Positions 1-44,165 of a stretch of DNA of 44,165 nucleotides are shown here, piece after piece (positions within the stretch are counted from its first letter, which is position 1; each line of letters opens with the position of its first letter). Both the position numbers and the translations under genes were made by a program. This DNA is from Candidatus Gastranaerophilales bacterium (GTDB taxonomy: Bacteria; Cyanobacteriota; Vampirovibrionia; Gastranaerophilales; Gastranaerophilaceae): assembly GCA_944326015.1 (NCBI GenBank), contig CALVCJ010000008.1, positions 1 through 44,165 of the forward strand, in the 5' to 3' direction. The notes beneath the pieces were generated by a model. That model worked only from the letters and a program-made list of their open reading frames with translations, had not been told where the DNA came from and did not search any database.

Positions 1-131
1 GCAAGCATCAAAACCGAAATCGGATGATAAATCATCGGTTTGTCATAAATCGGTAAAAGCTGTTTTGAAACCGCAATAGTGCTAGGATGCAATCTCGTGC
101 CCGAACCGCCTGCTAATACTATACCTTTCAT
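1..131 (-). CDS. rfbA: Glucose-1-phosphate thymidylyltransferase RmlA (partial, N-terminus only)
   Basis: First step of dTDP-L-rhamnose synthesis: joins dTTP and glucose-1-phosphate to give dTDP-glucose. Only the first 43 residues lie in the window; the gene runs off the left edge. They read [16 protein letters not shown] at the start, the nucleotidyltransferase nucleotide-binding signature, followed by [14 protein letters not shown], which is diagnostic for RmlA. The ATG has a good Shine-Dalgarno AGGAGA about six bases upstream. It is the last rhamnose gene on this strand but is separated from rfbD by 380 bases, so it probably has its own promoter. Confidence 0.93.
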
Positions 132-238
132 ACATTCTCCTGTTTTTATATAAATTATATGTGCAAAACAGACATTTTGCAATATTTATATTAATCTGTT
201 TAAATCGCACAGCAAATCGGCTGTAAAAAGCAGAACAC

Positions 239-382
239 TTGACAAATAACAGAAGATCGGAAATAATATAAACAGAGGGGCAAGCCCTAAGAAAATACCA
301 CTTCCTTAGAGCGTGACTTAGTACCTATAACAAATTCAAAACAAAACTTAAAAGTGCTATCAGTAGCTTGATGGCACTTTTT
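239..382 (+). ncRNA. Candidate small RNA with its own promoter and terminator
   Basis: Seen: TTGACA at 239-244, an AT-rich -10 candidate AATAAT at 262-267 (17-bp spacer), then about 105 nt without an ORF, ending in a 13-bp hairpin (350-362 with 369-381, one G-U pair) whose 3' arm runs into five T. The body contains GGGC-AA-GCCC and CTAAG/CTTAG pairings. Inferred: a transcript of about 105-110 nt starting near 275. It matches no small RNA I recognise (not SRP RNA, 6S or tmRNA by their conserved cores). Confidence 0.35.
350..382 (+). terminator. Rho-independent terminator-like hairpin
   Basis: Stem AAAAGTGCTATCA pairs with TGATGGCACTTTT (one G-U pair), loop GTAGCT, followed by T. On the minus strand it would end the rfbD transcript, although its T-run is weaker there; on the plus strand it closes the candidate small RNA. 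Confidence 0.6.
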
Positions 383-513
383 ATCTGTTCATTTGTCATA
401 TTATCCCCCCCCCTTCTGACAAATTCCCTTAGTATTCGTGTGTCAGAGGAAGGCGTGTACTACCCATATCTTAATATAGTACAAAAGCAATTTTCAGGCA
501 ATATTTTTAAAAA

Positions 514-1332
514 TTAAGTTCTTAACTTCAAGTAATCTCTTAATGCATCCTGCCAGTTTCTGCAAATACCGTCATTTTCCATAACACTGTATTGAGGGCG
601 TTTTGCAGGCCGCGGGAATTCATATGTCGTGCATGGCAGTAGATTTACTTTCATGCCGGATTGAACAAAAACTTCTCTTGCAAACCCGTACCAGCTTGTG
701 GAGCCGGAACCGCATACATGATATGTACCATATGATTTTGATAACAGTTTTACAATACCGTTTGCGAGTTCAACTGTCCAGGTCGGGCAGCCTATCTGAT
801 CATCAACGACTTTAATTTCAGGTTTGTCCGCTAAATTCAACATAGTTTCAACGAAATTCTTGCCATGATATCCGTAAAGCCATGAAGTTCTAGCAATGTA
901 ATACTTTTCACAAAGGCTTCTGACAGCTTCTTCACCCCCATACTTTGTCAGGCCGTAATTATTTATAGGATTTGTCCTGTCATCAGGGGTGTAGGGCGAA
1001 TTTTTTGTTCCGTCAAAGACATAATCAGTTGAAATATATACTAAAGTAATCCCTGATTTCCCGCAAACTTCTGCAATATTTTCAGTGCCTGTAACATTGA
1101 TAAGTTCAGCGTTTTTCAAATCTTCTTCTGCTTTATCAACATTTGTATAAGCCGCGCAGTGAATAACAATATCAGGTCTTTCTGCTTCCAGAACCGATTT
1201 TACTTGCACCGGATTTGTTATATCAAGCGTATTTATATCAGTTTCGATAACTTCGTATCCGTTATCTTCCAATATCGGGCATAAATCCTCCCCCAGCATT
1301 CCGTTTGCCCCTGTTACAAGTATTTTTTTCAT
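514..1332 (-). CDS. rfbD: dTDP-4-dehydrorhamnose reductase RmlD
   Basis: NADPH-dependent last step of dTDP-L-rhamnose synthesis, in the cytoplasm. 272 residues, normal for the family. The Rossmann motif TGANGMLG is at residues 7-14, STDYVF near 101-106, and the catalytic YxxxK at Tyr126/Lys130 (NNYGLTK). The ATG overlaps the stop of the upstream glycosyltransferase gene by four bases (ATGA), so translation is coupled. With rfbC, rfbB and rfbA the pathway is complete. Confidence 0.95.
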   Translation of the reverse strand: MKKILVTGANGMLGEDLCPILEDNGYEVIETDINTLDITNPVQVKSVLEAERPDIVIHCAAYTNVDKAEEDLKNAELINVTGTENIAEVCGKSGITLVYISTDYVFDGTKNSPYTPDDRTNPINNYGLTKYGGEEAVRSLCEKYYIARTSWLYGYHGKNFVETMLNLADKPEIKVVDDQIGCPTWTVELANGIVKLLSKSYGTYHVCGSGSTSWYGFAREVFVQSGMKVNLLPCTTYEFPRPAKRPQYSVMENDGICRNWQDALRDYLKLRT

Positions 1333-2294
1333 TGCACTTTATCCTCACAAATATTCATTCTTTTTTTCAATTCTGGAACATATTTTTGTATAGAATAATC
1401 GTTAACTGATTCAGGAAAATTTATAACATTTTCATCATAAACTCTTCTATTATTCATATTGTCTGCACAGTCTTTTTTTACTTTAATATGATATTCTGCA
1501 GCTGATTTTGTATAATAATGGTTAATACGGATTTTATTAGATGAATGAATATTTGTAAATGCGCCTTTTATTTTTTTATAAAATTCATTAACAGCATATC
1601 CGTTATTTTTATATACTGCGTAATGTGGATTATAAATACCTAAAACTTCCTGAGGATTAACAATTGATTTTATATGCCTGTTTACCAACATATTATAATC
1701 CTTGTAGACCCTTGTATAATTGGCCGTAACAAGTCCTCCTCCCGATAAAGGCTTTGTTTTATGCCCGTTAGAATCAAACATTACCCAGTTTATACCGACT
1801 GCGGGGTAGTTTTCATAATCTTTCAAAAAATCAGGAATATTATTTTTTTCAACAGGAACTATAAACTCATCCAGATCTATTATTGCCATCCAACGAGTTT
1901 GATCTCTATATTTTAAAATCGCATCTGCATATACTAAATTTTGCAGAGCTTGCCCTTCACAATAATTATATACAACCAAACCTTCTTTTATGTAAGAATC
2001 TAAAACTTCTCTTGTATTGTCCGTTGACCCGTTATCATAGAAATAAAACCTTTCAACACCGAGCATGTTATGATATTCTATCCATTCTTTTATATACTGG
2101 CCTTCATTTTTAGCTATACAAACTATAGATAAATACACCCTTGGATTTTCAACATAATAATCATTTAAAGTTTGCAACTTTGATAGATCTTTTAAAATAA
2201 ATTTTAAACCGAAAACTTTTAACACTTTAGCTCTATAACCCAATGATAATACACAATTTTCTACAGAAAAAATATTTTTAAAAAATTTTTTCAC
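1329..2294 (-). CDS. Glycosyltransferase family 92-like protein
   Basis: Predicted glycosyltransferase of the GT92 (DUF23-like, GT-A fold) group, probably adding a sugar to a surface polysaccharide. 321 residues. Motifs visible: KNE at 62-64, DNGSTDN at 87-93 and the metal-binding DLDEF at 140-144. No membrane segment. It starts at GTG whose first base is the last base of the rfbB stop (TAGTG) and it overlaps rfbD by four bases, so it is embedded in the rhamnose operon. A rhamnosyltransferase role is a reasonable guess from context only; donor and acceptor are unknown. Confidence 0.82.
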   Translation of the reverse strand: MKKFFKNIFSVENCVLSLGYRAKVLKVFGLKFILKDLSKLQTLNDYYVENPRVYLSIVCIAKNEGQYIKEWIEYHNMLGVERFYFYDNGSTDNTREVLDSYIKEGLVVYNYCEGQALQNLVYADAILKYRDQTRWMAIIDLDEFIVPVEKNNIPDFLKDYENYPAVGINWVMFDSNGHKTKPLSGGGLVTANYTRVYKDYNMLVNRHIKSIVNPQEVLGIYNPHYAVYKNNGYAVNEFYKKIKGAFTNIHSSNKIRINHYYTKSAAEYHIKVKKDCADNMNNRRVYDENVINFPESVNDYSIQKYVPELKKRMNICEDKVQ

Positions 2295-3280
2295 TAAATT
2301 ACTCCTGCTTTTTTAGTCTCAATACTTTTTATCCATTCTTGATTATTCAAATACCAGTCAATCGTAATTTTAATACCTTCTTCGAAAGTTAAAGACGGCT
2401 TCCAGCCGAGTTCCGACTGAATTTTATCGTTGCAGATTGCGTAACGTCTGTCATGCCCTAATCTGTCTTTTACATATTCAATAGAGGTTTCATCTTTGCC
2501 CATTGCATCCAAGATTAAATGTGTAATTTCAAGGTTAGTTTTTTCATTGTGTCCGCCAATGTTATAAACCTCTCCGACCCGACCTTTATGCAAGACAGTA
2601 TCAATAGCGACACAGTGATCATAGACATACAGCCAGTCACGGACATTCATGCCGTCACCGTATACCGGAACCTTTTCTCCTCTCAATAATTTTGAGATAA
2701 AGAAAGGAATAAGTTTTTCAGGATACTGGTAAGGTCCGTAATTATTCGAGCATCTTGTTGTTAAAACAGGCATATTATATGTTTCGTGGTAAGCTCTCAC
2801 CAGCATATCGGCAGAAGCTTTTGAAGCTGAATAGGGGCTGTTGGGGGCAAGCGGAGTTGTCTCCGTAAAATATCCCGTCTTACTGAGAGTTCCATATACC
2901 TCATCTGTTGAGACCTGCAAATATCGTTCTGTATTAAACTGCCTTGCCGCCTGCAATAAATTCAATGTTCCTTTAACATTTGTTTCAATAAAGATTTCAG
3001 GTCCTGTAATTGAGCGGTCAACATGGGATTCTGCAGCGAAATTCACTATTGCATCAACCTGCTCAACAAGTTCAGGTACGAGTTTTTTATCACAGATATT
3101 TCCGTGGACAAATTTATAATTCGGATTATCTTTTACATCATCAAGATTTTCAATATTCCCTGCGTAAGTCAGAGCATCAAGATTAATAATTTTATAATCC
3201 TGATGATTTTTTAACATATATCTTACAAAACAGCTTCCGATAAATCCGGCACCGCCAGTGACGAGTATTGTTCTAAACAT
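2294..3280 (-). CDS. rfbB: dTDP-glucose 4,6-dehydratase RmlB
   Basis: NAD-dependent conversion of dTDP-glucose to dTDP-4-keto-6-deoxyglucose. 328 residues of the extended short-chain dehydrogenase family: TGGAGFIG at 8-15, the catalytic triplet STDEVYG (Thr125, Asp126, Glu127) and Tyr150/Lys154 (YSASK). Start chosen at the ATG preceded by AAGGGG. The 68-bp gap to the upstream S23 gene contains a repeat arm (3301-3334), so rfbB may originally have been directly coupled to rfbC. Confidence 0.96.
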   Translation of the reverse strand: MFRTILVTGGAGFIGSCFVRYMLKNHQDYKIINLDALTYAGNIENLDDVKDNPNYKFVHGNICDKKLVPELVEQVDAIVNFAAESHVDRSITGPEIFIETNVKGTLNLLQAARQFNTERYLQVSTDEVYGTLSKTGYFTETTPLAPNSPYSASKASADMLVRAYHETYNMPVLTTRCSNNYGPYQYPEKLIPFFISKLLRGEKVPVYGDGMNVRDWLYVYDHCVAIDTVLHKGRVGEVYNIGGHNEKTNLEITHLILDAMGKDETSIEYVKDRLGHDRRYAICNDKIQSELGWKPSLTFEEGIKITIDWYLNNQEWIKSIETKKAGVI

Positions 3281-3300
3281 TGTTTTTCCCCTTATGATAA

Positions 3301-3334
3301 GAAGATCGGAAGACAGGAGGGCAGGAAGTCAAGC
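3301..3334. repeat. Repeat arm flanking the S23 gene (left on plus strand)
   Basis: Purine-rich sequence made of GGAAG/CAGGA units. It is the inverted counterpart of the arm at 3709-3746: aligning the two arms after reverse complementing gives roughly 25 matches in 33 positions. It resembles the arms at 43909-44017. A shorter piece (AGAAGATCGGAA) also occurs at 252-263. Confidence 0.7.
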
Positions 3335-3348
3335 TATTTACGTAAAAA

Positions 3349-3702
3349 TTATTCATGATCTGCCTCCGACAACTTCCGTCTTAATGCATTTATTCTTTTA
3401 GTTAATACTTTATTTTTTTCATGTATATTTGTCAAATCTTCTAAAAAACCTAATTCTTCACATATAGTTAATACTACATCAACTTCATCAAGAGATGCAG
3501 CTGCAATATTTAAAAAATGAGAAAAATCCTTTGATGAAGAACGGCACTTACCTTCGGCAATATTCAAAGGAACGGACACCATTGCTCTTTTTAACTGGCT
3601 CTTTAAGTTATAATCTTCAGATTTCGGAAGTTTATCAGCCAACATATATATATCTTTTAATAAATCAATGCTTTCACGCCAGATTTCAAGCTTTTTATAC
3701 AT
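3349..3702 (-). CDS. Four-helix-bundle protein of the S23 (23S rRNA intervening sequence) family
   Basis: 117 residues with the family hallmarks: LEIWRESIDL near the start, Y-x-L-x-x-Q-x-x-RA near 31-40, and the highly conserved VPLNIAEG at 44-51, then a helix ending LGFLEDL. The family was first seen in ORFs inside 23S rRNA intervening sequences; related proteins include the Avd accessory protein of diversity-generating retroelements. Function here is unknown. It sits inside the rhamnose operon, starting at TAATG overlapping the rfbC stop by one base, and is bracketed by inverted repeat arms (3301-3334 and 3709-3746). This arrangement looks like an insertion rather than a native operon member. 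Confidence 0.88.
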   Translation of the reverse strand: MYKKLEIWRESIDLLKDIYMLADKLPKSEDYNLKSQLKRAMVSVPLNIAEGKCRSSSKDFSHFLNIAAASLDEVDVVLTICEELGFLEDLTNIHEKNKVLTKRINALRRKLSEADHE

Positions 3703-4286
3703 TAAAAAGCCTGCCTTCCTGACATCCTGCCCTCTGAACTTCTGGCAAAAATCTCTTGCAGAGATTTTTGCCCTCTGTCTTTTTCTGATAAAACAGGTTC
3801 AAAATCAATTTCCCAGTCAATATTTATATCTTTATCGCACCACAAGATACCTCTGTCAGCCTGCGGGGCATACTCACCGCTTGCTTTATAGAGAAGTTCA
3901 GCCTCATCTGATAAAACTACAAATCCATGCGCAAAACCTTCAGGAATAAAAAGCATGTGCTTGTTTTCTTCTGACAATTCAACTTTTACATACTGACCGA
4001 AAGTTTCAGACTCCGGTCTTATGTCAACCGCAACATCGTATATCCTTCCGCGGGAACACCTGACAAGTTTTGCCTGCCCGTACGGAGCTTCCTGATAATG
4101 AAGCCCGCGCAAAACATGCGCGGTTGATTTAGAATGGTTATCCTGATTAAATTCCACATCAATCCCGTTTGCAAAAAACTCTGACTTTTTGTAGCTTTCC
4201 ATAAAAAATCCGCGATTGTCTCCAAAAACCTTGGGTTTTACAAGTATAACATCTTTTATCTTTTGCGGAATAAATTCAAACGGCAT
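3702..4286 (-). CDS. rfbC: dTDP-4-dehydrorhamnose 3,5-epimerase RmlC, with a repeat-derived C-terminal tail
   Basis: Epimerises dTDP-4-keto-6-deoxyglucose at C3 and C5; cupin fold. Motifs: the family motif F-x-Q-D/N-N-H-S (FNQDNHSKS), LRGLHYQ, and FIPEGFAHGF. Start chosen at MPFEFIPQKI because it has AAGGAG seven bases upstream; the longer open frame upstream is encoded by an intergenic repeat. The protein proper should end near VLSEKDRG; the last ~20 residues (ending ARSSEGRMSGRQAF) come from a hairpin at 3745-3770 and the repeat arm next to the S23 gene. First gene of the rhamnose operon. Confidence 0.94.
   Translation of the reverse strand: MPFEFIPQKIKDVILVKPKVFGDNRGFFMESYKKSEFFANGIDVEFNQDNHSKSTAHVLRGLHYQEAPYGQAKLVRCSRGRIYDVAVDIRPESETFGQYVKVELSEENKHMLFIPEGFAHGFVVLSDEAELLYKASGEYAPQADRGILWCDKDINIDWEIDFEPVLSEKDRGQKSLQEIFARSSEGRMSGRQAF
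3709..3770. repeat. Repeat arm plus 12-bp hairpin at the rfbC/S23 junction
   Basis: Pyrimidine-rich arm 3709-3746 (inverted relative to 3301-3334) followed by a perfect 12-bp inverted repeat, GGCAAAAATCTC with GAGATTTTTGCC, loop TTGCA. All of it lies inside the 3' end of the rfbC reading frame. Confidence 0.7.
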
Positions 4287-4298
4287 ATTCAGCTCTCC

Positions 4299-4350
4299 TT
4301 TAACAACCTCCCTTGTTAAAGGGAGGGGGACCGCGCCTGCGGTGGAGGGA
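4299..4350. repeat. Structured intergenic repeat upstream of rfbC
   Basis: CCTCCCTT-GTT-AAAGGGAGG hairpin (4307-4326), an alternative pairing CTTTAACAA with TTGTTAAAG, and CCGC-GCCT-GCGG (4331-4342). It is more GC-rich than its surroundings and lies in the predicted rfbC 5' untranslated region. It recalls, but does not match, the CCCTCCC/GGGAGGG core of the repeats around the DUF559 gene at 34865-35484. Confidence 0.55.
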
Positions 4351-4383
4351 TTTTTCATAATCCCGAAAATTAATACTAACATT

Positions 4384-4411
4384 ATTATACAATAAACAAG
4401 TCAATTAACAA
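4384..4411 (-). promoter_or_regulatory. Promoter of the rhamnose operon
   Basis: On the minus strand TTGTTA (4411-4406), 16-bp spacer, TATAAT (4389-4384). It predicts a start near 4377 and a roughly 90-nt leader that includes the repeat at 4299-4350. Confidence 0.5.
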
Positions 4412-4477
4412 AACGGGTAATAGATTTTTACAAATATAAAGTAAATACTTTGTAAAGTAATCAAAGAAAGGATTTTT

Positions 4478-5020
4478 ATGAATAAAATTTTAAAACTGAG
4501 CTTTGTATTATTCAATCTGCTTGCCTTCACATCCTGCGCAGCTTTTGCGCAGATTGATAAAATCAAATTTGATAAAGAAACATATCTTCTGTCCAATCCG
4601 GAAAGCAAAACAAAAAATTATAATTACTATCTTAAAGATGAAAATATAGACAACTGGCATACAAAAATACAGCTTACAAATTTTCAGGATTTAACAAATC
4701 CGACAGACGCTGCAGCCCAGTATGCCCATGAAATTCAAGAAAAAACAAAAGGCGCATCGGTTCTTTTATATCCTGACGCAGCAATTGTGGGATTTTTAAC
4801 CTATCCTGAAAACAAAGAATATTATGAATACAATACAGCAGTCTATCAGCCCGCGAAAACAAAAGGTCTTGACAGATTTTCATACGCCAGACGTTTTTAC
4901 GCTTCAGAACTCGGCGGAGCTGACGGCGCGCGCAAAAAAGCAATAGATTTTGCCGAAAAAAATAACAAAAAATATATGGAAATGGTTAATAAAGAAGCCT
5001 CTAAATATAAAGTTGATTAA
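4478..5020 (+). CDS. Exported protein of unknown function
   Basis: 180 residues. N-terminal signal sequence: Lys at 3 and 6, hydrophobic core to about residue 17, then SCAAFA-Q, a good signal peptidase I site (AFA before QID). The Cys at 20 lacks a normal lipobox (Phe at -3), so a lipoprotein is less likely. The mature part is charged, rich in Lys, Tyr and Asn, with a helical Lys-rich end. ATG preceded by AAAGGA. No family recognised. Confidence 0.7.
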   Translation: MNKILKLSFVLFNLLAFTSCAAFAQIDKIKFDKETYLLSNPESKTKNYNYYLKDENIDNWHTKIQLTNFQDLTNPTDAAAQYAHEIQEKTKGASVLLYPDAAIVGFLTYPENKEYYEYNTAVYQPAKTKGLDRFSYARRFYASELGGADGARKKAIDFAEKNNKKYMEMVNKEASKYKVD

Positions 5021-5074
5021 TATATAGTTGAATATTCAATATTATTATTATATAATTCACTTAAAGGAGAGTTT

Positions 5075-5536
5075 ATGGATAATAATATTGATATTTATTT
5101 TGAAAATCAGGATGAAAAATCAAAGCTTATATATACGATAGGACTATTGTGGGGGAAAATAAGCAGCAGACTTGATGAAATTTTGCAAAAAGAAAAACTT
5201 AACATATCAAAGTTCAACATCCTAATGATTATAAAACATACGGGAGGATATGACGGCATTCAGCAAAACGAAATCAGCAAAAGACTTTTAGTAACCGCGT
5301 CCAATATAACAAAACTACTTGATAAACTTGAAAAAGAAGGGCTTATAACCCGCAATTCAAAAAAAGATGACCGACGTGTAAAACTTATCAGAATAACAGA
5401 TTACGGCTCAAATCTTCTGGACAAAGTTTGGCCTGAGTACAAACTCTCAACTGAAAAATTAATGTCCCAATTTCCGTCAGATAAAGCTTTCGCTGTTGGA
5501 AATATATTACTTGAATGGTTAACTAATATTAATTAA
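5075..5536 (+). CDS. MarR-family transcriptional regulator
   Basis: 153 residues with the winged-helix arrangement of MarR: ILMIIKHTGG, QNEISKRLLVTASNITKLLDKLEKEGLI (recognition helix near 75-90) and the wing signature RNSKKDDRRVKLIRIT. SD AAGGAG ahead of the ATG. It probably binds a palindromic operator and may regulate the small membrane proteins downstream (gap 72 bp, own SD); effector unknown. Confidence 0.9.
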   Translation: MDNNIDIYFENQDEKSKLIYTIGLLWGKISSRLDEILQKEKLNISKFNILMIIKHTGGYDGIQQNEISKRLLVTASNITKLLDKLEKEGLITRNSKKDDRRVKLIRITDYGSNLLDKVWPEYKLSTEKLMSQFPSDKAFAVGNILLEWLTNIN

Positions 5537-5608
5537 TGTAACAAATTATTCCAAATATTTGAATATTTAATAATTGAATGGTAAACTATTTATATAAAGG
5601 AGTTCACC

Positions 5609-6001
5609 ATGCTTAAAAATACATTAACTTATCGCTTTGGTGTCATAACAGGCAATTTTATTGGAATTTTATTAATAACTCTGTATATAGTTATATTTGT
5701 AGCATTTGGAATACCGTTTACAATATCAGATTTATTTGGCACTTTTGGAGGTACACTCTGGTTATTCTATGCAAGTTTGCTTATCTTTTGTACTATTCCA
5801 TCAGCAGTAATCAGCATAATAAGTATTATATTTTTGATTATAGACTGCTATAATTTGATTAATAAAAAAATTGAGGAAAAAGATGATAAACCCAAAAATC
5901 AATATAAGTTTAACTTTGGAGAAATCTTTGGAATTGGCATTTATGCTTTGACCGCTATTTATGGATTAATGTGGCTTTTTGTTATCATTAGAGAAATTTA
6001 A
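5609..6001 (+). CDS. Small integral membrane protein
   Basis: 130 residues with about three hydrophobic segments: near 12-35, 48-75 and 105-127, with a charged loop (NKKIEEKDDKPKNQYKF) between the second and third. SD AAAGGAG. Not recognised; adjacent to a second small membrane protein and downstream of a MarR regulator. Confidence 0.65.
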   Translation: MLKNTLTYRFGVITGNFIGILLITLYIVIFVAFGIPFTISDLFGTFGGTLWLFYASLLIFCTIPSAVISIISIIFLIIDCYNLINKKIEEKDDKPKNQYKFNFGEIFGIGIYALTAIYGLMWLFVIIREI

Positions 6002-6014
6002 TTAAAGTTAAAAT

Positions 6015-6389
6015 ATGGACATGAAAAAATTATTAAATGAAATTAGAACTTCAAGAACTTATAAATACATTGTTACTATCGGACTGGGGCATGCAAACGC
6101 GTTTTTAATCGGGCTTTTTTTAATTTTTGTAGGACTTGCAGACGGAATTATACAAAATTCCATAAATGCATCAGCAGGTGCCGCAGGAATGGGAGCAGTT
6201 TTTTTGTTTTACTTAATTGTAATGCCTGTTACAGTAATTTTAACTTTAATAATTCCTGTTATACTTCTTGTTGATTTATTTAAACCGACAATTACGAATG
6301 AGTCAGATTTTTTACCGGTATGGCTGCAAGTCATAAGCCTGATAGCGTATTTAATAACAATTATTTTGATTTGTAAAATTTTTATGTAA
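6015..6389 (+). CDS. Small integral membrane protein
   Basis: 124 residues, three hydrophobic stretches (about 18-42, 48-82, 100-122) with a Gly/Ala-rich middle part (SAGAAGMGA). Lies 13 bp after the preceding membrane protein gene and probably shares its transcript; no strong SD. No family recognised. Confidence 0.62.
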   Translation: MDMKKLLNEIRTSRTYKYIVTIGLGHANAFLIGLFLIFVGLADGIIQNSINASAGAAGMGAVFLFYLIVMPVTVILTLIIPVILLVDLFKPTITNESDFLPVWLQVISLIAYLITIILICKIFM

Positions 6390-6427
6390 AGTTAAATATT
6401 AACAAATTACCCAATTACATGTGTTTG

Positions 6428-6436
6428 TGATACAAT
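6428..6436 (+). promoter_or_regulatory. Extended -10 promoter of gyrA
   Basis: TGA followed by TACAAT at 6431-6436 is an extended -10 element; no good -35 is visible. Predicted leader about 65 nt. Confidence 0.4.
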
Positions 6437-6509
6437 ATTATCAAGGGAAATAAACCTTTAAAGAAAAGATAATAATTTAAAATACTAATAAAGAGGGGTA
6501 GAACAAAAC

Positions 6510-9071
6510 ATGAGCAACCAACAAAATATGTTCGCAGACGGAAAAATCGTTCCTGTTAATATTAGAGAAGAAATGAAACGTTCATATATCGACTATGCGA
6601 TGAGTGTAATCGTAGGACGTGCGCTTCCTGATGTAAGAGATGGTTTGAAACCTGTTCACAGACGTATTTTGTATGCTATGAATGAACTTGGCATGACACC
6701 GGACAAACCGTTCAAGAAATGTGCACGTATCGTGGGTGAAGTTCTCGGTAAATACCACCCGCATGGCGATACTGCTGTTTATGAAGCTTTAGTTCGTATG
6801 GCTCAGGACTTTTCAACACGTTATTTAACTGTTGACGGACACGGAAACTTCGGTTCTGTTGACGGCGACGGTGCTGCTGCCATGCGTTACACAGAAGCCA
6901 GAATGCATAAAATTACACAATCCATGCTTGCAGATATTGATTGCGAAACTGTTGAATTTGAGCCGAACTTTGACGGTTCACTGCAAGAACCTTCCGTATT
7001 GCCTGTTAGACTTCCGATGCTTTTATTAAACGGATGTTCTGGAATTGCAGTCGGCATGGCAACAAATATTCCGCCTCACAATCTTTCGGAAATCGTTGAC
7101 GGTACAATTGCTTTAATTGACAACCCGAATATTACGGTAACTGAACTTATGGAATATATTAAAGGTCCTGATTTCCCGACAGCCGCAACAATTATCGGGT
7201 TAAACGATATTAAGCAGGCTTACGAAACCGGCAGAGGCTCCATAAAAATGCAGGCGGTTGCAAACTTTGAAGAAATTGCAGGCGGCGGCGGACGCCAGGG
7301 ACGTACGGCAATTGTTGTTACAGAAATTCCTTATCAGGTAAATAAGTCAGTCTTAATCGAAAAAATTGCAGAACTCGTTAAAGATCAGAGAATTAACGGT
7401 ATTTCAGATATTCGCGATGAATCTGACAGAGAAGGCATGCGTATCGTAATCGAACTTAAACGAGATGCCAAACCTGATGTTGTTAAAAATAATTTGTTTA
7501 AATATACACAGCTTGCTACAACTTTCGGTGTAAATATGCTCGCGTTATGCGGTAAACAGCCTAGATTAATGAATTTATACGAAGTTCTCTCGGAATTTGT
7601 CGAACACAGGGTAGAAATCGTTACAAGAAGAACTATTTTCTTCCTTAAAAAAGCTAAAATCAGAGCGCACATCTTGGCAGGTTTGATTATCGCACTCGGT
7701 TCAATTGATGAAGTAATTGAGCTTATCAAACAATCGAAAACTACAGATGATGCCAGAAACGGTTTGATGAGCAGATTCGGACTTGACGCCGATCAGGCAA
7801 ACGCAATCCTTGAAATGCAATTGAGAAGATTGACAGGATTGGAACAGGATAAGGTTAAAGCAGAATACGATGAACTTGTTAAGAAAATCTCTGAATACGA
7901 AGAAATCTTAGCAAGCCGCCAGAAAATTCTTGATATCATCAAAGGCGAACTTCTTGAAGACAAAGAAAAATACGGCGATGACAGAAAAACTCAAATTCTT
8001 CCTGAACAGGGCGAAGTTACAATAGAAGATTTGACCCCGAATACTCCTATGGCAGTATTTATTACACACCAAGGATATTTGAAACGTATCTCGCTTGACA
8101 CATTTGAAAGACAAAACCGTGCAACACGCGGCAAATCAGGAATTAAAACAAAAGAAGATGACGATATTCAGCACTTCTTCACCGCAATGATGCATGATAA
8201 AGTTCTGTTCTTCTCATCAAAAGGAACGGTTTACAGTCTGAATGTCTATGACTTCCCCGAAGGCGGCCGTCAAGCAAAAGGTCTGCCGATAATCAATGTT
8301 CTCCCGATAGATCAGGATGAAAGAATTACGGCAGTCGTACCTGTTAGCAGCTTCTCACACGATTTGAATTTGATTATGCTGACGAAAAAAGGCTACATCA
8401 AACGCATTGAACTTGATAACTTCTCAAATATCAGAAGAAACGGTATTATTGCAATCGGTCTTGAAGAAAACGATGAACTTGACTGGGTAAAACTTGCAAC
8501 CGCAAGAGATGAAATCATTATCGGAACATCATGCGGTATGGCAATCCGCTTCCCGATTGAAGATTTAAGACCTTTAGGCAGAAGCGCAAGAGGAGTTACA
8601 TCAATGAAATTACGTTCAGGCGATGAAATTGTGGGATGCGATATTGTACCTAGAGATTATGACGCAGATCTGCTTGTCGTAACATCTGACGGTTTCGGAA
8701 AACGTACAAAACTTTCTGAATTCAGAAGCCAGAACAGAGGCGGAATAGGTCTTATCGCAACCAAATTCAAATCAACTTCTTCAAAACTTGTTGCGCTGAC
8801 AATTGTCAAAGAATCAGATGATATTATGATGGTAACTGCAAACGGCGTTGTAACAAGATTGAATGCAGGTTCAATCTCCCGTCAGGGACGTCCTGCAACA
8901 GGTGTCAGAGCTCAGAATTTGACAGATAACGACACTGTTGTTTCAGTAAATAAAATCGTAAACCCTGACGAAGATGAACAGGTAAAAAAAGATGTTGCGG
9001 CAATGGACGCTCAGGACGCTCAGTCAAATATATCACAGACCAGCCTGCTGGACAATAATAAAGAAGAATAA
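6510..9071 (+). CDS. gyrA: DNA gyrase subunit A
   Basis: Catalytic subunit of the type II topoisomerase that introduces negative supercoils; works with GyrB (not in this window). 853 residues. The active-site Tyr is Tyr127 in [10 protein letters not shown]. The quinolone-determining region reads [17 protein letters not shown], with Thr88 and Glu92 at the positions of E. coli Ser83 and Asp87. The C-terminal beta-pinwheel carries a GyrA-box variant, QNRGGIG, which favours GyrA over ParC. SD-like GAGGGG lies 13 bases before the ATG. Confidence 0.95.
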
Positions 9072-9093
9072 AAAACGGAACTTTCCGTTTTTT
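9070..9093 (+). terminator. Terminator after gyrA
   Basis: AAAAAACGGAA and TTCCGTTTTTT form an 11-bp stem around CT, directly overlapping the gyrA stop and ending in a T-run. Confidence 0.85.
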
Positions 9094-9112
9094 ATTTAAA
9101 AAGGAGAACTAT

Positions 9113-9520
9113 ATGCAGAATATCCGCTGGGTTCAACGTTTTGAAAATTTTGAAAAAGCTTCAATAAATCTTAATGAAACAATAGAATGCATTAAACAAA
9201 ACGGAATTAATAAGATATATACAATGGCTTTAATTCAAACTTTTGAAATTGTTTTTGAACTGGCGTGGAAAACTATGAAGGATTATCTGGAATTCAACGG
9301 AATAATAACCGACACACCGCGCGAAACAATTAAAGAAGCATTTTCAAAAAATATTATTTCTGACGGGCAAATCTGGATTGAAATGATGGAAGCCAGAAAC
9401 AAAACATCTCATACGTACAGGGAAGAATATGCAAAAAGCATGTGCGACGATATTTTAAATATTTATTCCAAGCAAATAAATAATTTACTCAAATTTTTTA
9501 AAGGTAAAATAAATGGATAA
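9113..9520 (+). CDS. HI0074-type nucleotidyltransferase substrate-binding (HEPN-like) protein
   Basis: 135 residues, all-helical four-helix-bundle type of the HI0074 family. The conserved stretches ALIQTFEIVFELAWKTMKDYLE and EMMEARNKTSHTYRE are present; RNKTSH fits the R-x4-6-H HEPN motif. Overlaps the next gene by eight bases. The pair is the HI0074/HI0073 arrangement; relatives include HEPN-MNT toxin-antitoxin modules in which the MNT enzyme adenylylates the HEPN ribonuclease. Whether this copy is toxic is not shown. Confidence 0.88.
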   Translation: MQNIRWVQRFENFEKASINLNETIECIKQNGINKIYTMALIQTFEIVFELAWKTMKDYLEFNGIITDTPRETIKEAFSKNIISDGQIWIEMMEARNKTSHTYREEYAKSMCDDILNIYSKQINNLLKFFKGKING

Positions 9521-9815
9521 ATTCGGACTTCCTGATAAAACAATTGAAGCAATAAACAAGCTGTTTGCATCATTTCAAGAAATTGATGAAGTTAAAATAT
9601 TCGGTTCGCGTGCAAGAGGGGATTTCAAAAAAGGCTCAGATATTGATCTGGTCTTATTCGGAGAAATAAACGAAAAATTATTGCGTCATATAACATCTGA
9701 ACTTTATGAGCTTCCAACACCTTATAAATTTGACGTTGTTAATTATAGTGATATTAAAAATATCGCACTTAAAAAAAATATAGATGAAGAAGGAAAAACA
9801 ATTTTTCGAAAATAA
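9513..9815 (+). CDS. MNT-type minimal nucleotidyltransferase (HI0073 family)
   Basis: 100 residues. Nucleotidyltransferase signature FGSRARGDFKKGSDIDLVLF at about residues 31-50, supplying the GS motif and the two Asp metal ligands; a third acidic position lies in the strand FDVVNYSD. Partner of the HEPN-like protein immediately upstream (eight-base overlap, SD AAAGGT inside the upstream gene). Probably transfers a nucleotide to its partner, as in HepT/MntA; by similarity only. Confidence 0.88.
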   Translation: MDKFGLPDKTIEAINKLFASFQEIDEVKIFGSRARGDFKKGSDIDLVLFGEINEKLLRHITSELYELPTPYKFDVVNYSDIKNIALKKNIDEEGKTIFRK

Positions 9816-9974
9816 TACAAATCCGCAAAATGATTATTACACCTCACCTATTAACGGTAAAAATTTAATGTTTGCACAGCTTAATGCCTTCCTTTAATAT
9901 TTGTTATGAAAAAATATCTTTTTATTGTAAAATATTAATTGTAAATAGTATTACTCAAAAAAAGGAAGAGAAAT

Positions 9975-11657
9975 ATGGAAAAACTTTCACCGTTACAAAT
10001 CGAAAGATTAAAGTATCAGCCCAAACTTCCGTCAAGCCTTGCTAACGGAATTAACAATCTTGAAATGGCTGAAGGTTCCGCAACTCAATCAGTTAGAGAT
10101 CAGGAACAAATTCAAAATTTATTCAAAAATACATACGGCAAACCTGTTGTAACTTTTAAAACATCTTCTTCTTCAAAAGCATCTGAAGTAAGAAATGTCG
10201 GCGTTATCCTTTCAGGCGGACAGGCTCCCGGAGGCCACAACGTAATTGCGGGTTTGTATGATGCTTTGAAACAGGCAAATCCTTTAAACAAACTTTACGG
10301 TTTTTTAGGCGGGCCTTCCGGCATTATTGACGGTAAATACGTTGAATTTGATGACAAGTTCATTGACGCTTACAGAAATACCGGCGGATTTGATATTATC
10401 GGTTCTGGCAGAACAAAACTTGAAACTGAAGAACAATTCCAAAAATCATGGGAAGTTTGCAAAAAACTGAACATTTCTGCTGTTGTAATTATCGGCGGGG
10501 ATGATTCAAACACTAACGCTGCACTTCTTGCTGAATGGTTTGTTAAAAATAATGCAGGTATTCAGGTTATCGGATGTCCAAAGACTATCGACGGCGACCT
10601 GAAAAATGATCAAATCGAAATTTCTTTCGGATTTGATACTGCAACAAAAACTTATGCAGAGCTTATCGGAAACATTCAGCGCGATGCAAATTCCGCTAAA
10701 AAATATTGGCACTTTATAAAAATTATGGGCAGAAGCGCTTCTCACGTTGCATTGGAAGCTGCTTTACAAACCCAGCCAAACATCACTTTGATTTCAGAAG
10801 AAGTTGAAGAAAAGAAAATGTCTTTAGAAAGCACTATTAATTATATGTGCGATATTATTGTAAGACGTGCTGATATGGGTAAAAACTTCGGTATTGCAAT
10901 AGTTCCGGAAGGCTTAATAGAATTTATCCCTGAGATGAAATCTATGATTTCAAATCTTAATGATATTATGGCATCTCTGGAAAACGATCCTGATTTTGTG
11001 AACGCTACAACAATCCGTGATAAATTTGATATTGTTGAAAACAGACTTAATCCTGACAATGCAAAAGTTTACAACTCACTGCCCGCACTTATTAAAGGTC
11101 AGTTATTAGCAGACCGCGATCCGCACGGAAATGTTCAGGTCTCAAAAATTGAAACAGAAAAATTGTTAATCGAAATGATTTCAACAAGACTTGATGAATT
11201 AAAATCTCAGGGCGACTATATCGGCAAATTCAATCCTCAGTCTCACTTCTTCGGATATGAAGGCAGATGTGCATTCCCATCAAACTTTGATGCTGATTAC
11301 TGCTACTCATTAGGCTTTAACGCATTTGCTTTAATCAACTTCGGCTTGACAGGCTATTTATCATCAGTAAGAAACTTAACTGCTCCTGCATCTGAATGGA
11401 TTGCCGGCGGTGTTCCTCTTACAATGATGATGAATATGGAAAAACGCCACGGAGAAATGAAACCTGTAATTCAAAAAGCTCTTGTAAAACTTGACGGTTC
11501 TGTGTTCAAGCAACTTGAAGAAAACAGAGAAGACTGGGCAATGAATGACAGATATTTATTCCCGGGTGCAATCCAGTATTTTGGTCCGTCATGCGTTTGT
11601 GATGTTACAACATGCACCCTTCAATTGGAAAGAGCTAAAGAACTGGTTAATGCTTAA
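9975..11657 (+). CDS. pfp: Pyrophosphate-dependent 6-phosphofructokinase (long form)
   Basis: Reversible phosphorylation of fructose-6-phosphate in glycolysis, predicted to use PPi. 560 residues, the long plant/spirochaete type. GGQAPGGHN at 81-89; GGDDSNTNA at 174-182, where the second Asp replaces the Gly of ATP enzymes; PKTIDGDL at 202-209, whose Lys is typical of PPi enzymes; later [11 protein letters not shown]. Single gene with SD AAGGAAG and a strong terminator. PPi use is read from the two diagnostic residues. Confidence 0.93.
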
Positions 11658-11670
11658 ACAAATGTATATA

Positions 11671-11703
11671 AAAAAACACTCCTAATATTAGGAGTGTTTT
11701 TTT
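11671..11703. terminator. Bidirectional terminator between pfp and an Xre gene
   Basis: Perfect 16-bp inverted repeat centred on CTAATATTAG with A-run and T-run at the two ends, so it can stop transcription from both converging genes. Confidence 0.92.
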
Positions 11704-11707
11704 ATTG

Positions 11708-11917
11708 TTAATCAAAATTCAAAAGTTCCGGTAAATCTATATCCAGCGCCTTTGCAATTTTTTGAAGCGTCCAAAAGTGATATACAGACTCGCCGTTTTC
11801 AATTTCTTTAAGCCTGCCTTCGGTCATAAATGTCCGCTTTGCAAGCATTTTTTGTGATAATCCGCGTTTTTCTCTGTAATACTTTATCTTTTCTCCGATT
11901 TTCTTAAATCCGTTCAT
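11708..11917 (-). CDS. Xre-type helix-turn-helix regulator
   Basis: 69 residues, a single HTH domain: IKYYREKRGLSQKMLAKRT then MTEGRLKEIENGES and LQKIAKALDIDLPELL. Start chosen at MNGFKKIG because GGGAGG lies seven bases upstream. No other domain; likely a small DNA-binding repressor, target unknown. Divergent from the sensor kinase gene, 76 bp away, so that gene is a possible target. Confidence 0.85.
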   Translation of the reverse strand: MNGFKKIGEKIKYYREKRGLSQKMLAKRTFMTEGRLKEIENGESVYHFWTLQKIAKALDIDLPELLNFD

Positions 11918-11958
11918 AAATAAACCTCCCGACAACATATTGATATATTTTAAATAAA

Positions 11959-11993
11959 TTGCCCACTTTTTTTAGTTGAAATATAATATATTT
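11959..11993 (+). promoter_or_regulatory. Promoter giving a leaderless sensor-kinase transcript
   Basis: TTGCCC (11959-11964), 17-bp spacer, TATAAT (11982-11987), then six bases and the ATG at 11994. The predicted transcription start coincides with the start codon, and no SD is present. Confidence 0.65.
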
Positions 11994-13652
11994 ATGAAAA
12001 AGTTTGATATTTTCAGACAGTTCCGAGATGCTGTAATAATTTTAAACAAAAAGCAAGAAGCTGTTTACAGAAACCATACTTTTAAAAGGTGGTTTAAAGA
12101 CTTTACAAATATAAAAAAACTTTCCCATCATTCAAGTTTTGACATCTGCCCGCTTAATTCCGAAAACATTGAAATCTATTCTCCCATATATCATGCACTA
12201 ACCTCAAAAGAAAATTTTTTTGCAAGAATTTCCTACCAGTCAGAACTCAACAGAATTTTTTATTATGACCTTCAGGCAGTTAAAAAAGGAAATTATACAA
12301 TATTATTTTTTACAGACGTGAGCGCTCAAAATAAACTCACAGACATATATAAAGAAAACGAAAAACTAAAAGATGAAATAAAATTACTCTCCGATGAAAA
12401 TGAAGATCTTCAAAAAATTAAGCGAAAAGCGCAGAGCCAGGCAATCCGCATTGCACTCATAAACAAAGTTTCCAATAATATAAGAGAAAGTATAGACATC
12501 TCACAAATTCTTCAATCAGCACTCAAAGAACTTGCCTTAATGTTCGGAGCCTATAAAGCATATTACGCAAAAACAGAAAAAAACAGTTTTAGAGTTGAAG
12601 AAATTTATGGTTTAAAAAAATCGAAAATGCCAGAACTGATAAACTTCGATGATATTACAACGCAAACCATTGCTGCAAAAGAGATTTCAGTATGCAATTC
12701 ACTAATTGAATACACCGGAGCAAAACCATTTAAACAACCTGTTTTAAGAATAGCTGTTCCGGTTCATCATATGCAAAACCTAACCGGTGTAATAGTTTTG
12801 CTTTGTTATCAAAAACGAGAACTTAACGAAGAAATTGAAATTCTTGAAGCCATTTCATCACAATTATCCAGCGCAATCACAAGAGCCGAGCTTTATCAAA
12901 AAAATATCCAGACCGTAAAAGAATTACAAAACGCCCTTAAAGAATTGAAAGAAACTCAAATACAACTGATAAATTCCGAAAAAATGGCATCTTTAGGACA
13001 GCTGGTAGCAGGTGTGGCACACGAAATTAATACACCTGTTGCTTCAATAAAATCAAACAACGGAATAGTCGCAAAGCTGCTTGATTCAATAGAAGATACC
13101 GAATTAAAGGAGATGCTTACAGATATTAATGAAATAGATAAAGAAGCCGTAAATCGTATTTCAAATATTGTAACTTCTCTAAAGAAATTTGTACGTCTTG
13201 ATGAGGCAGAATTGCAGGAAGCTGACATAAATAAAGAACTTGATTTGACACTTGAATTAATAAGGCACGAAACAAAAAACAGAATAGAAATAATTAAAAA
13301 TTACGGTGAAATTCCCTTAGTGAAATGCTTTCCAAACATGTTAAATCAGGTATTTACAAACATTTTAATCAACGCCTGTCAGGCAATAGAAGGAAAAGGA
13401 AAAATTACAATAACAACAGAATTCAAAAATAAAAAGCTAATCGTAAAGATAAATGACACCGGAAAAGGAATCCCCAAAAACCAGCTCAACAAGATATTTA
13501 CAGCCGGATTTACAACAAAAAGTTCAGGAGTTGGGACAGGCCTTGGTTTAGCAATTTGTTCTAAGATAATAGAAAAACATCGTGGTGAAATTATTGTAAA
13601 CAGTGAGGTTGGCAGGGGGAGCGAGTTCATTATTACTATCTGTAGTGAGTAA
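11994..13652 (+). CDS. Cytoplasmic sensor histidine kinase (PAS-like, GAF, HisKA, HATPase)
   Basis: 552 residues from the ATG. No membrane segment. N-terminal PAS-like region (about 5-115), coiled coil (118-150), GAF-like domain (155-300), second coiled coil (305-325), HisKA with phospho-acceptor His343 in GVAHEINTP, and ATPase boxes NILINACQA (456-464), DTGKGIP (488-494) and GTGLGLAIC (514-522). No response regulator gene adjoins it, so it is an orphan kinase with unknown signal. The longer reading frame would need a TTG start that overlaps the -10 box. Confidence 0.92.
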   Translation: MKKFDIFRQFRDAVIILNKKQEAVYRNHTFKRWFKDFTNIKKLSHHSSFDICPLNSENIEIYSPIYHALTSKENFFARISYQSELNRIFYYDLQAVKKGNYTILFFTDVSAQNKLTDIYKENEKLKDEIKLLSDENEDLQKIKRKAQSQAIRIALINKVSNNIRESIDISQILQSALKELALMFGAYKAYYAKTEKNSFRVEEIYGLKKSKMPELINFDDITTQTIAAKEISVCNSLIEYTGAKPFKQPVLRIAVPVHHMQNLTGVIVLLCYQKRELNEEIEILEAISSQLSSAITRAELYQKNIQTVKELQNALKELKETQIQLINSEKMASLGQLVAGVAHEINTPVASIKSNNGIVAKLLDSIEDTELKEMLTDINEIDKEAVNRISNIVTSLKKFVRLDEAELQEADINKELDLTLELIRHETKNRIEIIKNYGEIPLVKCFPNMLNQVFTNILINACQAIEGKGKITITTEFKNKKLIVKINDTGKGIPKNQLNKIFTAGFTTKSSGVGTGLGLAICSKIIEKHRGEIIVNSEVGRGSEFIITICSE

Positions 13653-13981
13653 TATTTATAAATTTTTATTACGATTTTCACACTAATATAATTGAAAGAC
13701 ACAAATTATTAATTAAACAAACAGACAATTTTTCCAAATTTTTTGCCCTTTTTAAGACAAAAGTACAAAAACATGTTATATTGTTAATATAAAGTGTTAG
13801 TTTTACCCTTAAAAGAAATTTTAACCCACAACTACACTTTCAAAAAAGTAAAAGACATTATAATAAAGAATGTAATAAAAATTAACATAAGTAGGTAAAA
13901 AAGGCAATATTTAATTCTCAATATTTTTTATAAATTTATAAGGTGTAGTGAATTTAATATTGTGTGTCGGAGGAAAACTTA
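13653..13981 (+). promoter_or_regulatory. 330-bp non-coding region upstream of the HEAT-repeat gene
   Basis: Very AT-rich with no ORF. -10-like sequences occur (TTATAT and AATATAAAG around 13775-13795), but no clear -35. No terminator was recognised after the sensor kinase. Probably holds the HEAT-gene promoter and a long leader. Confidence 0.4.
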
Positions 13982-14839
13982 ATGACAATTAGTGTGAACA
14001 GCAAGAAAAAACAAGTGAAAAAATCTTTTGAAGAATTATTGACAGATCTTAAAACAAGCAATTCAGAAAAGGTCAGATATAATGCTGCGCGTGTTCTCGG
14101 TGAAATGGGTGATTCAAAAGCCGTAGAACCGTTAATTGATGTTTTGAAACACGACAAAAACGGCTCGGTCAGACTTTATGCTGCCCGCGCTCTCGGGGAA
14201 CTCGGAGATTCTAAAGCAACGGTACATTTGATTGAATCTTTACGCGAAGACAGAAACGTTGATGTTAGAGTTCGTGCAGCACGTGCATTAGGTCGTTTGG
14301 GCGGTGCAATTGTTGTTGAACCTCTCGTTGAGGCCTTAAACGATGAAAACCCGCAGGTTTGTATTACTGCAACAGATGCTTTAATTGAAATAGGCGATGT
14401 TGCAACTGATGCTTTGATTGCATCTCTCGACCACGAAAAAGTTAACGTAAGATGCGATGCAACAAGAGCTTTAGGCGAAATCGGCAACAAAAAAGCTGTA
14501 GATAAAGTTATTAATATGTTATATGATGAATGGGTTAACGTAAGAATTTATGCTGTAACATCACTCGGCAAACTAAACGATACAAAAGCTGTTCCTGCTT
14601 TGATTGATGTTATGAAAAACCGTAATGAAAATGAACTTGTTAGAGCAGGTGCTGCTGCGGCTCTCGGTGTGTTGAGAGATCAAAGAGCTCTTCTGCCTTT
14701 AAGAGAATTAATTATGGAAGCAGAAGAATTAGGCGAATTGGAAGATACAGCTTTGAAATCATTCAAGAAAATAATGGCTGCTAACTGGCAGTCAATTCCA
14801 GGTGCTACAGCTCAGAAAAAACCGGCAACTACATTCTAA
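13982..14839 (+). CDS. HEAT-repeat protein (PBS-lyase type repeats)
   Basis: 285 residues built of about seven ~31-residue repeats with the recurrent pattern VRxxAARALGELGDSKAVEPLIDxL. This is the repeat of phycobilisome-lyase-like HEAT proteins, which act as protein-binding scaffolds; no catalytic motif. Start at MTISVNS because GGAGG lies just before it; the longer GTG frame would put that SD inside the coding region. Single-gene unit with a strong terminator. Phycobilisome genes are absent here, so lyase function should not be assumed. Confidence 0.9.
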   Translation: MTISVNSKKKQVKKSFEELLTDLKTSNSEKVRYNAARVLGEMGDSKAVEPLIDVLKHDKNGSVRLYAARALGELGDSKATVHLIESLREDRNVDVRVRAARALGRLGGAIVVEPLVEALNDENPQVCITATDALIEIGDVATDALIASLDHEKVNVRCDATRALGEIGNKKAVDKVINMLYDEWVNVRIYAVTSLGKLNDTKAVPALIDVMKNRNENELVRAGAAAALGVLRDQRALLPLRELIMEAEELGELEDTALKSFKKIMAANWQSIPGATAQKKPATTF

Positions 14840-14865
14840 GAATGGAACTTAAAACAAAAAGGATT

Positions 14866-14896
14866 AAAACGACCTCTAAATTTAGAGGTCGTTTTT
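14866..14896. terminator. Bidirectional terminator between the HEAT gene and an Xre gene
   Basis: Perfect 15-bp inverted repeat AAAACGACCTCTAAA / TTTAGAGGTCGTTTT with T-run; the Xre gene stop overlaps its edge. Confidence 0.92.
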
Positions 14897-15104
14897 ACAT
14901 TAATAATTTATATGCATCAACTTCTAATACATTTGCAATAATAATTAGACGTTGTAAACTAGGAGTTCTTTTACCATTTTCAATTAAAGAAATATAATCT
15001 TCAGACAAACCGGTTAATTCAGCAAAGCGCATTTGAGAATAACCTTTTTCGTTTCTTAATTTTTTTATATTTTTATAAACTTTTTCTAACGTACTATTTG
15101 TCAT
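14895..15104 (-). CDS. Xre-type helix-turn-helix regulator
   Basis: 69 residues from the chosen ATG: KVYKNIKKLRNEKGYSQMRFAEL then TGLSEDYISLIENGKRTPSLQ, a canonical Xre HTH, ending in IANVLEVDAYKLLM. No SD; a TGTAAT hexamer lies exactly six bases before the ATG, so it may have its own leaderless transcript, or be read through from the glycosyltransferase 22 bp upstream. A longer frame running into that gene has no better start. Confidence 0.83.
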   Translation of the reverse strand: MTNSTLEKVYKNIKKLRNEKGYSQMRFAELTGLSEDYISLIENGKRTPSLQRLIIIANVLEVDAYKLLM

Positions 15105-15126
15105 ATTTTTATTACATTTTTTATAC

Positions 15127-15912
15127 TTATTTAAAATAGTAATCAATTTCTGTTGATAGATCGAGCTTTTTAGCATAAGGTCTGAAGATTTTTGATTTTA
15201 AGCCCATTTTAGCAAGTCTGTATTTTAAACTTACAGCCAGAACCCCAAGACCATATTTACAAGAGCGGACAAAATTTATTGAAGAAGCTTCTTTAAAATA
15301 TTTTGTCGGACATGAAACTTCACCTATTTTAAAATTATTATAAAAAAGCAATGCAATCATCTCGTTATCAAATATAAAATCGTCATCGCATTGCGCTAGC
15401 GGAAGTGTCTCAAGTACTTCTTTTGTAAAGCCTCTGAAACCTGTATGGTATTCGGTTAAATTTTCACCGGTAAATAAATTTTCAAACCAGGTTAAAAACT
15501 TGTTTGCAACAAATTTGTATAAAGGCATACCGCCCTTTAGTGCTGAATTTCCAAGCATACGTGATGCAAGTACGGCATCATACTGGTCGAAAGCCATCAT
15601 GCATACTATTGCCGGAATAAGCTTAGGCGTATACTGGTAATCCGGATGAAGCATTACAACAATATCCGCTCCGGATTTTAAGGCAGCTTTATAGCAGGAT
15701 TTCTGGTTACCTCCGTAACCTTTGTTCTCTTTATGCACAATTGTAGTAATATTTAATTCTTTAGAAACAAGTTTTGTATTATCCTGTGAGTTGTCATCAA
15801 CAAGGATAACTTCATCGACAAAATCTTTGTATATTTCATCATAAGTTTGTTTTAAGGTTTTTTCTGCGTTATACGCAGGCATTATTACAACTACTTTTTT
15901 ATTATTTATCAT
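15127..15912 (-). CDS. Family 2 glycosyltransferase (polyprenyl-phosphate sugar synthase-like)
   Basis: 261 residues, GT-A fold: VVVIMPAYNAEKTL at the start, VDDNSQDNT near 38-46, NKGYGGNQ, then MLHPDYQY at the metal-binding position and EYHTGFRGFTKEVL. This matches the dolichyl/undecaprenyl-phosphate mannose or glucose synthase group, but without C-terminal membrane segments. Substrates unknown; probably transfers a sugar to a lipid carrier for the cell envelope. Confidence 0.88.
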   Translation of the reverse strand: MINNKKVVVIMPAYNAEKTLKQTYDEIYKDFVDEVILVDDNSQDNTKLVSKELNITTIVHKENKGYGGNQKSCYKAALKSGADIVVMLHPDYQYTPKLIPAIVCMMAFDQYDAVLASRMLGNSALKGGMPLYKFVANKFLTWFENLFTGENLTEYHTGFRGFTKEVLETLPLAQCDDDFIFDNEMIALLFYNNFKIGEVSCPTKYFKEASSINFVRSCKYGLGVLAVSLKYRLAKMGLKSKIFRPYAKKLDLSTEIDYYFK

Positions 15913-15992
15913 CTTTTTATAAATTCCACATTACCATAAGGCAATTTATTTGATTACGAGCATTTTATTATTTTCGGCTATTCCGAGTATTA

Positions 15993-16017
15993 GATCCCGA
16001 AACAAGTTCGGGATGAC
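15993..16017. repeat. 25-nt dispersed palindromic repeat, copy 1
   Basis: Stem ATCCCGAA / TTCGGGAT with a short ACAAG loop, followed by GAC. A sister copy at 26845-26869 differs at four positions, all in two compensating stem pairs. Confidence 0.75.
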
Positions 16018-16032
16018 CGTTTTATTTTATTA

Positions 16033-16060
16033 TAAAAAAGAGGTGCAGCTGCACCCCTTT
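16033..16060 (-). terminator. Terminator after the hibernation factor gene
   Basis: Contains the perfect palindrome GGTGCAGCTGCACC, extended by AAGG/TCTT, and followed on the minus strand by a run of six T. Confidence 0.85.
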
Positions 16061-16068
16061 ATAAAAAA

Positions 16069-16431
16069 TTATTCTTCAACAGTATCAGTCGGTTCATCCA
16101 ATTTTGCCTCTGTTCTTATAGATGACTTATCCGAACCGATACTTTTGTCTTTAAATTTTTGAACCTGCCTTGCAAGTTTATCAGCCAGTAAATCAATACT
16201 TTCATACATAGATTCACCTGATTCTTCACATCTTACAACACCTGTATTCATCTTACAGCTGACTTCTGCAACGTGTTTACCGGAAGCAGCAGGGTTTTTA
16301 ATAACCGACAAAACTACATCAATGCCGTGAATTTGGTCATAATGTGCTGCTACTTTTCCGAATTTCTCTCTTACATAAGCTTTAATAGCATCAGTAATTT
16401 CAATGTTTCTTCCGTTTACGTAAATGTGCAT
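16069..16431 (-). CDS. raiA: Ribosome hibernation promoting factor (short HPF/RaiA type)
   Basis: 120 residues. Starts MHIYVNGRNIEITDAIKAYVREKFGKV, typical of the S30AE fold, then DVVLSVIKNP and a basic helix (LADKLARQVQKFKDKS). Binds the 30S subunit in stationary phase and blocks tRNA and mRNA sites. It lacks the C-terminal dimerisation domain of long HPF; an acidic 20-residue tail takes its place. SD AGGAGG six bases before the ATG. Confidence 0.93.
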   Translation of the reverse strand: MHIYVNGRNIEITDAIKAYVREKFGKVAAHYDQIHGIDVVLSVIKNPAASGKHVAEVSCKMNTGVVRCEESGESMYESIDLLADKLARQVQKFKDKSIGSDKSSIRTEAKLDEPTDTVEE

Positions 16432-16530
16432 ATGAAACCTCCTATAACATACTGCTTGTATATTATAACATATTTATTCTGATTTTTAAAGCCTTTTTCT
16501 CAATATTGCAAAAAATATTTATTTAAAGAA

Positions 16531-16752
16531 TTAATCTTCAATAATAAATTGCTGCAATTCAACATTCGGAGTCCCAATAACACGAACAAGCTCTAAAACT
16601 GAAGCTTTCATCTGGCATTTTTGAGAAGATCCGCTAAAGAAATCTCTATAAAAACATCCTTCACAATTACAACCTCTTTTATAACATTCAAGAGCGGTAG
16701 GCGTCCATCTTCTGACTGCAACAGCTCTTCCCATATCCCTACTTCTAAACAA
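16531..16752 (-). CDS. Small cysteine-rich protein of unknown function
   Basis: 73 residues. A tight cluster ECYKRGCNCEGCFY (C-x4-C-x-C-x2-C) plus KCQMK further on gives five Cys that could bind zinc or an iron-sulfur cluster. It ends in a helix (ASVLELVRVIGTP). The start is uncertain: TTG at 16752 has GGAG ten bases upstream, while the ATG six codons later (MGRAVAV) has a closer, weaker SD. It has its own promoter and a ~105-nt structured leader. No family recognised. Confidence 0.7.
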   Translation of the reverse strand: MFRSRDMGRAVAVRRWTPTALECYKRGCNCEGCFYRDFFSGSSQKCQMKASVLELVRVIGTPNVELQQFIIED

Positions 16753-17108
16753 TTTATATAATCTCCACTTTTAAACTATCTCACCCAAGGCACAGGAATT
16801 ATACGGATAATCCGCCGCAATCCCCTTATCAGAGGCGGTTCCACCTCTCCACACGTCCTTAATTACATTATAAAAAATAAGGGAATTATTTCAAGGGAGC
16901 GGCATGAGATTATGAACATTTGTAACAACCACCGTAAACAATCCAATTCAGCCGTTTTTCAAAAGTCAATCATGTGAAAAATTAAGCTGTCACATGGTTT
17001 TCGGATTTCAAATCATGAAAACATGCTCAAATCATGGATTTTCATGATTTCGAATTTTATTAAGAATTGTAAAAGATTTAATATCCATGCCTATTTCGGG
17101 CATGCTTC
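16753..17108. other. 355-bp non-coding region with a promoter, GC-rich leader and palindromes
   Basis: From the Cys-rich gene outward: a GC-rich leader (about 16780-16858) with hairpins including AGAGG...CCTCT; a minus-strand promoter at 16867-16894; CATGTGA...TCACATG (16971-16996); AAATCATG-GATTTT-CATGATTT (17029-17050) with another AAATCATG just before it; and a GCATGCC/GGCATG hairpin after mntP near 17091-17105. No ORF is convincing. Confidence 0.55.
16867..16894 (-). promoter_or_regulatory. Promoter of the Cys-rich protein gene
   Basis: TTGAAA (16894-16889), 16-bp spacer, TATAAT (16872-16867) on the minus strand; predicted start near 16860, leaving a leader of about 105 nt. Confidence 0.65.
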
Positions 17109-17651
17109 TTAGACAAAAATGCTTCTTAACGCAAGTAATATTAAAATTATGCCGCCGGATATTTCAAGGTATTTTGAAGGAAGTTTTTTAAAGAAATTAC
17201 CAAGCCAAAAGCCTGTCATTGACATAAAAAACGACATAAAACCAATTAACAGAGCAGAAAATATTAAAGGAGTTTTTGTCAAATTCAAACTCACACCTGA
17301 TGCAAGAGCGTCAATACTTGTTGCAAAACCCATGCCAATAAGACATTTAAACCCGATACAGCACATATTTTCTTCTTTTTCAGCAAAAGCCTCATAAATA
17401 AACTTCACCCCTAAAATAAAAAATATTGCAAAAACAAACCATTTGCTAAACGGTTCTATATATTTACTTACAACTTCCGTAAAGTAATAACCTATACATG
17501 GCATAATACCCTGAGCAAACCCCATTGTTAAAGCAAGAGCAAGTAAATTTTTAAGCCTGTTGTGCGTAAAAATTAGCCCTTGAGAGAATGAAACAACAAG
17601 GCAGTCAACTCCTAATGCAACAGCTAAAAGTATAATTTCTGCTAAATGCAA
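17109..17651 (-). CDS. mntP: MntP-like manganese efflux pump
   Basis: 180 residues, six predicted membrane helices in two homologous halves; each half carries the family motif with a membrane Asp: GVDCLVVSFSQGL near 14-26 and ATSIDALASGVSL near 109-121. Exports Mn2+ from the cytoplasm in characterised relatives. Overlaps the upstream DUF4127 gene by ten bases, so they are co-translated. No manganese riboswitch is visible, as expected for a second gene. Confidence 0.85.
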   Translation of the reverse strand: MHLAEIILLAVALGVDCLVVSFSQGLIFTHNRLKNLLALALTMGFAQGIMPCIGYYFTEVVSKYIEPFSKWFVFAIFFILGVKFIYEAFAEKEENMCCIGFKCLIGMGFATSIDALASGVSLNLTKTPLIFSALLIGFMSFFMSMTGFWLGNFFKKLPSKYLEISGGIILILLALRSIFV

Positions 17652-18970
17652 ACCTCTACCTCAAACAATCTGTTCCACGGGAATTTATAACTGACATCAT
17701 ATTTTGTGCCAAACTTTTCAAAAATTCTATCCTCGAAAGGTTTCATTTTTTGTTTAATTAAATTTTCATCAGGTAACTGAAGCTTCTGGCGGACATTTGC
17801 CTGGTAAGCCCAATCGTCAAGAAAACGTATTACCTGCAATTTTTTGAATGCCATATCATTATAATTTTTAGCAAAATATTTTACTTTTGCAGCGCAAATC
17901 AAACTTCCCAACGAATTTGCCGAAGTGTTCCATGCACAATAGCCGTAGAAATTATCATCCACGAAATCCGTTTCAAAAAGTTTCTCAACAAAAGAATTAT
18001 CAGCGCCATTAGCATAACGTACATCTGCAATCATATAAGGTTTATCAGGCTTTTCCCAAAAACCGCCGAACGGCTCTGATGGAAATTCCATAACAATCTC
18101 TCCCTGATGTTCTTTGAAGTTATTCACATATAACAAAATATCTGCCTCATCAGGTTCACAAACCCTGCACCCAGAAAGTTCAAGCTGGCCTTTTACAGAT
18201 TGTTCTATTGATATATCTTCATAATTAGAAATTAAATTTTTATATTCAGGCTCAAGAAATATAGGCGCAACCTTTAATTTTCCTTTAATTGAACGGGCAA
18301 GAAGCGTTAAAGGAATTTCATCAGCTCCGGTTTTCACAAAGCCGCCGAGTTTTTCAAGTTCCCGCGCTTCTTTGACATTAAATCCGTATTCTGCACAGTC
18401 ATCCTTCGAAAAAACAAGAGTGTTAAAAAAATTTCCCCAGTTCAAATATATTTTATTTATTTCAAAATTTCTCTTCCTAGTATTCAGGTAATCGTCCAGA
18501 ATATCCGGAGGAATATCATTATAGGGGACTACACCATCTTTATCCAGACAGTAAGAATAATTAAAAATTTTCTTCCCCCATTTATCCCAATAAACCTTTT
18601 CTTCTTCATTCACATTGTTATTGGCTATTCGCATAATACTTGAAAAAGCATAAATTTGCGCTTGTTTTTCCCCTAAAATATCCTTCAGTTGTTCGATTTT
18701 CTTCTTTATTTGCTCAAAAGTATTATCACAGCGTCTTGAAGAAATAAGCCCTCCGTATGCCACCGTATCAAGCGCTAATATAACTGCATCTACTGCAGGC
18801 AGATTTTTCAGCCATTCAAAAATTCTATCAGTATCAGCATATTTTGTTAAATCCCCGAGCCATTCCCTTTCCGGCATAAACAATTTTATACCCTCATCTA
18901 TCGCACAAATCTGCTCCGGAAGGCTATAGCATACAGGTCTGTTATCTATAGGTATAAAAGCTATGTTCAT
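17642..18970 (-). CDS. DUF4127 family protein
   Basis: 442 residues from MNIAFIPIDNRPVCY, the conserved opening of DUF4127 proteins; also ALDTVAYGGLISSRR, SSIMRIANNN and a late YCAWNTSANSLG. Soluble, no signal peptide. The family is uncharacterised; a role in envelope sugar or peptidoglycan metabolism would be a guess. A TATAAT box ends exactly six bases before this ATG and there is no good SD, so the transcript is probably leaderless. A longer frame running upstream through the ubiE start is not supported. Confidence 0.85.
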   Translation of the reverse strand: MNIAFIPIDNRPVCYSLPEQICAIDEGIKLFMPEREWLGDLTKYADTDRIFEWLKNLPAVDAVILALDTVAYGGLISSRRCDNTFEQIKKKIEQLKDILGEKQAQIYAFSSIMRIANNNVNEEEKVYWDKWGKKIFNYSYCLDKDGVVPYNDIPPDILDDYLNTRKRNFEINKIYLNWGNFFNTLVFSKDDCAEYGFNVKEARELEKLGGFVKTGADEIPLTLLARSIKGKLKVAPIFLEPEYKNLISNYEDISIEQSVKGQLELSGCRVCEPDEADILLYVNNFKEHQGEIVMEFPSEPFGGFWEKPDKPYMIADVRYANGADNSFVEKLFETDFVDDNFYGYCAWNTSANSLGSLICAAKVKYFAKNYNDMAFKKLQVIRFLDDWAYQANVRQKLQLPDENLIKQKMKPFEDRIFEKFGTKYDVSYKFPWNRLFEVEVCI

Positions 18971-19018
18971 AAACCTATTATATGTTAAGATTAAATTTAA
19001 GCAAAAAGGTAACAATAT

Positions 19019-19705
19019 ATGACGGATAAAAATACTGTTGACAAAACTCCCGAAGCAATTCACGTAATGTTTAACATGATATCCCGCAAATACGACTTTA
19101 TGAATAATATAATGTCTTTCGGGACACATTATTATGTAAAATACAGGAGTATAAAAAGTCTTAACATAAAACCGCATGACAATATTATTGATTTATGCTG
19201 CGGAACAGGCGATTTAGCAAGAATTATAAAATATTTCCACCCGGATGCATGTGTTACCGGAATTGATTTTTCCGAAGAAATGCTTAAAATTGCAAAGACA
19301 AAAAATCCAAAAAGAAAAATCAGATACCTACAGGGAGATGTAACAAACCTTCCATATGAAGATAACTCTTTTGATATTGTCACAATGGGATTTGGACTAA
19401 GAAACATTGCAAATGCAGAAAAAGCCGTTGAAGAAGCATACAGAATACTTAAACCACAGGGCAGTTTCCTGCACCTTGATTTTGGAAATCAAAATTTTCT
19501 AAGTAAAATTTATGAAACAACTACGCCCATACTTGCAAAAATGTTTACAGAAAATTATTTTTCCTATGATTATCTAATAAAGTCAAAACAAACTTTTCCT
19601 TCGCCTGATGATTTGATAAAAGATTTTGAAAATAAAGGCTTTATATTCAAAAAACGTAATGACTATCTTTTCGGGGTTATCTCAGCAGAAACCATGACAA
19701 AATAA
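19019..19705 (+). CDS. ubiE: Demethylmenaquinone/ubiquinone C-methyltransferase
   Basis: 228 residues, class I SAM methyltransferase: DLCCGTGDLA near 58-67, GIDFSEEML, GDVTNLPYEDNSFDIVTMGFGLRN. The FNMISRKYDFMN and FGLRN stretches are characteristic of UbiE/MenG. In an organism without ubiquinone it would act as MenG in menaquinone synthesis, at the membrane. SD AAGG about eight bases upstream. Divergent from DUF4127, with 48 bp between the start codons. No other quinone genes nearby. Confidence 0.92.
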   Translation: MTDKNTVDKTPEAIHVMFNMISRKYDFMNNIMSFGTHYYVKYRSIKSLNIKPHDNIIDLCCGTGDLARIIKYFHPDACVTGIDFSEEMLKIAKTKNPKRKIRYLQGDVTNLPYEDNSFDIVTMGFGLRNIANAEKAVEEAYRILKPQGSFLHLDFGNQNFLSKIYETTTPILAKMFTENYFSYDYLIKSKQTFPSPDDLIKDFENKGFIFKKRNDYLFGVISAETMTK

Positions 19706-19708
19706 TAT

Positions 19709-20734
19709 TTAATAAACTCTGTAAGATGTTCCGCCCTGAATTATATCAATAATTGCTATAAATGTCATTCGTAATATATAATCAACTGCATCCTGCGTAT
19801 CATAAGCTATATGCGGTGTTACAATCACATTCGGCAGTTTTGCAAGCTCTTGAATAAGTTTTGCCTCCTGCAAACACTCAAAACTATAATTTATTTTATT
19901 TGACAACTGACTGCATTTAAAACTTAAATCCTCACACATTGCAACATCCAAAGCCGCTCCTTTTATTTTCTCGTTTAACAATGCATCATACAAATCTTTT
20001 GTTGATACAATTTCTTCCCTTGAAGTATTTATAAGATAAGAGGTATTTTTCATAATATTAAACTGTTCGGTAGAAAACATATGATAGTTTGTTCCGGTAT
20101 AAGGCAAATGCAAAGTAACAATATCAGACTCCCTGAGTAGTGTATTGAAATTCGTATATGTAATATTAAATTTAGAAGCTAATTCATGTTTTTCAAATAA
20201 GTCATAAGCTAAAATCTTCATCCCGAATGCATTTGCAATTTTACAAACCGATGCTCCTATATTACCCGTACCGACAACTCCGAGCGTCAGTTTAGAAATA
20301 TCACGCCCTACATAATTTGCACAATCTTCATTCTGCTCTTTAATATGCTCGGATGCAGCTATTATAGATCGTACAAGGGCAAGAATTAATCCAAATGTAT
20401 ACTGGGCTACCGAGCCAGATCCGTAAGCTTCAACATTAACCACCGCAATATTTTTCTCTGCAGCTGCAAGTTTATTTATATGATTTGCTCCGGTTGAACG
20501 GGTTGATATAATACGCAGATTTTTAAAACTGTTTATTACATTTTCAGTAACCTCGGAATTTACAAACACACTTATAACCATTGCATTATCTAAATCCTCT
20601 TTTGAAAGATCTTTAATTGTTTCATCATTAAGGCTTCCAGAATAAAAGGTTATCTCAAAGTTTTCCAGTTCATTAGTCCCGAAAAAATTTTTTTCACTTT
20701 CCCTGTAATCAAATACTAACATCTTTATTGCCAT
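19709..20734 (-). CDS. D-2-hydroxyacid dehydrogenase (D-lactate dehydrogenase-like)
   Basis: 341 residues from MAIKMLVFDY, chosen because GGAGG sits seven bases upstream; the longer frame is AT-rich leader. NAD-binding motif GVVGTGNIGASVC, STRSTGANHI, NTSREEI (catalytic Arg), the acidic residue in CEDL and the catalytic His in TPHIAYDT. The arrangement fits the LdhA-like branch, reducing pyruvate to D-lactate in fermentation; other 2-keto acids are possible. Converges with ubiE, gap four bases. Confidence 0.88.
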   Translation of the reverse strand: MAIKMLVFDYRESEKNFFGTNELENFEITFYSGSLNDETIKDLSKEDLDNAMVISVFVNSEVTENVINSFKNLRIISTRSTGANHINKLAAAEKNIAVVNVEAYGSGSVAQYTFGLILALVRSIIAASEHIKEQNEDCANYVGRDISKLTLGVVGTGNIGASVCKIANAFGMKILAYDLFEKHELASKFNITYTNFNTLLRESDIVTLHLPYTGTNYHMFSTEQFNIMKNTSYLINTSREEIVSTKDLYDALLNEKIKGAALDVAMCEDLSFKCSQLSNKINYSFECLQEAKLIQELAKLPNVIVTPHIAYDTQDAVDYILRMTFIAIIDIIQGGTSYRVY

Positions 20735-21041
20735 AGGATATCCTCCTTCACAAACCATTATTGAATAAACAATGTGATATTCTATTGCACAAAAGTACAT
20801 AATTATTGTGTAATTAATTAATATAAAGTGTAATGAAAACTCTTTCAAAAAAGTTTATTCTAATCATATGAAAAGAGAATAAATTTCGTATCACAAAGCC
20901 GGATCATCCGGGATATTTCCGGGCCCGGAGCTGTAGTATCGTATAACTACAGTGTATTCGAAACAGATGATAGTGATAATCTGCACAATTTCCGGGGAAT
21001 AAGCGGCATGATACGGACGTTTACCGGACAGGTGAAGCTTT

Positions 21042-21110
21042 ATGAAAATTTATGATTTTAAAAAAAATTTTTCAAAAAAGCTAAAGGCAATCGCCATAAA
21101 TCCTGTATGA
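21042..21110 (+). CDS. Possible 22-residue basic peptide
   Basis: ATG at 21042 with AGGTGA about six bases upstream; the peptide has six Lys (KKNFSKKLKAIAIN) and an amphipathic look. A terminator follows 20 bases after the stop. Could be a leader peptide, a small toxin-like peptide or chance; there is no homologue I recognise. Confidence 0.3.
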   Translation: MKIYDFKKNFSKKLKAIAINPV

Positions 21111-21129
21111 TGGTAACCGACAAACAAGG

Positions 21130-21168
21130 CACGGGATGTAGAAATAGCGGCATTCCGTGTCTTTTTTA
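21130..21168 (+). terminator. Rho-independent terminator
   Basis: CACGG-G-ATG pairs with CAT-T-CCGTG (one G-U), followed by TCTTTTTT on the plus strand. No annotated plus-strand gene lies upstream except the candidate RNA/mini-ORF. Confidence 0.75.
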
Positions 21169-21169
21169 T

Positions 21170-21745
21170 TTATAAATCATCTATATGCTTAACTGTTTCT
21201 TTTATATATTGCTTTACGGCAGCCGTGATCAACAAGTCCGGCTCAGACATGACGAATTCGTCAAGAACTATTATTCCACGTTTTTTATCCCCTTTTTCAA
21301 TATATAAAAGCCCCAGCATTACTTTATTTAATGAATTTTTGTCATTACTATATTCTTTAATTTTAGCATTTACCAGTCCAAGCGATTTGTAACATTTCAC
21401 CAGATCCTGATAATATTGAAAATTCAAACTGTATTGTTTAATCGCATCTTCATAAGGCCGACGTGCCATATCAGGGTATCCTATTGCCATATAAGCATCA
21501 CCTATATTGTTATAATAAACCGAAGTAGCTTGAGTATTAGGGTTTAAACTTATAGCTATCTTGAACTCTTGAATTGCTGCGGCATAATACTGTTCATTCA
21601 TATAACGAAGTCCCATATTATTATGTAGAAACGCATTTTTCGTTGCATCAATCACGTATACATCAGGTTTTCTGTAACCTGACGCCAAAATTCCTGACAG
21701 CAGCAATAAAAAAATTATATATCTTTTACAAACAAAATCATTCAT
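21170..21745 (-). CDS. Secreted TPR-repeat protein
   Basis: 191 residues from the ATG MNDFVCKRY. Short signal or anchor sequence (IIFLLLLSGILASG), then at least three TPR units (NNMGLRYMNEQYYAAAIQEFKIAISLNP; YYNNIGDAYMAIGYPDMARRPYEDAIK; further degenerate repeats). Probably a periplasmic or membrane-attached protein-interaction scaffold. No SD for either the ATG or the TTG six codons upstream. Lies 29 bp after the MBL gene and probably shares its transcript. Confidence 0.8.
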   Translation of the reverse strand: MNDFVCKRYIIFLLLLSGILASGYRKPDVYVIDATKNAFLHNNMGLRYMNEQYYAAAIQEFKIAISLNPNTQATSVYYNNIGDAYMAIGYPDMARRPYEDAIKQYSLNFQYYQDLVKCYKSLGLVNAKIKEYSNDKNSLNKVMLGLLYIEKGDKKRGIIVLDEFVMSEPDLLITAAVKQYIKETVKHIDDL

Positions 21746-21792
21746 ATAAAAAAAGACAGGCAATTACAACTATATTTAGCCAATTTAACTCG

Positions 21793-22719
21793 TTACATTA
21801 AATCAATTTCCAAACCTTCATACGCAAATAAAATATCGTCCTGTTTATAATGTTCTTTTATTGCGTTTAATTTATTGTCATCATATGTCGGATCATAGTG
21901 GAAAAATACAAGTTTTTCCGAATTAGACTGATTCTTTGCATCAAAAGCCATATCAAATGTTGAATGACCGTAACCCTGTTTCGGTGAAAATGCATCAAGA
22001 TAATCACAAGTTGTATACTGCGCATCATGTATTAAAAGATTAGAACCGCGGGCAAAATTCACAAGTTTTTTATCACCGCCTGTGTAACTTTCCTTATCTG
22101 TAGCGTAAACCAGAACTTTATCTTTGTATTTGATTTTATAAATTAAAACACCTTCCTGCGGATGTGCGTATGAACGATAGCAGGTGATCAAAACATCATC
22201 ATCTTCCACTTGCGCATCTTTTTCATTTTCAATACGTTTAATTATCGGCTCAAAACCGTGGCGGAGAATAATTCCCTCTGTTTCATTCAGATCTTTAATA
22301 TTTAAATTACCGGCTATATCCCCAAGATCAAGCGGAAACGATTTGCCAAAAAGCAGTTCAGCCATTTCATCAGACAGGCTTTCATTATAATTAACATTTC
22401 CGTAAACATTAATTACAGTTGACGGAATATGCAGTGGTCTAAAAAATGTAAACCCCTGAATATGATCCTGATGTATGTGTGAAATTAATACAACAGCTTT
22501 AACTGGTGTTCTATCCGCTGAATTCAGTCCCGAAGCTATGTATTTTTCCATAAGCTCATTGCCTATATTTATAAGTCCTGTTCCTGCATCAAGAATTATC
22601 AAATGATCGTTTACATTAACTTCTACGCATGAAGTATTACCTCCGTATTGTAAAAAATCTTTGTCAGCTATCGGATAGCTTCCTCTTACACCTCTGAATT
22701 TTACTTTAAATTTACTCAT
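21793..22719 (-). CDS. Metallo-beta-lactamase fold hydrolase
   Basis: 308 residues. Starts with the VKFRGVRGSYP stretch seen in PhnP/cyclic-phosphodiesterase-like MBL proteins; metal motif HIHQDH (His81, His83, Asp85, His86), further ligands in SYAHPQEG, ATDKE and FFHYDP. Likely a phosphodiesterase-type hydrolase with two metals; substrate unknown. SD AAGGAT. Confidence 0.87.
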   Translation of the reverse strand: MSKFKVKFRGVRGSYPIADKDFLQYGGNTSCVEVNVNDHLIILDAGTGLINIGNELMEKYIASGLNSADRTPVKAVVLISHIHQDHIQGFTFFRPLHIPSTVINVYGNVNYNESLSDEMAELLFGKSFPLDLGDIAGNLNIKDLNETEGIILRHGFEPIIKRIENEKDAQVEDDDVLITCYRSYAHPQEGVLIYKIKYKDKVLVYATDKESYTGGDKKLVNFARGSNLLIHDAQYTTCDYLDAFSPKQGYGHSTFDMAFDAKNQSNSEKLVFFHYDPTYDDNKLNAIKEHYKQDDILFAYEGLEIDLM

Positions 22720-22885
22720 TTTTTTATCCTTCTTATTAGTTTATCCTATACAAGTTAAATATATGTCTCTAATTTTGTCGTAAGTATTAACCCTCACCCC
22801 AAATTTCATCCTTTCTACTACAGACAAATAATCAATTTTAGCCTCTAACAAAGAGGAAAAGACTGAGACTCTTTGTAGTGTGTAG

Positions 22886-22966
22886 CGGCTACGCTCATTC
22901 TTTAGTTGAGACTGTACAAGTTTAATGCAACATCTATGTACCGGGTGGAGCGGCTACGCTCCCTAT
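22886..22966. repeat. Paired AGCGGCTACGCT palindromes
   Basis: The 12-base palindrome-like word AGCGGCTACGCT occurs at about 22883-22894 and 22948-22959; the second extends to GGAGCG-GCTA-CGCTCC right after the phosphoesterase stop. A CAAAGAG...CTCTTTG hairpin lies just before the first. Function unknown; may serve as 3' hairpins. Confidence 0.5.
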
Positions 22967-23952
22967 TTTTTGATTGTGAATGTACCGTTCTGATCTTTTT
23001 CTTCTCCGGTGTAGATAGTCGTACCAAATACAAGTAATTTGGCAAGCTTCTGTATATTTTTAAGATTTGTTTCTTTATTTTCAATATTAAAAACAACTTT
23101 GTTTCTGTAATTTGTCACTGTAACCATTCTGAATGCATTAGGATATGATACAAGCGCAGGGCAGCTTACATACAAAATATTGTTTTTTTGCGTAATTTTA
23201 GCCCCATGATAATGTCCTTGAAAAACACCTATCGGATTTTTATATTTGCTAAGTATCTCCTCCATTTTGTCAGCATCCACAAGTCTATGGTTAGGACTAT
23301 TATAAGGCTCAATTACAGGAACATGCATAAATATTAAAACTGTATCTTTTTTAGAATTTTCAAGTTCTTTGTCAAGCCATTTTAGCTGTTCTTCCCCGAT
23401 TCTTCCGTTTGAAGTCAGCCTATCTCGTATTATAGTATCCAAAACAATTACCTTGCAGCCTTTTTGCGGCATAAACGAGTAGTACGATTTTTCAAATTTG
23501 TAATTTTTATTGTAATTGTTTACAAGATGCATATAAACTTTCGGATTTAAATAACCGCCGAACATTGTGTCATGGTTACCAAATGTAAAATACCATGGGG
23601 CATTAATCTTTTCAGTATGAGGCAAAAATGCCCTCAACTCTTTTTCAAATGGTTTGTCTATCTGATCGCCTGTAAACATGACAAATGAAATCCCTGGAGT
23701 CGAATTTATCTGTTCTATTGCATCATCAAGAAGTTTTGAAGATTCAGCAATCATTTTGTATGTCGTATTATTTTGACCGGTATAAAAATGAACATCACTA
23801 ACCTGTGCAAATTTCAGGCTTGATGTACCGCTATAGCACTGAAGCCCGAAGAGCATTAACACCGCCAAAAATATTGAAATTGACCAGTTTTTTATTTTTG
23901 TGGTAACTGCTTCTTTTTTTACAACATTTCGTTTTTTGTAATGTTTTGTCAT
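22963..23952 (-). CDS. Membrane-anchored calcineurin-like phosphoesterase
   Basis: 329 residues. Basic N-terminus then one hydrophobic segment (about 26-42), so probably anchored with the catalytic domain outside the cytoplasm. Metallophosphoesterase motifs in order: QVSDVHF, FTGDQID, TFGNHDTMFGG, FMHVPVIEP, and GHYHGAK. Similar to CpdA-type and purple-acid-like enzymes; substrate unknown. Its ATG overlaps the upstream TPR gene by four bases. Confidence 0.88.
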   Translation of the reverse strand: MTKHYKKRNVVKKEAVTTKIKNWSISIFLAVLMLFGLQCYSGTSSLKFAQVSDVHFYTGQNNTTYKMIAESSKLLDDAIEQINSTPGISFVMFTGDQIDKPFEKELRAFLPHTEKINAPWYFTFGNHDTMFGGYLNPKVYMHLVNNYNKNYKFEKSYYSFMPQKGCKVIVLDTIIRDRLTSNGRIGEEQLKWLDKELENSKKDTVLIFMHVPVIEPYNSPNHRLVDADKMEEILSKYKNPIGVFQGHYHGAKITQKNNILYVSCPALVSYPNAFRMVTVTNYRNKVVFNIENKETNLKNIQKLAKLLVFGTTIYTGEEKDQNGTFTIKK

Positions 23953-24836
23953 TGCTCTTTATCCAGAATTGCTTTTATTTCATTATACTTTAAATCAAGT
24001 GATTTGTCTTCGTCAGAGAGTATGAGTGCTTTATCAATGTTCAAAAGCGCATCAGCATAGTTGTTAAGTGCATAATCGCACAACCCGGCATATTTATATA
24101 CCTCCGATGTTTGAATATTTTGTGAAATTGTTTGTAACTTATCTTTTGCAGTAGAATAATCACCTTTCATATATAAGATTTTTGCTTCTATTAAAAGATA
24201 CGATACATTTTCTTCAACTTCAATAGCTTTTTTAATATCATTTTCCGCATCCAGAATTTTATTAAGTTTTAAATTTGCCTGTGCCTTCAACGCATACGCA
24301 AATGATGAATTTTTATTATATGAAAGATATTTATTGAGATTAACAATTGCATTATCATAATCTCCGTTATTATAATATACCTGCGCAATCGCCAGATAAC
24401 TTTGCGAATATGCCGGTTTCATATCAATGCATTTTTTGAAATGGATGATTGAATTTGTGTAATCTTCATTATCTTTATATAGTTCTGCAAGAAGAAAATT
24501 TGACCAAAAATCATTACTATCCGTGGCGAGTGCGGATATTTCCTTTTTTTCATTCCCTTGATTTTTGTATATTGATGCTTCACGGATATTTTTATTTACA
24601 GTTGTTAGATACGATTTTGAATTCGGATTTGTTACTCTTAAAATTGTACTTTTTAACTCTTTTACATCGCTATTATCCGGTTCAATCTTTAAGATTTTAT
24701 CAAGATATTCCATTGCTTCTTTATACTGTCCGTATGTACAGTAACTTGATGCTATATCAAGATAGTCTTCGCTGACTTCACCTGCTGAAACGAAAAGACA
24801 GGGAAATATTAAACATAAAAGTATAAACCTTTTCAT
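23949..24836 (-). CDS. Secreted TPR-repeat protein
   Basis: 295 residues: signal peptide (MKRFILLCLIFPCLFVSAGE), then about six TPR units, for example ASSYCTYGQYKEAMEYLDKI and AIAQVYYNNGDYDNAIVNLN. Protein-interaction scaffold of the periplasm. TATAAT (extended -10, TGA before it) ends six bases before the ATG with no SD, predicting a leaderless transcript shared with the phosphoesterase gene. Confidence 0.85.
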   Translation of the reverse strand: MKRFILLCLIFPCLFVSAGEVSEDYLDIASSYCTYGQYKEAMEYLDKILKIEPDNSDVKELKSTILRVTNPNSKSYLTTVNKNIREASIYKNQGNEKKEISALATDSNDFWSNFLLAELYKDNEDYTNSIIHFKKCIDMKPAYSQSYLAIAQVYYNNGDYDNAIVNLNKYLSYNKNSSFAYALKAQANLKLNKILDAENDIKKAIEVEENVSYLLIEAKILYMKGDYSTAKDKLQTISQNIQTSEVYKYAGLCDYALNNYADALLNIDKALILSDEDKSLDLKYNEIKAILDKEQ

Positions 24837-24916
24837 AATTAAATTATATCATAATCTAATATAAATGTACGATAACATTAAAGTTTCGGAAATATTATAC
24901 CGTAAGACATTTTATA

Positions 24917-25450
24917 ATGAACAACTTTTTTGTAAATCCGTTTGAAAAAAAAACAGATAAAGACTCTATGGCGCCTTCTTATATTAAGCCTGACGGGACA
25001 CAGGTTATTGAAAAACAGGAAGAATTCGGACTTACTGTATATGAGAAATGCCCTGACGGTGCTTTAATTTTCAGAAGTTACAATAAACAGGGAAAACTAG
25101 TTGTGGATTTTGCCCGTGACAGAAACTTTGAGGTCGGGAACAACTATGATGAAACAGGAAATGTTATTTATAAGTATGATTCTGTTTATGATGAAAACAA
25201 CAAACTTGCCATAAAAAACGAGTACGATATTGACTACTACGATAACGGCAAAAAAAAGTCCGAAATTGTCACAAAAACTCCCGGAAATATAACAATCTAC
25301 ATACAATATAATGATCAGGGGAAACGTATAGAAAAAATTGAAGAACGCGGTACTGTGAAAACCTGGTTTGATGAAAATGACAAGCCGTTTAAACGTGAAA
25401 TTGACAAGGGTTCTGGCATTATTATTACTGAAGATTTATCCGGAAAGTAA
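24917..25450 (+). CDS. Tyr/Lys/Asp-rich repeat protein, MORN/YwqK-like
   Basis: 177 residues, no signal peptide. Beta-strand repeats of the type YNKQGKLVVDF, YDETGNVIYKYD, YYDNGKKKSEI, YNDQGKRIEKI, WFDENDKPFKR: the pattern of MORN-2/YwqK proteins, some of which are antitoxin- or effector-associated. Function unknown. No clear SD; promoter not clear. Confidence 0.68.
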   Translation: MNNFFVNPFEKKTDKDSMAPSYIKPDGTQVIEKQEEFGLTVYEKCPDGALIFRSYNKQGKLVVDFARDRNFEVGNNYDETGNVIYKYDSVYDENNKLAIKNEYDIDYYDNGKKKSEIVTKTPGNITIYIQYNDQGKRIEKIEERGTVKTWFDENDKPFKREIDKGSGIIITEDLSGK

Positions 25451-25582
25451 TAAATTATTAAGAAATGTAAACAAATACTCTCTAAAACCTAAAGTTTTTT
25501 ATGACATTTGTCGTAAATAAAACTATGGGAAACAAAATGACACACAATTCCGAAAAGGCAAAAAGGGAAAAAACAAATTTTT

Positions 25583-25618
25583 AAGACTGCTAAACAAAAC
25601 TAAAATGCAGTCTTTTTT
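25583..25618. terminator. Terminator between the repeat protein gene and thrC
   Basis: AAGACTGC pairs with GCAGTCTT across a 16-base loop, followed by TTTTTT on the plus strand; A/T-rich on the other side, so may serve both genes. Confidence 0.7.
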
Positions 25619-25625
25619 ATTGCTT

Positions 25626-26678
25626 TTATATGTTCATTGCTTTTAGAATTTCAGTCATATTGACAGGTGTCTTTTTAACGTCTGAATTTGAATATTTAAT
25701 TGCATTATCAGGATCTTTTAAGCCGTTGCCTGTTAATATGCAGACAATTTTTGTGCCTTCTTTAATTTGGTCTTTAAACTTGATTAATCCTGCTACAGAT
25801 GCAGCGCTTGCCGGTTCAGCAAGTATGCCTTCGGTTGATGCTATCATTTTGTATGCTTTTACTATTTCTTCATCGGTTACAAAATTAATCATGCCTTTGC
25901 TTTCATCTCTTGCAGCTTCTGCAAATTTCCAGCTTGCAGGATTTCCTATACGGATTGCAGTTGCAAGAGTTTCAGGGTGCATAATTCTTTCTCCTCTAAC
26001 AATTGCAGCGGCACCTTCAGCCTCAAATCCCATCATTTTAGGTAAAGAAGAAATCTTACCTGCTTCATGCCACTGTTTGTAACCTTTCCAGTAAGCCGTT
26101 ATATTTCCTGCGTTTCCTACAGGAATAAAGTGATAGTGAGGTGCCTGCCCAAGAGCATTACAAATTTCAAAAGCACCCGTTTTCTGGCCTTCAATTCTAT
26201 AAGGGTTGACAGAATTTACAAGGGTAATCGGGTAATTATTTGAAATTTTACGTACCATTTCAAGCGCTTCATCAAAGTTACCTTCAATCGCAATAATTTC
26301 AGCACCGTACATCATTGCCTGCGAGAGTTTGCCAAGTGCTATATAACCGTCAGGAATTAATACAAAAGTTCTCATCCCAGCTTTTGCACCATATGCGGCT
26401 GCTGATGCTGATGTGTTTCCTGTTGAGGCGCATATAATTGCTCCTGCTCCTGCTTCTTTTGCTTTTGAAACAGCCATTGTCATACCGCGGTCTTTAAAGC
26501 TTCCTGTCGGGTTGCAGCCTTCAAATTTTAAATAAATTTCAGCATCTAAACCTATTTTTTTAGCCAGATTTTCAGCTTTAATCAAAGGCGTATTCCCTTC
26601 ATTTAGTGTAACAACTGGAGTTTTTTCTGTTACCGGCAAGTATTCTTTGAATGTATTTATTAATCCCTTGTAATACAT
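25626..26678 (-). CDS. thrC: Threonine synthase
   Basis: PLP enzyme making threonine from O-phosphohomoserine. 350 residues, the short form. NEGNTPL near 26-32, PLP Lys62 in GSFKDRGM, the Ser/Thr/Asn phosphate loop [18 protein letters not shown], and LTGNGLKDP near the C-terminus. SD GAGGTAATT upstream. The homoserine dehydrogenase gene lies upstream on the same strand, separated by a 300-bp repeat-bearing gap; homoserine kinase is not in the window. Confidence 0.95.
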
Positions 26679-26844
26679 ATAATTACCTCTTTTTATAAAT
26701 TAAATTCTAATATAAAAAATATTAGAAGGCAATTTATATTTTAAGGGACTTATATCGCAGTTTATAATAAATAGTCTCGATATGTTACTCCTGAAATAAA
26801 TTCAGGGCGGACTCTGAACTCGTTTCAGGGTCTAACTGATGAGA

Positions 26845-26869
26845 GATGCTGAAACAAGTTCAGCATGAC
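26845..26869. repeat. 25-nt dispersed palindromic repeat, copy 2
   Basis: Stem ATGCTGAA / TTCAGCAT with ACAAG loop and trailing GAC. Same length as the copy at 15993-16017; 21 of 25 bases match, and the four differences keep both base pairs. Confidence 0.75.
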
Positions 26870-26914
26870 GATTGCAGCTATTTTTAGTGTGAACTGCGAT
26901 ATTAGTCCTATTTT

Positions 26915-26977
26915 AACACTCACCCAAATTTAAACTTGAGCTAAGGCGAAAGTTAGAAATTCGGGTGAGTGTTTTTA
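26915..26977. terminator. Long hairpin after hom
   Basis: AACACTCACCC pairs with GGGTGAGTGTT around a 37-base loop that contains AACTT/AAGTT; T-run on the plus strand side. On the minus strand it follows the hom stop by a few bases. Confidence 0.65.
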
Positions 26978-28246
26978 TTATACCTGAACTCTTATTAGGC
27001 TCTGAACTTTGTTGCCATCTTGCTCAATTAGATTTATTGCATTTTGCATATTTTTTTCTTTAACAAGTTCGGTGATTACAGTAATATCTGCTGTATTGTC
27101 GTCAGAAACACAGCGCTGAACAATGCTTGCCAGACTTATATCATTATCAGCGCAGATAGTTCCGATTTTTCCGATAACCCCTTTATTATTTTTAGCATTG
27201 ATAGATATGTAATATTTGTTTGTTGTATCAGAAATGTCAATCATTTGTGCATCTTCTGAGTGTCTGCATCTCATCATTGGCAGAATATAATCCGATGTAT
27301 TTAATTCCGCTGCTATTGCAAGAATATCTCCGACAACCGAGCTTGCTGTGGGAAATTCTCCCGCCCCCGGGCCTGAAAGTGTAATACTCCCGACTGGATG
27401 CCCGCTTAAAGATACAGCATTTGTAACGTAATCTATATGTGCAAGAGTTGATTTTTTTGAAACAAGCATTGGATGAACTCTTACATCTGCATTACCGTCT
27501 TCATCCATATGAGCTGATGCTATGAGTTTAATTTTATAACCTAAATCATTTGCTGCTTTCATATCTTCTGCACGGATTTTTGTAATTCCTTCACGGTATA
27601 CATTTTCAATTTTAATACGTTTATTAAAAGTTATTGAAGCGAGTGTTGCAATTTTATATGCTGCATCGAACCCTTCAACATCACCTGTGGGGTCAGATTC
27701 CGCATACCCGAGTTTTTGCGCTTCTTTTAAGACATCTGAATACTGCGCGCCTTCAACATCCATTTTTGTCAGGATATAATTTGTTGTACCATTGACGATT
27801 GCTTCAATGTGATTAATTTTATTGCCGGCGAGAATTGTTTTTAAAGGCATTATAATCGGTATACCGCCTGCAATTGCGGCTTCATAAAGAATGACTTTAT
27901 TATATTTTTCGGCTATCGCAAAAATTTCTTCTCCGCGTTTAGCGAGAAGTTCTTTGTTTGCGGTAACAATGTGTTTGCCGTTTTTCAGTGCCTCTGCAAT
28001 CAAATCAAACGCAGGCTCAAGCCCTCCAACAAGCTCCACAACTATATCAATATCGGGATTTTGAACAACTTCAAAAGGATTATCCGTAAGCAGAGATGTG
28101 TCAAGTCCTCCAATATTGCGGGGTTTATTAATGTTTTTAACCGCAATTTTAACAATTTCTACATTATCAAAATTCTTTAAAGTTTTAAATACTCCTGAAC
28201 CGACTGTCCCAAGTCCTATAAGTCCGATTTTTATTTTCTTTTCCAT
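26978..28246 (-). CDS. hom: Homoserine dehydrogenase
   Basis: NAD(P)-dependent reduction of aspartate semialdehyde to homoserine. 422 residues: GLIGLGTVGSGV near 7-18, TANKELLAKRG, AIAGGIPI, the catalytic region EGFDAAYKIATLA, and a C-terminal ACT domain from about 345 (ISINAKNNKGVIGKIG), the usual site of threonine feedback. Monofunctional (no kinase domain). TACAAT preceded by TGT (extended -10) ends six bases before the ATG and there is no SD, so probably leaderless. Confidence 0.95.
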   Translation of the reverse strand: MEKKIKIGLIGLGTVGSGVFKTLKNFDNVEIVKIAVKNINKPRNIGGLDTSLLTDNPFEVVQNPDIDIVVELVGGLEPAFDLIAEALKNGKHIVTANKELLAKRGEEIFAIAEKYNKVILYEAAIAGGIPIIMPLKTILAGNKINHIEAIVNGTTNYILTKMDVEGAQYSDVLKEAQKLGYAESDPTGDVEGFDAAYKIATLASITFNKRIKIENVYREGITKIRAEDMKAANDLGYKIKLIASAHMDEDGNADVRVHPMLVSKKSTLAHIDYVTNAVSLSGHPVGSITLSGPGAGEFPTASSVVGDILAIAAELNTSDYILPMMRCRHSEDAQMIDISDTTNKYYISINAKNNKGVIGKIGTICADNDISLASIVQRCVSDDNTADITVITELVKEKNMQNAINLIEQDGNKVQSLIRVQV

Positions 28247-28280
28247 ATCAGGATTGTAACATAAATAAAAAAAAATTTTT

Positions 28281-28562
28281 TTATTTTTTACCTAACAACA
28301 TTTTGATAATCGTAACAATCTTTTCAATCAGTTTTGAAATATAAGATTTTTCTTCAGGCATTTCAGGCTCTTTGTCAAATGTAAAGATATCGCCCTCATC
28401 TTTTTTCATAAAAATACTTTCATCAAGATATCTTCTTTCCTTTTTGTCTTCTTTTTCTCCTTGAGCCATATAACCGAGGTTCCCGGCACCGCCGTCATTT
28501 TGCATAGATGCCGCTGCTTTGATTACCGGTTTTGTGCTTAAAACATTTACATCAAAACTCAT
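28281..28562 (-). CDS. Small acidic/basic protein with C-terminal amphipathic helix, unknown
   Basis: 93 residues from MSFDVNVLS. A longer start, MVKV four codons upstream, sits too close to AAGG. Gly/Asn-rich stretch NDGGAGNLGYMAQ, a charged middle (EKEDKKERRYLDES) and a hydrophobic-basic C-terminus (LIEKIVTIIKMLLGKK) that could lie on the membrane. No family recognised. Confidence 0.6.
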   Translation of the reverse strand: MSFDVNVLSTKPVIKAAASMQNDGGAGNLGYMAQGEKEDKKERRYLDESIFMKKDEGDIFTFDKEPEMPEEKSYISKLIEKIVTIIKMLLGKK

Positions 28563-28704
28563 AACTTTTACCATACCTTACGGCTTTCTTTTTATAAACT
28601 TGGCTTGCCGTAATCCTTTCTTTTTCCCTTTCATATATATAAAGTATTTTTCATGAAGAAATGTTACAATTTTTTGAAGTTTGTAACAAAATATTTACAA
28701 TACG

Positions 28705-29292
28705 TTAATCAATGGTTTTTATAACACTCTGGCACTTAAATCCTATTTCAAATAAGTCACGTTTTCGGATTGCACCAGAAATATCAGGTTTATAAGTTGA
28801 ATTTTTACCGGATAAAACAATTTCTGCTATTTTATTCTTTTCATCAAAGTTAATTTTTATTTTCTCAATAAAATTAAAGTCACCCTTTCCTAATCCGTCA
28901 GCAAGTTTTAATATTCCTCCGAGACGTTTTACTGTTTTGCGGTCTTTTTTTTCAAATGTGTTATAAACCTCATGTTCATTTTTGTCCGGCAGCCCTCCTC
29001 TGTGGTAACGGCATATACAGCCTATAATTTTTGTTTCTCTGTCGTCAAATCCTTCAAGACCGTCTTCTATAATCATTTTCATGGAATGTTTGTTGTGGCT
29101 TTTCACTTCTATAAAATAGCCGATATCATGCAAAAGAGCAGCGGCAGAAAGGTATTTTCGCTCCTTTGAACTCATTTCATGCAATTTTTGTTCTGCTTCA
29201 TCAAAAATCATCATGGCAATTTTCTCAACCGCATAAGCATGTAAGGTATTATTTGAAAATTTGTTAAGCATTTCTTGAGCAGACAATTTCAT
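28705..29292 (-). CDS. HD-domain phosphohydrolase (Ppx/GppA C-terminal type)
   Basis: 195 residues. HD motif ALLHDIGYFIE near 52-62, then SHNKHS, CRYHRGGLP and LKLADGLG, the order seen in the HD domain that follows exopolyphosphatase/GppA domains; here it stands alone. Two-metal phosphohydrolase with unknown substrate, possibly a nucleotide alarmone or polyphosphate. SD CAGGA. Divergent from the GGDEF gene. Confidence 0.82.
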   Translation of the reverse strand: MKLSAQEMLNKFSNNTLHAYAVEKIAMMIFDEAEQKLHEMSSKERKYLSAAALLHDIGYFIEVKSHNKHSMKMIIEDGLEGFDDRETKIIGCICRYHRGGLPDKNEHEVYNTFEKKDRKTVKRLGGILKLADGLGKGDFNFIEKIKINFDEKNKIAEIVLSGKNSTYKPDISGAIRKRDLFEIGFKCQSVIKTID

Positions 29293-29357
29293 AATTCCTG
29301 TTCATTTTAGCAAAAAAATGGATTACGAACAATATTTTTGGTATTATAAAATTGGTT

Positions 29358-30014
29358 ATGGAAAATATAGATATAAAAAATACTAATTTTGAAATCCCCT
29401 CGGATGTATTAGATGAAATTCAGAAGAATATAGAACACATAATAAAAAGTTTTGACGTTCCCGAAGATAATAAAACTGAAGTTATAAAAAAAATTAATTT
29501 TATGTATACACAGACAAAACAATTGTCAGTGACTGATCCTTTGACACGGCTTTATAACCGGCGCCGGTTTGAGAGTGATATTGTTCGCGAATATGCGCGT
29601 GCAAAACGGTATAAAAGCCCTCTGAGTCTTGCAATTATCGACATAGATTTTTTCAAAAAAATTAATGATACATACGGGCATTCTTGCGGGGATTATGTTT
29701 TAAGTGAACTTGCTTACCTCATGATTAATAATTTCCGTCAGACAGATATTATATGCAGATACGGCGGAGAGGAATTCGCGGTAATTTTGACTGAAACGCC
29801 TGCCACAAATGTCATTATTCCGCTTGAAAGATTAAGAAAAACCGTAGAAAGTTACAACTTTAAATATCAGGGCCAATTACTTAATATAACAATAAGTATT
29901 GGGGTAAGTTCAAATATAAATTTTGCTGACGCACTTCAAATGTTCGATGATGCAGATAATGCCTTATACGAGGCAAAAAAACTGGGTCGGAATATGATTA
30001 GGTCTTCCGAGTAA
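29358..30014 (+). CDS. GGDEF-domain diguanylate cyclase
   Basis: 218 residues from MENIDIKNTN. A ~60-residue helical N-terminus, then a GGDEF domain: DPLTRLYNRRRFE, IDIDFFKKINDTYGH, and the active-site loop RYGGEEFAV (GGEEF). Predicted to make cyclic di-GMP; the residues four to five before GGEEF do not form an RxxD inhibitory site. TATAAA lies seven bases before the ATG with no SD, another near-leaderless start. No transmembrane segment. Confidence 0.93.
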   Translation: MENIDIKNTNFEIPSDVLDEIQKNIEHIIKSFDVPEDNKTEVIKKINFMYTQTKQLSVTDPLTRLYNRRRFESDIVREYARAKRYKSPLSLAIIDIDFFKKINDTYGHSCGDYVLSELAYLMINNFRQTDIICRYGGEEFAVILTETPATNVIIPLERLRKTVESYNFKYQGQLLNITISIGVSSNINFADALQMFDDADNALYEAKKLGRNMIRSSE

Positions 30015-30050
30015 TAAAAATATTAATATAAAGAAAGTAGGATTATTTTT

Positions 30051-30398
30051 ATGAAAAAAAATATATGTACAATTTTGGTTTCGGTAATGTTATTAAACGG
30101 TATTGTTTTTGCAGAGGAATACACATCGGTACATGCTGAGCATATTCTTGTTAAGACAGCTGCAGAAGCACAACAGATAAAAAAAGCCATAGATAACGGC
30201 GCAAGTTTTGAAGATTATGCAAGGACATATTCGCTTTGTCCTTCCGGACGCAATGGCGGGGATTTAGGCTATTTTGAACACGGTCAGATGGTCAAAGAAT
30301 TTGAAAAAGCAGCGTTCAACACACCAGTAGGCGAAGTATCAAACCCTGTTTATACGCAATTCGGCTGGCATTTGATTAAAGTTCTTGACAAAAAGTAA
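30051..30398 (+). CDS. Exported parvulin-type peptidyl-prolyl isomerase
   Basis: 115 residues: signal peptide of about 21 residues (cleavage after VFA), then one rotamase domain with AEHILVKT, YSLCPSGRNGGDLGYFEHGQM, FEKAAF and TQFGWHLIKV. This is a minimal PpiC-like enzyme, assisting folding of exported proteins. Located 34 bp before the pilin gene, which may be a client. Confidence 0.92.
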   Translation: MKKNICTILVSVMLLNGIVFAEEYTSVHAEHILVKTAAEAQQIKKAIDNGASFEDYARTYSLCPSGRNGGDLGYFEHGQMVKEFEKAAFNTPVGEVSNPVYTQFGWHLIKVLDKK

Positions 30399-30432
30399 TA
30401 TTTTAATAATAATAGAATTAGGAGGTAGAAAA

Positions 30433-31192
30433 ATGTTTAATAGAGACGCTTTGAGACTCCCCCCCCCCGCGAAACCTAAGCAGTTTAAAGGCTTTCACTC
30501 TTGCAGAAGTTTTAATTACACTCGGGATAATTGGAATAGTTGCTGCGATGACTTTGCCTGTACTTGTTCAAAACCACAGAAATAAAGTTGTTGAAACAAG
30601 GCTGAAAAAATTTTACACAACGATTAATCAGGCAATAAAAATGTCAGAACTTGAAAATGGTGATAAAAAATACTGGTTTTCTTCATTTTATGGAGCTGAT
30701 TTTGATGATGAGGGGCACATGATAGCCGGAACAATAAAGATTGAAGAGTGGTTTAATAAATATTTAGCACCTTATATAAAAACCGTTAAACAAGAAACTT
30801 TATCTGATCGTTCATTTATAGTGTATTTTGCTGACGGCTCGGCTATGAGATTTTATTCGGGAACTATGACAGATATATTTTTTTATCCGGGCAGTCCAGA
30901 AAAATGTTGGAAACGCTATAATAATAGTAAATACAACTACAACATACATATACCCAACGGAAAATGTCAGTTTGCATTTGGTTTTTCCCCATTTAGTACA
31001 AGCCCAGCCTGGAAATATCATTACGACAAAGGAATTGAACCTTATAAATTCGCATGGAATGGTGATGTAAAAAAATTGAGAGACGGTTCAAGATACGCAT
31101 GTACCGGCAATGAGCCGCACTATTGTACAACTCTCATACAGCAGAATAACTGGACTATTCCAAAGGATTATCCTTACAGGGTTAGTTATTAA
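30433..31192 (+). pseudogene. Type IV pilin-like protein, frameshifted at a ten-C tract
   Basis: ATG at 30433 with AGGAGG eight bases upstream opens MFNRDALRLPPP, then the frame is lost at C10 (30459-30468). Removing one C joins it to a frame reading RNLSSLKA-FTLAEVLITLGIIG and on to 31192. That is a classic prepilin: short charged leader, cleavage before Phe, Glu at +5, hydrophobic helix, then a ~190-residue globular domain (TRLKKFYTTINQAIK...). The restored protein would have about 250 residues. Either a homopolymer sequencing error or a phase-OFF allele. Confidence 0.85.
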
Positions 31193-31251
31193 ACCATTTG
31201 TTGAGGCAGTATGTTTTAATTTAGAAGCCTTTAAACTGTAATATAAAGGTT

Positions 31252-32586
31252 TTATTTGCCTATACAAAAGTTATCAAAGATGTTATTCAGAATTTCATCG
31301 GTCACAACTTCGCCGGTAATTTCGTCCAAAAACAGAAGCGCAGATTTTAAATCTATAGAGATTAAATCCTGAAGTTCATGAATTTCCGCAGCATTGAGTG
31401 CCTGAATTAAGCTTTCTCTGCATTTTTCAAGGCAGTCCTGCTGACGTTTGTTAGTGACAAATTCCATATCTTCAAGAGAAAAATTGTATGCTGTTTCTTT
31501 GATTTTTTCTTTTAGTTCACTCAATCCTTCCTGCGACTTGCATGAAAGATAAAAAACTCCATCTTTTCTTTCTGTTACAAGGTCTGATTTGTTTGCGATT
31601 ATAATATGATTTTTATCTTTTATCATATCAAGAATTATGCTGTCATCTTCATCCATCTCTTTTGAAGCGTCATATAAAAACAGTATCAGATCAGCTTCTC
31701 CTGCAGATTGTTTAGAGTATTCAATTCCAATTTCTTCAACTTTACCGACTTCATTGTTATCACGAATTCCGGCAGTATCAATAAGAGTTATTGCAACATC
31801 CCAGTCAAGAGTTTCTTTCAATACATCTCTTGTAGTTCCTGCAATATCTGTTACTATTGCACGCTCAACATTTAACAGTGTATTAAAAAGCGACGATTTG
31901 CCAACATTCGGTTTTCCCACAATTGCAATTTTAATACCCTGTCGCATAATATTTGAACAATTTGCCGATGAAAGAATTTTATTTACTTTTTCAAGTACCT
32001 TTTTAAGTTCTAATATTATATAATCATATTCAGGTTCTACAACATCTTCCGGGAAATCAATTCCCGCTATAATTTTTGACAGAACATCAAATATATCCTG
32101 CCTGATTTCCTTTATTTTCACCCCCAGAACACCAGACAAATTTTTAGCAGACTGTTTTGCAAAGTCCCGAGTTTTTGCATGAATTAAATCTGCAACTGCC
32201 TCTGCCTGTGACAAATCCATTTTTTTATTTAAAAATGCACGTTTTGTAAATTCTCCTCGTTGCGCCATACGGGCTCCGTTTTTAAGTACAACATCAAGGA
32301 TATTTCTTACAACATTAATACCGCCGTGGCAGTGAATTTCAATTACATCTTCTCCTGTATAACTTTTTGGATTTTTGAAGGGAAGAAGCAGGACTTCATC
32401 AATTTTTTTATCACCGTCAACTATCCAGCCATGAGAAATTTTATTTGCTTCAATATTGGTTTTTGAATAAATTTTATCAATTATATCAAAACTCCGGCTG
32501 CCGGAAATTCTTATAACTCCGACACCGCCGGTTCCTATTGGTGTTGCAATTGCAGCTATTGTGTCAAATTCCTGTAAAATATTCAT
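31252..32586 (-). CDS. mnmE: tRNA modification GTPase MnmE
   Basis: With MnmG makes the 5-carboxymethylaminomethyl group on wobble U34 of certain tRNAs. 444 residues from MNILQEFDTIAAIATP. N-terminal folate-binding domain, G1 GKPNVGKSS at about 224-232, DIAGTTRD, DTAGIRD, NKSD, and the C-terminal FCIGK with the essential Cys. TATAAT ends six bases before the ATG; no SD. mnmG is not in the window. Confidence 0.96.
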   Translation of the reverse strand: MNILQEFDTIAAIATPIGTGGVGVIRISGSRSFDIIDKIYSKTNIEANKISHGWIVDGDKKIDEVLLLPFKNPKSYTGEDVIEIHCHGGINVVRNILDVVLKNGARMAQRGEFTKRAFLNKKMDLSQAEAVADLIHAKTRDFAKQSAKNLSGVLGVKIKEIRQDIFDVLSKIIAGIDFPEDVVEPEYDYIILELKKVLEKVNKILSSANCSNIMRQGIKIAIVGKPNVGKSSLFNTLLNVERAIVTDIAGTTRDVLKETLDWDVAITLIDTAGIRDNNEVGKVEEIGIEYSKQSAGEADLILFLYDASKEMDEDDSIILDMIKDKNHIIIANKSDLVTERKDGVFYLSCKSQEGLSELKEKIKETAYNFSLEDMEFVTNKRQQDCLEKCRESLIQALNAAEIHELQDLISIDLKSALLFLDEITGEVVTDEILNNIFDNFCIGK

Positions 32587-32616
32587 AAAATTATTATATA
32601 CCAAAGTAAAAATATC

Positions 32617-33939
32617 TTATGATACAAATTTTATTAACTTTTTAATATCCTTATTCCACAATCCGTTCCAGTTGCGGATAATCACGTCTGCAGGCGTTAT
32701 ATCATTCATGGTATATTCTTTTATTGTATCAAGGTATTTTTCTTCTCCTAAATCCATTTCTATCAAAGACTTTTCAGCAATATACAAAATTTCTTTTGCT
32801 ATATCTTTTACAAAATATTCTCCAATTTTTGTATTCAGAGCACTTTTAGGAACATTGTAGCGAAGCTCCGAAAAATCACGATATGCAAACGATTTGAGTA
32901 ATTCTTCCACTTCTCCCATTGCCGTACGGCTGTATAAAATTCCTTTGTATATTGCAAGAATTGCATATTGCAACCCTTTGCCGTTGCAGTCATGATTTCG
33001 TATTTCAACAAAATTTCGCAGACGCACTTCGGGAAAATAAAGATTAGCTTGGAGTTTAAAATCATCCAAATTAGCTGTGAAATCTTCAAATCCGTTTTCA
33101 ATAAATTCGGAAAAATTAATTTTTCCGTTAACAGGAATTGCGCCAGATTCACGGTTTATAAATATCATTGGGGACTGAAGAACATAGCCAATGTATTCTT
33201 CAAAAGAAAATTTGTCGTCAATCTGTCCTACAAATCCGCATCTGTCATTATCTGTATTGAGCCAGCTCAGGGCGCGAAAACTCTTATAACCTGTTTCAAC
33301 TCCGCCTCTTATCGGAGAATTTGCAAACATTGCAGTCATAAAAGGGGCGAGTTTGTTTGCGATACGGAATTTGTCCATGGCATCTTCTTCGCTTTCGAAA
33401 TCTATACAGCACTGAATTCCGGCAGTTTCTCTCATCATAACATCTGATAAAATTCCCCAGAGATATTTTGCCATTAAATGATATCTTTTTTTAGGAATAA
33501 GACTGATTGATTTGTGTGTGGATAGCGGCGAAACGCCGTAGTTTAAAAGTGATATGCCTGATTTATCGAGAATAGGCTTCATTTGTTTATCAAGTTCGTC
33601 AATTCTTTTTTTGAGTTCATCAATTGTTTTTTCGGGTTTCAAACTCAGTTCAATCTGGCATCCGGGTTCAAGCGTAACCGTGTCATGCACCTGCTTAAGA
33701 CCTATTATATTGTAATCATCGGTTATGTAATCCCAGTTTTCTTCCTTTGCGAAATTCCTTAAAAAATTACATATCCCGAATTCGGATAAATAATCCGCGG
33801 CCTTTGATGTTACGGAAAATATCGGCAGTCGTTCGTATTCAATACCTATATTTTGCTGTTCCCTCGATTTGCAGCCGGATTTGAACAAATTTAAAATTTC
33901 TTTTTTATCTAATTTTTCCTGTGTTTGAATGTTTGTCAC
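32617..33939 (-). CDS. gshA: Glutamate-cysteine ligase (GCS2, plant/alphaproteobacterial type)
   Basis: First step of glutathione synthesis: joins glutamate and cysteine using ATP. 440 residues. Motifs NIGIEYERLPI, TLEPGCQIELS, YGVSPLS, MMRETAGIQCCIDF and PEVRLRNFVEIRNHDC match the GCS2 family. Starts at GTG with GGGGG six bases upstream. No glutathione synthetase gene nearby. gamma-Glutamylcysteine may therefore be a final or exported product, but the missing gene may simply be elsewhere. Confidence 0.9.
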   Translation of the reverse strand: MTNIQTQEKLDKKEILNLFKSGCKSREQQNIGIEYERLPIFSVTSKAADYLSEFGICNFLRNFAKEENWDYITDDYNIIGLKQVHDTVTLEPGCQIELSLKPEKTIDELKKRIDELDKQMKPILDKSGISLLNYGVSPLSTHKSISLIPKKRYHLMAKYLWGILSDVMMRETAGIQCCIDFESEEDAMDKFRIANKLAPFMTAMFANSPIRGGVETGYKSFRALSWLNTDNDRCGFVGQIDDKFSFEEYIGYVLQSPMIFINRESGAIPVNGKINFSEFIENGFEDFTANLDDFKLQANLYFPEVRLRNFVEIRNHDCNGKGLQYAILAIYKGILYSRTAMGEVEELLKSFAYRDFSELRYNVPKSALNTKIGEYFVKDIAKEILYIAEKSLIEMDLGEEKYLDTIKEYTMNDITPADVIIRNWNGLWNKDIKKLIKFVS

Positions 33940-34029
33940 ATTTACCCCCTATCCAATTATATCATCCACAAAATTATCAAAAAACTTTTTTTAAAACATT
34001 TACCTGTGTGTGGTATTATTATAGGTAAG

Positions 34030-34950
34030 ATGAACTACTACGAACGGGCAAAATATTTTAGAACAAAAAAAAGACTCGGCCAGAATTTTTTGATAGACGG
34101 GCAGACGATTTCCGATATCATTGATTTTGCGAATATCAAGCCTGATGATACGATAATTGAAATAGGCCCCGGAGTTGGCTTTGTAACAGAACAGCTCGTT
34201 AAGCATGCTAAAAAAGTTATTGCAATTGAACTGGATGAAGAAGCAATTAAGGAGCTTAAAAAGCTTGATGCGCCAAATCTTACAATTATTCATAATGATA
34301 TCTTGAAACAGGATTTATCAGAACTTTGCGAGGGAAAAGTCAAGGTTGTTGCAAATATACCTTATTATATTACAAGTCCTATTATTGCTCATCTTCTAGG
34401 AGAAGTTGATGATTTGAATAACAAAAACAGAAATAAAATAACAGATATTCTCCTTATGGTTCAAGAAGAAGTTGCAAGAAGAATGGCGGCAGATGAAAAT
34501 TCTTCAGGCAAACAATACGGACTTTTGACAATTTTATCGCAGTTTTGGGCAGATGTAAAAATTATGAAACTTGTCGGCAGACGGTCATTTTATCCTGCCC
34601 CGAAAGTTAATTCTGCCATTGTAAAGTTAGAGGTAAGAGAAAAACCTCTTCTTGATTTAACAGATTACACACATTTCAGGAAAACCGTTAAGGCAGGATT
34701 TTCGCAGAGAAGAAAGAATATTAAAAACTGTCTTTTATCAGCAGGTTTTCCAAAGGAAAAAATACAAAATGCGCTTGTTAAACTCGGGCTAGGTGAAAAT
34801 GTGCGCGGGGAAAAACTTTCAATAGAAATGTTCGGGCGATTATCAGAAGAATTGCTGGATATTTCACCCACCCGGAAATCGGAGATTTCCACCCTCCCCT
34901 CAAGGGAGGGTAGTGATACCGTTTTACCTGAGTCGAAGCAAGAGGATTAA
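34030..34950 (+). CDS. rsmA: 16S rRNA (adenine1518/1519-N6)-dimethyltransferase, with a repeat-encoded tail
   Basis: Dimethylates two adjacent adenines near the 3' end of 16S rRNA. 306 residues from MNYYERAKYF, with KKRLGQNFL, IGPGVGFVTEQL, ELDEEAI, NDILKQD and the catalytic NIPYYITSP. The domain ends at about EELLDI; the last ~28 residues (PTRKSEISTLPSREG...) are encoded by the 97-nt repeat at 34865-34961. Promoter: extended -10 TGG-TATTAT at 34011-34019, leader only a few bases. Upstream frame extensions are not supported. Confidence 0.94.
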   Translation: MNYYERAKYFRTKKRLGQNFLIDGQTISDIIDFANIKPDDTIIEIGPGVGFVTEQLVKHAKKVIAIELDEEAIKELKKLDAPNLTIIHNDILKQDLSELCEGKVKVVANIPYYITSPIIAHLLGEVDDLNNKNRNKITDILLMVQEEVARRMAADENSSGKQYGLLTILSQFWADVKIMKLVGRRSFYPAPKVNSAIVKLEVREKPLLDLTDYTHFRKTVKAGFSQRRKNIKNCLLSAGFPKEKIQNALVKLGLGENVRGEKLSIEMFGRLSEELLDISPTRKSEISTLPSREGSDTVLPESKQED

Positions 34951-34961
34951 GGGAGTGGGTG
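34865..34961. repeat. 97-nt structured repeat, copy A
   Basis: Ends CACCCACCC ... GTGGGTG (inverted). Internal hairpins GGAAATC/GATTTCC and CCCTCCC/GGGAGGG. Overlaps the rsmA 3' end. The first ~59 bases are nearly identical to copy C at 35388-35484. Confidence 0.9.
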
Positions 34962-34994
34962 TTTTATGAAAGTTTTACGTAAAATAAATAAAAA

Positions 34995-35038
34995 TACCGT
35001 TTCCCCTCCCTTGAGGGGAGGGGATTAAGGGGTGGGTG
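34995..35038. repeat. Half-copy B of the 97-nt repeat
   Basis: Matches the right half of copy A (TACCGTTT ... GATTAAGGGGTGGGTG) with CCCTCCC-TTGA-GGGAGGG-like pairing. It ends three bases before the DUF559 start codon and supplies its G-rich SD-like sequence. Confidence 0.85.
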
Positions 35039-35041
35039 AAA

Positions 35042-35485
35042 ATGAAATTTAAACACTCAAAAATCCAAAAACAAAATGCGAAAAATATGAGAAATAGTCC
35101 AGCGCCGGCTGAAGCAATTTTATGGTTATATCTTAGAAAAAGTGGGTTAAACGGTTTGAACTTTAGACGGCAGCAGCCTGTTGGAACATATGTAGTTGAC
35201 TTTTTATGCTGTTCAAAAAAAATAATTATAGAACTTGACGGCGGACAACATAGCGAAAATCAGGAATACGACAATATTCGTGACGAATTTTTAAAAAAAG
35301 AAGGTTATAAAGTAATAAGGATATGGAACAATCACATTTTTGATAATATAGAAGGGGTTATGGAATATATAAAAACTTGTATAGAATCACCCACCCGGAA
35401 ATCAGAGATTTCCACCCTCCCCTCGAGGGAGGGTAGTGGTGCCGTTTTCCCCTCATTTGAGGAGAGAGGAGTATGGGGTGGGTGA
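35042..35485 (+). CDS. DUF559 (Vsr-like endonuclease fold) protein flanked by repeats
   Basis: 147 residues. DUF559 signature: RNSPAPAEAILWLYLRKSG, FRRQQPVGTYVVDFLC, KKIIIELDGGQHSEN and GYKVIRIWNNHIFDN, giving the Asp and E-x-D/Q-x-H residues of a PD-(D/E)XK/Vsr-like nuclease. The domain ends near EYIKTCIE; the rest (PTRKSEISTLPSREG...) comes from repeat copy C. Repeat copies lie on both sides. The start is three bases after repeat B. Likely a nuclease involved in repair or in spread of these repeats; untested. Confidence 0.88.
   Translation: MKFKHSKIQKQNAKNMRNSPAPAEAILWLYLRKSGLNGLNFRRQQPVGTYVVDFLCCSKKIIIELDGGQHSENQEYDNIRDEFLKKEGYKVIRIWNNHIFDNIEGVMEYIKTCIESPTRKSEISTLPSREGSGAVFPSFEERGVWGG
35388..35484. 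repeat. 97-nt structured repeat, copy C
   Basis: Same length and same terminal inverted repeat as copy A (CACCCACCC ... GGGTGGGTG, perfect here). Its left half codes the DUF559 tail; its right end contains the GGAG and the GTG used to start ispE. Confidence 0.9.
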
Positions 35486-36287
35486 AATAAAAGTTCAGTG
35501 TCCTGCAAAGATTAATCTTGATTTAAAAGTTACGGGCAGACGCGATGACGGCTTTCATAATATAGAAAGCGTTATGCAGACTATCAGTCTGTATGATTAT
35601 TTGACAATAAAAACAGAACCCGCTGAAAATTTTGAAATAATTCTTTCCGGTAACAGTTCTGAAATTCCGTATGACGAAAAGAATCTTGTCTATAAAGCTG
35701 CAATGCTTTTTATTGAGAATACAAATCTTTCTCCTCATAAGATTGAAATTTATATAGATAAAAATATTCCTGTAGCTGCGGGTTTGGCCGGCGGAAGCAC
35801 TGATGCTGCCGGAACTTTATACGGATTAAATAAAATTTTCGGCCAGCCCTTATCAAATGAAAAATTGCATGAACTTTGTGCACAGCTCGGGTCTGATTTG
35901 AATTTTTGTCTTAATGGCGGTCGTCAGATGACCAGAGGAAGGGGCGAAATTTTAGAAAAACTGCCGTTTGAGAATATGAAAGTTTCTCTTATCAAACCAA
36001 AAAATTTAGGAATTAGCGCAAAAGAAGCTTACACAAAATTTTCGCAGAAAAAATCATCAAATTTTCAGTCAAAATACGGATCAAGAGACAATTTTAAAAA
36101 CGATCTTGAATGGGCTTTGATTGATGATTATAAAGAATTACAAACAATTAAAGCTTTATACCCTGCTGCTATAATGTCAGGTTCGGGATCAACTTATTTT
36201 GTTGTTAATTCAATATTTATACAACAAAACGGTTATTGGATATATAACAATCTTAATGCAGAAGAACAGGGGATTTGTATAATATAA
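35478..36287 (+). CDS. ispE: 4-diphosphocytidyl-2-C-methyl-D-erythritol kinase
   Basis: GHMP kinase of the MEP isoprenoid pathway. 269 residues from GTG (MGEIKVQCPAKINLDL). ATP motif PVAAGLAGGSTDAAGTL near 95-111, GSDLNFCL, and IMSGSGSTYF at the C-terminus. The GTG start and its GGAG lie inside repeat copy C, and the gene overlaps DUF559 by eight bases, so its translation signals were replaced or created by the repeat. Other MEP genes are not nearby. Confidence 0.93.
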   Translation: MGEIKVQCPAKINLDLKVTGRRDDGFHNIESVMQTISLYDYLTIKTEPAENFEIILSGNSSEIPYDEKNLVYKAAMLFIENTNLSPHKIEIYIDKNIPVAAGLAGGSTDAAGTLYGLNKIFGQPLSNEKLHELCAQLGSDLNFCLNGGRQMTRGRGEILEKLPFENMKVSLIKPKNLGISAKEAYTKFSQKKSSNFQSKYGSRDNFKNDLEWALIDDYKELQTIKALYPAAIMSGSGSTYFVVNSIFIQQNGYWIYNNLNAEEQGICII

Positions 36288-36374
36288 AAAAGAGTAATTT
36301 AGGAACCTTTATATCAAGCGACCCTTCCGGGTATCCCGAAAAGGCCGATCATTACATATATTACGCATATTAAA

Positions 36375-38036
36375 TTATTTAGTTGATTGCAACAGAGTTT
36401 GGTGTAATGCTTTTCTGTTTTCTTCTTCCTGAGCTATTCTTAATGCGTTATCGCGTTCCTCTGCAGAATTAAACATTTTGCTTCTGTTTCCGTCGCAATC
36501 AACATAGAAATATTTAAATGTACCATCAGCAGCTTTACCCTTATATCTCTTTGCAGTTTTTTCATCAAATTTATCTGTTACTTCTTTAACTGATGCGTCA
36601 CAATCAAGTTTGTACGTTTTTCCATTGATGTTTGAATACAATCTGATAACTCCAGGCTGCATATTATCTGAATATTTGATACCGTGTTTATCTTTCAGAT
36701 AATGTACAATTTCCATAATTTCTTTATTTTCTTCTTTTGTTCTTTTGGCAGGGTCAAGATTGAAACCTGTACCGTCTTCACGTTTATATTTAGCCGCAAC
36801 TATACCTGCCCAGTATTCACCTTTTTGAACTTTATAGTCGCAGAATTCTTCCTGAGTCTGATCTGGAGCTAATATACACGGCTTAACAGGTTCAAACTTT
36901 ATATCCTGACGCTCTTCTGGAATAACTAAAACAGGTTTGTCTGTGATTTTTACCGGTTCAGTCTGCTGGCCAGGTTCATAAACACGGGCTTCCTTACCCC
37001 CTTTGTCCTTAACAAATCCCATAGTAGCCAAGCCGACTCCAAGACCTAAAACAGCACCCCAGCCTGCACCACGTTTTACATCCAGACCGTTATCATGCGG
37101 AATTTGATCTGACTTGGTTTGAGTTATTGGCTCTCCATCATCAACTGTTTCTGAAATAATATTACCATACTCATCTTTAACTATAACATGGTCATTATTA
37201 ATTATAGTTTGAGTCATATTCACTGTATCTGTCACCCTTTCATTCAGAAATCCGGCATAACCTAAAGCTGCACCGAGGCCGGCACCTGCAGCTGTCGTTC
37301 CTGCAACATACAATGCCCTGTATAAATTTGTAAGATCTTTTTCGTATCCAATGTTTGAATATTTTGCAATGTTTTTAATAACTCTTGCGTTTACATCATA
37401 ATCATTAGCAACTTCACGCCTTTCTTTAAGGCTTAAATAATGGTTTTCATATTCACCTTCCTGTGTATGAGTATTTGCGAATTTCACTGCTGCAGCTTTG
37501 AATTTTGTACTTGAAAAGTTGCCGGCCTCATCGTAGAATATATCTCTGTTGTTTTCTATAAACGCTCGTGTTTTCTTTTTTCTTCTTGGAATATACTCGT
37601 TTTCAACCAGCATCGCATCGGCTTTTTGTTTTGCTTCTTTTTTGCTCATACCTTGCTGTGTAAACTGTTTTATTAATATATCTTTTTGTGCATCACGTTC
37701 TTTTTCTGCAGCGTCGTAAGCAGCTTTGTCAATAAAAACTCTTGTTCCGTACATGTTTTCTTCATAGCGTCTGTCGTTAATATAATTTTCAGCCATTTCT
37801 TGTGCTTCGTCCCGGTTATTTACAATCTTTTTATTTCCGGCAACACCGTACTTCATAAAATCATCTGTTGCTTTTACAATTGCTTTCTGTCTTCCTTCGT
37901 CAGTTGTAAGTTGTCTTTGAAGTTCTGCATTTAACAATGCCTTTTGTCTTTTTTCTTTTTCCTTAGGATCAGTTGCAGGTTGTGCTTCTTTAGCTGTACC
38001 TGCAGCAGCAGTGTCAACTTTTTTTACTTCTAACAT
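36375..38036 (-). CDS. Large uncharacterised protein with glycine-rich membrane segments and LysM-like end
   Basis: 553 residues from MLEVKKVDTAAAG (SD AAGG). Lys/Glu/Ala-rich charged N-terminal half without signal peptide. Two glycine-rich hydrophobic segments (AGTTAAGAGLGAALGYAGFL about 249-268, and GAVLGLGVGLATMGFV about 327-342) bracket an Asn/Asp-rich loop. The C-terminal half has DYKVQKGEYWAGIVAAKYK, LysM-like. A repeated K-x-Y-K-x-D/F-K-YFYVDCDGN pattern closes it. Probably a cell-envelope protein; no family recognised. Confidence 0.7.
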   Translation of the reverse strand: MLEVKKVDTAAAGTAKEAQPATDPKEKEKRQKALLNAELQRQLTTDEGRQKAIVKATDDFMKYGVAGNKKIVNNRDEAQEMAENYINDRRYEENMYGTRVFIDKAAYDAAEKERDAQKDILIKQFTQQGMSKKEAKQKADAMLVENEYIPRRKKKTRAFIENNRDIFYDEAGNFSSTKFKAAAVKFANTHTQEGEYENHYLSLKERREVANDYDVNARVIKNIAKYSNIGYEKDLTNLYRALYVAGTTAAGAGLGAALGYAGFLNERVTDTVNMTQTIINNDHVIVKDEYGNIISETVDDGEPITQTKSDQIPHDNGLDVKRGAGWGAVLGLGVGLATMGFVKDKGGKEARVYEPGQQTEPVKITDKPVLVIPEERQDIKFEPVKPCILAPDQTQEEFCDYKVQKGEYWAGIVAAKYKREDGTGFNLDPAKRTKEENKEIMEIVHYLKDKHGIKYSDNMQPGVIRLYSNINGKTYKLDCDASVKEVTDKFDEKTAKRYKGKAADGTFKYFYVDCDGNRSKMFNSAEERDNALRIAQEEENRKALHQTLLQSTK

Positions 38037-38181
38037 GTTTTCCCTTTCCAATTTTCCCCGTGACAAGAAAATTTAATTTTTTATTATCCCCTATGCTGTT
38101 ATAAAAAAAATTTGCTCAAAAAAATTGCATGAAACAAATAAATTTCTTAACATTTATTAACAAAAATTACCAATAAGACTA

Positions 38182-38216
38182 TTCACATTGTATCCCTTGT
38201 GATGTATTATAATCTT
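38182..38216 (+). promoter_or_regulatory. Promoter giving a leaderless ABC ATPase transcript
   Basis: TTCACA (38182-38187), 17-bp spacer, TATTAT (38205-38210), then exactly six bases to the ATG at 38217; no SD. Confidence 0.6.
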
Positions 38217-39167
38217 ATGGCAATATTAGAGGTTAAAGATCTAAATCTCGGTTTTAATTGCGAATGCGGATTTCGTCAGGCTCTTTTTGATGTATCATTC
38301 TCGCTTGAAAGGGGAAAAATGCATGCTCTAGTCGGGGAATCTGGTTGCGGGAAAACAATAAGTGCTATGACTATTCCGCGACTGCTTCCCAAAAATGCAG
38401 AAATTAAAGGCGGTGAAATAATTTTCAACGGTGAAAATCTTTTAAAAGTTCCACAAAAAATAATAAGAAATATAAGAGGTCACAAAATTGCACTCATTCC
38501 GCAAGATCCTATGACATCCTTAAACCCTCTGTATACAATAGGCAATCAGCTTTTAGAAGTAATTGAACTTCACCAGGGGCTAAAGGGGAAAGAAGCTATA
38601 AACAGAGCTGTACAGGCTCTTGAAGATGTACAAATTCCCTGTGCTAAAGAAAGAATGAAATCTTATCCGCATGAATTTTCCGGAGGAATGAAACAACGCG
38701 CAATAATTGCTATGGCTCTTTGCTGCCATGCGGAAATTCTCATTGCAGACGAACCTACAACTGCACTGGATGTAACTGTGCAGGCTCAAATAATGAACCT
38801 TCTAAAACAAATTCAAAAGGAAAAAAATACATCAATACTCCTTATAACCCACGACCTCGCACTTGTAGGCGAAAATGCTGATTATATATCAGTAATGTAT
38901 GCCGGAAGAATTGTTGAATCAGCTCCGGCAAAAGAATTCTTCAAAAACACAAAACATCCTTATTCCATAGCTCTTTTACGTTCTCTCCCTTCAAACAGAG
39001 AAGCACGTCTCGAAACAATAGAAGGTCAGCCGCCCTCGATTATGCAGGATATTGGCGGATGTAGATTTCACACGAGATGTAAAAAATACAGCGAAAAATG
39101 TACAAAAGAAATTCCGCAACTTGAAAATGTAGGAATAAATCATTATTGTGCCTGCTTTTTCAATTAA
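38217..39167 (+). CDS. Oligopeptide/dipeptide-type ABC transporter ATPase (OppD/DppD-like)
   Basis: 316 residues from [13 protein letters not shown]. Walker A GESGCGKT near 40-47, Q-loop [11 protein letters not shown], signature FSGGMKQR, Walker B ILIADEPT, switch His in THDLAL, then the C-terminal oligopeptide-transporter extension with GCRFHTRC. Energises uptake of peptides or nickel-type substrates in the family. No permease or binding protein adjoins it, so it is an orphan in this window. The longer frame (MMYYNL) overlaps the -10 box. Confidence 0.92.
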
Positions 39168-39183
39168 TTACAATATTTATCAT

Positions 39184-40263
39184 CTAACTTTTCCTATTGT
39201 CATTTAAAAGAAGCTTTGCAGTATAGCCTGCAAGCGCAATCATTGCAATACCTGCAGCCAAGCATAGTCCGGATTTCGATATATGTAAGCCGGATGTTCC
39301 TTTTTTTACTGGAAGTTTATTGTTTTTTACGGGCTTTTTATTCCATTTTTTTTCAATAAATAATTCTTCTGCATTGTCATAGAAAATATTATTTAAAGCT
39401 CTTTCAGCTTCGTCAGGTTTATCTTTGTAAAACTCTTTGACTGTTTCTTCGACAAAATCAGCAAATTTGCCGTACTTTTCTTTGTCACCCATTTCAGTTA
39501 TAGGTGTATCCGAACCGAATAAAATTCTTTCAGAACCTATCTTTTCAAGTGCAAGCTTAATAATATCTCTATTTTCTCCGGCATTATCAAACAAACCTGT
39601 GAGCCAAGATATATCCACAAACAAATTTGATTTTCCGGCCTTTATAGAGTTTGCAATATTGTCAATAGTTCTTGTCATCTGCTCAGAAGAAGCCATAAGG
39701 TCAATATGATACAAAACAACAGGAAGCTTTGGATGGGCTTCAGCCAACCTGATAATCTCTACAGGATCTGATTTGCCATCGGTAGTTGAATGGAAAACAC
39801 AAGGCAAACCTTTTTCTTCCGCAAGCGCTAAATATTTTGAATATATATCAAAATTATCTTTAATAGGTTTATTTGTATTTGTTGGATGAAATTTCATTCC
39901 GACAAATGTGTCATCTAAAAGAAACTGCTCAATAACGCTTGTACTTTTTGAAATTCCAGGCTGACAGGAAATAAGAGGATAAAATTTAACTCTCTCATTA
40001 CCGCATAATTTTTCCATACGACAGGCACAATTGTATTCCGATTCAAAAAGACTGCTATCCTGAGAATTTAAACCAGATACAGAACTTACAAGAATTTTTT
40101 TTACATTATTGATTTCCACAGTATCCAGAATATTCTCACGTGTGTACTGTTGAGTTTGCCCGTGAAGATTATCATACATTGTTCCAATATGTCCCTGCAC
40201 ATCAAATTTAACCCTACTGCCAAAAAACGACGGATTTGAAAAACTTACATTTTGTACTTTCAT
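39184..40263 (-). CDS. Amidohydrolase-like TIM-barrel protein with C-terminal membrane anchor
   Basis: 359 residues. Starts MKVQNVSFSNPSFFGSRVKFDVQGHIG; the barrel has GMKFHPTN, VFHST, VVLYHIDLM and LFGSDTPITEMG, the amidohydrolase-2 order of ligands, though the first motif is D-x-Q-x-H rather than H-x-H. After about residue 300 come a Lys-rich linker and one hydrophobic segment (SGLCLAAGIAMIALAGYTAKLLL). Predicted metal-dependent hydrolase or decarboxylase tethered by its tail; substrate unknown. SD AAGGAG. Confidence 0.8.
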   Translation of the reverse strand: MKVQNVSFSNPSFFGSRVKFDVQGHIGTMYDNLHGQTQQYTRENILDTVEINNVKKILVSSVSGLNSQDSSLFESEYNCACRMEKLCGNERVKFYPLISCQPGISKSTSVIEQFLLDDTFVGMKFHPTNTNKPIKDNFDIYSKYLALAEEKGLPCVFHSTTDGKSDPVEIIRLAEAHPKLPVVLYHIDLMASSEQMTRTIDNIANSIKAGKSNLFVDISWLTGLFDNAGENRDIIKLALEKIGSERILFGSDTPITEMGDKEKYGKFADFVEETVKEFYKDKPDEAERALNNIFYDNAEELFIEKKWNKKPVKNNKLPVKKGTSGLHISKSGLCLAAGIAMIALAGYTAKLLLNDNRKS

Positions 40264-40275
40264 AAATTTAACTCC

Positions 40276-40935
40276 TTACATAAAAAACCACAAAATAATT
40301 TTTGCATATTTTGCTATAAATACAGTTATAAAACTAAAAATCAGATCATATAATATCTTTACCCCGCTTTGAGCATATATCCATTCGCACATAAATGCCC
40401 GGCTTTCATGGTTCAATCCAGCAATAAACAACATATAAAGTATCCCTATTATATGTATAGTTAAAACACCAACAAAAACAGCATGAAGCATATTCCTGTT
40501 GGTATAACCGCTTTTCAATATTGAGCCAGCAAAAAAAACAGCAGGAATATAAGCCAGAATATAGCCAAAACTATACTCAAATATATATTTCAAACCGCCT
40601 CCGAGTGCAAATACAGGAATTATAAAAAGACCGAGCAATATGTATATCAATATGCTTAAAATTCCATATTTTCTACCTAAAAATGCACCAACAAACATTA
40701 TAATCGGAATCTGAGGAATTAAATGATAAGTGTATACAAAATCAGAAAAAGTTAAATGTTCCCCACTGAGCAAACCGGCAGGCACTATAAAATGACTTAC
40801 ATCTATTTGAATAAACGTGCTGAGTATTATTAAAAAAGTACAGCACAAGACAAGCAGCAAACTCCCAAAACTTAAACGTATACCTTCTATCTGTTTTTTT
40901 ATCACTCTTATTTTCGGTGTTGCAGTATCAGTCAT
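40276..40935 (-). CDS. bioY: BioY-like biotin ECF-transporter S component
   Basis: 219 residues, about six membrane helices. The BioY pattern is visible: PAGLLSGE-x-LTFSDFVYTYHLIPQIP, GAFLGRKYG, LLGLFIIPVFALGGG, and EYSFGYILAYIPAVFFAG. Binds biotin for an energy-coupling-factor transporter; the EcfA/T parts are not in this window. ATG overlaps the rimI stop by four bases. Extra N-terminal 25 residues compared with short BioY proteins. Confidence 0.8.
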   Translation of the reverse strand: MTDTATPKIRVIKKQIEGIRLSFGSLLLVLCCTFLIILSTFIQIDVSHFIVPAGLLSGEHLTFSDFVYTYHLIPQIPIIMFVGAFLGRKYGILSILIYILLGLFIIPVFALGGGLKYIFEYSFGYILAYIPAVFFAGSILKSGYTNRNMLHAVFVGVLTIHIIGILYMLFIAGLNHESRAFMCEWIYAQSGVKILYDLIFSFITVFIAKYAKIILWFFM

Positions 40936-41453
40936 AAAATATTTATTTTCCCCCTGAGAGCAGTAATATTTTTTTCATATCCTGATTTAAATTTATCGTA
41001 AAAAATATTTTCTGTCCACATTATTAAGGCATCTTCATTATTGTCCTGATAATAACCCTTTCGTACTCCGAGGGATTTGAATCCATATTTTTCATAAAGA
41101 GATATAGCAGATTTGTTTCCCACACGAACTTCAAGAGTAATATATTTTACCATATTCTTGTAGCATTCGTTTATTATAGTTGTTAAAAGAGCCTCTCCTA
41201 TATAATTACGCCTGTATTCTGGAGTTACTGCAATATTCGTAATATGTGCTTCCTCTAAAATCTGCCAGCACCCACAATATCCGACAAGCTCATTATTTTC
41301 GTTAAAAACACTGAAATACCTTGCAAGTTCACTGGTAAGTTCACTCATAAAAGACTCTTTAGACCAGTGATGAGGGCCGTAAGCCTTCTGTTCAATAGAT
41401 ATTACAGAATCAAGGTCAGATTTTTGCATTAGTTTAATCTTAATATTTAACAT
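40932..41453 (-). CDS. rimI: Ribosomal protein bS18-alanine N-acetyltransferase-like GNAT enzyme
   Basis: 173 residues, GNAT fold: MQKSDLDSVISIEQKAY, WSKESFMSEL, then EEAHITNIAVTPEYRRNYIGEALL with the acetyl-CoA loop (RRNYIG), ITLEVRVGNKSAISLYEKYGF and RKGYYQDNNEDALIM, the RimI signature. TAAAAT ends six bases before the ATG; no SD. First gene of a two-gene unit with bioY. Confidence 0.88.
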   Translation of the reverse strand: MLNIKIKLMQKSDLDSVISIEQKAYGPHHWSKESFMSELTSELARYFSVFNENNELVGYCGCWQILEEAHITNIAVTPEYRRNYIGEALLTTIINECYKNMVKYITLEVRVGNKSAISLYEKYGFKSLGVRKGYYQDNNEDALIMWTENIFYDKFKSGYEKNITALRGKINIL

Positions 41454-41888
41454 ATACTGATTTTAATACAAAAAAATTATTATGAATACTCATACTTTAG
41501 GGGGTTATATAGATACACCAAACAATATCTAAATCGTCACCACTGAAATAAATTCAGGGCTGGCTCTAAACTCATTTGACTACTTTAGCCAAAATCTTTG
41601 ATTTCGTGCAAAATGATCCAATACAGCCGGAATATCCAGAATAAAGCGACTGTAATGCTGTCGCATTCGCGCCGCCGATTCGCAATCAGCTTGTTCGCGT
41701 TTTCATCAAGAAAAGGGATTTATTCTATTTGGTAATTGAGAAGAAATACACACCCACATAGTCATCTAGAACTTGTTTTGAGATCTTGCTGCTATAAGAT
41801 GCTGAATCTTATATGGTAAGCTGACATTCAACAGACGTTTTCACACATAATTGGTGTAAACTATAATATAAGTCTCCTTTGTTTACTA
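41454..41888. other. Long intergenic region with repeat remnants
   Basis: Holds a 39-base stretch (41542-41580) matching 26790-26828 at about 32 positions, and a GC-richer segment (about 41600-41715) that reads, on the minus strand, as an open frame of some 40 codons without a usable start (41590-41720, ends EIKDFG) and, in another frame, as MKTRTS-stop-LRIGGANATALQSL. This looks like a decayed repeat or gene remnant. The rest is AT-rich with no signal apart from the promoter at 41889. Confidence 0.5.
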
Positions 41889-41923
41889 TTGATTTTTTTT
41901 ATCAGTTTAACTAGAATAATTCT
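41889..41923 (+). promoter_or_regulatory. Promoter giving a leaderless carbonic anhydrase transcript
   Basis: TTGATT (41889-41894), 17-bp spacer, TAGAAT (41912-41917), six bases, ATG at 41924; no SD. Confidence 0.65.
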
Positions 41924-42499
41924 ATGGAACAAAACGCACAAAATGAACTTCAAAAATTACTGAATGGAAATAAAAATTTCGTAAACGGCACACCCTCAAC
42001 CAAAAATATATCACTTGAAACATTGAGGAAATTTGCATTTCATCAGTCGCCCTATGCCTGTGTTTTAACCTGCTCTGACAGTCGTGTAGTTCCAGAAATT
42101 ATTTTTGACTGCGGGATTGGTGAATTATTTGTTGTAAGAGTTGCAGGTATGACAACCGGTCCTAATGTTATTGAAAGTATTGAATATGCAGTGAAAAAAC
42201 TTGAAGTGCCGCTTTTAATACTTCTCGGACACGATGATTGTGGAGTTATGAAATATGCAAAAGAACATTACCCTGATCCGATGAAAGATTTTTCATCGAT
42301 TTTGAAATGTGTTTATCCTGTTCTTAATCTGAAAGAAGATATCAAATGCCACAACTTCTTTGCACAGGAACACACAAAATGGGTTGAGGATTATCTTATG
42401 AAGCATTCAGTGATTATAAACGAAGCGGTAAAAAGTTGCAAACTTTATATTGCTAAATGCCATTTTGACCATTCAACAGGGCTGGTTAATCTTATATAA
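41924..42499 (+). CDS. Beta-class carbonic anhydrase
   Basis: Interconverts CO2 and bicarbonate. 191 residues. Zinc ligands Cys50, His103 and Cys106, with the Asp52-Arg54 dyad in TCSDSRVVPE and LLGHDDCGVMK. Other family stretches: GNKNFVNG, GELFVVRVAG, ESIEYAV. No signal peptide, so cytoplasmic. Single gene with its own promoter. Confidence 0.95.
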   Translation: MEQNAQNELQKLLNGNKNFVNGTPSTKNISLETLRKFAFHQSPYACVLTCSDSRVVPEIIFDCGIGELFVVRVAGMTTGPNVIESIEYAVKKLEVPLLILLGHDDCGVMKYAKEHYPDPMKDFSSILKCVYPVLNLKEDIKCHNFFAQEHTKWVEDYLMKHSVIINEAVKSCKLYIAKCHFDHSTGLVNLI

Positions 42500-42572
42500 A
42501 AGTTTTTATAATTCTTTATTAACATTTCAGGCAATGAAAAATTCTCATTGATTGCTTATAAGTAATCATGTT

Positions 42573-43904
42573 ATGAAATTCAATGCAGTAAACAAATTGT
42601 TAAAAGCTCTTGGTGAGAGTACAAAATTAAAGCGTAATGATTACAGTAACTATATAGCCTTCCACGGAGTCGGAAACGCTTATTCAAAAAGGTGGCTCGG
42701 TAATATCGTACCCGCGGATTTGTTGAAGCTGTCTGTGAAAGAGGCTGTTGAAATTATTGCAACCCTTTCGGAAAGCAATATTTTTTACGATAAATTCCCT
42801 GACTATATAGGAACACCGGTTTACGGGGATAACTGGGGAAGGCTTGCGAATTATATAGAGATTAACGACCGCGCAATTGCTGTTATGGATAACGGATGCA
42901 CCTGCAAAGGAATTTTAAGCTGTATAAAGTTACTGCCTGCAATTCCGCCTTCTGCAAAAAGCTTTGCAAACTGTATAATTCTTTCTCAAATCTGGCAGAA
43001 TATTTACGGAGACGCATACGAAAAAGGTCCGTTTGAAGAAAACTCGATTTACGGTCTCAGGCTTAATACAAGTTACAGCGACAATATAATTGATTACTCA
43101 ATTGTTGATAAAATTACACCGGAAGAACAGTTGAAAGCTTTTGTTGATTTAGCCCATTTTAGAGGTATAAAAGTTGGTTTCAGGCATGTGATTTCAGCAG
43201 ATCAGATAAAAATCGCACGTAATTACCGTGATGATGAAATTTTCAGCTGGCAAAACCCCGAACACGTTGAAATTTATATAACAGAATGCGTAAAACTTAT
43301 GAATTTGGGCTTTGAATGTATGTTTATAGATTCAGCCAAGCATATCGGGGGTTATGATATGGCAAATTACACAGGAGTTGGAGCTTTGCCTGAATATCAC
43401 CAGATGCAGTATATTTTAAACGAAATCAGACTGCGAACGGGCAAAACAAATATAAGTTTTGTCGGAGAAAAAAGTTCCGATGATTTTGAAAGATACAGGC
43501 TTATGGGCTTGAATGCAGGAACGGACTTTATAACAGGCGATGATTTTGAAGCTGTAAGAAATTTATCTGAACGGCTGAAATATTACAGAGATTATGCACC
43601 GGGTGTTGAAGTTACAAACGACAACAATGAGGGCGGACTTTCATACGAACAAAAATTAAACCGTATTAATTCAGCTCTTTTCGGATATTATCTGGCAAGC
43701 GACAAGCTTCCGAGTTTTATGCAGATGAACGACTTGTTCCCGCTGCGATACGACACCTCGACACATCATCTCATGATGACAAACCCGTCATATTCAACAG
43801 ACGGCACTGCTTTGAGCCACTTTGAAAATCTTTTTGCAAAAGATGACGGAAGATATTACAACAAATGCGCGGGCGAACTTTTTGCCTATGCGTTGGAGAA
43901 ATAG
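42573..43904 (+). CDS. Uncharacterised protein, possibly a TIM-barrel glycosidase-like fold
   Basis: 443 residues from MKFNAVNKLL; no signal peptide or membrane segment. Strand-like pieces GIKVGFRHVIS, GFECMFIDSAKHIGGYD, TNISFVGEKSSDDFERYRLMG and GTDFITGDD are spaced like barrel strands with acidic residues at their ends (Asp in FIDSAKH, Glu in VGEKSS), which resembles clan GH-H enzymes. I do not recognise the family, and the catalytic assignment is a guess. No SD; AGTAAT lies six bases before the ATG. Confidence 0.7.
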   Translation: MKFNAVNKLLKALGESTKLKRNDYSNYIAFHGVGNAYSKRWLGNIVPADLLKLSVKEAVEIIATLSESNIFYDKFPDYIGTPVYGDNWGRLANYIEINDRAIAVMDNGCTCKGILSCIKLLPAIPPSAKSFANCIILSQIWQNIYGDAYEKGPFEENSIYGLRLNTSYSDNIIDYSIVDKITPEEQLKAFVDLAHFRGIKVGFRHVISADQIKIARNYRDDEIFSWQNPEHVEIYITECVKLMNLGFECMFIDSAKHIGGYDMANYTGVGALPEYHQMQYILNEIRLRTGKTNISFVGEKSSDDFERYRLMGLNAGTDFITGDDFEAVRNLSERLKYYRDYAPGVEVTNDNNEGGLSYEQKLNRINSALFGYYLASDKLPSFMQMNDLFPLRYDTSTHHLMMTNPSYSTDGTALSHFENLFAKDDGRYYNKCAGELFAYALEK

Positions 43905-43908
43905 TAAT

Positions 43909-44020
43909 GAAGGCAAGAAGCTCAGAGGGTAGGAAGTCAAGCGATTATCAGTGCTTCGCACAAAAATATCTTCCATAAAACAGCCTGTCCTCTTGTCCTC
44001 CTGACCTCCGGCCTTCCAGA
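43909..44020. repeat. Geneless MITE-like relative of the S23 element
   Basis: Left arm 43909-43942 and right arm 43981-44017 are purine-rich and pyrimidine-rich respectively, like the two arms around the S23 gene. The left arm matches the rfbC-side arm (minus strand) at about 23 of 27 positions (AGAAG-TCAGAGGG-AGGA core). The ~40-base centre has no gene. Lies between two plus-strand genes. Confidence 0.65.
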
Positions 44021-44037
44021 TAATAAGGAGAACAAAA

Positions 44038-44165
44038 ATGACATTTAATCCATTAGAAGAAAAGGGAATTCCCGTAGAAAAACAGCTAAGAAGCTGGCAT
44101 GATATTGTTAAAAGACCGTTCGACAAACATTCGGTTGACTGCTATTCAAGAACACGACAAATTTT
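44038..44165 (+). CDS. Partial gene, N-terminus only, unknown
   Basis: ATG at 44038 with AAGGAG seven bases upstream; 42 residues before the window ends: MTFNPLEEKGIPVEKQLRSW and DIVKRPFDKHSVDCYSRTRQ among them. Soluble start without signal peptide. I do not recognise the family from this part. Confidence 0.75.
   Translation, partial: MTFNPLEEKGIPVEKQLRSWHDIVKRPFDKHSVDCYSRTRQI

Follow-up and report, generated by a model that had tools for sequence, protein, structure and literature searches.

The question raised by this locus is why a DUF559 gene between rsmA and ispE is enclosed by structured repeats, and whether its product could be what spreads such repeats. The window, that is, the whole analysed stretch of 44,165 nucleotides, corresponds to contig C8 in the 2.0-Mb draft genome of a Candidatus Gastranaerophilales bacterium, and the features of the interval are listed in Table 1. 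A first-pass annotation of the DNA had described two repeat copies of exactly 97 nt with terminal inverted ends and two internal hairpins (A and C), and a half-copy (B) abutting the DUF559 start. The lengths are borne out by the coordinates of both copies, which have the same orientation, are 92% identical across their first 65 nt and share the left end CACCCACCC. Both contain the hairpins GGAAATCNGAGATTTCC and CCCTCCCCTCNAGGGAGGG, as had been described, and copy C has a weak third one. The inverted ends hold exactly for copy C, whose right end is GGGTGGGTG, and with one mismatch for copy A, whose right end is GAGTGGGTG. Half-copy B (CCCCTCCCTTGAGGGGAGGGGATTAAGGGGTGGGTG) does abut the gene, with 3 nt between its G-rich end and the ATG. 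Allowing at most one mismatch, CACCCACCC occurs at 9 sites in the window against 1.9 expected, a number reached in 0 of 100 shuffles; this recurrence is not chance. For copies A and C as single-stranded DNA, the computed folding is 2.6-4.3 sd better than that of dinucleotide-shuffled sequences. Moreover, the reading frames run into the repeats: the rsmA frame enters copy A and stops at 34950, and the DUF559 frame continues through copy C to a TGA at 35483-35485, the repeat encoding the C-terminal tail and most of the stop codon. The GTG at 35478 in copy C is likely the ispE start. Integration at a tRNA was considered and rejected, as none was found in the window.

Table 1. Features of the rsmA-ispE interval (positions in the window)
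Feature	Position	Strand	Remarks
rsmA ORF (16S rRNA dimethyladenosine transferase)	33925..34950	+	C-terminal tail lengthened by copy A
Copy A, 97-nt repeat	34865..34961	+	starts CACCCACCC; hairpins GGAAATCGGAGATTTCC, CCCTCCCCTCAAGGGAGGG; degenerate right half, end GAGTGGGTG
Half-copy B, one triplex-type unit	35003..35038	+	C-rich arm/G-rich arm/spacer/second G-rich box (GGGGTGGGTG)
DUF559 gene	35042..35485	+	ATG 35042; domain 35066-35383
Copy C, 97-nt repeat	35388..35484	+	direct repeat of copy A
ispE (GHMP kinase)	35478..36287	+	likely start codon from right end of copy C

The assignment of the gene to DUF559 is confirmed by a match to the profile PF04480 (E=7.5e-39, 132 bits against a cut-off of 20.6). 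The solved structures closest to the predicted model of the window protein (pLDDT 90) are 3hrl, which is NGO0050 of N. gonorrhoeae, and 3r3p, the catalytic domain of the homing endonuclease I-Bth0305I, followed by Vsr; similarity to I-Bth0305I (3r3p) is also detectable in sequence (E=3e-4). The residues R17, E24, W28, F41, R43, Q44, D53, F54, E64, D66, G67, H70, R80 and R93 do not vary across 40 sequences, which leaves the presumed active site intact. The catalytic fold and the conserved acidic and histidine residues of EDxHD homing endonucleases are present (E24, D53, E64, D66, H70), the residue correspondence to EDxHD being presumed. On the model, DUF559 is a PD-(D/E)XK nuclease of about 110 residues with the Vsr/I-Bth0305I fold. 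A weak DUF559 match in genome G002 (L120, on contig C1) is a true vsr adjoining a cytosine methylase, and no such repeats were found in its inspected flank, which argues that the link to repeats belongs to DUF559 and not to the fold. A defence role was considered and rejected, as a weak DpdF match (E=2e-5) alone points to it. In the literature, a different DUF559 protein, VsrA of Caulobacter, has been proposed as a mismatch-repair nuclease and implicated in DNA damage (PMC12907096), and in Legionella pneumophila, segments carrying a transposase and DUF559 are hotspots of recombination (PMC12308824).

The linkage of DUF559 to repeats is general across unrelated bacterial phyla. Hairpins were scored as polypyrimidine/polypurine (C/T-G/A) structures at most 300 bp from the gene, in 44 of the 45 DUF559 copies with flanks from the genus of the window genome (Gastranaerophilales) and in 41 analysable loci of other phyla, obtained by scanning 84,980 species genomes with the flanks ignored in selection. 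In the genus, 38/44 loci have a hairpin upstream, 38/44 downstream and 32/44 on both sides (control windows 16/580); in the other phyla the numbers are 37/41, 35/41 and 34/41, respectively (control windows in those loci 15/619), and by eye hairpins are also visible at most of the loci scored as hairpin-free there, their arms being looser or their loops longer. The two flanks of a gene are usually inverted copies of each other, the median score of the upstream against the reverse-complemented downstream flank being 47 for own pairs and 21 for swapped pairs. Furthermore, loci with more similar DUF559 proteins have more similar flanks (Mantel r about 0.26, with p<=0.003 in each of three sets), DUF559 is the sole evident gene in the interval of the inspected cassettes, and a genome can have up to 8 DUF559 copies. 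The enclosure of the gene by repeats, as first claimed for this locus, is seen in the window and at most loci of the genus and of other phyla, but it is not universal: in Enterobacteriaceae, including E. coli ycjD, the repeats are almost all downstream. At one further locus (L100, on contig C14 of G030, close to the contig end), the outer flanks of DUF559 apparently are mutually inverted even beyond the repeats; either a large palindrome or an artefact of the assembly could account for this.

The first-pass annotation had drawn a parallel with RAYT/REP systems, one that equal numbers of repeats in DUF559-free genomes would speak against. Such equality is contradicted in two independent sets. 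Among 33 genomes of the genus, the 17 with full-length DUF559 hold 3-144 hairpins and the 16 without it 0-2 (Spearman 0.89), with nearly zero matches to the reversed pattern used as control; a few hairpins come with each cassette, which matters for these low counts and not for medians of 50. On a genus tree built on IspE and PriA, DUF559 and repeats show 7 state changes each, the 3 independent pairs on supported branches are all concordant, and phylogenetic independent contrasts between DUF559 and hairpins give r=0.71 (p=9e-6). In 246 genomes of Enterobacteriaceae, where the statistics ignore kinship, the median number of repeat cores is 50.5 in the 28 genomes with DUF559 against 0 in the 218 without, and at least 10 cores are found in 23/28 against 10/218 (p=5.6e-20, kinship ignored; reversed-pattern control about 0); genomes of at least 3 Mb alone give p=2.7e-15, again with kinship ignored. 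The DUF559-carrying genomes of other phyla hold 2-178 cores in 22 of 23 cases. Ten DUF559-free Enterobacteriaceae genomes hold 11-155 cores, and two of these repeat-rich negatives retain DUF559 fragments (G319, with 155 cores and one stop; G122, with 12 cores), which fits decay of the nuclease after the repeats had spread. The number of dispersed palindromes follows the enzyme gene, as in REP/RAYT systems, and the correlation in both sets gives strong support to the parallel and to the DUF559-repeat link.

The dispersed and the flanking repeats match in type to different degrees. In the window genome, the exact A/C type is present at this locus only, with two weaker relatives elsewhere, and the dispersed hairpins are of the B type. 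The A type is found in 10/17 genomes of the genus with DUF559 against 1/16 without, the highest copy numbers being 15 (G008) and 10 (G009). In G002, the sole DUF559 lies inside PriA with the repeats CCCTCTCCCGCAAGGGGAGAGGG, and the genome has 144 hairpins; about two thirds of the 30 listed share the core of the cassette or nearly so, and many also share its third box, GGGTGAGGGG. In G014, G015 and G020 there are few dispersed hairpins, mostly unlike the type at their single DUF559, and other or lost nucleases are needed to account for this mismatch. PriA of G015 contains a repeat remnant, which suggests a lost cassette.

Alleles with and without the cassette were compared at several insertion sites. 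At rsmA-ispE, DUF559 and repeats are present in five genomes (G000, G030, G022, G008 and G009), the genes abut or overlap in most other species and DUF559-free relatives, and in one locus (L126, on G019:C7) a lone repeat without DUF559 is found, with RsmA and IspE fused into a single frame of 613 aa. The empty-site comparison proposed at the outset for this interval thus yields filled, lone-repeat and empty alleles and shows the cassette to be mobile or losable. Directly before the Walker A motif of PriA, the cassette is inserted in frame in G024, G019, G002 and G021 (frames of 877-943 aa) and is absent in others. At another site of the near-isogenic genomes G020 and G032 (96-98% flank identity), the former has a lone repeat and the latter repeat-DUF559-repeat between the same outer flanks, so the cassette sits between direct repeats; the difference is either entry at a repeat or a loss by recombination between repeats like that leaving a solo LTR. 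The DUF559 clades of rsmA-ispE, PriA and a galE-like site are each bound to that one site, several DUF559 lineages are found at a carboxypeptidase site, and different sites can also hold close relatives (L070 and L074). No clean target-site duplication was found, and none is definable at rsmA-ispE or PriA; in E. coli, the alleles of the triplex-motif (TM) repeat at pstB-pstA, lldD-trmL and yihR-yihS were rejected as evidence of one, since a single 92-bp indel has an 8-nt direct repeat and the others are messy.

Two observations were made beside these sites. The loop of PriA that precedes Walker A is a hot spot for insertion: about ten more species have other in-frame inserts there, rich in GGCAAGAGGGCAAG and CCTGCCTTCCTGCC (L268, L270, L271, L273, L276, L278, L280, L281, L284, L287 and L288), apparently another palindromic repeat family. 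In the rsmA-ispE interval of G003 (L130), a degraded GIY-YIG-like nuclease frame (AGHIYFMSNEYDTTIYISVTSDL) lies on the minus strand between the inverted palindromes GTCATTGCGGGCTTGACCCGCAATCGC and GCGATTGCGGGTCAAGCCCGCAATGAC, which belong to a repeat type, ATTGCGAG, that is dispersed in G002 as well. This could be a second nuclease-palindrome pair.

The repeats have a published counterpart in E. coli. The TM_ECO pattern, CCCTCNCCC-N3-6-GGGNGAGGG-N3-GGGNGAGGG, is akin to BoxC and PIT and was found in 262 proteobacterial genomes and not in Salmonella; the 2015 survey saw no mobility gene near the E. coli copies and left their role open (PMC4666352). For E. coli 23 repeats are published, for N. 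gonorrhoeae about 100 GC-rich triplex motifs have been reported, and in Enterobacter sp. 638 a hairpin counted 100 times was taken as a terminator (PMC2869309). The gene ycjD of E. coli K-12 is a DUF559 gene with a partial and then a full repeat copy downstream; this repeat fits the TM_ECO pattern, and half-copy B of the window has the same layout with a variant sequence. Among 27 DUF559 genes of Enterobacteriaceae, repeats lie downstream of 23 and upstream of 4, so enclosure is not obligatory. The downstream repeats often form an inverted pair, the second loops CCG and TTA corresponding to what the literature calls type B and type A, respectively. Upstream of most Enterobacteriaceae DUF559 genes (L235-L257) lies a shared motif resembling CTGAAGCNNGATTCCAG ... 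CTGGCAGAGTG, which could be a promoter, an operator or a left end. Most of the ycjD region is present in 3333 of 5426 complete E. coli genomes. No clean empty allele could be accepted, because both inspected strains without ycjD (L295 and L296, compared with L154) have a cluster of a TetR regulator and an RND efflux pump in this region beside fabI. In the open literature covered, with few preprints among it, we found nothing linking DUF559 or ycjD to these repeats.

Because the gene is bordered by its own hairpins and the genomes carrying it are full of such repeats, DUF559 is probably the missing driver of the widespread BoxC/'triplex' repeat family. We assume, with a probability of roughly 70%, that the locus is one of a very widespread class of compact mobile units, in which DUF559 recognises its cognate repeats, cuts or nicks there and spreads them. 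This reading draws on the observed linkage across phyla, covariation of repeat and gene, genome-wide correlation, fold and catalytic residues, in-frame insertion, and cassette versus lone-repeat alleles; cleavage at the repeat, the chemistry of copying and the action in trans are what we infer. The mobile unit would consist of the nuclease and its GC-rich palindromes (C-rich arm, G-rich arm, spacer and second G-rich box). DUF559 would recognise the repeat, or its non-B structure, and nick or cut the DNA there, and repair or copying of the repeat-bounded DNA could then spread repeats in trans and, from time to time, the nuclease cassette itself. The ends of the repeats stay translatable: insertion can be in frame, and the termini provide stop and start codons. 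Cassettes thereby survive inside or between essential genes, for example priA and rsmA-ispE, and also in operons. Lone repeats would be targets, non-autonomous copies or leftovers resembling solo LTRs. A wider claim, on which we would lay even odds, is that DUF559 units form a separate class of autonomous mobile elements, in which a single Vsr-fold PD-(D/E)XK nuclease acts on hairpin/triplex repeats, and that the BoxC/PIT/TM repeats of all bacteria, E. coli among them, originate from these units. To our knowledge, no repeat-spreading enzyme belongs to the Vsr-type fold. If the proposal is right, a new nuclease class joins the enzymes that spread bacterial repeats, a 'domain of unknown function' gains a function, and the low-complexity inserts that lie in frame within PriA and other essential proteins are explained. 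Hundreds of genomes are known to contain dispersed GC-rich repeats of the triplex type, and a cognate nuclease would open their origin to direct tests in laboratory E. coli, where ycjD is the one DUF559 gene and many strains are without it.

The main rival is pure homing, in which DUF559 cuts a lone repeat or a conserved site in a gene, the cassette-bearing copy serves for repair, and the dispersed repeats spread by other means. The nearest solved relative outside DUF559 is a homing endonuclease, the clades at PriA, rsmA-ispE and the galE-like site keep to single sites, and the allele pair with G032, in which the 'empty' allele of G020 retains one repeat, is compatible with cleavage of the cassette-less allele. 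By itself, however, homing leaves unexplained why genomes with a single DUF559 can hold as many as 252 dispersed cores, as well as the match of dispersed to flanking repeats in G002, and related DUF559s at different sites are also at odds with it. We regard it as unlikely on its own, and homing and repeat mobilisation may be phases of one process. Alternatively, an unrelated host or IS enzyme could move repeat-bounded units with DUF559 as cargo. Some repeat-rich genomes without DUF559 would suit such a passenger, but no other gene is evident in the inspected cassette intervals, flank sequence follows DUF559 sequence, and the correlation appears in two unrelated groups and survives phylogenetic contrasts in the genus, which makes this improbable. 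Slightly less probable still is the reverse causality, in which DUF559 serves in repair or protection by resolving hairpin/triplex DNA and is kept only where repeats are already many; the similarity to the Vsr fold and the implication of VsrA in DNA damage in Caulobacter (PMC12907096) are in its favour, but the repeat borders, the multiple copies per genome and the in-frame insertion in other genes are left unexplained. That the repeats are nothing but terminators next to a nuclease gene, the interpretation given in Enterobacter sp. 638, is very improbable given their presence inside open frames (PriA, RsmA-IspE), the inverted copies that, except in Enterobacteriaceae, stand on either side of DUF559, and their near absence from DUF559-free relatives and from control windows.

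Several known systems resemble the DUF559 unit preferred here. IS-derived MITEs likewise combine a larger relative that is coding with non-autonomous copies bearing inverted repeats, but DUF559 units have no DDE transposase and showed no clear target-site duplication. Rickettsia palindromic elements are palindromic repeats lying in frame within protein genes, like the DUF559 repeats; their sequence differs, and we know of no nuclease gene associated with them. The GC clusters of yeast mitochondria are short GC-rich mobile hairpins, sometimes adjoining homing-endonuclease frames, but they are organellar and go with other nucleases. EDxHD/Vsr-like homing endonucleases such as I-Bth0305I share with DUF559 the fold, a detectable sequence similarity and site-specific clades, whereas DUF559 lies outside introns and inteins, is bordered by dispersed palindromes and is barely more than a catalytic domain. 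REP/BIME sequences with their RAYT (TnpA-REP) have in common with DUF559 repeats the short dispersed palindromes, the inverted pairs, the same type beside the enzyme gene and the genome-wide tie of gene and repeat. The differences are that RAYT is an HUH/Y1 transposase and DUF559, by its PF04480 match, a PD-(D/E)XK Vsr-fold nuclease, and that the DUF559 repeats have another sequence, a triplex-like three-box layout and insertions that are sometimes in frame within proteins. Finally, BoxC/PIT/TM_ECO repeats (PMC4666352) share the layout of CCCTCNCCC, loop, GGGNGAGGG, spacer and GGGNGAGGG, the triplex being predicted here and hairpin folding alone computed, as well as the patchy distribution with high copy numbers in Enterobacteriaceae and Cyanobacteria and the type A/type B inverted pairs seen after Enterobacteriaceae DUF559 genes; they differ in that the window copies are a variant sequence with an extra hairpin in the spacer, and that DUF559 is here proposed as the cognate nuclease.
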